Source of the DNA: Komagataeibacter sp. FNDCR2
Lineage (GTDB): Bacteria > Pseudomonadota > Alphaproteobacteria > Acetobacterales > Acetobacteraceae
Direction of reading: 5' to 3'
Assembly: GCF_021295395.1 (NCBI RefSeq)
Contig: NZ_JAIWOU010000001.1
Coordinates: 127,001-191,000 of the forward strand
DNA: 64,000 nucleotides
Shown here one piece after another: positions 1 to 64,000 of this stretch. The notes below the pieces were generated by a model, which made no database searches, was not told where the DNA came from, and worked only from the letters and a program-made list of their open reading frames with translations. Position numbers and translations under genes: made by a program. Position 1 is the first letter of the stretch; every line of letters begins with the position of its first letter.

Positions 1-556
1 CTTCCGGTCGTGTTGCCAGGGGATGATCAGTGGGGAGTGCGGCCACGATGCGGTCGCTCCACAGAGGCGTGACCCGCAAGGCGGGCGCCAGGTTGCGGCG
101 GGTGACGACCGCGAAATCGATCTGTCCGCGCTGGAGCCGGCGCAGCAGCCTCTTGCCTGTACCCTCGGAATAGCGAAAGACGATATCGGGGTGAGTGGCG
201 CGGAAGTCTGCCGTGAAGGTCGAGAGTCTTCCGGGCAGGACGCAGGTCTGGATACCGATAGAGATCTGGCCATTCTCGCCCTTGCCCGTCCGCCGAGCGC
301 GGGTGTTCATGCCTGCCACATTGTCCAGGATCGTCTGGCTCCAGCGGATGAATTCCTGACCGAACATGGTTGGAGCAGCGCCCGCCGGCGAACGGATGAA
401 CAGCCTGACATCAAGCCGCTCCTCAAGGTTATGCAGGGATCGGCTGACGGCCGATTGTCGGATGTTCAGGAAACGCGCCGCGCCGTGGATACTGCCGTGC
501 TCGGCGATTGCCCGCACGCACAGCAGTTGCCACAAATCGAATGGCGGACGGCGCAT
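1..556 (-). CDS. LysR-family transcriptional regulator (3' end outside window)
   Basis: About 185 N-terminal residues are present; the gene runs off the left edge. The N-terminus carries the winged helix-turn-helix typical of LysR proteins (residues about 5-62, with AARFLNIRQSAVSRSLHNLE as the recognition region). The start of the periplasmic-binding-protein-like effector domain follows. The ATG lies 6 bp after the stop of the RND pump gene on the same strand, so it is probably the last gene of the efflux operon and may regulate it or a neighbour. The effector is not predictable. The start is chosen because it gives the usual short LysR N-terminus and close operon spacing. Confidence 0.85.
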   Translation of the reverse strand, partial: MRRPPFDLWQLLCVRAIAEHGSIHGAARFLNIRQSAVSRSLHNLEERLDVRLFIRSPAGAAPTMFGQEFIRWSQTILDNVAGMNTRARRTGKGENGQISIGIQTCVLPGRLSTFTADFRATHPDIVFRYSEGTGKRLLRRLQRGQIDFAVVTRRNLAPALRVTPLWSDRIVAALPTDHPLATRPE

Positions 557-562
557 GGCCTG

Positions 563-3500
563 TCACACCGTCTTGCTGCGGCGCGGCCTGATGACCGTGT
601 AGACCGAGGGCAGAACGAACAGCGTCATGGTCGTGCCGACGATCATGCCGACAACGATTACCGTGCCTAGTCCGAAGCGGCTGTTCGCGCCCGCACCGGT
701 AGCGATGACCAGGGGCGCAAGCCCCACGACCATTGCTGCTGTGGTCATGATGATCGGTCGGAAACGGATGGCGGCCGCCGTCTCGATTGCTGTCCTGCGG
801 TCTACATTGTCACGATGAAGAATCTCGTTTGCGAACTCGACCATCAGGATGCCATGCTTGCTGACCAGCCCGATCAGCGTAATGAGTCCGATTTCGGTAT
901 AGATATTTAAGGTCGTCACACCGAGAGCGAGCGGAATAAGGGCGCCGAACACGGATAACGGCACACTGACAAGGATGATGACCGGGTCGGTGAAGCTGTT
1001 GTACTGAACCGACAGGACGAGATAGATCGCAATCAGTGCGAAAAGGAACGCAAAAATCAGTGCGTTTCCTTCCTGTACATACTGACGTGAATCAGACTGC
1101 CAGTCATAGCTGTAGCCGGGCGGGAACTCCGCCGCCTTTGCCTTCAGGAAGCTCACGGCGTCACCCATCGTAACACCTTTGGCGAGAATGGCCTGAAACG
1201 TGGCCGAATTCTGCTGGCCGAACTGGGGCAGGCGGTTGGGCTCGACATCGACGCGCACGCTAGCCAGGGCCGACAGCGGTACCTGATGGCCGTTCTGGTC
1301 GCGCATATAATAGGTCTTCAGCGCGTCAGGTGTCAGGCGGGACAGGGGAACGGCTTGCGGGATCACGTCATAGGACCGGCCATAATAGCCAAAGCGATTG
1401 ACGTAGTTTTCCCCGATAAGCGTATTCAGCGCGTTGCCGATCCGCTCCATACGGATCCCGAGCGCATTGGCTTTGGTCCGATCGACCGTGACCCGAACAA
1501 CCGGATTATCGAAAGCGAGGTCGCTATCGACCACGGCAAACAGACCGCTTTTAGAGGCTTCTTCCCGCAGGTGTGACATGATGCTGAAGACGTTGCGATA
1601 GGTGTCATCACTGCGAACGACCATCTGGACTGGCAGGCCGCCCGTTGAACCCGGTAGCGCCCCCATCTGGAACACGAAGACGCTGGTCCCTTGGATGGAA
1701 GCAACACGCTGTTGAAGGTCCATCTGGATTTGATCGGCGTTACGCCTGCGCTTGCCCCAGTCATCGAGATTGACACCGCCAACGCTGTTGGCAATTCCAT
1801 CGATTCCGTTCATCTGCCAGTGGCTATGGCCTTCCGGGATTTCAGACATCTTCTCGTAAAGCGCCTGGGCATAGGTCTCGACATAATGAAGATTGGCGTA
1901 TTGCGGAGCCTTGACCGCAGTATAGACGATGTCCTGGTCCTCATTGGGTGCCAGTTCGCTCTGCGAGACATGCAGCATGACCGGAATAAGAAGGAAGATC
2001 ACTGCTGCCGTGCCGAGTGGAACCCAGCGATGCCGTAGCGAAAAGTCGAGCACGGTTTCATAGCGCGCGGTCATGAAACCGAAGGCACGCTCGGCCATCC
2101 GTTCCATGAAGCCTTCTTTTTCTTTCGCTTTGAGCAATTTTGCGCTCATGAGCGGCGACAGGGTGAGTGCGACGACCCCGGAGACGATGACGGACCCGGC
2201 CAGCGTGAGCGCGAATTCCCGGAACAGCGTGCCTGTCAGTCCACCCATGAAAGCGATCGGGGCGTAAACTGCTGTGAGTGTAAGGGTCATCGCGACAACA
2301 GGGCCTGCTACCTCACGAGCCCCGAGTAATGCGGCGTCGAAGGGGGATTTGCCCTCTTCGATATGGCGATGGACGTTCTCGATCACGACGATGGCGTCAT
2401 CGACCACGAGCCCGATCGACAGCACCATCGCCAGCAGGGTGAGCAGATTCAGGCTGAACCCGAAGGTGTACATCAGCCCGACCGCGCCGAGCATTGACAG
2501 CGGAATGGTCGCTATCGGCACGATCACCGCCCGCACGGTGCCGAGGGAGAGATAGATCACCAGGATCACGATGAGCAGCGCCTCGACGAAGGTCTCGGTG
2601 ACTTCGTCGATCGACGCCTGGATGAAATGCGCGGTCTCGTAAGGGACGCGGACATCAATTCCCGGCGGAAGCGTCGCCTTGAGTTTCGGCATGATCTCGT
2701 TGAGACGCGAGATGATCGTCAGCGGGTTGCCCGTCGGCGACGGCTCCAGCCCCACGAAGATCGAAGGACGTGGCGTCGGCTTGCCATTCGGTGGCCGAAG
2801 CGTGCTGGTTTGCGAACTGGTGTCCGTATTGTCCGGCCCCAGTTCTGCGCGTCCGATGTCCCGCACCCGGATAACCCGGCCACCGGCCGAGCGCAGCACC
2901 ATATCACGGAATTCCTCGACCGTTTTCAGATCCGTGTTGAGGTTGATATTGCTGATCGTATAAACGCCACGGATCCTGCCGGGTGCGGCCTGGAAATTGT
3001 TTTCCCGGATTGCTTGCGCAACGTCCTCGCCCGTCATGTCGTTGGCAGCCAGCTTCTCTGGGTCGAGCCAGAGCCGCATCGAAAGGCGCTGCTCTCCGAA
3101 ATAACTGATCTCGGATACACCCTCTATGCCCGAGAGCATCGGTGCTGCGACCCGGTGGATATAATCCGAGATTTCGTAGAGAGGCCGCGTCGTACTGGCA
3201 AAACCAATATAGGCGACGGCGGTAAAGCCGCCCGAGGTGCGTTTGATGACCGGATCATACGCGCCTTCCGGCAGGCGGTATTTGACCGCGTTCACCTTGG
3301 ACATCACGTCGGTCAGGGCGTGCATGGAATCATAATTCAGCATCATGCGCACCGTCACCACGCTGAGGCCCTGCGTGGTGGTGGAGGAAAGATAATCGAT
3401 GCCCTCGACGGACGCGACGGCCTCGCTGATCGGCTGGGTCACGAAGCCCTGCATGAGATCCGATGATGCCCCCGGATAGCGGGTCGAGATCAGGATCGTG

Positions 3501-3628
3501 GAGGTTTCGAGGGTCGGATATTGACGTGTTGCGATGGAATTGAAGCCCTTGATCCCGAAGAGAACAATCAGGATCGTCACGACAATCGCGAGGACAGGCC
3601 GCCGAAGGAAGCGATCAGTAAAACTCAT
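563..3628 (-). CDS. RND efflux pump, inner-membrane transporter (HAE1/AcrB-MexF type)
   Basis: The 1021-residue protein has the length and layout of hydrophobe/amphiphile RND pumps: TM1 near residues 10-28, a large periplasmic loop, a TM2-6 block, a second loop and TM7-12. The proton-relay Asp pair is visible in TM4 (LSIGLVVDDAIVVIENV, about residues 400-415). It would export drugs or other amphiphiles by proton antiport together with the adaptor and outer-membrane factor encoded just upstream. The start overlaps the adaptor stop by 4 bp (ATGA), which indicates translational coupling. The substrate cannot be read from the sequence. Confidence 0.95.
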   Translation of the reverse strand: MSFTDRFLRRPVLAIVVTILIVLFGIKGFNSIATRQYPTLETSTILISTRYPGASSDLMQGFVTQPISEAVASVEGIDYLSSTTTQGLSVVTVRMMLNYDSMHALTDVMSKVNAVKYRLPEGAYDPVIKRTSGGFTAVAYIGFASTTRPLYEISDYIHRVAAPMLSGIEGVSEISYFGEQRLSMRLWLDPEKLAANDMTGEDVAQAIRENNFQAAPGRIRGVYTISNINLNTDLKTVEEFRDMVLRSAGGRVIRVRDIGRAELGPDNTDTSSQTSTLRPPNGKPTPRPSIFVGLEPSPTGNPLTIISRLNEIMPKLKATLPPGIDVRVPYETAHFIQASIDEVTETFVEALLIVILVIYLSLGTVRAVIVPIATIPLSMLGAVGLMYTFGFSLNLLTLLAMVLSIGLVVDDAIVVIENVHRHIEEGKSPFDAALLGAREVAGPVVAMTLTLTAVYAPIAFMGGLTGTLFREFALTLAGSVIVSGVVALTLSPLMSAKLLKAKEKEGFMERMAERAFGFMTARYETVLDFSLRHRWVPLGTAAVIFLLIPVMLHVSQSELAPNEDQDIVYTAVKAPQYANLHYVETYAQALYEKMSEIPEGHSHWQMNGIDGIANSVGGVNLDDWGKRRRNADQIQMDLQQRVASIQGTSVFVFQMGALPGSTGGLPVQMVVRSDDTYRNVFSIMSHLREEASKSGLFAVVDSDLAFDNPVVRVTVDRTKANALGIRMERIGNALNTLIGENYVNRFGYYGRSYDVIPQAVPLSRLTPDALKTYYMRDQNGHQVPLSALASVRVDVEPNRLPQFGQQNSATFQAILAKGVTMGDAVSFLKAKAAEFPPGYSYDWQSDSRQYVQEGNALIFAFLFALIAIYLVLSVQYNSFTDPVIILVSVPLSVFGALIPLALGVTTLNIYTEIGLITLIGLVSKHGILMVEFANEILHRDNVDRRTAIETAAAIRFRPIIMTTAAMVVGLAPLVIATGAGANSRFGLGTVIVVGMIVGTTMTLFVLPSVYTVIRPRRSKTV

Positions 3629-4695
3629 TGTGCCAGTTCCCGCAGGCCGGCCAGAGGCAGGACTTCCGGAATCTCGCGCACCTTCACGCCGGTGACGAGG
3701 CGGTTCTGGCCGCTGGTTACGACACGGTCGTCCGGCTTCACCCCGTCATCGATAACCACCCATCCGTTGCGGCGGTCGCCCGCGCGTACAGCCGTCGCGG
3801 TGACGGTCGGACCATCGGTGGATGGCTGCTCGACGAAAAGCGTCTCTCCGTAGGCGGTATAGGTGACGGCGGTTTCCGGGACCACGAGGTGTGGCGCCAC
3901 CTTCGCGGCAATGGAGACATGGGCGTAGGTGCCCGGATGCAGGTCGGCCGGCGGCGCGTCGAGCAGGGCCTGAATGGAGAGCGTATGCGAACCGTCGATG
4001 CGCGGGTCGATGGTGGTGACCGTGGCGGTGAAATCCTGCCCCGGCGTCGTGTCGAATGTCAGGTGGACGGTCTGCCCGAGCTGCACGCTGGCTGCGTTCT
4101 CCTCGGCGAGGATGAAGTTCACTCGCATCCGGGCGTAGGACGTCAGCGTGGCGATGGCATCACCCGGATTCAGATACTGGCCGAGATTGATCTGTCTGAT
4201 CCCGACGGAGCCGTCGAAGGGCGCGCGGATATGCTTCTGGTCGATCACCGCCTGCACTCTGGCGACATTGCCTTTCGCTGCTTCGAAGCGCGCCGTGGCT
4301 GTCTCCAGATCCTCGTGGCTCTCCACCCCGGTGCGGATGAGAGAACGGGCACGGGCCAGATCGGCCTCGGCCGCGCGCAATTCGCCGCTCTGGCGGATCA
4401 GCTCGCCCTGTTCCGGTGCGTCATTGAGGACCAGGAGCAGCTGGCCTTTCCGGACGATCGCCCCGGAATCGAAATCCAGTTCAGTGATCCGGCCGGCGAT
4501 TTCAGGGGAGAGCGTTACCCCCTGGAACGGCTCGACCTGACCGATCGTCTCGATATGGGCGGCGAAAGGGACGGGTCTGACCGGCCAGACGGATACCGCT
4601 GTTGCCGGAGTGTCCGCAGCCCTGCCGGCGGCGGGCAGGGACATCAGCACCGCGAGAGCGGTGGCATAGTGCCAGGGGACGAAGAAGCGTCGCAC
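3625..4695 (-). CDS. RND efflux periplasmic adaptor (membrane fusion protein)
   Basis: This 356-residue adaptor has an N-terminal signal sequence (hydrophobic stretch to about residue 26, ending GRAADTPA). A biotinyl-lipoyl-like half-domain follows (GRITELDFDSGAIVRKGQLL), then an alpha-helical hairpin (about 95-160), the second lipoyl half (IRAPFDGSVGIRQINLGQYL) and a beta-barrel/membrane-proximal C-terminus. It bridges the inner-membrane pump and the outer-membrane channel. It lies about 95 bp downstream of the outer-membrane factor gene and overlaps the pump gene by 4 bp. An 18-bp palindrome sits just upstream of its start. Confidence 0.93.
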   Translation of the reverse strand: MRRFFVPWHYATALAVLMSLPAAGRAADTPATAVSVWPVRPVPFAAHIETIGQVEPFQGVTLSPEIAGRITELDFDSGAIVRKGQLLLVLNDAPEQGELIRQSGELRAAEADLARARSLIRTGVESHEDLETATARFEAAKGNVARVQAVIDQKHIRAPFDGSVGIRQINLGQYLNPGDAIATLTSYARMRVNFILAEENAASVQLGQTVHLTFDTTPGQDFTATVTTIDPRIDGSHTLSIQALLDAPPADLHPGTYAHVSIAAKVAPHLVVPETAVTYTAYGETLFVEQPSTDGPTVTATAVRAGDRRNGWVVIDDGVKPDDRVVTSGQNRLVTGVKVREIPEVLPLAGLRELAQ

Positions 4696-4718
4696 AGATA
4701 TCTCCCGAAGTTATTGTT

Positions 4719-4736
4719 ATACGCGGATATACGTAT
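4719..4736. promoter_or_regulatory. Palindromic operator candidate (site 1 of 3) upstream of the adaptor gene
   Basis: The sequence ATACG-CGGATATA-CGTAT is an inverted repeat of 5-bp arms with an 8-bp spacer containing ATA at spacer positions 4-6. It lies about 25 bp upstream of the adaptor ATG. The same architecture recurs at 6345-6362 and 7601-7618, which argues for one shared regulator. The ArsR-type protein encoded at 6465 is the nearest candidate. Confidence 0.6.
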
Positions 4737-4789
4737 CTAAAGGGCTGGAAAATCCGGACATTGGAGGCCGAACGCGCATCAGATGCCGG

Positions 4790-6310
4790 TCATCGCGCCG
4801 CGAGCCGGACGGATCGCCACTGATCGGATGTGACATGGGCGTCGGCCAGGCCACCGCCCGTCGCCACCATGATCCGCACCGTCTGACGGAACATCTCGGT
4901 CTGTGCCCGCACCGTGTTCTGGCGCGCGAGCAGAACGAGCCGTCGGGCGTTGATCGGCTGGAGGATGGTCTCCCGGCCCGCCTGATAACCGGCCTGGCTC
5001 AGGGTCAGCGCGTCATCGGCCGAGGTCAGGGCCTGCCGCTGGTTGTCCAGCTCCGTCGTGGCGTTCATCAGGCCGTTCAGGCCATCGGCGACTTCGCGGA
5101 AGCCATTGATGACTACCGACTGGTAGTGATCGAAAGCGATCCGGCAATCCTCTTCCGCCTGCTTTTTCCGGGCCATCAGGGTGCCGCCATGGAACAGCGG
5201 CAGAGCTGCGCCACCGATCAGACGCCATGCCGCGCCGGCAGGGCCGCCCATCAGCCCCTCGGCGGCGACGGCCGCGCTGAGGGTCAGGCGGGGATAGAGG
5301 TCGGCGGTCCGGACGCCGATTTCGGCATTCGCCGCGCGCATCATGGCTTCGGCGCCGATGATGTCCGGACGGGCGTGAACGAGTTCGGATGGCACCACCA
5401 CAGGGATGTCAGGCGGGAGGCTGAAATCCGCGAGGGTCAAGGTCGGGGCAGTCCAGTTGGCGGGCGAATGCCCGGTCAGGACGGCCAGCGCCGTTCGCGC
5501 GGCCTCATGGGCATTGATCAGTGGTGGCAGAAGAGACTGGTCGTGCGCCAGTTGTGCTTCAGCGGTCACGACATCCAGCCGGGGCCTCCTGCCCGCCTGC
5601 CAGGCGAGCGTCGCCAGCCGGAGCGTTTCCCGGTCGGTGTCGATCACGCTGCGGACCACGGCGATCTGGTCTGCTATCGAGGCCGCTTCGAAGGCGGTCA
5701 GGACCGTGTCGCCGATCACCAGCAGCATCGTGACATCACGGCGCTCCTGTTCGGCATCCTTCTGCGCGCCGGCCATCTGCACCAGCCGATGGTTGCCACC
5801 GAAAATATCGGGGTCATAGGAAACGTCGAGGCCGGCCGAATAGGCGGAGAAGGCCGGGAAGGTCCACGCCCAGGGACCGAACAGGGCGGCCCCGTATTCC
5901 TGCCGCCCCTCGGTCCCGGTGGCGTCGATCTGAGGCATCAGGCTGCCTTGCGCGGCATGGAGCCCCTCAGCGGCCTTGCGAAGGTTGGCCTGGGCTGACT
6001 GGATCGACCAGTTGTTCCGACGTGCCTCGGTGACGAGGGTGTCCAGCCGGGGCGAGCGAAAGAGACGCCACCAGTCGGAGACTGGCTTTCCGGCAGCCTG
6101 CTTCGTGGAGTTGGCCGAAGCGACGGTCGCGGTTTCCGACCGGGTTTCGCCAAATGTTGCGGCGTCTGGTGATAGGGGAGCCTTGTAGGTCGGGCCGACT
6201 GTGCAGCCTGTGAGGCCCGGCATCAGGACAACGAGAATCAGCCGGGCCGCGCGTGATGCGGCGGCGACCCGCTTTGGACTATGGGTATGGAGTAGGAAAT
6301 TGGGTGGCAA
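4790..6310 (-). CDS. RND efflux outer-membrane factor, NodT/OprM-type lipoprotein
   Basis: The 506-residue protein starts with a positively charged leader and a lipobox (VLMPGLTGC, acylated Cys near residue 36) followed by TVGPTYKAP, the classic mature start of NodT-family outer-membrane lipoproteins. Two TolC-like helical repeat halves follow. It would form the trimeric channel that completes the pump. It is the first gene of the operon, and the promoter region shared with the divergent ArsR-type regulator contains palindrome site 2. The first ATG is kept because it gives a long but plausible n-region; a later start at residue 30 (MPGLTGC) would be too short. Confidence 0.92.
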   Translation of the reverse strand: MPPNFLLHTHSPKRVAAASRAARLILVVLMPGLTGCTVGPTYKAPLSPDAATFGETRSETATVASANSTKQAAGKPVSDWWRLFRSPRLDTLVTEARRNNWSIQSAQANLRKAAEGLHAAQGSLMPQIDATGTEGRQEYGAALFGPWAWTFPAFSAYSAGLDVSYDPDIFGGNHRLVQMAGAQKDAEQERRDVTMLLVIGDTVLTAFEAASIADQIAVVRSVIDTDRETLRLATLAWQAGRRPRLDVVTAEAQLAHDQSLLPPLINAHEAARTALAVLTGHSPANWTAPTLTLADFSLPPDIPVVVPSELVHARPDIIGAEAMMRAANAEIGVRTADLYPRLTLSAAVAAEGLMGGPAGAAWRLIGGAALPLFHGGTLMARKKQAEEDCRIAFDHYQSVVINGFREVADGLNGLMNATTELDNQRQALTSADDALTLSQAGYQAGRETILQPINARRLVLLARQNTVRAQTEMFRQTVRIMVATGGGLADAHVTSDQWRSVRLAAR

Positions 6311-6344
6311 GGCGGCCTCCGGTCGTCATGAACGAGTCTCAATG

Positions 6345-6362
6345 ATACGAACATAGACGTAC
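6345..6362. promoter_or_regulatory. Palindromic operator candidate (site 2 of 3) between outer-membrane factor and ArsR-type gene
   Basis: ATACG-AACATAGA-CGTAC has the same 5-8-5 architecture as the sites at 4719 and 7601, again with ATA at spacer positions 4-6. It lies 35 bp upstream of the outer-membrane factor start and about 100 bp upstream of the ATG of the divergent regulator. A repressor bound here could control both directions, including its own gene. Confidence 0.6.
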
Positions 6363-6464
6363 ATACGGATTAAAGGCCAGTCTTATTGGGACACAGGCTT
6401 ATGACGGGGGCTCGGAAGCAGCGTTTTCTTGACCCGCTCCCATGATACGCGTACCAATCCACGC

Positions 6465-6827
6465 ATGATCGCACGTCATCCGAAACGCGAGGATATCCGG
6501 CTCGACGCCGTGCTGACGGCGTTGGGCAATCCCATCCGTCTTGCTGCCGTGCGGACGATTGCCGTGGGCGGCGAACATCCTTGCTGTGATGTGCTGCCGC
6601 AGATTCCGAAATCCACCATGACCCATCACTGGCGCGCCTTGCGTGACAGCGGCGTGGTCTGGCAGCGCCATATCGGTCGGGAATACCGTCTTGAGTTGAG
6701 GCGCGAGGATCTGGACAGCCGGTTTCCCGGTCTGCTGGATTCCATTCTTGGTCCGCTCACCAGCGACCCACTCACGCAGGAGACGATTTCCGAATACGAC
6801 CGGTCCCGCCAAGGCGCGCCTGCCTGA
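6465..6827 (+). CDS. ArsR-family winged-helix transcriptional regulator
   Basis: The protein is about 120 residues long and opens with RLDAVLTALGNPIRLAAVR, the typical first helices of ArsR/SmtB-type regulators. A winged helix containing PKSTMTHHWRALRDSGVVWQ (recognition helix) and the wing RHIGREYRLELRREDL follows. The ATG at 6465 is preferred to an upstream TTG at 6429 because the domain starts right after it. The Cys-Cys pair in GGEHPCCDVL could be a redox or metal switch, but this is inference. The gene is divergent from the efflux operon and convergent with a FrnE-like gene. All three promoters share the same palindrome, so it is the likely local repressor. Confidence 0.85.
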   Translation: MIARHPKREDIRLDAVLTALGNPIRLAAVRTIAVGGEHPCCDVLPQIPKSTMTHHWRALRDSGVVWQRHIGREYRLELRREDLDSRFPGLLDSILGPLTSDPLTQETISEYDRSRQGAPA

Positions 6828-6853
6828 CGGGATTGCCGGCGGGACGGCTTTGC

Positions 6854-7576
6854 TCAGGGACTGCCGGAGGTGGAAGACGGGATAACGCATCCCGTGCTGT
6901 CGCAGGTCATGCCGGCGGTAGGATTCTCGGACGCCGTTTTGCGTGCCTCGTTCCATGACTGGCGCAGGGCGGCCAGAAATTGTGCTTTCGGCTGCGCACC
7001 TGAAAGAGCGTAGGCACCGTCGAAGACAAAGAAGGGCACGCCATGAACGCCCGCCTGTGACGCACGGGTTTCATCGTGCCTGACTGCTTCGGCGAAGTCG
7101 GTGCTCGACAGCATGGCGCGCACGGCGTCGCCATCAAGACCGACATCCTGCGCAAGGCCGACAAGTACGTCATGGTCGGCGAGGGGGGAGTTGTCGGTGA
7201 AATAGGCCCGGAACAGCCGCTCCTTCATCTCCGCGCCGTGACCGTGCTGTTCGGCGAATTTGGTCAGCCGGTGTGCGTCGAAGGTGTTGGTGTAGCGGAC
7301 CGAGGCATAGCGCATGTCGAGACCGCATCTCTCGCCCATGGATGTGATGTGGTCGATCATGGCCTCGGCGTCGCTCCGGCTTTTGCCGTATTTCCGCATG
7401 ATGCGGTCGAGCGTTGTGGTGGTCACTGCTGGACCCGACGTGGGATCGAGTTCGAAGGCTCGAAAGACGATCTCGACTTCGCGGGCATGTTCGAACTCGG
7501 CTAGGGCGGCTTCGAGAAACCGCTTGCCGATATAACAGTAGGGGCAGGCATAGTCGGACCAGATTTCGAGTTTCAT
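6854..7576 (-). CDS. DsbA-family (FrnE-like) thiol oxidoreductase
   Basis: The 240-residue protein begins MKLEIWSDYACPYCYIGK, with a CPYC redox motif at residues 11-14. It has the DsbA/FrnE-type thioredoxin fold with helical insertion, and the cis-Pro loop region is visible in GVHGVPFFVFDGAYALSGAQ. There is no signal peptide, so it is probably cytoplasmic, as FrnE proteins are. FrnE-type proteins are linked to polyketide isomerisation or oxidative-stress tolerance. The gene is convergent with the ArsR-type gene and has palindrome site 3 in its promoter, which suggests co-regulation with the efflux pump. Confidence 0.88.
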   Translation of the reverse strand: MKLEIWSDYACPYCYIGKRFLEAALAEFEHAREVEIVFRAFELDPTSGPAVTTTTLDRIMRKYGKSRSDAEAMIDHITSMGERCGLDMRYASVRYTNTFDAHRLTKFAEQHGHGAEMKERLFRAYFTDNSPLADHDVLVGLAQDVGLDGDAVRAMLSSTDFAEAVRHDETRASQAGVHGVPFFVFDGAYALSGAQPKAQFLAALRQSWNEARKTASENPTAGMTCDSTGCVIPSSTSGSP

Positions 7577-7600
7577 GACAGCCTCCGCATGCTTGATAAT

Positions 7601-7618
7601 GTACGATTATACCCGTAC
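7601..7618. promoter_or_regulatory. Palindromic operator candidate (site 3 of 3) between FrnE-like and esterase genes
   Basis: GTACG-ATTATACC-CGTAC is a perfect 5-bp inverted repeat around an 8-bp spacer, with ATA at spacer positions 4-6 as at the other two sites. It is 25 bp upstream of the FrnE-like start and about 50 bp upstream of the divergent esterase start, so it could control both. Confidence 0.6.
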
Positions 7619-7666
7619 CATGGTTTCATCAAGCATTACGAACGCCAATGGTGAAGGGAGCAGGGA

Positions 7667-8335
7667 ATGAAGCCGCTGAAAGCGCTGGAGGTCGAAACAG
7701 GGCAAAATCCCGTTGCGTCGATCATCCTTATTCACGGCCTGGGGGCGAGTGGCCGGGATCTGGTGCCCCTTGCCCAGGCGCTCGACCTGAGCTCCATCGG
7801 CGTGGTCCGGTTCATTTTTCCCAACGCACCTGTCCGGCCGGTTTCGGTCTGTGGTGGTGAGCGCATGCCGGCGTGGTATGATCTTCTCGCGCCTGACCTG
7901 CTTCTGCGGGAAGATGAGTCAGGGCTACGTGATGCCCAGACCTATCTGACGAGCCTGATCGACCAGGAAGTCGCGCGCGGCATTCCGTCCCGGCGCATCG
8001 TGCTCGGCGGGTTTTCCTAGGGTTGTGCGATGTCGCTGATGACCGGGGTGCGCTACCCGTTGCCACTGGCAGGGATCGCCGGTCTGTCGGGCTATCTGCC
8101 GCTGGCCGGGCAGACGGGAAGGGAGGCAACGGAAGCAAACCGCGCGACGCCGGTTTTTCTGGCGCACGGTGAAGGCGACACGGTCGTGCCGCTGGCGGCG
8201 GCGCGCCTCGCACGGGACTGGCTGCGTGCCGAGGGGCATGACGTTGCCTGGCATGTCTACCCGATGGCGCATGAGATCGTCGGTGCGGAGATCGCCGATC
8301 TCAATGGCTGGTTGGCAGAGCGTCTCGTGTCATGA
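7667..8335 (+). pseudogene. Carboxylesterase/phospholipase-type alpha/beta hydrolase, interrupted by in-frame TAG
   Basis: Read through, this is a 222-residue Abhydrolase_2 carboxylesterase: oxyanion region ILIHGLGASGRD (about 20-31), nucleophile elbow GGFS at 114-117, acid region AHGEGDTVVP and histidine in YPMAHEI. Codon 118, immediately after the catalytic Ser, is TAG where the family normally has Gln (GFSQG). The frame then continues uninterrupted (GCAMSL) to a normal stop. A single C-to-T change of CAG explains it. Unless the amber is suppressed, the product is a 117-residue fragment lacking Asp and His. The ATG follows a good Shine-Dalgarno (GGGAGCAGGGA). The gene is divergent from the FrnE-like gene and shares palindrome site 3. 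Confidence 0.85.
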
Positions 8336-8336
8336 T

Positions 8337-8388
8337 GGTATCGGTTAAGGGGAGGTAGGGTCGGCGGACCGGCCTGATACCGTTTTTT
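8337..8388 (+). terminator. Probable rho-independent terminator after the esterase
   Basis: The outer stem GGTATC (8337-8342) pairs with GATACC (8376-8381), with an inner GGTC/GGACC hairpin. It is followed by G and six T residues (8383-8388). It starts just after the esterase stop codon. Confidence 0.5.
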
Positions 8389-8650
8389 CAGTTTAATGAT
8401 TTTGTCGGGAAGGGGGGGCAGGCGGAATGTCGGTTATTGGGAAGGGATGACCAAAAGCAGCCATTCCCAGCACTCACGTTCATTACGCTACCGACCGCAT
8501 CCGGACATTCGCGCCTCGAACTTTGAATGGCCGCTTGCGCCAGCGGGAGTGGATGTAGTGGAGGATCGGCCGATCTGGCCGCGAAAGCGTTCGCTCACCG
8601 ATATTTCGAATGTGCGTGTCCGATGTCGGTTCGACAAATAGCCCGACGGG
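8389..8650. other. Intergenic stretch, no gene recognised
   Basis: This is non-coding DNA between the esterase terminator and the 3' end of the STAND NTPase gene. No RNA gene or IS end was recognised. An 11-bp sequence CCGGACATTCG at 8501-8511 recurs in inverted orientation at 11179-11189, upstream of the STAND gene. Confidence 0.4.
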
Positions 8651-10951
8651 TCAGTGTCCGGCGCGCAGCGATCTAAACATTTCTCGGATGCTCTCGTCGC
8701 TCTCCCATTCCATACGCTCGTTTTCGCGATACTCGCCCACACGGTCATAGGAGTACTGATATTCATATTCAAAATATTCGCTGTGGGCTTCGCGCACTCT
8801 GGAGAGTTCATGTCTGACGTCTACTCCCAAGCTTCGGCCTAAATATTCGAGCGTATCAATCAGACTGCAGACATCTTCGTAAGAACCGCATCGACTAATC
8901 TCTTCGGATAGGCTATCTCTGACGACAACTTCGAACGCATTCTTGAGATGTATTTTGAGGAGATGGCTCGGTTTCGCTAAATAATCGATTTGCTCGAGCG
9001 ACGCGTGCAGTGTGTTCAAATCCCAATCGTCCTCGTGCTCGACAGTGGTGATGAGTTTGTCTACACAATCTTTAAAAAATGGCGCAAAGTGCTCGAGATT
9101 TTGCCACACTGCCTGCTCATAGGCCTTCACTGCGGTGACCGTCTCTTTGATATCGCAGAACGTTTCCGACCACCTCCCTTTGATTCGCGCGATGACTTCT
9201 CCGATAGCGGGGAGTAGCGCCGACACACGCAACGTATCCGCCATCCGAATAAGCGTCGCGAGCCGCTCCTCGTAGCTTGGCGTACGATAAAATACGCCTT
9301 CCGCATGGGGAATGGCCCGCTCGGCCAAGGCGAGTTCACCGATGATCGGTGCGAGCAGGGCAATGTTTTGGCGCAGCACCTCCCGGCTAGCGCCGCCGAC
9401 CGCCGACTGGACAAAGTTCCAGACTTGGGCGACCTGCGTGAAGCACGCAGCCCCCATGATCAGATCGACGGCGTTTTGAGGCTCCTGGCATACCACGCGG
9501 TTCAGCCAGTCGAGCAGCGAGGGGTTGATGAACTCAATCCGATCCAAGGTTGTCGGCCGGACGAATGCGCCATGAAGCTCGACACGCGCCCGGGTATAGT
9601 CGTTGGGGCGGCGCGGCAGGCCATAGATTTGTGCGCGGTGCGCGTGGAGCGCGGCGAAACCTTCCCGGAGGACGGCGTCGCTCATTCGGCTGCCAAAACT
9701 GAACATGGTGAGCAGTAAGCTGCGCCCAGCGTCGCTGATCTGCTCATCGAAGGCGTGCCGCCAGATCTCTGCCGGATCCTGCAGCAGCTGCGCGACAAAC
9801 CTTTGATAGCCGTCGACTGGTATATCCTTAAGTCGACGATAGCTCGACAACCACTCGATCAGGCGCGGGTTGAACTTATCGTGCTTGATGATCCGCAAGT
9901 AAAAATGGTTTTTCAAAAGCTCGTCGCGGTACTCGGGTGGCAGATCGCTGAAGAAGACGTGGTTGTAGAAAATCTCAGCTCGCTGTTGCATGCTGTAGTC
10001 GCCCATGTGGATCACCACCTTGCGATCCATCAGTCCGGAATTGCGAATTTGCTCGGAAGCATTCCAGGCTTGGTGGAGCATCTGTTCGCGAGTGGTCAGG
10101 ATCAGACGCTTATCCTTGGCCGCGCCGACCATCTCGATGAATTCGAGGGCCGCGCGATACTCACGCTGTTGGTCGCTCGAGCCTCTGTCGCCAAGGAAAG
10201 TGGTGCCCATGAAATCGTCGAAATAGAAGATTTGGGGCTTTCCTCTCCGAAGCATCGCCTTCCCCTCGGCGAAATCCTCGCGGACGATGATCGGCTCGAA
10301 GCCATTGGCGAGATGCTCGTAGAGCAACATATTGGCGAGCGTCGTCTTTCCAACGCCGGGAAGTCCCGACAGGATTACCACATGGTCTGACTTGAGCGCC
10401 ACCAGCGCCCGCGGGTAGGCGTTCCCCTGGACGTAGCGCTTGATCTCACTGTGAATCTTCTCGACCTGGAAGTCGCTTTGCGTGATGATGTCGTTGTGCA
10501 GCATGGTCTCGAGCACGTTGGTGCTGGCGAGCCAGAGCTTATAGTGGGACCGCTCGACCTCAGAATGGCGGCCGAGCAGGTTGTTGAGGTCGGCGCATCC
10601 GAAGATATCGGCCTTGACGAGAAATTGGGCGCCTATCACGTCAACGATCTCTGTCTTATTCGCGTCCGATAGGGGGGCCGCGGTCATCAGCACATAGCGG
10701 CCCGGCTTGAGCTTACGGACTTTGTCGGCTTCCTTGCGTAATTCACGCAGCAACCCGGAGAACCCGCTCTCCACGAACCGCTTACACTGGACGATGATCT
10801 GCTTGCCAGCCTGCGCGTAGCGGAAGTCGATCCCGCCATCCTTGCCTGCCTTGAAAGATTCCAGTACCAGGCCCCATTCGACCTGCAGCAGGTCACGGCA
10901 CATCAGTTCGAAGTCGTGTGGGCTGAGCTGGCTGAAATCATAGTCGGACAT
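8651..10951 (-). CDS. Mrr-like nuclease fused to a STAND (nSTAND3-like) NTPase; probable antiphage protein
   Basis: From the ATG at 10951 (behind GGGATGGGG) the protein has about 766 residues. The N-terminal domain is a PD-(D/E)xK restriction-endonuclease fold of the Mrr type: FELMCRDLLQ near 14-23, GKDGGIDF with Asp42, and QCKR with Lys57. A STAND P-loop NTPase follows, with Walker A GLPGVGKTT (about 196-204), Walker B QIFYFDDF (about 240-247) and sensor region LILTTREQ. A long helical C-terminus (about 400-766) would be the sensor. Known STAND nucleases (Avs-type and relatives) sense phage proteins and then cleave DNA; that role here is inference from architecture and from the neighbouring HEPN and restriction genes. 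Upstream in-frame starts would add 43 residues with no recognisable content. Confidence 0.8.
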   Translation of the reverse strand: MSDYDFSQLSPHDFELMCRDLLQVEWGLVLESFKAGKDGGIDFRYAQAGKQIIVQCKRFVESGFSGLLRELRKEADKVRKLKPGRYVLMTAAPLSDANKTEIVDVIGAQFLVKADIFGCADLNNLLGRHSEVERSHYKLWLASTNVLETMLHNDIITQSDFQVEKIHSEIKRYVQGNAYPRALVALKSDHVVILSGLPGVGKTTLANMLLYEHLANGFEPIIVREDFAEGKAMLRRGKPQIFYFDDFMGTTFLGDRGSSDQQREYRAALEFIEMVGAAKDKRLILTTREQMLHQAWNASEQIRNSGLMDRKVVIHMGDYSMQQRAEIFYNHVFFSDLPPEYRDELLKNHFYLRIIKHDKFNPRLIEWLSSYRRLKDIPVDGYQRFVAQLLQDPAEIWRHAFDEQISDAGRSLLLTMFSFGSRMSDAVLREGFAALHAHRAQIYGLPRRPNDYTRARVELHGAFVRPTTLDRIEFINPSLLDWLNRVVCQEPQNAVDLIMGAACFTQVAQVWNFVQSAVGGASREVLRQNIALLAPIIGELALAERAIPHAEGVFYRTPSYEERLATLIRMADTLRVSALLPAIGEVIARIKGRWSETFCDIKETVTAVKAYEQAVWQNLEHFAPFFKDCVDKLITTVEHEDDWDLNTLHASLEQIDYLAKPSHLLKIHLKNAFEVVVRDSLSEEISRCGSYEDVCSLIDTLEYLGRSLGVDVRHELSRVREAHSEYFEYEYQYSYDRVGEYRENERMEWESDESIREMFRSLRAGH

Positions 10952-11233
10952 CATCCCCATCCCATAGTGGCTAGATCGAAGATCCGCATCATTTTTCTGA
11001 CGGATAATGAAGCCATGGCGCCTCCCCCAGACGCAGAACCGCGCTCGACGGTTCACCTGACAATGTCGGCTTTCGGGCAATCGTCATAACCGCTTGGGCG
11101 TCTGAGATGAGGGCGCGTTCCGCCTGTCTGCTTCAAATTCATTTAGCAGATCGGCGCTTAAGGGGCGGGCGGGGGAGCCGAATGTCCGGTGTCGAGCGAT
11201 AAGATAATATAATCGGTCGTTTACAAAATCGAT

Positions 11234-11929
11234 CTAGCTTTCGATGAGATTTTGTAGTTTGCATGCCAATGCATGGGCGGGCGCTTTCCAGCGTGCTTCC
11301 TCTCGTGTATCTGGCGCGCTGGCCCAAACATTATTGCTCTCATTCAGGTAATATGAAATTTCCCATGCACCGTCTGTCGACGCGTAGCCACCCAGATACG
11401 AGCAGCATTCCTGCTCTTGGAACAAGCGCAATCGATCTGGACGCGTTGAAATTACCACCATTCCAGTTAACTCAGCCCACTGAGGGCGGATACGGTTATA
11501 GAGGGTAGTGTCGACTAAGAAACTATTCCCCTCAACCTCAACCAAGGCTATTAAATGACCGGCCCATTCTCCAGTTCCACATTGTGCGTTGGGGTCACCC
11601 AAGATGGCTGTATGTGAGCCACCGAATTTGACTGACTTTGGCGAACCAGGCCAATTAGCACCGCGGATAACGCAGACGACAGATTGCACTTTAGATTTAA
11701 ATCCCGCACATTTGAAAAATTCTTCGACCGCAAGCGAGGATAGTATGCAGCGGTTCTTAGAGTCGCCACTGCTTTCATTACATGACAGTTGAAAAAGCGA
11801 ATTGTGCAACTCAGTGGCTACCAGATCGGCAGCGACTAAGAACCGTTCTCCTGGGTCGATATCGTCCGCAAAAATCAGCATTGAGCCATCCGAAAGTCTT
11901 CGAATAGTCATCATTTGGATGTCCGGCAA
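11234..11929 (-). CDS. Uncharacterised protein with transglutaminase-like Cys-His-Asp pattern
   Basis: I do not recognise a named family for this 231-residue protein. Three spaced motifs match the papain/transglutaminase-like core: Cys61 at the head of a helix (CILSSLAVEEFFKCAG), His125 in a strand (GHLIALVEV) and Asp140 (SFLVDTTLY). The order and spacing fit a catalytic triad like that of arylamine acetyltransferases and bacterial transglutaminase-like peptidases. No signal peptide is seen. It is divergent from a HEPN-type gene with a 161-bp gap, in A/T-richer DNA than the flanks, which suggests horizontal transfer with the defence patch. The stop is TAG. Alternative starts at residues 6 and 7 are possible. 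Confidence 0.6.
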   Translation of the reverse strand: MPDIQMMTIRRLSDGSMLIFADDIDPGERFLVAADLVATELHNSLFQLSCNESSGDSKNRCILSSLAVEEFFKCAGFKSKVQSVVCVIRGANWPGSPKSVKFGGSHTAILGDPNAQCGTGEWAGHLIALVEVEGNSFLVDTTLYNRIRPQWAELTGMVVISTRPDRLRLFQEQECCSYLGGYASTDGAWEISYYLNESNNVWASAPDTREEARWKAPAHALACKLQNLIES

Positions 11930-12090
11930 AGATCATGTACAATTTCAGATTCAAGGTGCCAGGTCGCGGTCAACTTTTTCTCCATTCTATGTGATATAAT
12001 GTCATAGGGTTCTTTTAAAATACACACGATGCACGATTCTACGTAGTGTGAATTTCCCCATGACGATTAGGCATTTGTGAGCATAAAATT

Positions 12091-13032
12091 ATGAACACTC
12101 CCATTTTGTTTTGGCTTCACGTCCCCATTGAAACAACACGTGGCGATTGGTTTCAACTTCCTCCCAATGGATGTTTAAATGTTCTCGGTAAGCGTGCTCG
12201 GCTGCTCGAACGAAATTTGCCAAATTCGGTTTCATTAACTTCGGCAAGTACTGGCGTAATTAAACAGTGGCTAATTTTTGATCCAGTGAATGAAGTCGAA
12301 GCCCATCAGTTATGGAAAGAACTAAAAGAAAAATTTCCTGCTTTAGCATTCGAAGAAAAAGCTTCTTTCCGGATTGGGTAGGGCGAGCTTAATATCGCAA
12401 CACGTTCCAAATATGATGGTCGAATTCCAACATTAATACCGTCATCGTTTACCCCTGATCCCGAGTGGGGAGTGCCAAATATAACTTCCTATATGGACGG
12501 AACTCTTGTATTGGGCACTAAATTAAACAGTATTTCGCCTGTAACAGATATACGGCTTGTTGCAGCACTCGATTTGGAAGTCGCTTCTAGATACGACGTC
12601 TTACCAAGATCAATCTTTCTGGCCCAATTGACAATTCTTGATTCTCTAGCGGTTAAAAGTGAACGTGAAGATGCTACGAAGCAGTGGGTAGATGAAAAAA
12701 TACAAGAAGCAAATAAACTAAATGACCCTGGTTTGATTTCAAGTTTGACAAATTTAAAACAAAGCTCTCATGGTGCGGCAGTTCGTGCTCTTGTGTCTAG
12801 GGCAGTTCGTGCAATAGGAGGCGACCCCACCGAACAATCTGCCAAGTCCAAACTTGCAGGTCAATTGTATAATGTCCGATCTGCCTTGTCCCATGCAGGT
12901 TCAGGACCGACTTTAAATGTTCGAGGTGCCAGAGAACTCGTATCCATAGTTCTGAAAGCTTCGATTTTAGACATTGATGTACTTGATCCCATCGCATTCG
13001 CAGCAAAACAATGTGACGGCAATAAGCCTTGA
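12091..13032 (+). pseudogene. HEPN-domain-type protein split by an in-frame TAG codon
   Basis: Two open frames, 12091-12378 and the continuation to 13032, are in exactly the same phase and separated only by TAG at 12379-12381. Together they would encode about 313 residues. The C-terminal half is helical and carries LYNVRSALSHAG, matching the HEPN ribonuclease motif R-x4-H (Arg and His five residues apart). This resembles ApeA-like or abortive-infection HEPN proteins. A GTG at 12472 could start a separate 186-residue HEPN protein. The N-terminal part has no domain I recognise. Either this is a nonsense-mutated gene, or the HEPN half is translated alone. Codon use is A/T-richer than in the flanking regions. 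It is divergent from the transglutaminase-like gene. Confidence 0.6.
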
Positions 13033-13227
13033 ACTGGGGTCTAATTCGAAAAAAAATCTTAGCGGACGTTTGTCTAAACACATATTGACCTTTAGTATCT
13101 GCATGTCCGCTCTCAGGATGCATTGGTTAGCCGCTGACGACCGACTTGAGGGCGGAAGCTGACGTGGCTTTGGATGCATAAATTCTACGTTTTATGAGGG
13201 CAGGGGCGATTTATTTTCAGTAAGAGT

Positions 13228-13649
13228 TCATGCATGGGCAGAAAAAAGTTCATTAAAACAGCCTCTTAATCCCGCTTTGCTCTCAACTTGTGATTGCTGC
13301 AAGCTGAGAAGCAATCCTGCCCCCGCAACCAACGACGCTTGCGAATGACCATTCGCCACATTTCGCCGGGATCGTAGTGTGCGGTTCCCCGCAACCAACG
13401 ATACTTGTGATACGAACGCATCAAGAACGCCACTGTCCGGATGGACCGTGGCGTTTTTCTTGTGCGCCGCAAACTGCAGGATCGCCGCCAGGTCGCCGCG
13501 CAGGATGATCGCCAGTTCGCCGTCGGCCGGCTGGAGCGTGATCTGCGAGACCAGGGTGCGCAGGCGTTCGGCCGCCTCGGTCTTCGTCTCTTCAGCCTGA
13601 AGGCTTTCATAGAGGGACGCAATCCGCTGCTGGTATATCTCCGCCATAT
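13228..13649 (-). pseudogene. C-terminal fragment of a large serine recombinase, cut by IS insertion
   Basis: The frame reads NMAEIYQQRIASLYESLQ then a helical stretch and DGELAIILRGDLAAIL. This resembles the C-terminal region of large serine site-specific recombinases (PinE/SpoIVCA-like resolvase family). The N-terminal catalytic domain is missing: the frame is broken by the IS at 13652, and I do not find the rest beyond it. The last 40 residues read through copies of the tRNA 3'-end sequence (SLVAGAG), so the natural end of the gene lies next to an attachment-like site. It is probably the dead integrase of the island. Confidence 0.65.
13313..13331 (+). repeat. 19-bp tRNA-fMet 3'-end sequence, candidate island attachment site (left)
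   Basis: AATCCTGCCCCCGCAACCA is identical to 30859-30877, where it is part of a longer tRNA-fMet 3' half. It is the T-arm 3' side, acceptor strand and CCA of initiator tRNA. A second partial copy (CCCCGCAACCAACGA) follows at 13387-13401. The pair flanks about 17.5 kb of restriction genes and lies inside the 3' end of a recombinase remnant. Confidence 0.6.
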
Positions 13650-13651
13650 TA

Positions 13652-14480
13652 GGCTCAGGACTCATAGCCAGAATATGACGGTTGCGGCGAGGCAGATCGC
13701 CGAGAAGAATACGGTGGGGCATCTGTCATAGCGTGTCGCGACCCGTCTCCAGTCCTTGAGCCTCCCGAACATGATCTCGATACGGTTGCGTCTTTTGTAT
13801 TTCCGCTTGTCGTATTTTATGGGTTTCCCTCGGAATTTCCGTCCCGGAATGCAGGGTTTGATCCCTTTCTCCTCCAAGGCATCCCTGAACCAGTCAGCAT
13901 CATAGCCCCGATCCGCCAGCATCCATTCGGCTGGTGGGAGACCGTCCATAAGGGCAGCGGCCCCGGTGTAATCACTGATCTGGCCTGCTGTCATGAAGAA
14001 GTCGAGCGGACGTCCGTTCCGGTCGGTGACGGCATGCAGCTTCGTATTCATCCCGCCTTTGGTGCGCCCAATCAGACGGCCTGAAGCCCCTTTTTTAACC
14101 GCAGGCTCGAAGCTGTGCGATGTGCCTTGAGATAGGTCGCATCAATCATGATCGTCTGAGGCTCTGCCTTGCCGGTAGTCAGTCCCTCCATCATGCGGAT
14201 GAATATCCCCATAGCGCTCCAGCGCTTCCAGCGGTTGTATAGCGTCTTGTGTGGACCGTATTCCTGGGGTGCATCACGCCAACGCAGACCATTTCTGTTC
14301 ACGAAAATGATCCCACTCAACACACGACGGTCATCAACGCGGGGTTTGCCATGGCTCTTCGGGAAAAAGGGCCGCAGACGCTCCATCTGCTCGTTCGTCA
14401 GCCAATACAGGTCACTCATCTTCAGTCTCCTCAACGAGCCTGAATCACATCCTGACACTCATATCAATGGGTCCTGAGCC
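13652..14480 (-). mobile_element. IS5-family element, type A copy 1 (829 bp)
   Basis: The ends are inverted repeats starting GGCTCAGGAC and ending GTCCTGAGCC. TA is duplicated on each side (13650-13651 and 14481-14482), as expected for TA/TNA-targeting IS5 subgroups. It contains a two-frame transposase on the minus strand. It appears identical in sequence and length to the copy at 20651-21479. It interrupts the serine-recombinase remnant. Confidence 0.9.
13662..14419 (-). CDS. IS5-family transposase (two frames joined by -1 frameshift)
   Basis: The first frame (start 14419, behind GGAGACTGAAG) encodes the N-terminal DUF4096-type domain (MSDLYWLTNEQMERLRPFF) and reaches the first catalytic Asp (TIMIDATYLKAH). 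It then ends at LKKGLQAV. The second frame (to 13662) carries MNTKLHAV, LADRGYDADWFRD with the second Asp, and RNRIEIMFGRLKDWRRVATRYD with the catalytic Glu. The overlap contains TTA-AAA-AAG, the strong A-AAA-AAG slippery heptamer for a -1 shift. The fusion would be about 250 residues and catalyses transposition of this element. Confidence 0.88.
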
Positions 14481-14482
14481 TA

Positions 14483-14772
14483 GCTCTGTGCGTAAATGCG
14501 GTGCAATCGGGACGGCATCCCTGCCCGATCGTGAAACGTTGGATGGATACTGAACGAACCGATTACAACGCCGTCATGCCTTCAACCAGTTCCACTGGCA
14601 TAACGCCAGAGGCTTCATTCGACACACCAAAACGGCATACAATATCCCGCAGCACCCAAGCGAGAACCAAGCGCACGTTGCGGGCAAGATCATACTGTGT
14701 ATCCAAATCACACAAAACCTGAGATACTAGATAGGCTGTTCCACAGAAATTTTTATGAAAACATTCAGATAG
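14483..14772. other. Stretch between IS and nuclease-candidate gene, nothing firm
   Basis: These 290 bp have no confident gene. A minus-strand frame (14563-14925) has a protein-like tail (LARNVRLVLAWVLRDIVCRF), but it overlaps the plus-strand gene at 14773 and has no recognisable domain. It may be a remnant cut off when the IS or island moved. Confidence 0.35.
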
Positions 14773-15852
14773 ATGCAGACACCATTCGGCGACCTGACAG
14801 GACTTGATCTCTCCGATCATGATCTGTGTCGGCAATTTCTTGCTCTTGACAAACATCGCCTCGCTGAAGGCCTGGTGATAGAAAGTCTGTTTGATCAGTA
14901 TCTTGAAACATTTCCCGGCGAACAAAAAGATGTCCCCCGGTTAATTGATGCCAACACGGCAATAGCAGTCAATCCTGGAGATAAGGCTACCTATGCGTTT
15001 GTATGGGACAGGAGTAGCCCGGTGGGACTGGGACGATATCTCGCTGCACTCGGACAACATTACCGGGTTATACTTGTCCGTTTTGACAGTGGCCATAAAC
15101 GTTTCACTGCGGCCGAATGTAGGGAAGGAAAGCGGGTTTCCACATGGTTCCCCCTTCCTGAATTGGCCCAAAAGCTGTCGGGTAAAAATGAGCCTTCAGC
15201 ATTCGATATTGATGCATCTGTCAGAGATACAAAACGCATCAATCAGAGTTTCTGGGGCTACCTGTCAGAACATTATGGAACCGAACTCGGTCAACGCGTT
15301 ATTCTGCCCAGAATATTCCTGAATTTCGGCATTCAGCCCTGGTTTCAGTATGTATGGAATGTCGATCGCATTTACCTGCAAGGCAATCAGCTCTGGCACC
15401 TCGAAATCAAACATAAATACCCCATGTCCGGCCGGCCTCTGACCTTCGGTCTGAATGATGGCGAACTCAGAATGATCAGACGGCTGGCACATTGCGGTCT
15501 TCGTTCGCTTCACACCATCATCGTCAAACCGCGCTGGGACAAGGAAACGGGGTCGATGTTTCTGACCAACAACATGACTGCCCGTAGTTCGGCTGCCGTA
15601 ATAGGGCGTGAAATAACCTACGGGGATGCGCTCTCGATAATGCGGCAGCCCCCACGTTATTCAGGAGCAGACACCTCCTTCACTGGTCGGAAAGGGTTAA
15701 AATTCTATCCGTTTCTGGCAACAGATTTCTCGTCATTCGGCACGCTTGGCATGCCTCACACTGAAGTCGCGACCCGTATGGACGCATTCATGCGGGGAGA
15801 AAAAGGAGAGCCTGTGACGGATGACTGGTTACTCAGCCTGAAGATGGAATAA
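14773..15852 (+). CDS. Putative PD-(D/E)xK-type nuclease next to the EcoRII-Vsr-Dcm cluster
   Basis: The family of this 359-residue protein is not one I can name. It contains WNVDRIYLQGNQLWHLEIKH: Asp198, then Glu211 and Lys213, the spacing expected of a PD-(D/E)xK nuclease core (D-x12-ExK). The rest is mixed alpha/beta with no signal peptide. It is convergent with the EcoRII-like gene (24 bp between stops) and codon use is similar to that cluster. A second endonuclease or accessory subunit of the restriction system is plausible but unproven. The start follows a weak Shine-Dalgarno (AGATAG), so a slightly different start is possible. Confidence 0.6.
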   Translation: MQTPFGDLTGLDLSDHDLCRQFLALDKHRLAEGLVIESLFDQYLETFPGEQKDVPRLIDANTAIAVNPGDKATYAFVWDRSSPVGLGRYLAALGQHYRVILVRFDSGHKRFTAAECREGKRVSTWFPLPELAQKLSGKNEPSAFDIDASVRDTKRINQSFWGYLSEHYGTELGQRVILPRIFLNFGIQPWFQYVWNVDRIYLQGNQLWHLEIKHKYPMSGRPLTFGLNDGELRMIRRLAHCGLRSLHTIIVKPRWDKETGSMFLTNNMTARSSAAVIGREITYGDALSIMRQPPRYSGADTSFTGRKGLKFYPFLATDFSSFGTLGMPHTEVATRMDAFMRGEKGEPVTDDWLLSLKME

Positions 15853-15876
15853 TCCATTTCCGTGATCCTGAAATCA

Positions 15877-17097
15877 CTATGTGCCCTGACGCCGTCTGAC
15901 AAGACTGATAAATTCTCCAACATTCATAAGCCATGCCTGCTGCGATGGCCTGAAGGTGGCATGCAGCTTCTGCGGCAGGACAAGCTGTAGCTCCTTTACC
16001 CGCATCTCATCCGTCTGGTTTTCGGAAATACCAGGCTCCAGTGTGAGAAGATGCTTTTTTCTGATGCGTACCGCCTCCGACAGTACCTGCCGCCATCGGT
16101 CCTTGAGCGTCGATTTCGAGCCCAGCATCGTCAGCCTGTCAGCCGGAAAAAGTGGGTCAGCATAAGCCACTTTTCCGGGGAACAGAAAATCAGGTTTATT
16201 ACGGTTCTCTGTCTCGGCGCCACGTGCATACCGGAGCCCGTTGGCCTGGAATACCGCTTCAAGATGATTTTCCAGTGCGGACCCTGCGCGGGCCTTACGC
16301 CGGTTCTGCACACTCAGCGAGAACGCAAGAAAACCGTCGACATCCGCCCCCTCGACGCACTGGAAGCCTCCATTGATCTTCTCCGCAACGATACGGCGCT
16401 CCAGTCTGCGGAACAGCTGTTCTTCACGCTCCATCCATTCCACCAATGCGCCGTCTGGATCATCGTGGGCTGAAACATTTGGTAGGGAAGACCGCGCAAG
16501 TTCGGAAAAAACAAGGGTCGTAGGAAATTTGAGACCGAACGGCTCAATCAGCGTATCAAGTACATGGGCTTCCGGCTCTTCTGGTTCGACGCCCAGTTCA
16601 TCAAGAATGTAACGGGCCGCGAAGTCCAGCTCGGGATCGTGAGCCCCTTCTATCTCCTGGAAAGAAAAGCTGGTTCCCGACAGGTCATCAAGCCCGAACA
16701 GCCAGAGAAGCTGGTTCTGGACGGTGCTGTCTGCCGGCACAACAATCAGAAGGGCGCTTCCGTCCTGCTTCATGGCCAGAAAGAACACGTCTCCCGGAGC
16801 CATGACTTCGGTCACTTCATTGGAGCGGTAATAAAGCCGGTATTCGGTACGGACCGGATGTTTCCGACGGGCGTCATACCAGCTCAGCATCCCTTCAACG
16901 GAAATGGCGGCTTCTTCCTCCCCGAGCCATATGAACCTGGCTGGAATATTCCGGCGGTCGTCGTCACCTAGAAGTTTCCTCAGAGCCGTGGAACCATTCA
17001 GTTCGTGCTGATTGGACCTGTCCGGACGGGTTTCCACCTCGGTCAGTTTTTTTGCCACGACCCCTTCAAACTGATCCGAAAGCTGTCCTCGTCTCAT
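15877..17097 (-). CDS. Type II restriction endonuclease, EcoRII family
   Basis: The 406-residue length matches EcoRII. The N-terminal effector-binding pseudo-barrel is seen in RSNQHELNGSTALRKLLG and the stretch around SWYDARRKHPVRTEYRLYY. The C-terminal catalytic domain has ALENHLEAVFQANGLRYARG, KPDFLFPG, LGSKSTLKDRWRQVL and KHLLTLEPGIS, the conserved EcoRII-C core, with the Asp and two Lys of the active site visible. It should cleave unmethylated CCWGG or a related site, needing two sites as EcoRII does. It follows vsr by 3 bp and is protected by the Dcm-type methylase upstream, so all three form one operon. Specificity is inferred from family. Confidence 0.88.
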   Translation of the reverse strand: MRRGQLSDQFEGVVAKKLTEVETRPDRSNQHELNGSTALRKLLGDDDRRNIPARFIWLGEEEAAISVEGMLSWYDARRKHPVRTEYRLYYRSNEVTEVMAPGDVFFLAMKQDGSALLIVVPADSTVQNQLLWLFGLDDLSGTSFSFQEIEGAHDPELDFAARYILDELGVEPEEPEAHVLDTLIEPFGLKFPTTLVFSELARSSLPNVSAHDDPDGALVEWMEREEQLFRRLERRIVAEKINGGFQCVEGADVDGFLAFSLSVQNRRKARAGSALENHLEAVFQANGLRYARGAETENRNKPDFLFPGKVAYADPLFPADRLTMLGSKSTLKDRWRQVLSEAVRIRKKHLLTLEPGISENQTDEMRVKELQLVLPQKLHATFRPSQQAWLMNVGEFISLVRRRQGT

Positions 17098-17100
17098 CAG

Positions 17101-17571
17101 TTACTGTCCTCTGATTTCAAGTTCGGATGCATCCGATTTCAGCCATGATGAACAGGCTTCAAGAATGTCTTCCATTGAAAGACGTCCTTTCCCCCGCATC
17201 GCGCATTCCCATACGGTTCCCACGCGCCAGCCAGCATCACGCAGGGCAAGCTGCGTACGCGCATCAACCGCCCTGTTCCGGTCAATCTTCGTCCGCCAGA
17301 ATTCGCTCCGGCTGCCGGGAAGGCGAAAAAGATGACAGTCATGCCCATGCCAGAAGCAGCCATGCACCAGAATGACAGCATGGTATTTTGGGAAAACAAG
17401 ATCAGGGGTTCCGGGCAGTTTCCTGTCATGCAGCCTGAACCGGAAACCAAGAGCATGCAGCCCCCGCCGCAGCACCATCTCGGGTTTTGTGTCCTTCCCC
17501 CGGATGCCGGACATCATCCGGCTGCGCTGCTCCGGTGAAACGATATCAGGCAACAGCCGCGCTCTGATCAT
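17101..17571 (-). CDS. vsr: Very-short-patch repair endonuclease Vsr
   Basis: The 156-residue protein has all Vsr hallmarks: [20 protein letters not shown] (Glu31), GTPDLVFPK with the catalytic Asp57, [10 protein letters not shown] (His70, His75, zinc-binding Cys) and an [13 protein letters not shown] region. It nicks T:G mismatches that arise when 5-methylcytosine made by the linked methylase deaminates. It overlaps the 3' end of dcm by 26 bp, as in the overlapping dcm-vsr arrangement of E. coli, so translation is coupled. It is followed by the EcoRII-like endonuclease. Confidence 0.95.
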
Positions 17572-18805
17572 GAGCAGGCCTCATGCCTGAAGTCCCGGCT
17601 CTGCTGTCCCGGCACTCCCGTGCCAGGGCCGAGCGTATGTGCGGCTTCATGGCATTGGCCATGAACTCGATAACCGGCACCACAACCGCATTTCCGAACT
17701 GGCGATAGGCCTGCGTATCGGAAACGCCAATACGGAAACGCCTGTCACCACGATCGAAACCCATAAGACGTGCGCACTCCAGTGGTGTGAGACGGCGCGG
17801 CCGTTTCCCCTCCTGCCGGATCAGGATTTCGGACCCGTCCTTGAAATAACGGGCGGAAAGTGTCCGCGCGACATCATCCGGTCCGAACAGTCCGAAGCCG
17901 AAGCCGTTACCCGCAGCCGCATGCTTGGCCTTATAGTTCTGAAGATAATTCCACAGATGTTCCGTAAGGGTATATTTTGGTTCCACCTCGGCATGTGGCA
18001 GAAGGATTGAACCCAGTTTCGGGCCTTTTTCTATAGGTGGAACGACCAGAGATTTTAGATCAAAATCTGTTTTTTCCCTGAAACCAACAATAAAAATACG
18101 CTCGCGTTTCTGCGGTACCCACGATGCAGCACTGATCATGCGCGTCTGCACATGATAACCAAGTTCTTCTTCGAGAACGTGCATGATGGTGGCAAAAGTG
18201 CGCCCCTTATCATGCCGCTCCAGGTTTTTGACATTTTCCAGAAGAAAGGCTGCCGGTCGGTGATGGGCGATGATTCTGGCTGTATCGAAAAACAGGGTTC
18301 CCTGCGTATCACACAGGAAGCCATGGGGTCGCCCCAACGAATTCTTCTTGGAAACCCCGGCGATCGAAAACGGCTGACAGGGAAAACCTGCCAGCAGAAC
18401 ATCGTGTTCCGGAACCAGGGAGGGATCCTCTGCAAACGGGCGGATATCACCACTGATCTCATGATTGTCCGGATAGTTCAGGGCATAGGTCTGCCGTGAG
18501 AATCTGTCCCATTCGGATGTAAAGACACATCGACCACCGATTTCCTCAAAACCGATCCGCAGGCCGCCTATCCCGGCAAACAGATCGATGAAACGGAAAT
18601 CGACCCTGTCTTTCTCTTTTGCCCGGAGGCGTTCATCGGCAATGCGGCGCAGGAAATTGAGAGCCGTCCGGCTCGCCGTGCCGGGGGTATTCTCATAACG
18701 GTACACCGTCCGCTCCCCCAATCCCAGTTCTTCAGCTGCCTGATGCAGAGTAAGGCCTGCCCGATCACGCAGCAGGCTGAAATCGGTCCGCGATGGCATG
18801 GGCAT
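17546..18805 (-). CDS. dcm: DNA (cytosine-5) methyltransferase, Dcm type, with N-terminal HTH
   Basis: The 419-residue protein begins with a helix-turn-helix (about 10-55, [20 protein letters not shown]) that could bind its own promoter. The C5-methylase motifs follow: [15 protein letters not shown] (I, about 72-86), GFPCQPFS with catalytic Cys143 (IV), FLLENVKNL (VI, Glu190), [10 protein letters not shown] (VIII), [14 protein letters not shown] (IX) and [10 protein letters not shown] (X). It methylates cytosine in the site cut by the EcoRII-like enzyme. It is the first gene of the dcm-vsr-endonuclease operon. The HTH suggests autoregulation so that methylase precedes nuclease. Confidence 0.93.
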
Positions 18806-18934
18806 TCTTTCAGATCAGGGTCGCACGAGGTTTATCTCTGCCCTGATGGCAGAATCTGTCCCCGAAAGCAACCCATGTTCCTTATATGTTCCAAACTTGA
18901 CCGTACGACAATCAGGAGGACATGTGCATCCATG

Positions 18935-19362
18935 AAATATACTCAGCACCGGCATCGCATTGGGGTTGGCGCGGTGATAGTCGGGGTCTGATCCCAGCGT
19001 CGTCGGCAGATCATGCCGCGCGGCCCTGATCGCCGCTTCGACGTCACAGACCGCGCCATTGAGATTACGGCCCAGTTCAAACCCCAGCGAGATGGACGTC
19101 TCCCCCCACGTGGAGGTGGACTACATCTGCATCACACCGGCGATATTGCCCAGATGCCGTTCCAAGGATGCTGCCAAGGTGCGGGCCATGACCTCGGGTG
19201 AGCCAGCCGGCATTGGACGCCGAGACCGGGATCACCGGCAGGTCGACATCGGGCAGGAGGGGCAACGCCATCAGGTCCGACAGCACGGCGGAGAGCAGCA
19301 GCAGCGTCGCCACCGGGCGACGAACGAGCACCAGACGATGAATTTCAAGGAAGATGTCCCGT
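18935..19362 (-). pseudogene. Decayed N-terminal fragment of an MdtB/MuxB-type RND transporter
   Basis: Scattered over three frames are RRPVATLLLL, LPLLPDVDLPVI, RTLAASLERHLGNIAGVMQM, LNGAVCDVEAAIRAARHDLP and DYHRANPNAMPV. In order they are the first 130 or so residues of an RND pump of the MdtB class. Several frameshifts and stops occur, and the C-terminal 85% is absent. It is a relic stranded between dcm and IS debris and has no relation to the intact pump at the left end of the window. Confidence 0.7.
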
Positions 19363-19442
19363 CCCTGCGGGAGGGCTCACTCTACAAGACGATCGACGCG
19401 GGCATTTTTTCAAAGGAAGGCGAAAAAATAATCCGGCTTCTG

Positions 19443-19709
19443 TCAGCGGGCCTCCAGATCATGTCCCGCTGACGACGTGACCGTGATGGCGGCGGCCTGC
19501 ACCGCCAGACCGTGCTCGGCCGCAATCCGGCGCAGCACTGTGACGACTTCGGGTGCGTTACAGGCGATCTTCCGACCTGTGCCGGCCTGCACAAAGGTGA
19601 TCGCAAGGGCTGCCTTGCGTTCCGGCGCTACGCTGTAGAGCCACTGCCGGTCGGGTGTGACATCCCGGCGCAAGATGGCGCGTTCCACAAAAAGATTCAG
19701 ATTGCGTTA
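19443..19709 (-). pseudogene. Hypothetical protein C-terminal fragment, truncated by IS remnant
   Basis: An open frame runs from the boundary of the IS remnant at about 19709 to a stop at 19443. It reads NLNLFVERAILRRDVTPDRQ and ends SAGHDLEAR. An internal ATG at 19688 would give 81 residues. Composition is protein-like but no family is recognised. The 5' part is missing. Confidence 0.35.
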
Positions 19710-20010
19710 GATCGATCCCTGCAAGGGCGCGTGCCCATCACCCCACCGCTTCCAGCGATTGTAGAGCGTCTTGTGCGATCCAGAGCTCTTCGGTGCATCC
19801 CGCCAACGAAACTCATTACGATTGACGAAGATAATTCCGCTCAGCACCCGACGATCATCCATCCGGGGGCTTGCCGTGGCTCTTCGGAAAATACGGCTCA
19901 AGCCGCGCCATCTGCGCGTCCGTCAGCCAGAATAAATCACTCATCCTTCAGGATTCTTCCATGTAGAGCCTGAATCACGCTAGCCCGACAAAATCAATGG
20001 GTCCCGGGCC
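19710..20010 (-). mobile_element. IS5-family remnant (one end plus part of the first transposase frame)
   Basis: The plus-strand right end reads ATCAATGGGTCCCGGGCC (to 20010), a variant of the type A terminus, followed by TA. Inside, the minus strand encodes DDRRVLSGIIFVNRNEFRWR and GSHKTLYNRWKRWG, part of the DUF4096 N-terminal transposase region. The other end and the catalytic frame are missing. Confidence 0.75.
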
Positions 20011-20026
20011 TAAGCAAACCGCCAGC

Positions 20027-20196
20027 ATGCACTCCTTACATTCGACCTTGCACGAACGCATCGTTGAGTCCATTTTCGTTGGGAAGGCGCTTCGCACGCT
20101 ATGGCGGCGCGGCATCACCGACATGGAAGTTCTCCGATCAGAGTGCGACACGCACGGCTATGGCGAGGCAAATAGGTATTTAATAAGGAAAGCATT
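20027..20196 (+). pseudogene. 5' fragment of a small hypothetical gene
   Basis: An ATG at 20027 opens HSLHSTLHERIVESIFVGKA then LRTLWRRGITDMEVLRSECD. This resembles the N-terminus of a hypothetical protein I have seen near restriction genes. Coherence is lost around HGYG (about 20160), just before the next start codon, and the frame runs on to a stop at 20254 overlapping the next gene. It is probably truncated by recombination. Function unknown. Confidence 0.4.
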
Positions 20197-20583
20197 ATGT
20201 CTAAGGGGTCTATTATTCTTAAGCCGGCATGTATCAAAACGCTTGTGGCAGTAGAGGCTCATCCTGAGCGGTCAAACCAGCACGAATTCAATGGGGTTGC
20301 TGCGCTGAAATACCTGTTTGGTATTGACAAAGCAGAATTCAAAGCAGTGTTTTCTGTCCGAGGCGAGGATAACTCCTATGAAGCAGGAGTTACTTGGTAT
20401 GACTCTCGGGAAGGCCATCCCATTCGTTCTGAGCATCGGCTTTACTTTCAAACAAATCCTGTGATGCAACGTGCGCAAGAGGGAGATAACGTACTGATTG
20501 GGTTCATTGGAAATCAACTGCACTGCATTCTGATTCCTAACACCTCTGAGCGCTATCCTGGCTGGACCTCAGTGCCGTCTTGA
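20197..20583 (+). CDS. Stand-alone EcoRII-N-like DNA-binding domain protein (possibly truncated)
   Basis: The 128-residue protein has HPERSNQHEFNGVAALKYLFG and a GVTWYDSREGHPIRSEHRLY-type stretch. These align clearly with the N-terminal effector-binding domain of the EcoRII-like enzyme encoded at 15877-17097 (RSNQHELNG, SWYDARRKHPVRTEYRLYY). The catalytic C-terminal domain is absent: a TGA ends the frame at the domain boundary, 67 bp before an IS5 element. It may be a 3'-truncated second EcoRII-family gene or a free-standing site-binding protein. ATG follows AAGGAAAGC. Lower GC than the first copy suggests a different donor. Confidence 0.65.
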   Translation: MSKGSIILKPACIKTLVAVEAHPERSNQHEFNGVAALKYLFGIDKAEFKAVFSVRGEDNSYEAGVTWYDSREGHPIRSEHRLYFQTNPVMQRAQEGDNVLIGFIGNQLHCILIPNTSERYPGWTSVPS

Positions 20584-20650
20584 TACCAGTACAAATCACA
20601 AGACCCGGCATTTCCGGTGTGTGATCATAGTGTGTTCCTCAACCTCCCTA

Positions 20651-21479
20651 GGCTCAGGACTCATAGCCAGAATATGACGGTTGCGGCGAGGCAGATCGCC
20701 GAGAAGAATACGGTGGGGCATCTGTCATAGCGTGTCGCGACCCGTCTCCAGTCCTTGAGCCTCCCGAACATGATCTCGATACGGTTGCGTCTTTTGTATT
20801 TCCGCTTGTCGTATTTTATGGGTTTCCCTCGGAATTTCCGTCCCGGAATGCAGGGTTTGATCCCTTTCTCCTCCAAGGCATCCCTGAACCAGTCAGCATC
20901 ATAGCCCCGATCCGCCAGCATCCATTCGGCTGGTGGGAGACCGTCCATAAGGGCAGCGGCCCCGGTGTAATCACTGATCTGGCCTGCTGTCATGAAGAAG
21001 TCGAGCGGACGTCCGTTCCGGTCGGTGACGGCATGCAGCTTCGTATTCATCCCGCCTTTGGTGCGCCCAATCAGACGGCCTGAAGCCCCTTTTTTAACCG
21101 CAGGCTCGAAGCTGTGCGATGTGCCTTGAGATAGGTCGCATCAATCATGATCGTCTGAGGCTCTGCCTTGCCGGTAGTCAGTCCCTCCATCATGCGGATG
21201 AATATCCCCATAGCGCTCCAGCGCTTCCAGCGGTTGTATAGCGTCTTGTGTGGACCGTATTCCTGGGGTGCATCACGCCAACGCAGACCATTTCTGTTCA
21301 CGAAAATGATCCCACTCAACACACGACGGTCATCAACGCGGGGTTTGCCATGGCTCTTCGGGAAAAAGGGCCGCAGACGCTCCATCTGCTCGTTCGTCAG
21401 CCAATACAGGTCACTCATCTTCAGTCTCCTCAACGAGCCTGAATCACATCCTGACACTCATATCAATGGGTCCTGAGCC
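20651..21479 (-). mobile_element. IS5-family element, type A copy 2 (829 bp)
   Basis: It has the same length, ends and internal frames as the copy at 13652-14480, with TA on both sides (20649-20650, 21480-21481). The two copies flank the EcoRII cluster in the same orientation, about 7 kb apart, so they could act as a composite element or recombine to delete the region between them. Confidence 0.9.
20661..21418 (-). CDS. IS5-family transposase (two frames, -1 frameshift)
   Basis: The protein sequence is identical to that of the copy at 13662-14419. The N-terminal frame starts at 21418 and ends at LKKGLQAV; the catalytic frame ends at 20661. The A-AAA-AAG slippery site is preserved, so this copy should be active. 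Confidence 0.88.
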
Positions 21480-21481
21480 TA

Positions 21482-21842
21482 GGGTGTTCGAATCGACCGA
21501 AATGATTCTCCTGACAGGCAGGCTAGTATCCCAGCTATTCGGTCTGATCGAAGGCAAGCTCCTGCCTGCAAAGAAGCAATATCTTTGATGGGACAGTTCA
21601 AGGGTATACGGGGGGAGGATGGCACGTGGGAAACAGGAACCAATCTGCGGACGCCTGCCTGTGAACGCAAGAGCTATACCTCGTGCGTTTCGCTCCATAG
21701 TTTTCCCGGTATGAGCATTGCGACCGTGCCGCTGCGTCTTTGGGAACAGTAGCTATGCGTGGCAAGCGGAATGCCAGCTCTTGGATAAGAGAATGGAAAT
21801 GGACGACAGCGCCAGGCACGCCCTCTGACGATATCAGATCAA
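21482..21842. other. Intergenic stretch between IS and YgjP-like gene, nothing recognised
   Basis: These 361 bp contain no convincing gene, RNA or IS end. Short open frames on both strands lack family features. Confidence 0.4.
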
Positions 21843-22595
21843 TCATAGCCCCTCGACCTGAATTCCATTCTCCGCGAGCCATGCCTTTCGCCACTGCCAG
21901 TCTGGTAAATGCTGTTCTACTTTGTTCCAAAATCTTGCGGAATGATCAGAGTGATGAGCATGCGCCAACTCATGGACGACAACATACTGTGCGATTCTGG
22001 GTGGCAAGAGGATCGCCTTCCAATGGAAGGAAAACCTTCCATCAGCACTGAACGATCCCCACCGGAAGCCCAAGTCTTGTACTTTGACGTCCTTTACCTC
22101 CACGCCCATTCGGTTCGCATGTTCCAATACCTGCTTCTCAAACCACGGCTGTGCGAAGCGGGTATACCACGCAACAAATATTTCCCGGCCTCGATGAGCG
22201 GAATTCTTTCGCAGGCAAAAACGACCATTCTTTAAGGTCAAATCAACAAGCTGATTATGAACTAGACGAAGCCGATAGCTTTTACCTAGATACAGAAAGC
22301 CTTCACCATCAACGAACAACTTGCTTGGAGCCCGTTGTTGTAAGCGTGATTTTTCCTCAATCTTAGTATGGATCCAGAGCGACTTCTCTTCGACGAAATC
22401 GATTAATTGCTCTGAGGAAACCTTTGAGGGCGCCACAATTGAGAGCTCTCCAGACCGTTCGACCGTTATCTGGATAGTCTTGCGTCGATTACTGCGATAG
22501 ACCTCGAAACAGAGGCCGTCAATTTCTAGGCGATGTTCACTTGCCCGTATCGGCTTACCACCGGTTCTGATGAGAGAGAGAGGAAGCTTTGGCAT
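21843..22595 (-). CDS. YgjP-like (DUF45/M48-type) zinc metallopeptidase
   Basis: The 250-residue protein carries the HExxH zinc motif in VVVHELAHAHHSDHSARFW, with the DUF45/YgjP-type core LGFRWGSFSADGRFSFHWK just before it. The N-terminal half is a beta-rich domain (KTIQITVERSGELSIVAPSK). No signal peptide, so cytoplasmic. Its ATG coincides with the last base of hsdR, so it is translationally coupled and belongs to the type I restriction operon, a linkage often seen for this family. A role in regulating or clearing the restriction complex is possible but unproven. Confidence 0.85.
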   Translation of the reverse strand: MPKLPLSLIRTGGKPIRASEHRLEIDGLCFEVYRSNRRKTIQITVERSGELSIVAPSKVSSEQLIDFVEEKSLWIHTKIEEKSRLQQRAPSKLFVDGEGFLYLGKSYRLRLVHNQLVDLTLKNGRFCLRKNSAHRGREIFVAWYTRFAQPWFEKQVLEHANRMGVEVKDVKVQDLGFRWGSFSADGRFSFHWKAILLPPRIAQYVVVHELAHAHHSDHSARFWNKVEQHLPDWQWRKAWLAENGIQVEGL

Positions 22596-25500
22596 CAGGC
22601 AGCTTTCAGCTTGTCGTCATTGGCCTTTGCCTGTTGCATCAACTGGCCCGCCAAGGCTTCTGCATCCGAGACACCAAAGCCCGGGAACTGCGTGTTGAAG
22701 ATGATTTCGAAGATCTCGGAACGCAGATTTTCCTGATCTGCCATCTTGAAGCTGCTCCAGAGAGAACGGTTTGCGCCAACCTCCTCGATCATACGATCTA
22801 CGACTTCGCGGGTCATCTCGTGCAAGGAATGAAGATGTTCGGCAGAACTGGCGTTATCAGACAGGCAAGCTGCAATTACAGTGCGCAGGAATGGGAGATA
22901 GATTTCAGGGATGTCTGAGGTGGTCTCATCATCCTTGGTCTTTGCTTCACCGCGAAGCTCGTCAATGATGGCTTGAAGCTGCTCAATGATGCGATCCCAT
23001 TGCTGACCAAAACCCTTGAGAATGTCGTTCAGTCTTTCAGACATCTTTTTGAAACGAACCGGGTCAGTTTCAAGGTTTTTCCGGATGTGGGATCGGATGG
23101 CATGTTCCATCTCCGACGCTTTCGCTCTGTTTCCCGAGGCTTGTCCAACCTGATTGTCGAACTCGGCATCCGTGAGCTGGACCGGTGGAATCTTTGGATT
23201 GATGCCAAGAGAAATGACGTGATCATCAATCAGCCTGCGTACTTTCGCACCGACGTCGGACCCGACCTCCGGAATATCCCGATACCGATTACGTGCACGC
23301 GCCTGGATATAAGCAAGCCGTTTGGCATCACGGACAAAGGGCAGACCTTCAGGACGCGGAAGGATGATTTCCAGTGATTTCAGGAAATCCTTGAGTTTGA
23401 CAGTGAACTCAGCTCGTGCCTTTTCCGTCGAGAGTGCCTGGAGACAGCTTTCATCGTCGGACAGGTCATCAAGACCGGCACGCCTGAAGATGTCCATCAC
23501 ACGGATATGGCGATCACGAAGAACCGGGATCTGGTCCTTGAGGCTGGCCAGGGCACCATCAATATCTTCGTCGGAATATGCAGCGAGAGCGGCCTTCAAA
23601 TGGTGCGCTACCCCGAAGTAATCGACGACGATGCCACAAGTTTTGCCAAAACCTGTTCTATTGACACGTGCTATAGCTTGCAGCAGTTCAGCTTCCCGAA
23701 TGGATCGATCAAGGTACATCACCCCCTCAATCGGCGCATCAAACCCCGTGAGCAACATCGATTTGACGAACAGAAAGGCCAGCGGGTCGGTTTTCGTCTG
23801 GTCTTTATGGAACAATGGCTTCTTGAAACGCTTAATCCGGTTTTCCTGAGCAATCCCTTCAGTCCATTGTTTCCAGGACGCATCATCGTTGTTGCCCCCG
23901 GATATGATCGCCGCGAATTTGATCTTTTCCAGGGTTTCCCGATATCGCCACGCCTGAACCAGCGCCTGCAGTTTCTTAGGTTTCGTGCAGAGCATTTCGT
24001 CGTCCAGGCCCTTGTCGTAATCCGAAAGTGCCGCTGCCTCGGCCAATAGTTCATCACGGGCTTCAAGAAACGCTGCATGGTAACGCACCACGGCCATACG
24101 ACTGTAAGCCACCACCTGTGCCTTGTACCCATTCGGCAGAAGGTTGGTCACATAGTGCCAAAGCATATCCCGCGCCTTTTCGGCGATCAGGGATGGCGCT
24201 TCCAGGATATTTCCCTTGGTCGCGTATTTCTTCCGGATCGCTTCAAGCTCTTCATCCGTATGGCCACGGAACATGTCCTCGAACAAGCCGTCCAGCGTGG
24301 CGCCGTCCTTGACCGCTCCTTCGGCAGTGCGCCCCTCGTAAAGAACCGGCACCGTCGCACCATCTGCCTCGGCTTCCTTGATCGTATATTTGTCGATGAA
24401 CTCGCCAAAGATCTGAGTTGTCCGCTTCTTCTCACCCATGATGATCGGGGTGCCGGTAAACCCGATCCGTGCACAGTTCGGCAGAGCGGCCATCAGGTTT
24501 GCATGGAGATCGCCCGCCTGTGTCCGATGCGCCTCATCGACCACCACGACGATCGTCTCGTCCTCGTTCAATACCTCGAAGGCAGGCCCTTTGGTAACTT
24601 CGGCCACGGCTTCATCCGTCCGGTATTTCTGGATCGTGGCGAATACCAGACCAGGCCCCTTCCGCCGCGCCAGCTTCTTCAGAGAGTGATTGCTCGTCGC
24701 CAGTTCGACGACATCGCCCGACAGCGCCGCCGTCTCGGACAATTGCCGTTGTAGGTCCTTGCGGTCAGTGACCATAATGACCTTGAACTTCCGCAAAGTC
24801 ATATCCGTTCGCATCTTGCGGATCATGAACACCATGGTCAGACTTTTGCCCGAACCCTGCGTGTGCCAAACGATGCCACCACGGCGATCATATTCGCCAT
24901 CCTGCAGCCGTGTCTTGCCGCTGCGCAGTCGCTCCAAGGCACGGTTCACGGCACGGTACTGCTGATATCGACAGACCGTCTTGATGGTCTGGCCATCCAC
25001 ATTCATGAACAGCAGATAGTGCCGCAGGATATCCAGAAGATGTCTGGGGCGCAGCATTCCGGCAACAAGGCGTTCCTGCTCGGAAAGGCCCTTCTTTCCC
25101 AATGCGGCCGCCACATCATCTTCAGAGCCAGTGCCATCTGGCCCCACAACCGTCTTCCACCGGCCGTAGTAATCCAGCCCCGCACCAATGCAGCCCACAC
25201 GGGCCTGATCAAAGCTTGTGGCAATCAGCAACTGAATCGAGGCAAAGAGAGCAGGCGCGCCCTCGTTTTCTTCGACCTCCAGAACAGCCTTGCGGGCATT
25301 GTGATAGCGGCGGAGCTGTTTGACCGCCTCGGCCAGCGGCTCAGGAATGCCGGGGCTTTTCGCCTCGACTACCACCACGGGGATGCCATTCACCAGCATC
25401 ACGACATCGGGGATGATGAAGCCCTTGCCCATGTCGTGGCCGGGTGGGCAATCGACACGAAACTGGTTAGCGATGGTAAAGCTGTTGGCCGCCACATCGT

Positions 25501-25864
25501 CCCACGCGATGTAACGGATTGTCTGGCCGCGTCCGCCGTCCCAGCCAGGCAGGCCCTCGACTGTCAGACCTTTGATGAGCAGTTGTGTGATTGCCTGGTT
25601 TGCCTCCATCAGTCCGCGCTGCCCATGGCGGGTAAGGGCACTGACGGCTTCCGAGAGGCGTGCATCATCAAGCCAGGGTCTGCCATCAGGACCGGAATTG
25701 ATCGCGCGCAGGCGCTCGCGCAGGGTGGCCTCGGAAATGACCTCCTTGAAGCTGGTGCGTCCCGTCAGGCCGGGGTCATCCTTGCTGCCCGTCTGCGACG
25801 TCCAGCCCATGGCGACACACTGGTCGATGAAGGGCTTTTCGACATCGTTGTATTCATGTCCCAT
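22595..25864 (-). CDS. hsdR: Type I restriction endonuclease, R (motor/nuclease) subunit
   Basis: The 1089-residue subunit starts with an HsdR_N nuclease domain: IIPDVVMLVNGIPVVVVEAK gives the PD...ExK core near 150-170. The SF2 motor has Walker A WHTQGSGKSLTM, motif DEAH in VVVVDEAHRTQ, FTGTPI and later QAIARVNR (motif VI). The C-terminus is helical. It translocates and cuts DNA lacking the HsdM methyl mark. It is the third gene of hsdM-hsdS-hsdR, 15 bp after hsdS. The frame is intact. Confidence 0.95.
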   Translation of the reverse strand: MGHEYNDVEKPFIDQCVAMGWTSQTGSKDDPGLTGRTSFKEVISEATLRERLRAINSGPDGRPWLDDARLSEAVSALTRHGQRGLMEANQAITQLLIKGLTVEGLPGWDGGRGQTIRYIAWDDVAANSFTIANQFRVDCPPGHDMGKGFIIPDVVMLVNGIPVVVVEAKSPGIPEPLAEAVKQLRRYHNARKAVLEVEENEGAPALFASIQLLIATSFDQARVGCIGAGLDYYGRWKTVVGPDGTGSEDDVAAALGKKGLSEQERLVAGMLRPRHLLDILRHYLLFMNVDGQTIKTVCRYQQYRAVNRALERLRSGKTRLQDGEYDRRGGIVWHTQGSGKSLTMVFMIRKMRTDMTLRKFKVIMVTDRKDLQRQLSETAALSGDVVELATSNHSLKKLARRKGPGLVFATIQKYRTDEAVAEVTKGPAFEVLNEDETIVVVVDEAHRTQAGDLHANLMAALPNCARIGFTGTPIIMGEKKRTTQIFGEFIDKYTIKEAEADGATVPVLYEGRTAEGAVKDGATLDGLFEDMFRGHTDEELEAIRKKYATKGNILEAPSLIAEKARDMLWHYVTNLLPNGYKAQVVAYSRMAVVRYHAAFLEARDELLAEAAALSDYDKGLDDEMLCTKPKKLQALVQAWRYRETLEKIKFAAIISGGNNDDASWKQWTEGIAQENRIKRFKKPLFHKDQTKTDPLAFLFVKSMLLTGFDAPIEGVMYLDRSIREAELLQAIARVNRTGFGKTCGIVVDYFGVAHHLKAALAAYSDEDIDGALASLKDQIPVLRDRHIRVMDIFRRAGLDDLSDDESCLQALSTEKARAEFTVKLKDFLKSLEIILPRPEGLPFVRDAKRLAYIQARARNRYRDIPEVGSDVGAKVRRLIDDHVISLGINPKIPPVQLTDAEFDNQVGQASGNRAKASEMEHAIRSHIRKNLETDPVRFKKMSERLNDILKGFGQQWDRIIEQLQAIIDELRGEAKTKDDETTSDIPEIYLPFLRTVIAACLSDNASSAEHLHSLHEMTREVVDRMIEEVGANRSLWSSFKMADQENLRSEIFEIIFNTQFPGFGVSDAEALAGQLMQQAKANDDKLKAA

Positions 25865-25879
25865 TGGTGGACTCTTCGG

Positions 25880-27139
25880 TTACAGCAGAGGCGTGACGGA
25901 TGTTCTGCCCGTGAGCAGGTCGTCCATCAGACCCGATTTTGTTGCACGCAGTTTTTGGGCCTCCTGTTCGCCAATTACGACATCGTCTTCCGCTTGCAAC
26001 AGAATTTTACCAATCTGGTCCTGTTCATTCTTCGGAGGTAAGGCAATCACATACTTCTTAAAGAATGATAGGCCGATCGTCTTGATCGTGCTCCCCATCG
26101 CAATTGCCTCAAACCGCGGCTTTTCCCTTTGAAGTAGATAATAAAGGAAAACATGGTTGAGTTTGGTGCCGCATCGCCACGCCATAAAATGCTGGCTCAC
26201 AGCCATTTCAGAAGCAAGGATCGCGCTTTTTCCTATCCCAGCATCACGGGAGAGAATGACGGTGTTTTCCGGATGCCGAACTGCGGAGGAATTCGCAAGA
26301 CCTGCTTCGCTAATTTCTTTGTCCGTCTCTCGGATGTAAACCTGATCCAACCGGTGAGAGTCGGCAAGCGACACCCATCTAATACCGCCGTCCCAGTACG
26401 ATGGAATAGATTTGCTCGGTGTATGACCGCTTCCACGGAGAGCAACATTATCAAGTAGGCACGCTTCCCACTCCTTCGGCAGCCAGCCGAGTGGGGTTTG
26501 CTTGTAGAGGTGGGGAGCCTCGGGCTGTGGGAAACGAAGGTCTCCGTTTGCGTCGATGCCACGGGTCAGCAGGTCATGCAGTAGCCCCTGCTTCATCGCC
26601 TTCAACTTGGCCACCACCGCCTCAGTCCCCCGTATCGCCGCGTCCAACGTGTCAAGAATCTCGGCGATTTTGGATTGATGTTCCGGCAGTGCGAGAGGGA
26701 CTTCAATGTTTAGGTAGTCGGCAACCTTAATGCCCTTCACTGTTGATCCGACAGACACGGCATCCGCTTTCGCTTTCGCGTAATCAGCGAGTCGAAGCAA
26801 GTAGCGTGTATCTGTGGAATGTGAAGGGAAAAGTGCTTTCAAATCTTGGTTGATGGCAATGTCCATTGGTGCAATTGCTACCCGGCCGACAGCCATTCTT
26901 GTGCAGACAACAGGCGTATTTGCAGGAATAAGATTGGCCGCACTGTTGTTAAGACCCTGCAGGGATATCTGTTCATCCGTTTCGAGAAGCTCAATTTTGT
27001 CCTCGTCGAAATCTTTGACGGATGCCCATGGAATAGGGCCGGTCCAATAGGCAGGATTCTGACGCGAAGGTGTGCCACCTCCTGTCTGAAACGCGATCAG
27101 GTTGCCGATAGGTCCTGTTGGAAAAAGACTTTTAGACAT
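25880..27139 (-). CDS. hsdS: Type I restriction-modification specificity subunit
   Basis: The 419-residue protein has two target recognition domains. TRD1 spans about residues 5-165 ([20 protein letters not shown]) and TRD2 about 210-370 ([20 protein letters not shown]). Each is followed by a conserved helical spacer ([18 protein letters not shown] and [18 protein letters not shown]). It sets the bipartite DNA site for methylation and cleavage. It overlaps hsdM by 8 bp. Both TRDs belong to the GGGTPS/WxGxIPW class, so the two half-sites may be related; the actual site cannot be read. Confidence 0.93.
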
Positions 27140-29597
27140 AACCTAACCCGATCAAGAACCCATCCAGCTTCTCCGTTGCCTGAGCCCGCGCGCCTTCGAT
27201 CTCGGTCAGGGTGACGTGATACTTGTCCCACCAGTTGTCGAAGTCCGCCACGATCTGTCCACGCTGCGCTGCGATGTAGCGATTCAGAATTTTCTGCACG
27301 TCGTCATGCAGGATTTTCAGCAGCAGTTCGGCTGCCGCTTTATCCGTTAGGTCATCAACGCCCTTGTTCAGCTCTATGGTGAACTGGTTCTTCCTATACT
27401 TGAGAGTCTTCTTGATTTCGGACAGCTTTTTCTTCCAGCGTTTGATTTTTGCCTCATCCACCTGTTCGGCATCGTCTTCTGCTTCCTCGCCTTCTTCCGG
27501 CGTAGCGGTCGCAGCCTTAATCTGCGCCTCTAGCTCGGTCTTGCGGGCTTCTAGTTTGGCAATCTCGGTCACGAAGCTGCCCATCAGAAAAGTGACCAGC
27601 TTGTGGTCCAGCGGGTTCTCCTTGTTGCCCGCATCTTCCAGCGCGGTTACGATGGAAGTGCGCCACGCGTCCACGACCCCTCTGGTGCCGCGCGCCATGA
27701 GGGTGAGGAAGTCGAACCGCGACTGGTCCCAGAACTGCGCGATGATCCCGCGCACGGTGAACGGGTCCAATATGGCGAGACTTTCAAGTGTGGTCGAAAA
27801 ACTGGACAGAAGCTCATCATGCAGCCTGATCAGAGAGGTTGCGTGCGCATCACCTGCAATGGCGATGATGTCGTCGGTGTGGTCGGCCCACCAGTTGTTG
27901 AAGTAGCCCAGGACCTCTGCCTCGCGGGCCACGAGGCTCGCGTTGGTCTCGACAGCCGGTTTGATATCAGCTTTGGCTGTGATACATGCGACGAAGTCCA
28001 GATACCGGTCGTTACGCGGCGTGAGCAGGTCCATTGCGTTCAGGCCGTGGGATTTGAAAAGATCTGCCTTGGCTTCGATTTCGGACTTTGGAATGCCACC
28101 GATCAGGTGGGCACGTACGTCATGCGGCTCAGGTGGTGGAGCGTTATCAGCATAACGGCGGATGTTGAGGTTCCAGTCGTTCTCCTTCAGCGTTCCAAGA
28201 TCGACGATGGCAGAGAAACCGGGAATCTCACGGTATTCCTCGAAGGTGGTGGCGATCTTCTCAATGTGCTCGGGCATCAAGTGGTTCTGTGCACGGCCTT
28301 CCAGGTATTCACGGTCAGCGTTGATGAAAAGCACCTTGCCCTGACGCTCCGCAGGCTTGCCCGAAACGAGGTTTGCGCCCTGGTGGATGCGCTGGCGCAG
28401 AACGATAATACAGGCTGGGATGCCCGTGCCGTAGAAGAGCTGCGGGGCGAGGCCGATAACGGCTTCTATCTGGTCGTTTTCGAGGATTTTCTGTCGTATT
28501 TTGGCTTCATCGCCGCCGCGAAAAAGGACACCGTGCGGCATGACTGTCGCGATCATACCGCCGTCACGCGTCACATGCAGCATGTGCTGCAGGAACATGA
28601 GATCGGCTTTCTTGGAGCCCAGCGGAACCTCATGAAAGAAGCGCTCGCGGAACTTGGGCTGCCAAGTATATTCCCCGGACCTGTCCTTGTCTTTTGAGCC
28701 CCAGTTGATCGAGAAAGGTGGGTTGGTCAGGATCCGGTCAAACCGGCGAAGCTCGCCGTTCTCGACATGCTGCGGCTCTCCGAGGGTATCCTCGTTACGC
28801 AGGTCGACGCTGCTCATGCCATGAAGCAGCATGTTCATCTTGGCGATCGACCAGACGGTGCCCGAGTATTCCTGACCGAACAGGTTGGCCTTGCGTCCAT
28901 CCTGTCCATTCTCGTCGATATAATCTTTCGCGGCGATGAGCATACCGCCCGAACCGCAGCATGGATCGTAGATGTCATGTTCAAGGGTCGGCTTCAGCAA
29001 ACGGACCATCATACGAACGACTGAACGGGGTGTGTAGAACTCGCCCCCTTTTTTGCCCGCAGAGTCAGCAAACTCGCCAATCAGATATTCATAGGCAGCA
29101 CCCAGAAGATCAGGGAACTCGAAATCTGTATTTCGAAGGCGAATTTCTCCGAAATGGTTAATTAGCTGACGAAGCTTCTGATCACTGATTTTGCTTTGAC
29201 CGACCTTTCTTGTGAAGTCGATGTGATCGAGCACCCCTTCAAGGGCAATGTTCTCCGCTTCTATGCCAGTGAGTGCCTTGTTGAGCATGTTGCCAATGTT
29301 CTCATGGGCTTCGTCCATCAGATATTGAAAGCGGGAATGCTCAGGTACCCAGAAATTACCACTGCGGCCATACCAGACCTTATTCTCGGCTTCTTTTTCG
29401 GCTTGCTTACGCGATGCGCCTGCTGCAATGCATTTTTCAATTACGTTAAGACGTGCTTCTTCAAAAACGTCGGAACAACGCTTCAGGAAAAGCATTCCGA
29501 AGATATATTCTTTAAATTCGGAGGCATCCATTTTGCCTCGAAGAATATCTGCTGCACTGAATAGGTATCGCTCAAGTTGAGAAAGGCTAAGTGGCAT
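27132..29597 (-). CDS. hsdM: Type I restriction-modification DNA methyltransferase, M subunit (long form)
   Basis: The 821-residue protein has an HsdM N-terminal helical domain (about 8-160), the SAM-binding motif DPCCGSGGM at 211-219 and catalytic NPPF at 292-295, so it is an N6-adenine methylase. It is longer than the usual 500-550 residues. The extra C-terminus includes an acidic, lysine-rich coiled-coil-like stretch ([20 protein letters not shown] and [18 protein letters not shown]). It is the first gene of the operon and overlaps hsdS by 8 bp. Both catalytic motifs are intact. Confidence 0.93.
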
Positions 29598-29665
29598 TGA
29601 TAATCTCTAATCTGACTTGCTCACATTTGGTGGCATGGGACGAATTCTGACGACAGTTTCCGTGT

Positions 29666-30049
29666 TCATGAACAGCGCATTCGCTTGATGGGATAGTAAT
29701 CCATTTGCCCGTCTTCCGAAAGGAACGTGGCGTGTTCAGCTTGTGCCTGCGCCATCAGGAGATGGTCAAACGGATCACGATGATGCAGAGGCAAAGACAT
29801 CAGGATCTGCAGGTGTTCGGGCTGTATTTGTAGTAGAGAGAAACCTTCTGCAGGAATGGCCGCCAGAATGTCGTTCATATCCGCATCCAGTTTTCCGATA
29901 CGGATTTTGATCGCACTCTCCCATAACGACACGATACTCACCAGAATATCGTGGGCCGGATCTGCAATGATCTCCCGTGCATTCTCACCCAGCCGGTCGG
30001 AGTCCGAAAGCCACCAGAGCAACGCATGCGTATCGAGCAGAACCTTCAC
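29666..30049 (-). CDS. PIN-domain ribonuclease toxin (VapC-like)
   Basis: The 127-residue protein has the PIN acidic residues in order: Asp6 (MKVLLDTHALLWWL), Glu44 (SLWESAIKIRIGKL), Asp92/Asp95 (HHRDPFDHLLMAQA) and a late Asp113. This is the COG3744 type of PIN toxin. It would cleave RNA when free of antitoxin. It overlaps the antitoxin gene by 4 bp (ATGA). Its location next to the type I operon fits an addiction module that stabilises the island. Confidence 0.9.
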   Translation of the reverse strand: MKVLLDTHALLWWLSDSDRLGENAREIIADPAHDILVSIVSLWESAIKIRIGKLDADMNDILAAIPAEGFSLLQIQPEHLQILMSLPLHHRDPFDHLLMAQAQAEHATFLSEDGQMDYYPIKRMRCS

Positions 30050-30318
30050 AGGTTGCGTTCCATGCTTTCAAGAACGTCCGGCGGTGTCTGATCAAAATCT
30101 TCGCTCATTCTGATCCTCCCGCGAAGAGCTCCTGGCTGACGACGGGGACGATAGGAAGGAGCCGGCGGATGCAGTTCAGCGACGACCTGGTCATGAGACG
30201 TCACGAGGATCGTACTGCCCTGTCTGACCTGACGCAGATACGCTGTCAGGTTTCCCCGGAACTCCCGAACACCGATTTTCTGTGGGGATGATGCGTTATC
30301 TGAAAGATGCTCGCTCAT
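30046..30318 (-). CDS. Phd/YefM-family antitoxin
   Basis: About 90 residues from the ATG at 30318, which follows AAGGAGGAGACC; an upstream ATG at 30384 has no such site. KIGVREFRGNLTAYLRQVRQ then GSTILVTSHDQVVAEL is the Phd/YefM DNA-binding domain, and the C-terminal tail (about 55-90) would wrap the PIN toxin. It should repress its own promoter. Cotranscribed with the toxin at 29666. Confidence 0.88.
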   Translation of the reverse strand: MSEHLSDNASSPQKIGVREFRGNLTAYLRQVRQGSTILVTSHDQVVAELHPPAPSYRPRRQPGALRGRIRMSEDFDQTPPDVLESMERNL

Positions 30319-30384
30319 GGTCTCCTCCTTGTGTGTCATCATATCATGTACACAGAAAGAGGAGGTAGGGAATTCCTGAGGCAT

Positions 30385-30829
30385 ATTCGATTTCAGAGAT
30401 TAGTGGCTTCTGACAGTGCCAGAGCAGCCGTCATGTTCTCCGATCCGGCCAGATCCGCGGGTGAAGCATTCGCTCTACAACGACTTACCATCAGCATCAG
30501 TCATTCGCGCGTGCGGTAGTCAGCTACCGCCAGTAACCGGACCACTATCCATTGTTCAGCGTATCCGAGACAAAGTCGAGGCTGCAGTAATGGTTCGGCG
30601 CATCAGTTCATGATGAAACGACAAGGAAAGATAGAAAGCCGAGGAGCCATAGGCAAAATAAGGATGTGTATAGGATGCAGTCGGGAAGTGTATTGCCGCG
30701 TAAGCAAGGGGGGTAGCAGCGTAGGCGCGACAAGCTCGAACGAAAAGCCATCTCTAAAAAGTGATGGTGGCGGCGTAAAATTGGTGGTTCTGGCGTAGAT
30801 CCGGCGATTGGATCGTAAATTGGGACTAA
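30385..30829. other. Non-coding stretch before the tRNA-fMet fragment
   Basis: About 445 bp without a convincing gene. The minus-strand frames here contain the string GQDLNLRPSGYEP, a well-known artefact of translating tRNA-adjacent DNA. The stretch holds the first of two near-direct repeats (30661-30690). Confidence 0.45.
30661..30690 (+). repeat. Near-direct repeat flanking the tRNA fragment (copy 1)
   Basis: AGGATGTGTATAGGATGCAG followed by TCGGGAAGTG resembles 30951-30979 (AGGATGCATATAGGATGCAA, CTGGGAGTG). Each copy contains two AGGATG half units 12 bp apart. Spacing around the tRNA 3' fragment resembles integrase arm-type sites; this is inference. Confidence 0.5.
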
Positions 30830-30877
30830 AGGCTCATAACCTGAAGGCCGCAGGTTCAAATCCTGCCCCCGCAACCA
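30830..30877 (+). pseudogene. 3' half of initiator tRNA (tRNA-fMet), attachment-site remnant
   Basis: AGGCTCATAACCT is the anticodon stem-loop with CAT anticodon. The variable region, the T-arm (GCAGGTTCAAATCCTGC) and CCCCGCAACCA follow. This is the 3' half of a typical alphaproteobacterial tRNA-fMet. The sequence 5' of position 30830 does not match the D-arm or 5' acceptor strand, so no functional tRNA is formed. Such 3' fragments are left by integration into tRNA genes. The last 19 bp recur at 13313-13331. Confidence 0.75.
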
Positions 30878-30901
30878 TGAATACGTGTCTGAAAAGACAA
30901 T

Positions 30902-30932
30902 AAAAAATCCACCCCGACGAGTGGCTTTTTTT
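30902..30932 (+). terminator. Hairpin terminator downstream of the tRNA fragment
   Basis: CCAC (30909-30912) pairs with GTGG (30921-30924), flanked by an A-run upstream and seven T residues at 30926-30932. It probably represents a tRNA transcription terminator carried along with the att sequence. Confidence 0.55.
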
Positions 30933-30950
30933 GTGCCCGAAATGCAGCGC

Positions 30951-30979
30951 AGGATGCATATAGGATGCAACTGGGAGTG
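30951..30979 (+). repeat. Near-direct repeat flanking the tRNA fragment (copy 2)
   Basis: Second copy of the AGGATG...TATAGGATGCA unit, 290 bp from the first and about 75 bp past the CCA of the tRNA fragment. Confidence 0.5.
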
Positions 30980-31051
30980 AAAGCGCAGCGTAGTTTGGGC
31001 TCATGATGAGGATTTTCACGATGACGTGAGCTTTATCGGCGGTCTTATTGA

Positions 31052-34221
<3,170 letters not shown>

Positions 34222-34225
<4 letters not shown>

Positions 34226-35744
34226 CCGAAGATCCCATGCAGGAACCAGCCCTGCGAGCCGGTCTCACCATGCTCGCCGTCACCGGCCCGGTAGAGCCAG
34301 AACCGCTCGCCGCTCGTGTCCTCCACCCGGAAGTAATCCCGGGCGATGGTCAGTTCCGCGTCATTCTTCCACCATTCGCCGAATACCCGCTCCGGCCCGT
34401 CGGCGCATTTCACCTTCCGCCGAACGTCCCGCCAGATGAAGAACAGGGGCGGCTGGTCCGGCAGTTCTGCCATCGCCTGCACCGGCTCGGCCGTGCCAGC
34501 AGGCGTGTTGGACGCGGCCAGTGCTCGGGCCAATCCTTCGTCTCATCGGGCGCCAGCGCAGGCACACGGCAGAAGGAGCGTTCGGGCAGGTCGCTTTCCA
34601 CCGGTGCAAAGCGATAGAGCGCCTGCGTGCCGACACGGTTGGCCAGTGTGTCGATCAGGTCGGACACATCGGCCTCTTCCTCGGCGATCAGGGAAGAGAC
34701 GGTCTGCCGCCGGTCCATGGGTTCAGCCAGAGAGGCAATCAGCACCATGCGCTCAATGCCGAACCCCGGATCGATGGTCTCGATCTTCTCGCACAGCAGC
34801 CGGGTCAGGCGTTTGACGTCCCGCACCGGCATGGCCGTGGCCACCCGGATCGCTTCGGTCCGGCTGTCGACGCGATGCAGCAGCAGGTCGAGACGGCGCA
34901 CGCCTTGGCCGCGTTCGTCCAGCCCCTGACAGAGCAGCAGCACCAGCTTACCGATATAACGGGCAATGGTCTCCGCCGCGCCGATAGGTTCAGCGAAATT
35001 CCGGCTGGCCTCGACCGGATCGACAGGGCGGACTGGCACGATGGCTTCACCAATGCGCCCGAACGCCTGATCCAGCCTGCGGGCGATATCGGGTCCGAAC
35101 CGTAGGGCCAGCGGTGCGCAGGGCATGGCGGCCAGGGGGCCGATGCGCGACACGCCTAGCGTAGCCAGTCCATCGATGATCGTGTCCGGCAGGCGCAGCG
35201 CTTCAAGAGGAAGATCGGCCAGCGCGGAAGCGGTCTCGCCTGAGGGCACAACGGCAATCGGCGCCCGGCCATAGCGGGCTATGGCGTGCGCGGCACCCCA
35301 TGTGTCCGCCACCACAGCCTTTGCCCGAAAGCCGGCGCCCGCCATGCGATGAACCATGTCCTTGAGCATGGGAAGTTCACCGCCATGCAGATGATCCGCC
35401 CCGGTCGTGTCCAGAACCAGCCCGTCCGGGGCGTCGACCGCCACGATGGGAGCAACCCTGTGCTGGAACCACAGGGCGAGTTTTTCCAGCCCCAGCCGGT
35501 CGCGTTCGGGATCGGCGTCCATCAGCACCAGATCGGGATACAGCGCCTGAGCCTTGGCCACCGGAATCCCGGGACGCAGCCCCAGCTTGCGGGCGGCGAG
35601 ATCGACCGACAGCACGACCCGTCGTCGCCCTTCACGACCGGCCAGTGCGAGCGGCACCTCAGGCGCTGGCGCGTCTTTGCCCAGCCGTTTCCTGATCCGA
35701 TCCGTCGGCCAGAGCGGCAGGTAAAGAGAGACGACCCTTGCCAT
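34222..35744 (-). pseudogene. imuB: ImuB, Y-family polymerase-like protein, frameshifted near the C-terminus
   Basis: The start MARVVSLYLPLWPTDRIRKR (35744) and the Y-family fold are present up to HWPRPTRLLARP. There the frame shifts at about 34490-34497: the true C-terminus (EPVQAMAELPDQPPLFFIWR, then DGPERVFGEWWKND and ERFWLYRAGDGE) continues in another frame to 34222. One missing base in the run GGCC-GAGCC explains it. The aberrant frame ends at 34410. ImuB lacks polymerase activity and works as a scaffold binding the clamp, ImuA and DnaE2. Losing its C-terminus could disable the mutasome. A sequencing error is an alternative. Confidence 0.82.
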
Positions 35745-36423
35745 CACAGGCCTCCACTTCAAAATCGGCACATTCGCCTGCGCGGGCGCGGATCAGTTCC
35801 AGCAGCCAGCGCGGTCTTCCCACACCGGGAACCGGCAGCGGCACGGACGGCAGAACCGAAACTCGCCAGCGGGTGACAGAAGCCGTTGGCTGACCGAAAT
35901 CCGCCGCATCCGTCTGTCGCCGCCAGCGCCTGATCGCGATGCCGAGGGAGCCGGATGTCTCGGCCGCCAGTTGCAGGCGACGTGAGGCGGTCATGGACAG
36001 ACGCGCCACCTCGGCGACAACGGCCCCGAGGCCTCCATGCCGCAGTCCTTCCTCGAAACAGGCAAGCACATCGACGTCCGAGCGTGCTTCGACATAGATC
36101 GTCCGCCGGGCGGAAAGACCCACCTGTTTCAGGGAAGGGGCGAACACATCCTGGCGGGTGACGATCCACAGCACCTTGCCACGCGTGCGCGCGGCAATGC
36201 CGGCGCAGAACTGTCCGGCCGCCGCACTGTGCAGGGCGTCATTCCCGCCGCCCGCCACCTCGTGCAGAGCGCCCAGAGCCAGCCCGCCACCGGGCAGACG
36301 CGCATCGATCTCGCGCACGCCAAAGGGCATTACCTTTCTGCGTCGGTCGCTATGCCCTTCGAGACGGCTGATCGCGGCCCGAAGCGTCTCCAGACCAGGT
36401 TTTTTATGGGTTTCAGCAGTCAT
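35659..36423 (-). CDS. imuA: ImuA, RecA/SulA-like SOS mutasome protein
   Basis: The 254-residue protein contains a degenerate RecA-like fold: MPFGVREIDARLPGGGLALGALHEV near 32-56, then KVLWIVTRQD and LGAVVAEVARLSMTASRRLQ. This is the ImuA pattern of alphaproteobacterial imuA-imuB-dnaE2 cassettes. It is first in the operon and overlaps the 5' end of imuB by about 85 bp. A perfect GTTC-N7-GTTC SOS box lies about 46 bp upstream, so LexA control is very likely. Confidence 0.88.
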   Translation of the reverse strand: MTAETHKKPGLETLRAAISRLEGHSDRRRKVMPFGVREIDARLPGGGLALGALHEVAGGGNDALHSAAAGQFCAGIAARTRGKVLWIVTRQDVFAPSLKQVGLSARRTIYVEARSDVDVLACFEEGLRHGGLGAVVAEVARLSMTASRRLQLAAETSGSLGIAIRRWRRQTDAADFGQPTASVTRWRVSVLPSVPLPVPGVGRPRWLLELIRARAGECADFEVEACDGKGRLSLPAALADGSDQETAGQRRASA

Positions 36424-36468
36424 TTCACGGCTCGATGTCCCTTGTGCAGGTGCATTTCATGATTATAT

Positions 36469-36483
36469 GTTCGTGATTCGTTC
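36469..36483. promoter_or_regulatory. SOS (LexA) box, GTTC-N7-GTTC
   Basis: GTTC-GTGATTC-GTTC matches exactly the alphaproteobacterial LexA consensus. It lies between imuA (46 bp from its start) and the divergent UvrD-like helicase (about 98 bp from its start), and could control both. Confidence 0.85.
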
Positions 36484-37671
36484 TGATGCAGCGATGGAAG
36501 TCAATGCAAATTCGCACCGCCTCAGGCATGATGCAGGGCACATAACCACCCGGAATTATTGGTGAAGGTACCTTAAGGAATTGAATTCAGAGACTTCTCC
36601 CATCCCGAACGGCGACGATTATCTGTCCCGTCTGAATGACGCGCAGCGACAGGCCGTCACGCACGGGACCGGAGTCTCGGCAGGCATCGCGGATTCATCC
36701 CCGCTGCTGGTCATCGCCGGTGCCGGATCGGGCAAGACCAACACGCTGGCCCATCGGGTCGCGCATCTGATCGCATCGGGCGCCGATCCGCGCCGCATTT
36801 TGCTGCTAACCTTCTCGCGTCGGGCCAGTGTCGAGATGACGCGGCGCGTGGAGCGGATCTGCAAAACGGTGCTCGGAGACAAGGCCGGCCCACTGGCCGA
36901 TGCGCTGGCCTGGGCGGGGACGTTTCATTCCATCGGTGCCCGGTTGCTGCGGGAATATGCCCAGCAGATCGGCATGGATCCGGCCTTTTCGATCCATGAC
37001 CGGGAAGATTCCGCTGATCTGATGAATCTGATCCGGCATGATCTGGGGTTTTCGAAAACCGAGAAGCGGTTTCCCGGCAAGGGCACGTGCCTTGCCATTT
37101 ATTCCCGTGTGGTGAACTCGGGCGCACCGCTCGCCGATGTGCTGATGAAGCACTATCCGTGGTGCGCGGGCTGGGAAGCGCAGCTGAAGCAGCTCTTTGC
37201 AGGCTATGTCACGGCGAAGCAGGAGCAGGGCGTGCTGGATTATGACGATCTGCTGCTGTGCTGGGCACAGATGGTCAGCGATCCGGTTCTGGCCGCTGAT
37301 ATCGGCAGCAAATGGGATCATGTACTGGTCGACGAATATCAGGACACGAACCGGTTGCAGGCGGATATCCTGCTCGGAATGAAACCGGATGGACGGGGCC
37401 TTACGGTGGTGGGCGACGACGCCCAGAGCATATACGCTTTTCGGGCGGCGACCGTGCGCAACATCCTCGATTTTCCGGCGTCTTTCGATCCCCCGGCGCG
37501 CGTCGTGACGCTGGACCGGAACTATCGCTCGACAAAGCCCATTCTGGATGCCGCCAACGCCGTCATTGGCGAAGCGGCCGAGCGGTTCACCAAGGATCTA
37601 TGGACCGAGCGCACCTCGGATGAAAAGCCGCGACTGGTCACCATCCGGGATGACACGGCCCAAGCGAACTA

Positions 37672-38519
37672 GGCTCAGGACTCATTCCTTAAGATAGAAG
37701 ATGAAGCTTGCTGCGATGTGGATTGCAGACATGAATGTATGAGCGCAGCGGTCGTATCTGGTCGCCACACGTCGCCAGTCTTTCAGCTTTGCGAACATGT
37801 TTTCGATCAGATGACGCTTTTTATACAGATGCCAGTTGTAAGGCGGCTTTGATTTCCGGTTCTTTTTCGGGGGGATACAAGCACTGATATTGCGTTCTGC
37901 AAGCGATAACCTGATCCGGTTGCTGTCATAGCCTCTGTCCCCGATGACTTCTTCTGTCTCGTCGGGGAGAACTGCCAGAAGCACGTCTGCGCCTCTGAAG
38001 TCACTGACCTGTCCCGCAGTCAGATGAAGGCGGACAGGCCGGCCCAGACCATCGCACACGGCATGGAGTTTTGAGTTCAGGCCGCCTTTTGTCCGTCCGA
38101 TATAGCGGGGAAAAGCCCTTTTTTGAGCAGGGACGCCGATGTCCGGTGCGCTTTGAGATGTGTCGCATCGATCATCAGGCGCTTCGAACGGCCGGCCTGT
38201 TCTGTCAGGGCGACGAAGATCCGGTCAAAGACGCCCAGGCGGCTCCACCGGATGAAGCGATTATACAAAGTCTTGTGCGGACCATACGCTTTCGGGGTGT
38301 CTTTCCACTGAAGACCGTTGCGGATCACATAAACGATCCCGCTCAGAACACGCCGGTCATCCACGCGTGGGACTCCGTGTGCCAGAGGGAAAAATGGCGC
38401 AATCCGCTCCATCTGGCTCTCAGATAGCAAAAATACCTCACTCACAGCCTCACCTCCTTCGGTAAGCCTGTGAATCACAATATCCCACTCAGTTCAATAA
38501 ATTAATAGGTCCTGAGCCT
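37672..38519 (-). mobile_element. IS5-family element, type B copy 1 (848 bp), inside the helicase gene
   Basis: The ends are GGCTCAGGACTCATTCC and, at the other side, TTAATAGGTCCTGAGCC, with TA duplicated (37670-37671, 38520-38521). Type B shares the terminal 13 bp with type A but differs inside. Confidence 0.92.
37682..38445 (-). CDS. IS5-family transposase type B (two frames)
   Basis: The N-terminal frame starts at GTG 38445 (SEVFLLSESQMERIAPFFPL) and includes LMIDATHLKAHRTSAS. The catalytic frame has LHAVCDGLGRPVRLHLTAGQ, VIGDRGYDSNRIR and RHLIENMFAKLKDWRRVATR, giving DDE residues. The frames overlap at an A6 run (CTC-AAA-AAA-GGG) suited to a -1 shift. Both frames are open, so this copy is probably functional. 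Confidence 0.87.
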
Positions 38520-39545
38520 ATATCGCGGATCGTGTGCTGGAAGAGCGGGAGGCCGGCACGCCGATGAAGCAGCAGGCGGTGCTGTTCCGGGCTTCGCACC
38601 ACAGCGGCACGCTGGAGGTGGAACTGACCCGGCGCAACATCCCGTTCGTGAAGTTCGGCGGCCTGAAGTTTATCGACTGTGCGCATGTGAAGGATGTGCT
38701 GGCTCTACTGCGTTTTGCCCAGAACCCGCGCGACCGCATCGCGGGCTTCCGGGTCCTGCAGCTTCTGCCGGGGGTGGGGCCGGGTTCGGCCCGGCGCGTG
38801 CTGGACACGATGGGCGAGAGTGCCCATCCCTTCGAGGCGTTGAAGGATATCAAAGCCCCGCAGCGCAGCGGCGAGGCCTGGACGGGTTTCGTGACTATGC
38901 TGACGGCGCTGGACAGCCATCAGGTCGGCTGGCCGGGCGAGATTGCGGCCGTGCGTTACTGGTATGAGCCGCATCTGGAGCGACTGCACGAGGACGCCTC
39001 CGCCCGTCTGGCCGATCTGGTGCAACTGGAGCAGATCGCCGGCGGCTATCCGTCACGGGAAAAATTCCTGACCGAGCTGACGCTGGATCCGCCGGATGCC
39101 ACGTCCGACCAGGCCGGCGTGCCGTTGCTGGATGAGGATTATCTGATCCTCTCGACCATTCACTCCGCCAAGGGGCAGGAATGGAAGAATGTGTTCGTCA
39201 TGAATGCGGTGGACGGCTGCATTCCATCCGATCTGGCCACCGGCGAGCAGGATGACATCGAGGAAGAGCGCCGCCTGCTCTACGTCGCCATGACGCGGGC
39301 GAAAGACAGTCTCGATATCATGGTGCCGCAGCGCTTCTATGTGCATGGCCAGCACAGCAGGGGTGACAGGCATGTCTATGCCTCACGCACCCGTTTCATC
39401 GACCGGGACATGCTGCCCCTGTTTGAGGCTTTGTCGTGGCCGGTTGTGAAGCCGGAAGAGCAGGCCCGGCAGGAGGCGGTGAAGTCGGTGCGGATCGACA
39501 TGGCGGCCCGTCTGCGCGGCATGTGGTCGTAAGGAAGCAACACGG

Positions 39546-40193
39546 ATGTGCAATCTCTATTCCATGACCTCGAACCCGCAGGCAATCCGCGAGATCGCGA
39601 AAGTTCTTGAGGATCGCACGGGCAATTTGCAGTCGCTGCCCGAGATCTGGCCGAACACGATGGCGCCTGTCGTGCGGAACGGAGAAAACGGACGTGAACT
39701 GGTCATGGCGCGCTGGGGCATGCCGACACCGCCCGGCTATCTCAGGGGGCATAAGGTCGATCGCGGAGTCACAAACATCCGCAATCCGACCTCGACATGG
39801 TGGAAGCGATGGGAAGGCGTGGTGCATCGCTGCCTGGTCCCGTTGACGGCGTTCTCGGAACCCGAGCATCTGCCCGACGGGAAATCGCGGCCTGTGTGGT
39901 TTGCTCGCAGCGATGGTGAGCAGTTGGCTTTTTTTGCCGGGATCTGGTGCCGGTGGACATCGGTGCGGAAACTGGCCGACGGCGAGACGACAGATGATCT
40001 GTACGGGTTTCTGACCACGGAAGCCAACAGGGAAGTGGGCGCGATCCATCCGAAGGCCATGCCCGTCATTCTGACGCGGCCGGATGAGCTGGATGTGTGG
40101 ATGAACGCCCCGGTGGCTGAGGCTTTGCGGCTTCAGCGGCCTCTCCCGAATGGTTTGTTGGTCCGTGTCGAAGAGTCGCCTCCTTCAGAGTGA
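39546..40193 (+). CDS. SOS response-associated peptidase-type protein (SRAP/YedK/HMCES)
   Basis: The 215-residue protein starts MCNLYSMTSNPQ, giving the catalytic Cys2 after Met removal. It has the conserved Asn in TNIRNPTSTWW, the acidic residue in PLTAFSEPEH and His in GAIHPKAMPVIL, the SRAP active-site set. SRAP proteins crosslink to abasic sites in single-stranded DNA and protect them. It begins 13 bp after the helicase stop and probably formed an operon with it, in line with the SOS theme of the region. Confidence 0.92.
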   Translation: MCNLYSMTSNPQAIREIAKVLEDRTGNLQSLPEIWPNTMAPVVRNGENGRELVMARWGMPTPPGYLRGHKVDRGVTNIRNPTSTWWKRWEGVVHRCLVPLTAFSEPEHLPDGKSRPVWFARSDGEQLAFFAGIWCRWTSVRKLADGETTDDLYGFLTTEANREVGAIHPKAMPVILTRPDELDVWMNAPVAEALRLQRPLPNGLLVRVEESPPSE

Positions 40194-40224
40194 CCGCTAT
40201 GGGGTAAGACGAAGGTCCACTTTA

Positions 40225-41069
40225 GGCTCAGGACTCATTCCTTAAGATAGAAGATGAAGCTTGCTGCGATGTGGATTGCAGACATGAATGTATGAGCGCA
40301 GCGGTCGTATCTGGTCGCCACACGTCGCCAGTCTTTCAGCTTTGCGAACATGTTTTCGATCAGATGACGCTTTTTATACAGATGCCAGTTGTAAGGCGGC
40401 TTTGATTTCCGGTTCTTTTTCGGGGGGATACAAGCACTGATATTGCGTTCTGCAAGCGATAACCTGATCCGGTTGCTGTCATAGCCTCTGTCCCCGATGA
40501 CTTCTTCTGTCTCGTCGGGGAGAACTGCCAGAAGCACGTCTGCGCCTCTGAAGTCACTGACCTGTCCCGCAGTCAGATGAAGGCGGACAGGCCAGCCCAG
40601 ACCATCGCACACGGCATGGAGTTTTGAGTTCAGGCCGCCTTTTGTCCGTCCGATATGGCGGGAAAAAGCCCCTTTTTGAGCAGGGACGCCGATGTCCGGT
40701 GCGCCTTGAGATGTGTTGCATCGATCATCAGGCGCTTTGAACGGCCAGCCTGTTCTGTCAGGGCGACGAAGATCCTGTCAAAGACACCCAGGCGGCTCCA
40801 CCGGATGAAGCGATTATACAAAGTCTTGTGCGGACCATACGCTTTCGGGGCGTCTTTCCACAGAAGGCCGTTGCGGATCACATAAACGATCCCGCTCAGA
40901 ACACGCCGGTCATCCACGCGTGGGACTCCGTGAGCCAGAGGAAAATACGGGGTAATTCTCTCCATCTGGCTCTCAGACAGCAAAAACACATCACTCACAG
41001 GCTCATCCTCCCGAATGCCTGTGAATCATGAAACTCAGCTCAATTCAACAAATTAATAGGTCCTGAGCC
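40225..41069 (-). mobile_element. IS5-family element, type B copy 2 (845 bp)
   Basis: The ends are as in the copy at 37672, with TA on both sides (40223-40224, 41070-41071). It is highly similar to but not identical with copy 1 (small differences in the first frame). It inserted into an older IS5-type relic, whose C-terminal part remains at 41075. Confidence 0.9.
40235..40998 (-). CDS. IS5-family transposase type B (two frames)
   Basis: The first frame starts with GTG at 40998 (SDVFLLSESQMERITPYFPL) and the second ends at 40235. The DDE motifs match those of the copy at 37682. The slip region reads CTC-AAA-AAG-GGG. Confidence 0.86.
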
Positions 41070-41074
41070 TAGTC

Positions 41075-41194
41075 GAAAATCCGTGGGCAAGGCTCAAGGA
41101 GTGGCGGGCTGTCGCGACCCGATATAAGAAGACAGCAGTATCCTTCCTTTCCGTCATCTTCATCGCCGCTACAGCAGAATATATAAAGACCTAA
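41075..41194 (+). pseudogene. C-terminal relic of another IS5-type transposase
   Basis: Thirty-nine codons read ENPWARLKEWRAVATRYKKT then AVSFLSVIFIAATAEYIKT and a stop. This is the catalytic-Glu region and C-terminus of an IS5-like transposase different from types A and B. It is cut on its 5' side by the IS at 40225-41069. Confidence 0.7.
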
Positions 41195-41224
41195 CAGACC
41201 CTAAAATATTGGGGTGATTCATAA

Positions 41225-41560
41225 TTACTTCTTGACTGGCACACGCCCGTTACAAGTCTGCTGTGAACCAGTGGAAGAATTGGAATTTTTAATATTATTC
41301 ATAATTGTGCAGGAGAGTGCTGCCAGTATGATTTCAATACTGGTCAGTGCAGTCCAGTTTATTATCGCAATCACTAGTGTTTTTACTGCATGTATCTGGA
41401 GGAAAAAGCTTAGGCCAAGCAGTATGATTCCTGTCATTCGAAAGCATCGACACGAGAGAGGTGTTACTGTTTTGCGAAAAAATATGCCCCTACCCCGTAC
41501 AGATCCCATGGCCAGGAACAACATGGCACATTGCCCACATATGATAGCCGTATCCATCAT
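41225..41560 (-). CDS. DUF3325-like small membrane protein
   Basis: From the ATG at 41560, which overlaps the PepSY gene stop, the protein has about 110 residues. Two or three hydrophobic segments are visible (IICGQCAMLFLAMGS, ILLGLSFFLQIHAVKTLVIA, TSIEIILAALSCTIM). DUF3325 proteins commonly follow PepSY proteins in TonB-receptor operons. Assignment rests on that position and on the membrane pattern, as sequence identity to the family is weak by eye. Confidence 0.6.
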   Translation of the reverse strand: MMDTAIICGQCAMLFLAMGSVRGRGIFFRKTVTPLSCRCFRMTGIILLGLSFFLQIHAVKTLVIAIINWTALTSIEIILAALSCTIMNNIKNSNSSTGSQQTCNGRVPVKK

Positions 41561-43008
41561 GCCTGCCGTCCCGACCGCAAGGCAGCATACGCGAAAGCCC
41601 CGGCCAGGCCGAACGTAATCACACTCGTGCCAGACGTTACAGCATTCGTCCACGGCATGCCGAGCAGGGCGATGGCAAGGCAGCCCAGTGCATTGCTACC
41701 TAGAAGGTCTGGCCATGCACGGGCGGATCGCCGCACAAGGGCAAAGACAAGAGTCAGGGCCCATACCACAAAAACGGATCGTAATTCGTAGCCGGACCTA
41801 TCGCCTATGGTGACAGGAATAAACCGATTGGCCAGAAAATAGGTCGCAAAAGCCAGGGGTGTTCCTGTCAGGATTCCAACATTCAGGCGGCTGACGATCA
41901 GGTGCCCGAAATGGGGCCGCTGGCGCAGGCGCTTGATGGCCCATAGGTGCATCCCGCTACCGATAACGGCGGCGAGGGCCAGGCCAGACAAAAAATAGAG
42001 TCCACGTGTTATCGTCGGTGCAAAGCGTGCAACATGCAGGCCGTAGAGAAATGTATAAAGCCTGACGACAGGTCTCGTTTCGATATGCTCGTTCAGAAGT
42101 TGCCCTGTCATACCGTCAAAAGTCATGATCCGGGCAGATGTGCTGACCGTCTGGTCATTGCCGGAAATGAACGTGACAAGGGCGGCGCGATCAGACGGAT
42201 TGAAGACATAGATCTGTGCAATACCCGTCTCCATGAAATGTCTGTTCGCCGTCTGGATCAGGGGAAGGATGGGCACAAGATGTCCCGGCTGTCCGCTGGC
42301 GGGGCGGGAATACAGGGCCGGGTTCAGTTCCGCGTAGGATGCCATTTCATCATGCCAGTACACGGCCTGCGTGGTCCATGGCAGCAGCAGGGATGCCAGC
42401 GTGACGGCACCTGTAAACGAAATCATGAGATGAAAGGGAAGGGCCGCGACTCCAAGCAGGTTATGGGCATCAAGCCAGCTTCTCTGGCCTCTGTTGGGGC
42501 GGAACGTAAACAAATCCGAAAAAATGCGCCGGTGTATGATGATACCTGTCACAAGGGCTACGACAAGCGCCAGGGCCGCAATGGCTGCGATCAGCCTGCC
42601 ATAGGGGTAGGGAAGCTGGAGTTCGAAGTGAAAACGGTAAAAGAACTCCCCCCCAAGCGTATCACGCATGCCGTCCGGGCTGCCGCTGTGTGGATCGAGA
42701 ACCTGTTGAATGTATTTTCCCTGTGCGTTGGGCCATATGCCGGTTGCAAATGGTGCTTCCTGTGTGGGGCAGGCCACGTACCATGCTGCCGCAGACCCGG
42801 CATGTTGGCCAAGCCAGTCAATTGCCCGGCTGCTGACCTGTATGGGATCAACTGGCTGGCTGCCCAGTTCAGGATGCATCCACCGGGTAATCTCCTGACG
42901 GAAAACACTTAGCGAACCCGATAGCGCAATAGCAAACAGCACCCAGCCGGTCACCAGCCCCAAGGTGGTATGGAGCCATGCCATGGAGGCGCGAAACGAT
43001 CCTTTCAT
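41557..43008 (-). CDS. PepSY-domain inner-membrane protein (ferric-siderophore reductase-like)
   Basis: From the ATG at 43008 the protein has about 483 residues. TM1 is in LHTTLGLVTGWVLFAIALSG, further membrane helices lie near 140-160, 190-215, 330-360 and in the C-terminal block, and there are PepSY-type periplasmic loops. Membrane-embedded His residues (RFHFELQLPYPYG, DAHNLLGVAALPFHLM, LYGLHVARF) fit haem binding as in PepSY_TM reductases. It probably reduces siderophore-bound iron. It overlaps DUF3649 by 4 bp and the DUF3325-like gene by 4 bp. Confidence 0.88.
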   Translation of the reverse strand: MKGSFRASMAWLHTTLGLVTGWVLFAIALSGSLSVFRQEITRWMHPELGSQPVDPIQVSSRAIDWLGQHAGSAAAWYVACPTQEAPFATGIWPNAQGKYIQQVLDPHSGSPDGMRDTLGGEFFYRFHFELQLPYPYGRLIAAIAALALVVALVTGIIIHRRIFSDLFTFRPNRGQRSWLDAHNLLGVAALPFHLMISFTGAVTLASLLLPWTTQAVYWHDEMASYAELNPALYSRPASGQPGHLVPILPLIQTANRHFMETGIAQIYVFNPSDRAALVTFISGNDQTVSTSARIMTFDGMTGQLLNEHIETRPVVRLYTFLYGLHVARFAPTITRGLYFLSGLALAAVIGSGMHLWAIKRLRQRPHFGHLIVSRLNVGILTGTPLAFATYFLANRFIPVTIGDRSGYELRSVFVVWALTLVFALVRRSARAWPDLLGSNALGCLAIALLGMPWTNAVTSGTSVITFGLAGAFAYAALRSGRQA

Positions 43009-43337
43009 GGCCGCCACCCTGCGGTAAACGCCATAAGGATGAAAGTCCCCATGCAGGTGGCAACACCCAGCACGAGCCGCCGCAGACTGGAGACGCCAAA
43101 GGCCGCAATGAACACGATGGGCCAGAGCAGCAGGCCGGAAAGAGTTCCGGCCATGGCACTCTCCGCCCGTGACAGGGGAAGCCACAGGCCCAGCACTACG
43201 CCACCAAGGGATGCAAGACCATACCCGCCCGGAAGGGCTACCAGCGTGCGTAAGGCTACGTTCAACCGAGCCTGCCCGGCGGCAGAGATATTACCAAGTA
43301 TAGCCAATGCTCGCCTGCGCATTACGCCGCTCGCCAT
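43005..43337 (-). CDS. DUF3649-like small membrane protein
   Basis: At most 110 residues with three hydrophobic segments (LASLGGVVLGLWLPL, GTLSGLLLWPIVFIAAFG, LVLGVATCMGTFILMAFTAG). It sits between the siderophore receptor and the PepSY protein, the usual place of DUF3649. The 5' end overlaps the receptor stop by about 30-46 bp depending on whether the ATG at 43337 or 43322 is used. It is likely an accessory to the reductase; no catalytic motif is visible. Confidence 0.72.
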   Translation of the reverse strand: MASGVMRRRALAILGNISAAGQARLNVALRTLVALPGGYGLASLGGVVLGLWLPLSRAESAMAGTLSGLLLWPIVFIAAFGVSSLRRLVLGVATCMGTFILMAFTAGWRP

Positions 43338-45504
43338 AATAGCACCATTCCTGATTATAGGATGCGTAGCTCAAGCAGTTGGAGACATAATTCTTGTCAA
43401 ATAGGTTGCGCGCACTGGCCGCAAGCGTCCATCCGTGCAGGTTGAGCGAAAGGTGGGACAGGTCATAGCGCAGCGAAGCATCAAACACGGCGTATTGCGG
43501 AACCCAGACGCTGCCATAACTGGCCTCGCCACCATAGGATTTGTCGGAGTAGCGCATGCCGCCGCCAAAGCCCAAGCCTTTTACCGGCCCCGAGGGCACG
43601 GTGTAGAACGCAAACAGCGATGCATTTCCCTTACCGGACTGCAGCAGGGGCTTGCCTGTTGAATCATCACGGACTTTCTGCACGCTTACTGCCGCAGTGA
43701 TCATCAGGTTCTTGTACGGTTCGGCATGGGCTTCGAATTCAAAGCCATCGGAATGTACCAGTCCGCTCTGCGTGCTGTAGCCCAGGTTGCCGACGGCAAC
43801 GAGCACGTTGGTCTGTTCGATATGGAAGCCCGCAGCCGTAAACAGCAGCGACGTGCCCGGAAGTTGGTATTTCAGGCCACCTTCAAGCTGCTTACCCAAT
43901 GATGGATCAGCCTGGCGCTGCGTTTTGCCACCATCATCAGATACAACGCCCGACTGTGGCTGGAAGGAGGTGGAATAGCTGATATAGGGCGAAAGGCCGA
44001 AATTGAAATGATACAGGGCCGATGCACGCCAGGTGATCTGGCGGGGATTTTCATGCGTGGTGGTCTGGCTGACATATTCGTTCTGTTGTGAACGGTACCA
44101 GTCATTACGCAGGCTGCCGGTCACGACCAGGCCTTTCCAGTGCATTTCATCCTGCGCGTACATGCCGATCTGGTGCGAATTGGTCCGGTAATTCACATAG
44201 GGGCTGCCCATGGAGGGAATGGCCATGTGATAATCCGGATGCAGGACATCAAGATCAGGTGCGCTGCCGTAGTATCCCTGTTCCGATGCGCTCTGCTGCA
44301 TGTAGTCAAAGCCGAACATCATCGTATGCCGCAGGGGGCCGGTGCGGACATGGCCCTTGAACTGGCTGTCAAAAGTCAGGTTGTGGGTATGCTCGTTCGT
44401 ACCGAAAGCCGAGCGGCTGAGCATGTCATCACTTGTATAATAACCGTTGTTATACACGCTGCGATAGATGGTCTTGATGTCATCGTACCGACCGCGACTG
44501 GTGAAACTCCAGTTATCGTTAAAACGGTGGTTGAAGATATAGGTCATCCCGCCCTGCCGGCGGTTGAATTTCTCGAACGGCACGTCGCCGTCATAAAAAT
44601 TCCGTGGCAGGTATCCGTAGGATGCGGGCTTGAGTGAGCCTACCAGTGGCTCGCCGCCATAAGTGCCGTTTTCGGGGTCATACTGATAATTGCCCAGCAG
44701 TGTCAGTGTTGTCGGCCCATCTCCGCCAAACGTGAAGGAAGGGCTGATGGAAAAGCGTCGGCTGCCTGTCTTGCTCAACTGGGTATGCTGGCCGTTGACC
44801 GTGCCATACAGGCGATAGCGGACCATGCCATCTTTCGTCGCATAGCCGCCCACATCGGCATCCACGCGATAAAGGTCGAACATGCCACCGGTCGTGGTGA
44901 CGCCACCATAAAATTTCTGGTCAGTCGGCAGTTTGCTGGACAGGGCGACAAGGCCGCCCGGGCTGGACTGACCATACAGCGCGGATGATGGCCCCTTCAG
45001 GATCTCGACACGGTCCAGCCGGAACGTATCGGTCTGCGCCGTGGCATAGCCTGTCGGGCTGTCCTGCAGTTTCAGGCCATCAAGAAAGGTTGGAACCTGG
45101 AAGCCGCGCAGGAAGAACTGGTCATAACGCGTGCCCTCCCCGCCGCGCAGGTCAGGGGTAATGCCTGCAGTATAGCGCACGGCCTGATTAAGGCTGAGCA
45201 CCCCGCGTACATCCATTTCATTGCGGCTGACAACCGTGACCGACTGGGCGGTTTCGATCAGCGGTGTATCGGATTTCGTTGCCGAGGACGCAGATGTGGC
45301 TGGCCTGCGGGCATGGACTTCCAGCTTTTCAGCCTGCACGGCATGCGCATCAGCCTGGGGGGAGGACTGTTTTGTCTGCGCGGTCCGGGTGGGGTGGTTC
45401 TGGTCCGATTTTTTGACCAGATCGGCCGCAAGAGCATTTCCCGTCACAAGAAGTGAAAGTGGAAATACATAAAAAACCCTGCTGTGCTGCATGCCCGACC
45501 TCAT
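43291..45504 (-). CDS. TonB-dependent siderophore receptor
   Basis: The 737-residue precursor has a signal peptide (residues 1-26, ending GNALAAD), a Lys/Gln-rich linker, a plug domain (SVTVVSRNEMDVRGVLSLNQ, RYDQFFLRGFQVPTFLDGLK) and a 22-strand barrel ending in aromatic W. The TonB box is not sharply defined. A Cys pair near the C-terminus (SNCLSYASYNQEWCYYG) is typical of FhuA/FoxA-type hydroxamate receptors, so such a siderophore is likely. It is first in an operon with DUF3649, PepSY and DUF3325 genes and is preceded by a Fur box. Confidence 0.93.
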   Translation of the reverse strand: MRSGMQHSRVFYVFPLSLLVTGNALAADLVKKSDQNHPTRTAQTKQSSPQADAHAVQAEKLEVHARRPATSASSATKSDTPLIETAQSVTVVSRNEMDVRGVLSLNQAVRYTAGITPDLRGGEGTRYDQFFLRGFQVPTFLDGLKLQDSPTGYATAQTDTFRLDRVEILKGPSSALYGQSSPGGLVALSSKLPTDQKFYGGVTTTGGMFDLYRVDADVGGYATKDGMVRYRLYGTVNGQHTQLSKTGSRRFSISPSFTFGGDGPTTLTLLGNYQYDPENGTYGGEPLVGSLKPASYGYLPRNFYDGDVPFEKFNRRQGGMTYIFNHRFNDNWSFTSRGRYDDIKTIYRSVYNNGYYTSDDMLSRSAFGTNEHTHNLTFDSQFKGHVRTGPLRHTMMFGFDYMQQSASEQGYYGSAPDLDVLHPDYHMAIPSMGSPYVNYRTNSHQIGMYAQDEMHWKGLVVTGSLRNDWYRSQQNEYVSQTTTHENPRQITWRASALYHFNFGLSPYISYSTSFQPQSGVVSDDGGKTQRQADPSLGKQLEGGLKYQLPGTSLLFTAAGFHIEQTNVLVAVGNLGYSTQSGLVHSDGFEFEAHAEPYKNLMITAAVSVQKVRDDSTGKPLLQSGKGNASLFAFYTVPSGPVKGLGFGGGMRYSDKSYGGEASYGSVWVPQYAVFDASLRYDLSHLSLNLHGWTLAASARNLFDKNYVSNCLSYASYNQEWCYYGERRNAQASIGYTW

Positions 45505-45542
45505 TACTGGCGTTTCTATCGTATGGATGGGGGACCATTAGC

Positions 45543-45561
45543 GCAAATGATAATCACTTGC
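45543..45561. promoter_or_regulatory. Fur box upstream of the siderophore receptor
   Basis: GCAAATGATAATCACTTGC is a near-perfect palindrome matching about 14 of 19 positions of the classic Fur consensus. It lies about 40 bp upstream of the receptor ATG. Iron-dependent repression is inferred. The IS remnant begins only about 24 bp further upstream, so any upstream promoter part is IS-derived. Confidence 0.7.
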
Positions 45562-45584
45562 AACTATATCAAAATATATCAGCG

Positions 45585-46032
45585 GGGGCTTTTCCCCGCC
45601 ATATCGGACGGACAAAAGGCGGCCTGAACTCAAAACTCCATGCCGTGTGCGATGGTCTGGGCTGGCCTGTCCGCCTTCATCTGACTGCGGGACAGGTCAG
45701 TGACTTCAGAGGCGCAGACGTGCTTCTGGCAGTTCTCCCCGACGAGACAGAAGAAGTCATCGGGGACAGAGGCTATGACAGCAAACGGATCAGGTTATCG
45801 CTTGCAGAACGCAATATCACTGCCTGTATCCCCCCGAAAAAGAACCGGAAATCAAAGCCGCCTTACAACTGGCATCTGTATAAAAAGCGTCATCTGATCG
45901 AAAACATGTTCGCATAGCTGAAAGACTGGCGACGTGTGGCGACCAGATACGACCGCTGCGCTCATACATTCATGTCTGCAATCCACATCGCAGCAAGCTT
46001 CCTCTTCTATCTTAAAGAATGAGTCCTGAGCC
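45585..46032 (+). mobile_element. Truncated IS5 type B element (3' half)
   Basis: It contains the second transposase frame in plus orientation (GGLNSKLHAVCDGLGWPVRL to FIENMFA-like) and the terminal ATGAGTCCTGAGCC. It lacks the first frame and the other end. One codon of the conserved FAKLKDW is now TAG (45915-45917), so it is dead. The truncation point lies next to the siderophore receptor promoter. Confidence 0.85.
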
Positions 46033-46034
46033 TA

Positions 46035-46853
46035 GGCTCAGGACTCATAGCCAGAACATGATGGTTGCGGCGAGGCAGATGGCTGAGAAGAAGACGGTCG
46101 GGCATCTGTCGTAGCGGGTTGCAACCCGCCGCCAGTCCTTGAGCCTTCCGAACATGATCTTGATGCGATTGCAGCGTTTATATTTTCTCTTGTCGTATCT
46201 GACCGGTTTTCTGCGAGATTTCCGTCCTGGAATGCAGGGCTTTATACCTTTCGCTTCCAGGGCGTCCCTGAACCAGTCGGCGTCATACCCGCGATCTCCC
46301 AGCATCCATTGTGCTGCAGGAAGACTGTCCAGCAGGGCAGCGGCACCGGATCTGTCCCGCAGTCATGAAAAAACTCAGCGGTCGTCCGCTCTGATCGGTG
46401 ATCGCATGCAACTTCGTGTTCATGCCACCTCTGGTGCGGCCGATCAGGCGACCTTGATCCCCTTTTTTAGCCGCAGGCTCGAAGCCGTGCGGTGTGCCTT
46501 GAGATACGTCGCATCAATCATGATGGTCTGGGGCTCTGCCTTTCCGGCAGCCAGACCGTCCAATCATCCGGACGAAGATCCCCATGGCGCCCCAGCGCTT
46601 CCAACGGTTGTAGAGCGTCTTATGTGGACCGTATTCCCGGGGCGCATCGCGCCAGTGCAAGCCGTTCCGATTGACAAAAATGATACCGCTCAGCACACGG
46701 CGGTCATCAACGCGGGCTCTACCGTGGCTCTTTGGGAAGAAGGGCCGCAGACGCTCCATTTGTTCGTCCGTCAGCTAAAACAGGTAGCTCATCTTTAGTC
46801 TCCTCACAGAGCCTAAATCAGATTTCCGCAATCAAATCAATGGGTCCTGAGCC
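46035..46853 (-). mobile_element. Diverged, inactive IS5 type A element (819 bp)
   Basis: The ends are GGCTCAGGACTCATAG and CAATGGGTCCTGAGCC. It is related to but clearly diverged from the 829-bp copies. The transposase is broken: the first frame has TAG for Trp in the start region (MSYLF-stop-LTDEQME), with further frameshifts before TIMIDATYLK and around RSGAAALLDSLP. The remaining open pieces are 46045-46305 and 46514-46759. It abuts the type B remnant, sharing a single TA (46033-46034). Confidence 0.85.
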
Positions 46854-46856
46854 TAG

Positions 46857-47520
46857 GTTTGACGGGTCTCGGCACGGGGTTACCGGGCCTGGACTTCCCG
46901 ACCGACCTGCCAGCGCCAGCGCACCGACCTGAAGGTGCTGGCGCATATCCGTGAACATTATGCCCTGAGCAACGGTTCCTACGGCCGGCCGCGCATGAGC
47001 ATGGAACTTAGGGAAGCCGGACTTGATGTCGGGGAACGTCGCGTTGGCCGACGGATGAGGGACAACGGGATCCGAGCCGTACGCACCCGTCGCCACAAGG
47101 TCACGACCGACAGCCACCACCAGTCTGGCATTGTGGCCAACCTTCTGGACGGCAATTTCCATTGCCAATGGACCCAACCGGAAATCGGCGGGCGATATCA
47201 GTTATATCCGGACTGCCGAAGGCTGGCTCTGCCTGGCTGTCGTCATCAATCTGTTCAGTCGTCGCGTGATCGGGAGGGCCTTAAGCGACCAGATAAAAAA
47301 GAATCTGGCCATCCGTGCCCTGGATATGGCGGTGCGGCTACGTAACCCAGCGCCCGACTGCATTTTCCACTCTGATCGTGGCAGCCAACCCGTCGTCAGG
47401 CCACCGTCGCTATCTTCCAGTATATCAATGGGTTCTACAATCCACGTCGACCCATTCATATCAAGGCGGCATCAGCCCTCTCGCTTTCGAAGCTGGAGTG
47501 GCATAATCGCGTCCTGAACG
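46857..47520 (+). pseudogene. IS3-family transposase OrfB, frameshifted remnant
   Basis: Pieces in order are VLAHIREHYALSNGSYGRPR with MSMELREAGLDVG (frame 1), then ISYIRTAEGWLCLAVVINLF and SRRVIGRAL, IFHSDRGSQ (frame 2), then NPRRPHSYQGGISPLAFE (frame 3). These are the HTH-21 and rve integrase-core motifs of IS3-family OrfB, with Asp residues visible. At least two frameshifts (about 47190 and 47400). No intact ends were recognised; it borders the glycan operon. Confidence 0.8.
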
Positions 47521-47542
47521 GCACAAAACCGTCACAAGTCCA

Positions 47543-48526
47543 TTAATCGGCGTTTTGTACCCCAACAGAGGTATATGTGCATGCATGTGGCGTGTCGATT
47601 GCCGTAAACAGTTTGTCGAATGCTATTCCGGTCATGGTGTTCATTGTACGATCATCCGGCGTTATCGTCCTCCGCTGCTGCCACGCATCAACCTGTTCGC
47701 TTATCCAACTGGCAGCCTGGACCGGTGGCAGTAATCGTGCCTGCTTGGTCGCTGCGATTATTTTGCGCTGGCTGTCTGCGGGGTGGATGCCATCAAGAAG
47801 GCATAACACCGGAACGCCAAGCATCGCCGCTTCGCTGATGATCGAGGAACGCCCATTCGTTACCACGCAGGCCGCACCAGCCATGACTGATGTACTGTCG
47901 ACCGAGGTGGAGATGACGGTGGCCCCCAGGGCTTGGGCCTGAGCCTCAAGGCGTTCGATGCCATGTATTTGCGCAAATTTGACAATAACGCCGGGCCCCA
48001 GGACATATTTGTAGATATCTATGAACCGCTCAGGCGGCTGGTTCAGGAACCATGTAACATCGGATGGCATGGCAACCACCCGTCCTGTCGAGATGGGTTT
48101 TCCTGACTGGGCCTTCGCCCAGCCCACTACCGTGACCGGCACATAGGCGTTGAGAAACCATGCACGGTCATCTGGCATGAGCAAGCCATCGAACATCGCC
48201 ATAGCTCCCAATTCCGCCGGCAAAATCGGCTCGGCCAGATCGTGCGGTATGAAATAGCTGCGAAGCGGGCGGTATTGTGCGATAAATCCGGCGACTGATT
48301 CGATATCGGCGGGGATGCCAAAGCCCTTTGCATGCAGCCACCCGTCCAAATAAGGATGATGGGAGGTAATCAGTATGAATTCATCCTGTGGCAGAGCTGC
48401 GGCACGAGCGCGCCAGTCGGGATCATACATGTCGATTTCGACCACGGTATGCCCACGCTTTTCTCCTTCCCGTGCGATAGGGGAGAGGACATATTCGCAA
48501 CCAATGCCAAGACAGGCTATTAGCAT
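47543..48526 (-). CDS. GT-B-like glycosyltransferase/glycerophosphotransferase-type protein
   Basis: About 327 residues from the ATG at 48526, which overlaps the stop of the preceding gene (ATGCTAA). It begins with a Rossmann-like strand (MLIACLGIGCEYVLSPIARE). The C-terminal half has VKFAQIHGIERLEAQAQALG and AACVVTNGRSSIISEAAMLG then VPVLCLL, the nucleotide-donor side of MurG/CDP-glycerol-transferase-type folds. It is the last gene of the glycan operon and may transfer a unit made by the upstream nucleotidyltransferase. Specific donor and acceptor are unknown. Confidence 0.6.
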   Translation of the reverse strand: MLIACLGIGCEYVLSPIAREGEKRGHTVVEIDMYDPDWRARAAALPQDEFILITSHHPYLDGWLHAKGFGIPADIESVAGFIAQYRPLRSYFIPHDLAEPILPAELGAMAMFDGLLMPDDRAWFLNAYVPVTVVGWAKAQSGKPISTGRVVAMPSDVTWFLNQPPERFIDIYKYVLGPGVIVKFAQIHGIERLEAQAQALGATVISTSVDSTSVMAGAACVVTNGRSSIISEAAMLGVPVLCLLDGIHPADSQRKIIAATKQARLLPPVQAASWISEQVDAWQQRRTITPDDRTMNTMTGIAFDKLFTAIDTPHACTYTSVGVQNAD

Positions 48527-49527
48527 GATGCGCTCCGCATGGCTATGGGCCCCGCCGTTAGCCAGCAAATTTCGGTGCTACCTATTATAGGTTCGGTTAC
48601 GGCATGGTTGTCTCGGATGCCATAAAAAGGATCACCCAAGGTGAGTGTGATGGGCACGGGTGCCGTCAATGCGGTACACAGCAGTCCGCCGACTGCATAA
48701 AAACCGGCCCTATGCAGTTTTTCCCGCGTCTGGAAGATTGGCATACTGAAGTTGGCTTCTGCGAACTGAACGCTATCGAGCAGAATTTGCCCTGCATCAT
48801 CCAACCATGTCGGTGAAGTTATCGCCATGGACAGAATACGTGCATCACCTTCCATCGTTCCGGCTGGTACTGTGGTGGAAATATCAATGGTCGTAATCCC
48901 GTGGCCGATCGATAATGGCAGGGTCAACCATTCATTGATGCGAATGGCGGTTTCGGTTTGAAGGCCGTTGATCTCATAGTTCAGCGTCGCTGTATCATCA
49001 GGTAGTAAGGATTGGGCGAAGGCGGAAAACCATGGCATGAACCGCAACTGGGTATCCATGGGCAGGCCCGTGTTGATCACGCTTAGTCCGGCATGCCCCG
49101 TTGCGCCTTCTATCCATCGCCACATCTCGGTGCCACTGGATTCCATCGGTGCCAGACCTGACGTTGCGATCAGTCCAAAATGGTCCGCTCCCACTAATGG
49201 AAGCATCACTCCGCGACGAAACCTAAGGCATAGCTCGATCAGAGCATCTTGTGCGCCTAGCATGGCCTCAGCGACATCAGGGTCGGTAATGACCAGTAAA
49301 CGATCAGACCCGCCGGGGGACAGGGCGGCAAAGCATCGCTCAACAGTGCCGGAAAGAGGCTCCACCATGTCCCATATTATGGCATCGGGATCGAGCGTGA
49401 TGGCGAGGCTGCGAGCCGCGCGCCCGATGATCGCCAGGCCATCACCTGCTCGACCATGCAGCAGGAAATTACGTAGCCAGCCTATTGGTAAGGTCTGATA
49501 GATGGGGGCAAGTTGCGTAAAATGCAT
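48520..49527 (-). CDS. Unrecognised protein of the glycan operon
   Basis: I do not recognise the family of this 335-residue protein. No signal peptide or clear TM segment is seen. Visible features are an Asp-rich N-terminus (DPDAIIWDMVEP, RLLVITDPDVAEAM), a central GHAGLSVINTGLPMDTQLRF, and a beta-rich C-terminus that could be a jelly-roll. It lies 7 bp after the methyltransferase and overlaps the next gene, so it is an integral operon member. A transferase or carbohydrate-binding role is possible, not shown. Confidence 0.55.
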   Translation of the reverse strand: MHFTQLAPIYQTLPIGWLRNFLLHGRAGDGLAIIGRAARSLAITLDPDAIIWDMVEPLSGTVERCFAALSPGGSDRLLVITDPDVAEAMLGAQDALIELCLRFRRGVMLPLVGADHFGLIATSGLAPMESSGTEMWRWIEGATGHAGLSVINTGLPMDTQLRFMPWFSAFAQSLLPDDTATLNYEINGLQTETAIRINEWLTLPLSIGHGITTIDISTTVPAGTMEGDARILSMAITSPTWLDDAGQILLDSVQFAEANFSMPIFQTREKLHRAGFYAVGGLLCTALTAPVPITLTLGDPFYGIRDNHAVTEPIIGSTEICWLTAGPIAMRSASC

Positions 49528-49534
49528 GGAACCC

Positions 49535-50188
49535 CTAACGCTTCATACGACATGAAAGGTGCATAAAACGCGTATTCGGATATGGTGAAAACTCACGCGG
49601 ATATATATCATGTGCCGTCACGTCAAACCAGCGCGAAAGCAGCGCGATTTCATCCTTCAGCCCCGGATATAATGAATAATAGGGGGAGCCCAATTCGGTG
49701 GAGAAGTGATTGACTTCGACCGGGCCCTCCACGCCAAACTGGCTCTTGATCAATATATGGCCATCAGGTGCTATCCCCTTGCTCAGTTTGGTATACAGGG
49801 CCTGCCGCGCCTCCACGTCGATGATGTGCTGGATCACGCCGAACAGTAGGATCACATCAGACTGGCCGCTTGGCTGATAGGTCACCAAGTCGGCGCATTC
49901 GGTTGTCAGCGCGGGATGCGCGACGGCCGATTTGAGAAAATTGGCCTGGCTATCCACCGCATGCACATGTGCACCGCATGTCTCGACTAGCCAGTTGGCC
50001 AGCGTCAGGGTACCACAGCCAAGATCCAGCACCCGGGTACCGGGCGTACAGAAGCTACGCACGAACTGACAGTCGAATTCAGTATGTTCGGCGTGGTATC
50101 GAGCAGCGTCCGGCCGCGCCAGCTTGCTGCGTTTCTGCCAAAACTCGGCGATGATTCGTTCGGGCGACGGTGTATCAGTCAAGACCAT
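49535..50188 (-). CDS. Class I SAM-dependent methyltransferase
   Basis: About 217 residues from MVLTDTPSP (ATG 50188, overlapping the preceding stop); an upstream ATG at 50218 is less likely. Motif I is VLDLGCGTLTLANWL, with the acidic end of strand 2 in VHAVDSQANFLK, DVILLFGVIQHI as motif II and GHILIKSQFGV as motif III. It probably methylates a sugar or lipid intermediate of the glycan. Substrate unknown. Confidence 0.85.
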   Translation of the reverse strand: MVLTDTPSPERIIAEFWQKRSKLARPDAARYHAEHTEFDCQFVRSFCTPGTRVLDLGCGTLTLANWLVETCGAHVHAVDSQANFLKSAVAHPALTTECADLVTYQPSGQSDVILLFGVIQHIIDVEARQALYTKLSKGIAPDGHILIKSQFGVEGPVEVNHFSTELGSPYYSLYPGLKDEIALLSRWFDVTAHDIYPREFSPYPNTRFMHLSCRMKR

Positions 50189-50859
50189 GTTCCTGCGTTC
50201 TGGTGCACAGCCAACCAATCCTGCGCGCGCGTGTAATCATCCACGGTATCGATTTCCCGCGCATCTATCGCAACGATACCCAGTGGCAGGGTTCGTTCCA
50301 ACAGATGGAAGACATGACGTGGCGCAGTGGTCTGCTTTCCCGCTGCAAGCAGTATCTGACTGCTACAGTTGACCACGCCCGACCATTCCCATTCTGTTCT
50401 GCGGTCCTGGGAAAAGCCGGTGGCGATGGAAGAATCCGCTGGATCGACCGTAACACAGACCGGTAGATCGGTGGTAACTGGCAATACGCCGATCACATTG
50501 GTTTGCTCTGCCAGCAACCTGCGCATGCTGGCGGGATGGACAAGCAGGTCCCCGTCTAATGACAGTATCCGCGCGTGCGCATGATCCGCCGCGAGCAGCA
50601 GCCTGTCGCCGGTGGCGGTCGAGGCATAGGCATGATTGAAGACGAACACGGCATCGGGCCGTCGCGCGGTTACGGCATTAATGACGTCCGCAGCCTGATA
50701 ACCCACCACAATCCGGAGGTCACGGACCTCCTCAAGCATGTCCAGTTGCCAATGTATCAGTGGGCGTCCCATCACCCCGACCAATGCTTTGGTTCTACTC
50801 AGGCCAAGGCGTCGGCCTGCGCCTGCGCAGTTCAAAGAAACCGTGAGAGAAGTGAACAT
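50179..50859 (-). CDS. Sugar/alcohol-phosphate nucleotidyltransferase (MobA/LicC-like)
   Basis: 226 residues with the NTP-transferase signature in variant form (SLNCAGAGRRLGLSRTKALV then GRPLIHWQLDML), LRIVVGYQAADVI and the metal-binding ILSLDGDLLVHP. The usual PK after the loop is TK here. Size fits the LicC/MobA-like group rather than the longer hexose-1-phosphate uridylyltransferases. It likely makes an NDP- or CDP-activated precursor for the operon. It overlaps the upstream HAD gene by 28 bp. Confidence 0.75.
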   Translation of the reverse strand: MFTSLTVSLNCAGAGRRLGLSRTKALVGVMGRPLIHWQLDMLEEVRDLRIVVGYQAADVINAVTARRPDAVFVFNHAYASTATGDRLLLAADHAHARILSLDGDLLVHPASMRRLLAEQTNVIGVLPVTTDLPVCVTVDPADSSIATGFSQDRRTEWEWSGVVNCSSQILLAAGKQTTAPRHVFHLLERTLPLGIVAIDAREIDTVDDYTRAQDWLAVHQNAGTWS

Positions 50860-51437
50860 AAGCTGTCTGCCTGATAAACTGCATGGGTCGCGACCTCCAG
50901 TAAAACTGGCGCCGGTGGGTGAACGCTCCCATAAGCAATACCGTATGTTGCTTCCTGAAACATGCCAACATCGTTGGCGCCATCGCCAATCGCAATGACA
51001 CGACCTGAGAATTTCTTGACTGCCTGGCCTTTATCATTCACATGGTGCAGTAGTAGTCGGCCATCCGATCCCTCACTGGCCCGCGAACTGATCGCTGCGC
51101 AGCCAAGCCGGGCAATCAGTTCTTCTATCCAGCAATCGCAGTTCCCGGTCACGATCGTACATTGATCTGCATGCTCGCGGATAAAACTGGCAATGACAGG
51201 ATTGATGGGGGCCGTGGCCACGATTTCACGTACTCTGGCAATACTGACTTCCGATAGCAGGTCCACCCGTTGGCGAAAGCTTGTTTCAAACGGGATAAGG
51301 CCGGCCATGGATTTACGCACGAGTTCAGCCATTTCGATTTCAAGGCCAATTTCTTGTGCGATCAACGGCAGCAATTCAGTATCGACCACTGTTCCATCCA
51401 GGTCGAACAGAAAATGCGTCACAGTTTTGTGGGTCAT
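50832..51437 (-). CDS. HAD-superfamily phosphatase (SerB-like)
   Basis: 201 residues with HAD motif I FLFDLDGTVVDT (nucleophile Asp), motif II TIVTGNCDCW, motif III Lys in DKGQAVKKF and motif IV VIAIGDGANDVGMF. The helical cap between I and II resembles phosphoserine phosphatases. In this operon it more likely dephosphorylates a sugar phosphate than phosphoserine. The start overlaps the AGE epimerase stop by 4 bp. Confidence 0.85.
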   Translation of the reverse strand: MTHKTVTHFLFDLDGTVVDTELLPLIAQEIGLEIEMAELVRKSMAGLIPFETSFRQRVDLLSEVSIARVREIVATAPINPVIASFIREHADQCTIVTGNCDCWIEELIARLGCAAISSRASEGSDGRLLLHHVNDKGQAVKKFSGRVIAIGDGANDVGMFQEATYGIAYGSVHPPAPVLLEVATHAVYQADSLCSLLSRFL

Positions 51438-52657
51438 CCTGCCTCGCGCATTAGTGAAGGAAAATAATTTTCTTCCACTTGGCTGCCCGCATTATGGCTG
51501 GTCATTGCCGGAACTTCTGCTTCTATACGTAATAATTCGGTAAACGCAAGCTGAAGGTGGTACAGCGATGTAGAAGGGATCCTGTCAACTTTTGGAGTAC
51601 CGTCAGACCGACGATGGTCAATCCACGTGCCGAAGGGCGCATGGTCTAGATAATAGCGAAACAGGTTGGTCACGTTCCTGCTGATCTGGGGGCGGGTATC
51701 CAGGCCAAATGTCTCCATCATCGCGATATGCGCCTTGAGTGCCTCTGTTTGCGGCCAGAGGCGACTGTCCTTGTCAAGGGGTATGCCGGAAGGCCTGATC
51801 TGGTCATAAATAAGGCCAGTGCGCGGATCAGTGCCATAGTGCGTGGCAAACGCATAAAGGCGCCAGACGTCATCTAGGATATCCAGCCCAAGCAGACGGT
51901 GCGCGCGCAGCAGGATCCATACCCATTCCAGCATATGACCCGGTTCAACGATATCGCCTTCTGCCGTGTTTAGATGCCCCCAGTCAGCGGTAAAAAATTC
52001 ACGCAGGACGCCCGTTTCACGGTCTATTATATGGCCAAGGAACAGGTCGGCCACCTGGCGCGCCAAGGCGGCAAAGCGTGCGTCGCCGCTGGCATCGAAC
52101 ATTTCGAGCGCGGCTTCCATGATGTGCATATGGGGGTTTTGCTGCCGCGGGCCGAAACCGTTGGCATCGGCCAGCCAACCAAGACCTCCGGGAGCCTTCA
52201 GGTCGGTGTTCAGGGTGGCGATCACCTCAGCAGCGCTTTCAATCAGCGCTGGGTCATGGCTCAGGCGATAGCGCCATGCATGAGCAAACAGCACAAACGC
52301 TAGATCATAGGCGTCGCTGGTCGGGTCGATAATGACACCGGTGCGGTCCATGCACCGTGCCCATCCACCGGTAGGGCGTCGGGCATGAGTATTGAAAAAT
52401 TGCCAACAATTATCAGAAATTTCGTGCGCGCCCGGGAAACCATACAGCGCGCCTTGTGAAAAGCAATATAGCTGTCGGGCCTGCGCGCGAACGCGCTTGA
52501 ATGATGCACCCCCGTCATGCCCTGCCAGATCCAGATATTCGACAAACCCACCATGCACCCGGTCCACGCCATGCTTCGCCCAGTAAGGCCAGGCGTGTTC
52601 ATGTAACCAGGTGCGAACGCGCGCGCATGCTTGCTCCATACTTTCTTCCGCACTCAT
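51434..52657 (-). CDS. AGE-family (N-acylglucosamine 2-epimerase-type) sugar epimerase/isomerase
   Basis: The 407-residue (alpha/alpha)6-barrel protein carries the family motifs KRVRAQARQLYCFSQG, NPHMHIMEAALEMF, VEPGHMLEWVWILL and LWPQTEALKAHIAM. These include the catalytic His and Arg positions of AGE and YihS-type enzymes. It could epimerise or isomerise a sugar used by the nucleotidyltransferases on either side. It overlaps both neighbours by 4 bp. Confidence 0.85.
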   Translation of the reverse strand: MSAEESMEQACARVRTWLHEHAWPYWAKHGVDRVHGGFVEYLDLAGHDGGASFKRVRAQARQLYCFSQGALYGFPGAHEISDNCWQFFNTHARRPTGGWARCMDRTGVIIDPTSDAYDLAFVLFAHAWRYRLSHDPALIESAAEVIATLNTDLKAPGGLGWLADANGFGPRQQNPHMHIMEAALEMFDASGDARFAALARQVADLFLGHIIDRETGVLREFFTADWGHLNTAEGDIVEPGHMLEWVWILLRAHRLLGLDILDDVWRLYAFATHYGTDPRTGLIYDQIRPSGIPLDKDSRLWPQTEALKAHIAMMETFGLDTRPQISRNVTNLFRYYLDHAPFGTWIDHRRSDGTPKVDRIPSTSLYHLQLAFTELLRIEAEVPAMTSHNAGSQVEENYFPSLMREAG

Positions 52658-53856
52658 TCAGACGCATCCGCGACCAGTTGAGCAACTACCGGTTTCACGA
52701 CATCCAGAAGGCTGCCTCCAGTAAAGAATATTCCTTTGATCCCAGCACTGGCAGCGGCTGCCATGTCGCTATCGGCATTGCCGATCATGACCGTGCGCGC
52801 CCGATCCACATTGTAATCTTTCATCAACTGCAGGAGCATCCCCGGTGCTGGCTTGCGCATTGGAGAAACGCGCCGGTACGCCTCGACCGCACCTGCAGGA
52901 TGATAGGGACAATAGGCGATGCCATCAATGTTGGCGCCCCCGTTGTGTAGCTGCTGTATCATCCACTGGTGCAGGGAATGCACATCGGCCTCACTATAAT
53001 AGCCGTGGGCCACGCCTGCCTGATTGGTCGCGATCAGCGCCAGAAGCCCTGCATCATTGACATGCTTGACTGCCGCGATGGCATCATCGATCCATTGAAT
53101 CTGGTCGGGACGATGAGCATAGGCGATATCATGATTCAGAACACCATCGCGGTCGAAGATGACCGCGCCACGCCGCAGTAACGCCATGACTTTCGTCTGG
53201 GCCAGCGCGTAATCCTCGGGTACGCCGATATCAATAAATGGCCGATCATAAGCACGACCTTTCAGCAACCTGCGTTCCACCAGGCGTGGATAAACGTCTT
53301 TTTCGATCGAGATTTCGCCTTCTGGCGAAATGAAGTCGAGTATTTCTCGTGAAAAATAGCCCACCCCGCCATTGATAAGCCCCCGTCCATGTCGTTCCGA
53401 GCGCTGGACGAACCGGGTCACGGTGCCTGTCTTGTCTAGCGTTACCTCTCCGTAACGGTCAACGTCGGGCATCCAGCGTAACGCCAGCGTTGCCGGTGCT
53501 GATTGAGAATGGGCCGAAAGGTCCTGCAGGTTGATATCCAGCAAGCTGTCGCCATTGAGGAAAAAGAATCTGTCATCAATAACATGGGCCGCCAGGCGCA
53601 GTGCGCCGCCCGTACCCATGGGCACGGCTTCGATCAATACGGTGATATCATCTTGATCAGCATAATGCTCGGCAATCATTTCGCCACAGAAACCAGCAAT
53701 GATGACAATATGATTCACGCCTTGACGGTGTAATTCGGCGATGAGGATGTCCAGAAAGGGCCTGCCCGCCACAGGTAGCAAAGGTTTGGGGGTCGCGCGC
53801 GTAAGATGGCCGAGGCGGGTGCCAAATCCACCAGCCAGAATAATAGCCTGGGTCAC
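52654..53856 (-). CDS. HddC-GmhB-type fusion: sugar-1-phosphate nucleotidyltransferase plus HAD-IIIA phosphatase
   Basis: Residues 1-225 are an NTP_transferase domain (IILAGGFGTRLGHLTRATPK, FFLNGDSLLDIN, INGGVGYFSREIL). Residues 228-400 are a histidinol-phosphatase/GmhB-like HAD (VIFDRDGVLNHD, ALIATNQAGVAHG, CPYHPAGAV). By family, HddC attaches GMP to D-glycero-alpha-D-manno-heptose-1-phosphate and GmhB removes the 7-phosphate. Oddities: the GmhB zinc-loop Cys residues after CPYHP are absent, and motif IV reads IGNADSDMAAA where the first Asp is Asn. Overlaps both neighbours by 4 bp. Confidence 0.85.
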   Translation of the reverse strand: MTQAIILAGGFGTRLGHLTRATPKPLLPVAGRPFLDILIAELHRQGVNHIVIIAGFCGEMIAEHYADQDDITVLIEAVPMGTGGALRLAAHVIDDRFFFLNGDSLLDINLQDLSAHSQSAPATLALRWMPDVDRYGEVTLDKTGTVTRFVQRSERHGRGLINGGVGYFSREILDFISPEGEISIEKDVYPRLVERRLLKGRAYDRPFIDIGVPEDYALAQTKVMALLRRGAVIFDRDGVLNHDIAYAHRPDQIQWIDDAIAAVKHVNDAGLLALIATNQAGVAHGYYSEADVHSLHQWMIQQLHNGGANIDGIAYCPYHPAGAVEAYRRVSPMRKPAPGMLLQLMKDYNVDRARTVMIGNADSDMAAAASAGIKGIFFTGGSLLDVVKPVVAQLVADASE

Positions 53857-56800
53857 GCTACGTTTTCATCAGTCGAATGGTGGAGCGCCTGGATCAGGCT
53901 GGCCGCACCGTCAACGCCCAGCTTTTCCTCTGCTTCTGGCGAATGCAACATATTTTCGAGGATTGCTTCACGCGAATCACCCTCGTTCAGTCTGGCAAGG
54001 TAGGCGGCCTGTCCCTTTGCATCAGCTTCACGTTCAAGCAGGAGCATATAGGCTTCCTGTATGAAGGAGGAGCCAGTCATTCCATCATCATGCAACAATG
54101 CCTCGATATCTTTTCTTCGTGCCGCAACCTGCAATTGGTGGAGCGCCTGGATCAGGCTGGCCACACCATCAACGCCCAGCTTTTCCTCTGCTTCTGGCGA
54201 ATGCAACATATTTTCGAGGATTGCTTCACGCGAATCACCCTCGTTCAGTCTGGCAAGGTAGGCGGCCTGTCCCTTTGCATCAGCTTCACGTCCGAACAGG
54301 AGCATATAGGCTTCCTGTATGAAGGAGGAGCCAGGCATTCCACCATCATGCAACAATGCCTCGATATTTTTCCTTCGTGCCGCTACCGGCAATTGGTGGA
54401 GCGCCTGGATCAGGCTGGCCACACCATCAACGCCCAGCTTTTCCTCTGCTTCTGGCGAATGCAACATATTTTCGAGGATTGCTTCACGCGAATCACCCTC
54501 GTTCAGTCTGGCAAGGTAGGCGGCCTGTCCCTTTGCATCAGCTCCACGTTCGAACAGGAGCATGTAGGCTTCCTGTATGAAGGAGGAGCCAGGCATTCCG
54601 CCATCATCCAATAATGCTTCGAAACCTTTGCTTCGTGCCGCTACCTGCAGTTGCTGCACGAGATCGATCCCGCCCAAGCGTGCGACCGGCAGGCTTTGTG
54701 CCACCTGCGCAAGCCAGCGCATCCTGTAAATCTCATCTAAGACGGCATTGCCTTCGGCTTTTCCGGCAGTCATTTTACGCTCGTCTTTACGCATCATCGT
54801 CGTGATCGACAGCGCATCCATTGCAGCATCATCGATCTGAGCAATGGACAAGAACTGCGACGCCGCCAGGTCTCCGAGGGTTCCCATTGCTGACGTATCA
54901 GCACTGCCTAGCCGTCCCATCAGCGTCAGGACCAGTCCGCTCACCGCATCAATGCCTAGCGGGGAAAAATGTCTTTCTGCTTCCTGCGATGTAAGTATAT
55001 ACAGGATGACTTTCTCACGTCGGACACCGGTCTGTAATAAACTTGTGTAGTACTGCCGACCGGAAATATCAGCTGGTCGACGTAGGATCGTGCGATAAAG
55101 CCCATCAATGAAATCGCCATCATCCTCGATGGCCAGCATACTCAGAACTTTAGAAGCGCCCATCTTCGTGATGCGTGTGCGCATATCATCGGTCAGTGTC
55201 GCACCAGAATGCCCTAAGCGGTATTCGTCGCAGTCGAGCGCCTCAATCACCAGTTGGTTGTGTGAAACTCCTGATTTTATAGCATTTACCTTGCCGAGGA
55301 TTTCCTCTGGCCCGGGTTCGCGTTCCAAAAGATCATTATAGATCATTTTCGCCGTGGCTGCAGGATCTGGCGTGACGATGATCGCTTCGTAGCGATCAAG
55401 GTTCTGGGCAATCGCCGGGTCAGTCAACATCAACTGGGGTTTGGGAATGTTCTGCCCGCCCTGTCTGGCGATATAGAGTTCGTTTGCCCGTGGGTAGTGC
55501 TGGCTTACTTCCTCCAGAAAGGTGATCAGCACGTCTTGGGCATCCATCGCTCTGGATTTAGCCAGATCAACCCACGCGGTGCGTTCGGCGGGGCTAGGTT
55601 TATGTCCCAAAACGATACGAAACAGCCAGCTAATCAGCGTGTCTATTGAGGCACCATCACTGATCAGGCTTCGTAGAGCCATCTCGTCAAGGCGGGTGCG
55701 TATGGCGAAGGGGGAGGCCTCGAACGGTTCTACCGCGTCCATCCAGTCGCTGAGACCAACAATGAAATCGCGCCAGGTAGGAAGATGAAGCCGGGCGATT
55801 TCATCCTGCTTTTCCTGTGCTTTGGTGGGATCGGTAAGATCGCAGATCGCGGCGCAAAGCCCGTCAAAATCATCAGGCGACACGCGGATCTGTCCCAGGT
55901 CGGGCAGGTCCAGAATGCTGGGAGTCGTATCGGACACGATGACCGGCACGCCTAGCGACAGGCTTTCCACCGGCGGCGCACCAAAGCCTTCGGTCCGAGA
56001 ATAGAAAATACTGGCCCGTGCCCGACTGAATGCGGTGATCAACTGGTCGTCAGCTGGGGCTTCGAGCCATTCTATGCGGGAATTACGATCCACGATTTTC
56101 AAAAAGGTCGTGCGATCTTCTGGCGTCAGCCAACCCATCTTGCCGATGATCGTCAAGGACACATCATGTCCCTGGGCCTGTACGGTCTCGATAGCCCGCA
56201 TCACCGACAGGTGCTGCTTGCGTGGCTCTACTGTGCCTACGATGACGAATTCGGCTTTAGGACCAATATGGTCTCGACTTGCTGCCCCTAATGCATCGGC
56301 ACCGGGAATGATGATCGGATACTGCCTGCGGCAGTTGGGATCAATATACTTGTAATAATCATCGTGCGTCTTAGTCGAAATAAATGATAAATTATGAAAT
56401 TTTCTGATTACTGAAAAATATTCTGATAATTCAAGAGACCTCGTCCAATCAACTTCCTTATTAAACTCTGGATGCATCCACAGAATATAGTCATAATTAA
56501 GTAGAAAAACCTTATCAGGAACTTCCTGTGCTAACCGGCCGTAAAAATTGGTATTGACTGACAATTCGATGCTGAGGATGCCGCGCGATTCACGCGCAGC
56601 GAAGACCGCATCTACCTCGACCAGTGGCGCACCCGCCATCGCCATCATCCGGTAAAAGCCTTCGCTCAACTGCTTGGCATTGCCAGCGTAGGTAAGGGCT
56701 GCCTGTTGAATCAGATCCGCGCCCGTCGAAAAATAACGTTCGGTCTGGGTAAGGATTTCCGGTGCCAGCAGTGCAATCCGGTTACCTGCGACCTGAATGA

Positions 56801-56942
56801 ACGGCAAGAGTGGACGGTTGGCCGGCCAATGCAGGGCGAGTTGATGTGTGACGCGCTGGATACCAGTCCGGATAGGATGATTGATGAGGATTGTCATATC
56901 AAACAAAACCACATCTTTAAGCAGATCTTTTAAAGCCCGCAT
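53853..56942 (-). CDS. Large GT4-type glycosyltransferase with C-terminal DUF4214 repeats
   Basis: 1029 residues. Residues about 10-420 form a GT-B fold of the GT4 family (EFVIVGTVEPRKQHLSVMRA, FYSRTEGFGAPPVESLSLG, VPVIVSD). A helical region with DUF4214-type units follows (for example RTILRRPADISGRQYYTSLL). Three near-identical 86-residue repeats (about 770-1025) each contain SFIQEAYMLLF, DAKGQAAYLARLNEGDSREA and NMLHSPEAEEKLGVDG. DUF4214 is found in exported or surface-linked alphaproteobacterial proteins; its role here is unknown. The central coding DNA (about 56340-56560) is A/T-rich. Overlaps the next gene by 4 bp. Confidence 0.85.
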   Translation of the reverse strand: MRALKDLLKDVVLFDMTILINHPIRTGIQRVTHQLALHWPANRPLLPFIQVAGNRIALLAPEILTQTERYFSTGADLIQQAALTYAGNAKQLSEGFYRMMAMAGAPLVEVDAVFAARESRGILSIELSVNTNFYGRLAQEVPDKVFLLNYDYILWMHPEFNKEVDWTRSLELSEYFSVIRKFHNLSFISTKTHDDYYKYIDPNCRRQYPIIIPGADALGAASRDHIGPKAEFVIVGTVEPRKQHLSVMRAIETVQAQGHDVSLTIIGKMGWLTPEDRTTFLKIVDRNSRIEWLEAPADDQLITAFSRARASIFYSRTEGFGAPPVESLSLGVPVIVSDTTPSILDLPDLGQIRVSPDDFDGLCAAICDLTDPTKAQEKQDEIARLHLPTWRDFIVGLSDWMDAVEPFEASPFAIRTRLDEMALRSLISDGASIDTLISWLFRIVLGHKPSPAERTAWVDLAKSRAMDAQDVLITFLEEVSQHYPRANELYIARQGGQNIPKPQLMLTDPAIAQNLDRYEAIIVTPDPAATAKMIYNDLLEREPGPEEILGKVNAIKSGVSHNQLVIEALDCDEYRLGHSGATLTDDMRTRITKMGASKVLSMLAIEDDGDFIDGLYRTILRRPADISGRQYYTSLLQTGVRREKVILYILTSQEAERHFSPLGIDAVSGLVLTLMGRLGSADTSAMGTLGDLAASQFLSIAQIDDAAMDALSITTMMRKDERKMTAGKAEGNAVLDEIYRMRWLAQVAQSLPVARLGGIDLVQQLQVAARSKGFEALLDDGGMPGSSFIQEAYMLLFERGADAKGQAAYLARLNEGDSREAILENMLHSPEAEEKLGVDGVASLIQALHQLPVAARRKNIEALLHDGGMPGSSFIQEAYMLLFGREADAKGQAAYLARLNEGDSREAILENMLHSPEAEEKLGVDGVASLIQALHQLQVAARRKDIEALLHDDGMTGSSFIQEAYMLLLEREADAKGQAAYLARLNEGDSREAILENMLHSPEAEEKLGVDGAASLIQALHHSTDENVA
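53877..54640 (-). repeat. Three tandem 258-bp in-frame repeats (86 codons each)
   Basis: The marker GGCTTCCTGTATGAAGGAGG recurs at 54051, 54309 and 54567, exactly 258 bp apart. The repeats are almost identical at DNA level, suggesting recent duplication or gene conversion inside the DUF4214 part of the glycosyltransferase. Copy number could change by slippage or recombination without frameshift. Confidence 0.9.
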
Positions 56943-56982
56943 ATTAATTTACCCTTCAGGACGTATAGATTTGCGCGGCGTT

Positions 56983-59223
56983 TCATGAAAACAGGGCATC
57001 TTCCAATCGCATGACGTATTTTGCGAAACTACGGTCTTCAACAAAGCTTTGCCATATGGGATTTGGCCGCGCAATTGTCCGGGCATGTGGGATGAAGTCG
57101 GCAATTTCATGCATGATCAGCAGTGGACTGCTGACATCGTCAATGGTCCGGACAAGTGAGGCTGGCGCGTCAATCGAGTTGACCAGACCGGCTGAAGCCA
57201 CCGTGGGCAAACATCCGGCCATGCAATCAAGCAGGGCACCCGAGACTTGGCCGCCGGTAATGTTACGTGTCTGCACACCGATGTCCATCGCGGCGATGTA
57301 GTCCATATACTTCTCTTCGGAAATATCTGATGCAAAATGTATATGCTCGGTTACCTGTGCCTGTGTAGCAACAGATACGATTTCAGCGCGGCGATCCTCA
57401 TCCACCTGACCAACATAATAAAAGTCAATGTCCAGACCACGATCCAGAAGATCACGTAGAATGAAAGGATAGTGCATATCGCCTTTAATCGGGTGTACGA
57501 TACCAAACGTTCCCAGCGCAATCCGGTCCGGATTAATGCCGCAACGTTGCTTGGCCGCCATACGCGCAGTCTCGGTCAGGGCAGAAGCGGGAATCTCATG
57601 CTGGATCGCTACCGGTACATACACGCAACGTGCGCCGTACTGGTCCTGAAGCATCTGCTGTGCCAGCTTGCTGTGCACGATCAGCGTAGTAGTCGAATCC
57701 ATAATATAGTCTAGGAAAGAAGATGGTAAATCTTTCTTTTTTACCAGCCAATTTTCAAATTCATGAATGGAAATGGGGCGTCCCATGACCGTAGAAAAAT
57801 AGGTAATCAGCCCTTTCCGACCTAAAACATGATGCAAAAGATCCAGAATTTGCGCATCATGCAGAATGACGGCACCACCAAACCGTTTCAATGATTGCAG
57901 GGCCGGTATTGAGTCCGGATGATTGTTCAGGACATGCACAATCTCGTCATAAGTAAAAGGATCGATTGAATCTTCTGGCGAAATGACCGCGTGAAGTGAC
58001 CGACGATCAGAGTTCATTATCGGCTTCCGGGTAACCAGATCAATGTCGGCGTTGGCCTTCCAAGCTTCGCACGTATCGCGGGTATAAATTGGAATTCCAT
58101 AATCTCCCGGCATGGGATAGGGCGATACTATTGCAATGCGGCGACGGACGGCCGTGCCATCTCCCGCCAACGGTGTATCTTGCCCAAGTGGAATCGTGTC
58201 GCCAAGTACTACCGGCGGAGTGGATGCGGCCTCGATTGGCTGATGCTGTGCAATCTGGCGCATCAAGGCCACCAGTGAGTTATCAGCGGCACGCAATGCT
58301 GTTGGTTCAACATGGAACATGGTTGAGTCCAGCACGAATGGTCGTCCACCCATTGCAGCGATATCGGCCACGTCGTAATCGGCAAAGGGAATAGTTGGAT
58401 CCACCATAACAGCGGCAGCATGGCGCAGCAGACTTGCAGCGGCGGCTTCGCTCAGTGCCGGGACTTCAATTACATCGGCGAATTGCAATGCCGATCGGGC
58501 CATAGCCATCGCGTTGACCGGCAGACGAGGCGGCAGATGACTGGGGCGCAAGGCAAGTAGACGAACCTTGGCACCTGTCGTGCGCAGAACTTCGTCACGG
58601 GCGATCGCCAAAGCGAACACGGCCCGATCGTCCAGTTCTGGAGCCAGAACGATATAGGGCTCGTCATTACGTTGCCACTGATCAAGACAGATCGCCTCAA
58701 TGAAGCTGGGCTTCGTGGAGACGGGTGGCAACCAAGGGGTGGCATGACCCATCCGGATGATCTGCGCACCGAAATAGATACTTGCCAGATCGGCACCGCT
58801 GGCATTGCCCGGTGCATCAGGTGCCAGAAGGTAATCAGGCTGGGTCGTATGCTTTGCTACTGGCGGCATCATGCAGCGCGGGTCCACGACCAGTGCGATC
58901 TTCAAGCGCCGACCATGTGAAGTCCGCGCCAGAGCCGACAGCATCGGCACTGATTGAAAGACCACAAGAGTGCCGCCAGAAAAGTCGAAATGGGGGCGCG
59001 ACTGGATATGGTCGAACAATACAGAGACAGAGTCCGGCACCCGTGGCAGGGCGCTGGAAGAATACCCGACGACTTTTAATGCCGGGCCGTGCCTGTGACG
59101 CAAATCGGCAAGATGTCTCAGAAACTGCCGCACTATTGTATCCAGACCGCCGGAAGCGCGCTGCATTGTGCGCAGGTCAACAATCAACCCGTTCTGTGCC
59201 GAATTGGAATCGTTTCCAAGCAT
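56983..59223 (-). CDS. Large glycosyltransferase, GT4-like, possibly bidomain
   Basis: About 746 residues from the ATG at 59223, 6 bp after the stop of the preceding gene; an ATG at 59241 would overlap it. The N-terminal 360 residues look like a degenerate GT-B domain (LKIALVVDPRCMMPP, VIEVPALSEAAAASLL). The C-terminal half begins RRRIAIVSPYPMPGDYGIPI and has ALGTFGIVHPIKGDMHYPFI, VSGALLDCMAGCLPTVAS, a GT4 donor-binding region. It probably adds one or two sugars to the glycan. Confidence 0.82.
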   Translation of the reverse strand: MLGNDSNSAQNGLIVDLRTMQRASGGLDTIVRQFLRHLADLRHRHGPALKVVGYSSSALPRVPDSVSVLFDHIQSRPHFDFSGGTLVVFQSVPMLSALARTSHGRRLKIALVVDPRCMMPPVAKHTTQPDYLLAPDAPGNASGADLASIYFGAQIIRMGHATPWLPPVSTKPSFIEAICLDQWQRNDEPYIVLAPELDDRAVFALAIARDEVLRTTGAKVRLLALRPSHLPPRLPVNAMAMARSALQFADVIEVPALSEAAAASLLRHAAAVMVDPTIPFADYDVADIAAMGGRPFVLDSTMFHVEPTALRAADNSLVALMRQIAQHQPIEAASTPPVVLGDTIPLGQDTPLAGDGTAVRRRIAIVSPYPMPGDYGIPIYTRDTCEAWKANADIDLVTRKPIMNSDRRSLHAVISPEDSIDPFTYDEIVHVLNNHPDSIPALQSLKRFGGAVILHDAQILDLLHHVLGRKGLITYFSTVMGRPISIHEFENWLVKKKDLPSSFLDYIMDSTTTLIVHSKLAQQMLQDQYGARCVYVPVAIQHEIPASALTETARMAAKQRCGINPDRIALGTFGIVHPIKGDMHYPFILRDLLDRGLDIDFYYVGQVDEDRRAEIVSVATQAQVTEHIHFASDISEEKYMDYIAAMDIGVQTRNITGGQVSGALLDCMAGCLPTVASAGLVNSIDAPASLVRTIDDVSSPLLIMHEIADFIPHARTIARPNPIWQSFVEDRSFAKYVMRLEDALFS

Positions 59224-59228
59224 GGATT

Positions 59229-60243
59229 TCACACCCGCCATCCTTCGGTGCCGTGATCAGAGAAAATACAGGGCAATACCTGTCCTTTTTTGGTTCCAAG
59301 TGCACGGACGACATCGGCGTGGCACTCAGGCTCCACCATGAAGATCATGAAACCACCGCCGCCCGCGCCTGAAACTTTGCCTGCCAGCGCGCGCCGTATC
59401 ATAAATGTCATCAAGCATCGGATTGGAAATGCCATTACTTGTACGTTTCTTATTTTCCCAACCTTGCCCCAGAATGCGGGCAAAGGCCGACATGTCACCA
59501 CGCAACAGTGCCGCCTTCATGTCTACGGCGTCCTGCTTGAGTGCCATGGTGGCTTCGAGGCTTCTTATATCGCCGTCCGTCACATTAGCGATCTGACTGT
59601 CGATCACGGCGGAGGAGTTGCGTGAAACTCCTGTGCTGAACAGCACAAGCGACGATTCAAGTTCTGAGGCGATCCAGCGTTTGACACGCAACGGATTGAC
59701 AATCACCTGAGAACCTGCATTGAATTCCAGAAAATTAAAGCCGCCGAAGGTAGCTGCGTATTGATCCTGCTTGCCGCCTGACATGCCAAGATCAACCCGC
59801 TCGATTTCGTAGGCGAGATGCGCGATCTCATATTCACCTAGCGGCAGTTGAAGATGTTCCACAAAAGCCTTGAGGATGGCCACGACCATGGTGCTTGATG
59901 AGCCCAGCCCCGACCCGGGTGGCACATCTGCGCTCGTGATCAGTTCGACCGGTAGGGGCATACCCCCATTGAAATCGCGCACGATGCGGTTATACACCCC
60001 GGCATGCAGTGGCAGTGAATGGTCAAGCGGGAGCGCCGCTTCGGCGGGGCCTGACCATTTCATTTGCAGGTCATTGGCGCGAAATACCACCCGCTGGTCT
60101 TCCAGTGGTTCCAGCATGGCGTAGGAATAAAGACTGATCGTCGCGTTTAAGACGTACCCGCCATATATATCGGAAAATGGAGGCAGATCAGTTCCGCCTC
60201 CGGCTAGTCCCAGCCTTAATGGCGCCCGTGCCCGTATCTTCAT
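59229..60243 (-). pseudogene. hddA: GHMP kinase, D-glycero-D-manno-heptose-7-phosphate kinase-like (HddA), frameshifted near 3' end
   Basis: The N-terminus RAPLRLGLAGGGTDLPPFSD, ATP loop PPGSGLGSSSTMVVAIL and VDLGMSGGKQDQYAATFGG match HddA-type kinases, which phosphorylate heptose-7-phosphate at C1. At about 59395, in GC-repeat DNA, the frame is lost: GHMP motif 3 (GKVSGAGGGGFMIFMV) and the C-terminus (to 59229) are in another frame, while the main frame stops at 59326. A small deletion (residues expected between DTARA and LAGKVSG are missing) fits best. The truncated kinase would lack motif 3 and be inactive. A sequencing error in the GC-rich run is an alternative. Confidence 0.82.
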
Positions 60244-60270
60244 TGCCCTACAGCCTGCATATGCGAAATA

Positions 60271-61005
60271 TCAAATGTCCTTTTCATCAAGAAAGGGAGG
60301 GTTTTCAGGATTTGCGGTGCGCAAGGTAGACTTATCGTTTTTGTACTGATTGAGGTGCCGACGTACTTCAGGAACAGGTTGAATGGTATCTGGTAGCAAC
60401 CCACCCGCCTTGAGTTCTGATTCATTTCGTTTGCGAATAATGAATTCGATCGCACATTCGGCTACGGGCGTAATCGTTTGATCGTAGCGTGGCAGATCGC
60501 TGCGGAACAGTGCATCGATCACTTCGATCTTGCGGATATCTGCCGCGGATCCCAACGAACGCACGAGGTCAAGTACATTGATGGAGCGTGACGACCATGA
60601 CTTGTCTTTCAGCACGGTCCAGCTTGTTTTGTGATCCTTGTTATGGGTCGAGGGAAAGATTCCCTGCTCATACATATCCTCTTCGGGAATATCCACAATA
60701 AGGTAGCCACCTGGCCGGACAATCCGGAACCAGTTCTTCAATCCTTCGTACGGATCATGCAGATGCTCAAGGCAATGACTGGAAAATACGAAATCTATAC
60801 TGTTATCAGCCACGCCTTTCATGAATTGCGCGTCACCATCCTCCCAGTCCCATGTCCTGAGCGATGCGATACCAGGGAAGAGGGATTGGTACAAGACGAG
60901 AGGATCAGGCTTGCCCCCGATATCAATCCCATTCCCTACAAAGTATTTCCGGACAAAGTTGCTATCCTGAAGGCGACGGGAAATGGACTTACTGCATTCT
61001 TTCAT
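60271..61005 (-). CDS. Class I SAM-dependent methyltransferase
   Basis: 244 residues. A degenerate motif I is NGIDIGGKPDPL, followed by LRTWDWEDGDAQFMKGVADN, DFVFSSHCLEHLHDPYEGLK (motif II) and VRPGGYLIVDIPEED (motif III). It is of the Methyltransf_11/23 type seen in O-antigen and capsule clusters. It is the first gene of the glycan operon, 27 bp before the kinase. It probably methylates a sugar residue; the target is unknown. Confidence 0.82.
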   Translation of the reverse strand: MKECSKSISRRLQDSNFVRKYFVGNGIDIGGKPDPLVLYQSLFPGIASLRTWDWEDGDAQFMKGVADNSIDFVFSSHCLEHLHDPYEGLKNWFRIVRPGGYLIVDIPEEDMYEQGIFPSTHNKDHKTSWTVLKDKSWSSRSINVLDLVRSLGSAADIRKIEVIDALFRSDLPRYDQTITPVAECAIEFIIRKRNESELKAGGLLPDTIQPVPEVRRHLNQYKNDKSTLRTANPENPPFLDEKDI

Positions 61006-61439
61006 TAAGGCACCACGCTTTATTATGGCCGAAACCAGCCCTGTCGATTTTAAAGTGGATTATACCTATTTTGCTTAAATCTACACAACAATGATTATTG
61101 TAACTTAATATGAAGAACAAACGTTCTTTGCTCAATAAACGGGAAATATTTCTTTGTCAATACCGGGAGTAGATTTTGTCATGAGCATGAGTGTCATAAA
61201 GAAAGCGCAATCGAACCCGAAATATCCTTAAAGTTGTTTCCATTGGTTTGTGGAATTATATCCCATATAGTATAGTATTTTGTATTGAGTAGCCCTTGGT
61301 TTCCTAGGTTTTTACCTCTTTTGTGGCATGATTTTGACATATTTCTAATCCACTATAGGAGACTGGAATAAGTAGGCTGCCAACGCTGGGCTGCGAGCAG
61401 GTGGAAGTTCTGCGGCCATTATTATCTGGCACACGGGGT
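61006..61439. promoter_or_regulatory. A/T-rich leader region of the glycan operon
   Basis: About 430 bp without a gene, much richer in A/T than the operon. A perfect inverted repeat AAGAAC-AAAC-GTTCTT lies at 61113-61128, about 110 bp upstream of the first ATG, and could be an operator or a hairpin. Promoter elements cannot be fixed by eye. Confidence 0.45.
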
Positions 61440-61913
61440 TTACGACGTGTGGATCACCGTCGGGTTATCAGCGGGATCGTTTGTGTGATCTGACCCTGCC
61501 CCCAATGTGCCTTCAGATCCGAGTTGGGGTCTGTGGGTTGTTGTGTGCCCTGTAGGCGTGATGCCATTGAGACTGGTGTGGGGCCTGACGGCGTTATAGC
61601 CGGCCCGCCAGATGTCAATGACCGAGCGCGCGTGGATAAGATTGCGGAGCAGATGCATTCGTGACGAACCCGTTCTGCTGCGGCTTTCCCGGCCGAGCAG
61701 GAGTTGCAGCCGCTTCAGCTTCGTGTTCTCCTTTTCAAAATCCTTGAGCCGCCACGCGTCCGCCTCCTCCATCCCGGCATATTTCGATCGGCAGGTGTGG
61801 AACGTTGCATCGCTGTTTCCGTGCTTGCGGCACAGATCCGCTGCCGTGGCGCCTGCCTGATGCTCCTTCAAAATTCCGATGATCTGGTCCTGTGTGAAAC
61901 GCGTTTTCTTCAT
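61440..61913 (-). pseudogene. IS3-family remnant: OrfA N-terminus fused to OrfB C-terminus
   Basis: The frame starts MKKTRFTQDQIIGILKEHQA with GATAADLCRKHGNSDATF, a typical IS3/IS407-type OrfA with HTH and leucine-zipper start (EKENTKLKRLQLLLG). It then jumps to IWRAGYNAVRPHTSLNGITP, the C-terminus of OrfB. The integrase core between is deleted, so this is a non-autonomous deletion derivative. Confidence 0.82.
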
Positions 61914-61977
61914 CGTCTGTCCTCAATGGACAGACCTTACTTCAAATCGAGGGCATTTCAGGGGGGCAAGGTCATGA

Positions 61978-62045
61978 CCAGCGCGCTCATACATTCACGT
62001 CCGCGATCCAAATCGCGGCAAGCTTTGTCTTCTATCTCAAAAAAT
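61978..62045 (+). mobile_element. Terminal fragment of an IS5 type B-like element
   Basis: CGCTCATACATTCACGTC to TATCTCAAAAAATGATTCC matches the last 70 bp of type B elements (RCAHTFMSAIHIAASFIFYL coding region plus end) with several changes. The terminus is decayed (TGATTCCTAAGC). Confidence 0.65.
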
Positions 62046-62224
62046 GATTCCTAAGCGTGGAATAAACATGTAATTTTCGATGTTATCAATGCTTAGGATT
62101 AAAAATGCGTCATGCAATGATGTTTCTATGGAGGGGTCGGGTTGGTCTGGTTTTGAAATAATTATATATGGGATATATAATTCTTATTTATTTGGAATTT
62201 ATGTATAATATGAAGGAAGAAAAA

Positions 62225-63319
62225 ATGTCAAATAGAGAAAACTTCTCTCAGAATACGATAGATAAACTTGCAAAGCGTGTATCTTATAAATGCTCTTATC
62301 CTGGTTGTGATAATATAACCGTGGGACCTTCTATGGAGAAAGAGGATAGCACATCCAGCACTGGAATGGCGTGCCATATATATGCTGCAGCTAAAGGAAA
62401 GGGAGCGCGTCGAATATCAGAAGATTCTTCAATAGATTTATCTGGATACAATAATGGAATCTGGATGTGTTATAAGCATGGAAAGAAAATAGACACTGAC
62501 GAAAAAAAATATACTCCTGAATTATTATTGGAATGGAAAAGGGTAAGAGAATCAATATCAGAAACTGAACATTCTTTTTCAGGTAATAGTTATCGAAATA
62601 TAATAAATAATATAAAAATAGCTAAAAATTCAATAGAACTGAATTCTGATAGTTTTCAATCTGAAATATCAGATTTTATGGATCTTACATATGCACGTAA
62701 AATATGGGGAGACGATATTTTTTTTTCGATAAGAGAATTTATAACCGAAGTAGTAAGAAATTCTTTTTCGCATGGAGGGGCTAATAAAGTAGAAATTATT
62801 TCTAATGGGTCTATATCAATTATAGAAGATGGGAAAGAATTTGACATATTTTCACTTTCTACTAATTGTTCAGGTAGGGGAGGGCATATGTCAGTAAAAA
62901 ACTTGCTTGATACTTATGAGGGAAATGTTTTAATTTCATCAAGTAGGGAAAACTCAAAAAATATTATATCTGTTTTTGTTGTGAATAATCTAGAAAACAT
63001 AAAAGAGTATACAAATTGTTATTTGGATTTTGATGAACGAGATATTCTTTGTAGTGATAAAAAACTAATTTCCGTTATAAATGAATCATCTATTTATGAT
63101 GGATGTGGATGTATTTATATAATATCGAATTACGGAATGACTTATACATGTGTCGAGCCACTTAAAAATCAAATAATGGAAATTAAATCGTCCGAAGTTC
63201 ATGCATCAAAAAAAATATTTTTAGTTTATAATGGAATGTCTAAAAATCTTAAGGAATATATGGAAGAAAACATTCCAGATGTAAAATTTATAAAAACAGA
63301 TAGGATTAAGAAATATTGA
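62225..63319 (+). CDS. HNH-like zinc finger fused to GHKL-type ATPase domain; novel architecture
   Basis: 364 residues from the ATG at 62225 behind GGAAGAAAAA; an upstream ATG at 62168 lacks such a site. The N-terminus has Cys23-x4-Cys28 (KCSYPGCDN), MACHIYAA (His51), NGIWMCYKHGKKID (Asn77, Cys82, His85), an HNH-like pattern as in HNH-associated defence proteins. The middle carries GHKL-like boxes: EVVRNSFSHGGA (N box, Glu175, Asn179, His183), IIEDGKEFD (Asp202, G1 box) and GRGGHMSVKNLL (217 on, G2 box). I know no named family. Strongly A/T-rich, flanked by IS debris, so recently acquired. A nucleotide-gated nuclease role is inference. Confidence 0.65.
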   Translation: MSNRENFSQNTIDKLAKRVSYKCSYPGCDNITVGPSMEKEDSTSSTGMACHIYAAAKGKGARRISEDSSIDLSGYNNGIWMCYKHGKKIDTDEKKYTPELLLEWKRVRESISETEHSFSGNSYRNIINNIKIAKNSIELNSDSFQSEISDFMDLTYARKIWGDDIFFSIREFITEVVRNSFSHGGANKVEIISNGSISIIEDGKEFDIFSLSTNCSGRGGHMSVKNLLDTYEGNVLISSSRENSKNIISVFVVNNLENIKEYTNCYLDFDERDILCSDKKLISVINESSIYDGCGCIYIISNYGMTYTCVEPLKNQIMEIKSSEVHASKKIFLVYNGMSKNLKEYMEENIPDVKFIKTDRIKKY

Positions 63320-63375
63320 TTTATTAAAATGAGCGAGATATTGTAATTCACAGTCTTTTCAATAAAAATGAGGCT

Positions 63376-63550
63376 GTGAATAACGTATTTTTGCTTTCTG
63401 AGTGCCAGTATGGAGAGGATCAAGTGGTATTTTTCTCTGGCGCATGGGAGTGCGCACGTGGATGACTGGCGGGTTCTGAGCGGGATCGCTTATGTGATCC
63501 GAAACGGGCTTCAGTGAAAACATACTTCGAAAGAGTATGCCCCTCACAAA
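63376..63550 (+). mobile_element. Decayed IS5 type B first-frame remnant
   Basis: Across shifting frames the DNA reads NNVFLLSEC, AHGSARVDDWRVLSGIAYVI and RNGLQ, matching the start of type B transposase. Several indels. No terminal repeat is recognised. Confidence 0.65.
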
Positions 63551-63562
63551 TATCCGTCCTGG

Positions 63563-64000
63563 TCAGGTGTGGCGTGGTGCCCATAACAGGTCATTGCGTA
63601 ACAGGACATTCGCCAGAATGATGAGACGCCGCATGAAAGCGGCCAGGGCCACCTTTGCGTGCTTTCCCTCCACTGTCCTGACTGCCGGGCGACAGGAGTT
63701 ATATAAGTGAGCGCGGCAACCTACCCATTCTCCAGTATTCCCAATTCGGGAATGTCAACAATCAGCATCGCTGCCGTCGCCTCTCCAATACCTGAAATAC
63801 TGGCCAAAATGGCGCGTTTTCAAGAGCGGCTTCCGTTTATCGAGATCAGTTCGCTAATAGCCCGATCGATGGCTGCGATCTGGCCCTGCATCTCCAGATA
63901 GCTCATGCAGGGCAGTGCGGGTGGTTGGAATTGGGATATCTGGGCTCGGGAACCGCACAGCGATCAATGCGGCTGTTCCTTCTGGCACGCGAGACAGGAC
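63563..64000 (-). pseudogene. IS110-family transposase C-terminal remnant (continues past window)
   Basis: The minus strand reads EMQGQIAAIDRAISELI, a TGA, then KRAILASISGIGEATAAMLI and VDIPELGILENG, a TAG, VAALT, and finally NSCRPAVRTVEGKHAKVALA with RRLIILANVLLRNDLLW. This is the helix-hairpin-helix-like SIPGIGxATA motif and C-terminus of IS110-type transposases, with a deletion and two nonsense codons. It is not functional. Confidence 0.75.

What the first reader, a model, noticed from the sequence alone, without database searches (positions are those of the whole stretch)
62225..63319. A/T-rich HNH-GHKL fusion gene: candidate new defence or signalling protein
A zinc/HNH-like N-terminus followed by a GHKL-like ATP-binding fold (N, G1 and G2 boxes visible) is an uncommon combination. 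Composition is far from the host average and the gene is nested in IS debris at the edge of a glycan locus, typical of mobile defence genes. No partner gene is adjacent, so it may act alone.
Basis: partly seen in the sequence, partly recalled or inferred. Interest (0 to 1): 0.65.

Follow-up and report, generated by a model that had tools for sequence, protein, structure and literature searches.

The report
Lone HNH nuclease with GHKL switch
A foreign-looking, very A/T-rich gene wedged between two broken insertion sequences encodes a probable DNA-cutting (HNH) domain joined to a kinase-like ATP-binding domain; its few known relatives sit in a phage or near bacterial genes of anti-phage type, so it is most likely a one-gene anti-phage weapon of a new design.

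Summary
The gene is real: 62225-63319, 364 aa, 29.6% GC in a 55.5% GC window. Residues 4-110 form an HNH nuclease domain, homologous to a solved HNH endonuclease and to SAVED-domain effectors. Residues 135-254 fold like GHKL anti-sigma-factor kinases (Z 8.1-9.1). Three other full-length relatives were found: in a Rhizobium phage beside the large-terminase gene, about 3 kb from BREX-like genes, and next to HATPase and DUF4062 genes. A fifth protein, L030, carries the same GHKL type behind an Mrr-like nuclease: a nuclease swap like that between Cap5 (HNH) and Cap4 (REase). The gene lies between two degenerate copies of one 852-bp IS5-family element, without a partner gene. Best explanation: a stand-alone nuclease held inactive, and released on infection, by a nucleotide-binding GHKL switch. 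Activity, trigger and target are inferred, not shown. Seven literature searches (listings, and passages of five papers) showed no HNH-GHKL fusion. New variant of a known kind.

The parts
62225..63319 (+). HNH-GHKL fusion gene, 364 aa, single gene without adjacent partner
   Evidence: Open frame; one match in the genome; full-length relatives at 33-34% identity in three unrelated sources
62234..62554 (+). HNH nuclease domain (residues 4-110): CxxxxC and CxxH zinc-type ligands, H51, N77, H85 (roles assigned from knowledge of HNH families)
   Evidence: PDB profile matches 9om4 (1.2e-7) and 8ysq (1.2e-5) over this part; PADLOC PDC-M68A 9.8e-17 and CBASS endonuclease effectors
62627..62986 (+). GHKL (HATPase) domain (residues 135-254): N-box E175/N179, G1-like E201-D202-G203, G2-like G219-G220
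   Evidence: Model pLDDT 73-89 by ten-residue block except 211-220, the G2-like loop, at 48; the 9 best VIA rows are all from anti-sigma-factor complexes, Z 8.1-9.1
62987..63316 (+). C-terminal alpha/beta domain (residues 255-364), fold not settled; T308 at a helix N-terminus is Ser/Thr in 5 of 5 aligned sequences
   Evidence: Model pLDDT 63-86 for residues 255-360; alignment; STAS profile test gave no support
62153..62181 (+). sigma-70-like promoter TTGAAA-17-TATAAT, 11 of 12, 43 bases before the start codon
   Evidence: Pattern scan; the total number of sites in the region is at the chance level (7 against 7.6)
61415..62060 (+). Left remnant of the 852-bp IS5-family element: pieces 61415-61490 and 61983-62060, split by other IS sequence
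   Evidence: blastn against intact copies in the same genome; end 62060 extrapolated from the aligned end 62056
61491..61978 (-). Relic of another IS (IS3-like by eye) inside the left IS remnant
   Evidence: 69-90% identical stretches on contig C3; family name recalled from the look of ORF 61440-61913
63301..63549 (+). Right, truncated copy of the same IS5-family element; its first bases supply the last codons (RIKKY, stop)
   Evidence: Aligned to IS positions 1-248, 78% identity

Best explanation
It is a single-gene anti-phage (or anti-plasmid) nuclease. The N-terminal HNH domain cuts DNA. The GHKL domain binds a nucleotide and, in a dimer, holds the nuclease inactive until infection changes its nucleotide or protein partner; the nuclease is then released. 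The C-terminal alpha/beta domain probably senses the trigger or regulates the GHKL domain. Shown here: domain content, conserved residues of catalytic type, exchange of nuclease heads, IS remnants on both sides. Inferred: recent acquisition (from composition), nuclease and ATP activity, dimerisation, trigger, defence.
For: HNH: PDB matches to 9om4 'HNH endonuclease' and to SAVED-domain proteins 8ysq and 7rwm, with invariant ligand- and catalytic-type residues. GHKL: VIA Z 8.1-9.1 to anti-sigma-factor structures over 92-119 residues; profile alignment to 5 RsbW-like proteins in the right register, P 0.0024 (Prob 12%), against 0.35 for the reversed profile and 0.058 against a STAS profile. Modularity: L030 joins the same GHKL type to an Mrr_cat_2-like nuclease and scores 45 bits with the 4-member profile, against 19-27 for 6 other GHKL proteins (6 of the 16 other GHKL-part matches). 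The HNH domain heads other C-termini in prophages, a plasmid and a restriction gene cluster. L030's nuclease part matches 67 plasmid records, none over 80% of the protein. Setting of relatives: phage RHph_N28_2, antisense between terL and DUF2280 genes; BREX-like genes; HATPase_c_3 and DUF4062 genes. Precedents, passages read: VcSduA, GHKL plus nuclease, phage defence (PMC12137116); Cap5 HNH-SAVED and Cap4 REase-SAVED (PMC8568899).
Against: No activity data. The model does not confirm the HNH fold (pLDDT below 50 over residues 1-96) and leaves the G2-like loop at 48. The G1-box aspartate is Glu in this copy, so ATP binding may be weakened. Foldseek gave no match at E 0.001 or better in PDB or viral models, and the VIA tool notes that models without a clear Foldseek match typically reach Z 7-8, so Z 8-9 is a modest margin. 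HATPase matches in relatives (0.0097; 0.0063) are below Pfam's gathering score. PADLOC has no model for two L002 neighbours or L030, and neither the L002 HATPase neighbour nor L030 has a PDB match. Only 4 full-length members are known, so context could be chance. This gene's own neighbourhood is a glycan locus and IS debris, not a defence island.
Confidence: 0.6

Rival explanations
1. A prophage-type superinfection-exclusion or lysogenic-conversion nuclease: carried by temperate phages and other mobile elements to block competing phages, here captured between IS copies. Works as in the best explanation, but its normal carrier is a phage, not the cell.
For: One of the 3 other full-length relatives is in a phage, antisense between terL and DUF2280 genes. 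The HNH domain alone is in P2-EC46 and Yersinia phage 31.17 genes annotated as lysogenic conversion.
Against: The other two full-length relatives lie on bacterial contigs whose ORF lists over 17 kb show no phage structural genes by eye (PHROGs was not run on their neighbours); none is seen by eye near the window gene.
Confidence: 0.2
2. A signalling or transcription-control protein: the GHKL domain acts as an anti-sigma-like kinase and the HNH-like part is only a zinc DNA-binding finger without nuclease activity.
For: The best fold matches are from anti-sigma-factor complexes: RsbW, SpoIIAB and UsfX types.
Against: H51, N77 and H85 are invariant beside the zinc-type ligands, as expected of a nuclease; the HNH domain is replaced by an Mrr-like nuclease in L030, which fits cutting better than binding.
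Confidence: 0.1
3. A dying remnant: IS insertion trimmed the 3' end and the G1-box change inactivated it, so it no longer works in this strain.
For: IS-derived last five codons; Glu for Asp in the G1 box; IS decay on both sides.
Against: Frame fully open, HNH residues and the N-box kept; relatives end at about the same column, so no domain is lost.
Confidence: 0.1

Closest known systems
Cap5 (CBASS HNH-SAVED effector) and Cap4 (REase-SAVED)
   Same: N-terminal HNH domain related by sequence; the sensor module accepts either an HNH or a REase-type nuclease (PMC8568899, passages), as our GHKL module does (L030)
   Different: Sensor is a GHKL domain plus alpha/beta domain, not SAVED; no cyclic-nucleotide synthase gene seen beside it
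VcSduA (GHKL-containing Shedu, PMC12137116, passages)
   Same: GHKL ATPase domain and nuclease in one protein; phage defence shown there, control by the GHKL proposed there
   Different: Nuclease is PD-(D/E)xK DUF4263 at the C-terminus and GHKL is N-terminal; here HNH is N-terminal and the GHKL is nearest to anti-sigma kinases and histidine kinases
RsbW/SpoIIAB anti-sigma-factor kinases
   Same: Closest fold of residues 135-254
   Different: Fused to a nuclease; G1-box Asp replaced by Glu; no sigma-factor or STAS gene seen adjacent (by eye)
P2-EC46 Z-region ORF2 and related phage/plasmid HNH proteins (phrog_34329, phrog_21516)
   Same: Same HNH domain, 33-48% identity in the listed rows
   Different: Different C-terminal halves, one resembling phage baseplate protein
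MORC/paraMORC GHKL proteins of restriction systems (PMC2292703, passages)
   Same: GHKL ATPases coupled to nucleases, HNH among them, in predicted restriction operons
   Different: There the HNH enzyme is a separate gene and the GHKL has an S5 domain; here a fusion with a small GHKL

Membership tests
HNH (beta-beta-alpha-metal) nuclease | Zinc-type ligands plus His and Asn catalytic residues | tested here: met
   C23, C28, H51, N77, C82, H85 invariant in 4 of 4 distinct members; aligned to solved HNH proteins
HNH (beta-beta-alpha-metal) nuclease | Fold | tested here: inconclusive
GHKL superfamily | Bergerat-type ATP-binding fold | tested here: met
   VIA Z 8.1-9.1 in 9 rows, all from anti-sigma-factor complexes, the next row at 6.8; the margin over the tool's stated noise (Z 7-8) is modest, but rows 11 and 12 are the histidine kinase DesK, also GHKL
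GHKL superfamily | N-box Glu/Asn | tested here: met
   E175 and N179 invariant in 5 of 5
GHKL superfamily | G1 D-x-G and glycine-rich G2 | tested here: inconclusive
   D-x-G in 4 of 5, E-D-G in this copy; GG invariant in 5 of 5 but shorter than the classical GxGxG (classical form recalled)
CBASS Cap5 | SAVED domain | tested here: not met
   Matches to SAVED proteins stop at profile position 133 and no PADLOC match goes beyond residue 147; residues 135-254 are GHKL
CBASS Cap5 | Adjacent CD-NTase gene | tested here: inconclusive
   Only IS remnants flank the gene between 61415 and 63549; ORF lists on both sides read by eye show none, but no profile was run on the neighbours
Shedu / VcSduA | DUF4263 PD-(D/E)xK nuclease | tested here: not met
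   No DUF4263 in Pfam at E up to 1; the PADLOC SduA match (1.8e-5) covers only residues 4-122, the HNH part
RsbW-type anti-sigma kinase | Kinase activity on a STAS partner | not testable with these tools
   Needs biochemistry
STAS domain (for residues 255-364) | STAS profile similarity | tested here: inconclusive
   hhalign against 30 STAS sequences P 0.46, reversed control 0.43: no support; shallow 5-sequence profile and no domain-only model

The most novel reading that the evidence does not exclude
A complete partner-switch in one chain controls a defence nuclease: an RsbW-like GHKL kinase next to a STAS-like C-terminal domain whose conserved Ser/Thr (T308, at a helix N-terminus, Ser/Thr in 5 of 5 sequences) is phosphorylated to keep the HNH domain off. 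Infection (nucleotide depletion or a phage protein) breaks the cycle and frees the nuclease. This would move stress-sigma-factor logic into phage immunity, with nuclease heads that can be exchanged. The one profile test of the STAS part gave no support.
Probability: 0.1. Interest if true: 0.8.

Novelty: new variant of a known kind. Interest (0 to 1): 0.5.

Why it matters
Nuclease defences such as Cap5 and Shedu are controlled by SAVED or other sensor domains. A small histidine-kinase/anti-sigma type GHKL domain that accepts either an HNH or an Mrr-like nuclease head would add a sensor class, probably nucleotide-gated, and would let defence searches use the GHKL module rather than the nuclease as bait. 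The gene is only 1.1 kb and apparently self-sufficient, so it is easy to test.

Tried and rejected
Pfam and NCBIfam name neither domain in the window protein. The weak Cyclophil_like match (0.16 full length; 0.015 on a fragment) was rejected as chance: it is below cut-off and overlaps the GHKL fold. Rows that cover the C-terminal domain in the structure comparison (Vps33, a CNNM2-ARL15 complex, a succinyl-CoA synthase and others) are at Z 5.0-6.6, a level the tool warns may mean only a common arrangement, so no family is claimed. The STAS idea for the C-terminus was tested and found no support: P 0.46 against 0.43 reversed; single-sequence runs gave P 0.025-0.61 in inconsistent registers. DUF4325 was sought and found in 1 of 31 genomes, not pursued. 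Similarity of L030 beyond the GHKL part is uncertain: the profile match runs to position 330 of 356, but the later test aligned only the GHKL part. Six of the 16 other GHKL-part matches were read as candidate swaps and rejected: five by eye are histidine kinases or pieces of them, one (L102) another GHKL protein; the other ten were not fetched. Single-sequence structure prediction was useless (pLDDT 35). Viral-contig scans with P0001, two alignments, L030, P0002, P0006 and P0007 found no relative. DNA searches for the gene region in plasmids and phages found nothing. A paper search for P2-EC46 found nothing.

Rarity: one place covers at least 80% of the protein in 1 of 50,697 phage records and in 0 of 72,556 plasmid records. 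By peptide pattern, an insensitive method, 2 loci in the 84,980-species collection. Genome scans, whose loose first look is not exhaustive and scored only 6 or 10 candidates in some genomes: beyond the query genomes themselves, no full-length match among 99 others (3 matched the HNH part), 297 others (6 partial) and 294 others (31 partial, L030 among them). With profiles of the part after the HNH domain, only short matches in the GHKL part: 4 of 397 others, 29 of 295, 2 of 288. These sets overlap partly.

Full report
WHAT IS THERE. The frame 62225-63319 (+) encodes 364 aa. It has one match in the 3.29-Mb genome. GC is 29.6% for the gene and 55.5% for the window. A TTGAAA-17-TATAAT site lies at 62153-62181, but promoter-like sites in the region are at the chance level, 7 against 7.6 expected.

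ITS BORDERS. The gene sits between two degenerate copies of one 852-bp IS5-family element. Intact copies exist elsewhere in the genome. In the plasmid collection 15 records match it, 10 over at least 80%, in Acetobacter, Gluconobacter, Zymomonas, Komagataeibacter and Kozakia (genera of all 15); 8 of the 10 listed carry an 'IS5 family transposase' there. The left copy survives as 61415-61490 and 61983-62056 (79.5% and 83.8% identity), split by another IS relic. The right copy begins at 63301 and is cut at 63549 (IS positions 1-248, 78% identity). Both are in the same orientation. The last five codons and the stop (RIKKY*) therefore come from the IS end. Relatives end at about the same alignment column, so the IS seems to have landed at the very end of the gene without removing a domain. 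To the left is a glycan locus (ORFs, named by eye); to the right an oxidoreductase-like ORF about 1.3 kb beyond the gene (L052:6595-7665, named by eye). No partner gene is adjacent.

DOMAIN 1, HNH (4-110). A single-sequence search of the PDB hits 9om4 'HNH endonuclease' (2.6e-5) and 8ysq, a SAVED-domain protein (0.0054). The family profile gives 1.2e-7 and 1.2e-5, and 7rwm at 0.017 (a fourth row, a designed protein at 0.095, was ignored). PADLOC's best models are PDC-M68A (9.8e-17) and CBASS HNH/SAVED effectors; none of the 11 matches goes beyond residue 147. The residues expected for zinc binding and catalysis (roles recalled) are invariant in 4 of 4 distinct full-length members (A1 held 5 rows, two of them the window protein). 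The structure model does not settle this domain (pLDDT below 50).

DOMAIN 2, GHKL (135-254). The model built from three sequences (window, L002, L003) has pLDDT 73-89 by ten-residue block here, except 48 at 211-220, the G2-like loop (mean for the whole protein 63.3, pTM 0.64). Foldseek's best PDB row is from the RsbV/RsbW complex (E 0.014), mixed with histidine kinases and unrelated Rab GTPases, and no row reaches E 0.001; the viral library also gives none, its best rows being mostly histidine kinases. In the second look by VIA-align the nine best rows all come from anti-sigma-factor complexes (RsbW, SpoIIAB and UsfX types; that the chain is the kinase is read from the residue ranges and titles), Z 8.1-9.1 over 92-119 residues, and the following row is at Z 6.8. 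The tool notes that models without a clear Foldseek match typically reach Z 7-8, so the margin is modest; the agreement of the rows and the conserved N-box carry the case. A profile comparison with five RsbW-like proteins aligns the N-box Glu and Asn and the G1 region in register, P 0.0024 (Prob 12%), against 0.35 for the reversed profile and 0.058 for GHKL against STAS.

DOMAIN 3 (255-364). An alpha/beta domain, pLDDT 63-86 over residues 255-360, ending beta-alpha-beta-alpha-beta. Its family is unsettled: structural rows are at the noise level (Z 5.0-6.6), and a test for STAS against 30 STAS sequences gave no support. T308, at the start of a helix, is Ser or Thr in 5 of 5 aligned sequences, in a gappy alignment.

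RELATIVES. Full-length: L002 in a Helicobacteraceae MAG, L003 in a Mariniphaga MAG and EVB88_007 of Rhizobium phage RHph_N28_2, 33-34% identical to the window protein. Their settings: the phage gene is antisense between the large terminase and a DUF2280 gene. L003 lies about 3.1 kb beyond BrxA-, PglZ- and BrxHI-like genes (E 5.3e-10, 6.2e-42, 1.7e-254). L002 is followed by a 603-aa HATPase_c_3 protein (3.4e-13), a DUF4062 protein (5.1e-29) and a RhuM gene (1.5e-42); PADLOC matches only the last of these, as a candidate family. HNH-part matches without the rest occur in 131 plasmid records (60 rows listed). C-termini that I read and found different: the P2-EC46 and Yersinia phage 31.17 lysogenic-conversion genes, an E. 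coli plasmid protein, a protein inside a type I restriction gene cluster on pSULKU03 and, in another genome of the window's genus, one with a RecF-like ATPase part (L009).

A NUCLEASE SWAP. L030 (same order as L003) encodes a 374-aa protein with an Mrr_cat_2-like N-terminus (4.7e-4, just under the gathering score: 20.5 against 22 bits), with D and QxK residues seen by eye, followed by the same type of GHKL domain (profile E 9.8e-12, 44.6 bits; the next GHKL-part match in that scan has 28.9). With a profile of the four HNH members it scores 45 bits; six other GHKL proteins from the same hit list, 6 of 16, score 19-27. PADLOC and the PDB gave no match to L030. Its nuclease part matches 67 plasmid records, none over 80% of the protein; in the 30 listed the match ends at residue 217 or before. 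So both sides look like exchangeable modules. The published parallel is SAVED, which pairs with HNH (Cap5) or REase (Cap4) (PMC8568899, passages read).

HOW IT PROBABLY WORKS. By analogy with Cap5 and with VcSduA, a phage-defence protein whose authors propose that a GHKL ATPase domain controls the nuclease (PMC12137116, passages read), the GHKL dimer would hold the HNH heads apart or inactive and release them when its nucleotide state or partner changes during infection. That is inference. Shown are the parts, the conserved residues, the exchange of heads and the IS setting.

NOVELTY. Seven literature searches on combinations of HNH, GHKL, HATPase, histidine kinase, STAS and Shedu terms gave no description of an HNH-GHKL fusion in the titles and abstract starts listed (10 of 18 papers, 2 of 3), nor in the passages read of five papers (PMC12137116, PMC12839542, PMC8568899, PMC2292703, PMC7824862). 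PMC2292703 describes GHKL (paraMORC) genes in predicted operons with HNH genes, not fused, in the passages read. PMC12839542 lists HNH variants around BREX without GHKL in the passages read, though it mentions Schlafen RNases fused to a minimal histidine kinase, which is the same design idea with another effector. PMC3710099 was seen in listings only. The library lacks most subscription papers, so prior naming elsewhere is possible.

Noticed in passing
L005:488-1594 and L006:4001-5140: The same HNH domain heads proteins of P2-EC46 (Z region) and Yersinia phage 31.17 whose C-terminal part resembles baseplate proteins (phrog_975 5.6e-9 and phrog_120 7.8e-7 for P2-EC46, 3.9e-5 and 1.2e-4 for the other): possibly a nuclease with a phage-tail mimic as sensor.
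   Followed up: partly
L030:1423-2547: Mrr-like nuclease joined to the GHKL module, next to an IS transposase (by eye): nuclease swap of the window protein.
   Followed up: yes
L012:7992-9539: Same HNH domain on a 515-aa protein placed right after a restriction subunit S gene inside a type I restriction gene cluster on plasmid pSULKU03.
   Followed up: no
L002:9186-13248: GHKL (HATPase_c_3) protein with a possible C-terminal nuclease motif by eye, then DUF4062 and RhuM genes, directly after the full-length relative: possible defence cluster.
   Followed up: partly
L009:1474-2754: In another genome of the window's genus the HNH domain precedes a RecF-like ATPase part (1.3e-5, below the curated cut-off).
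   Followed up: no
L003:9079-9831: 250-aa gene just after the L003 relative, no match in PADLOC, Pfam or NCBIfam; looks cyclase-like by eye.
   Followed up: no
window 59229-60243 (-): A GHMP-kinase-like gene appears split over two frames (ORFs 59326-60243 and 59229-59501), suggesting a broken gene in the glycan locus (by eye).
   Followed up: no
window 62094 and 63301: Short direct repeat TAGGATTAA on both sides of the gene, the right one being the IS end (by eye; not tested against chance).
   Followed up: no
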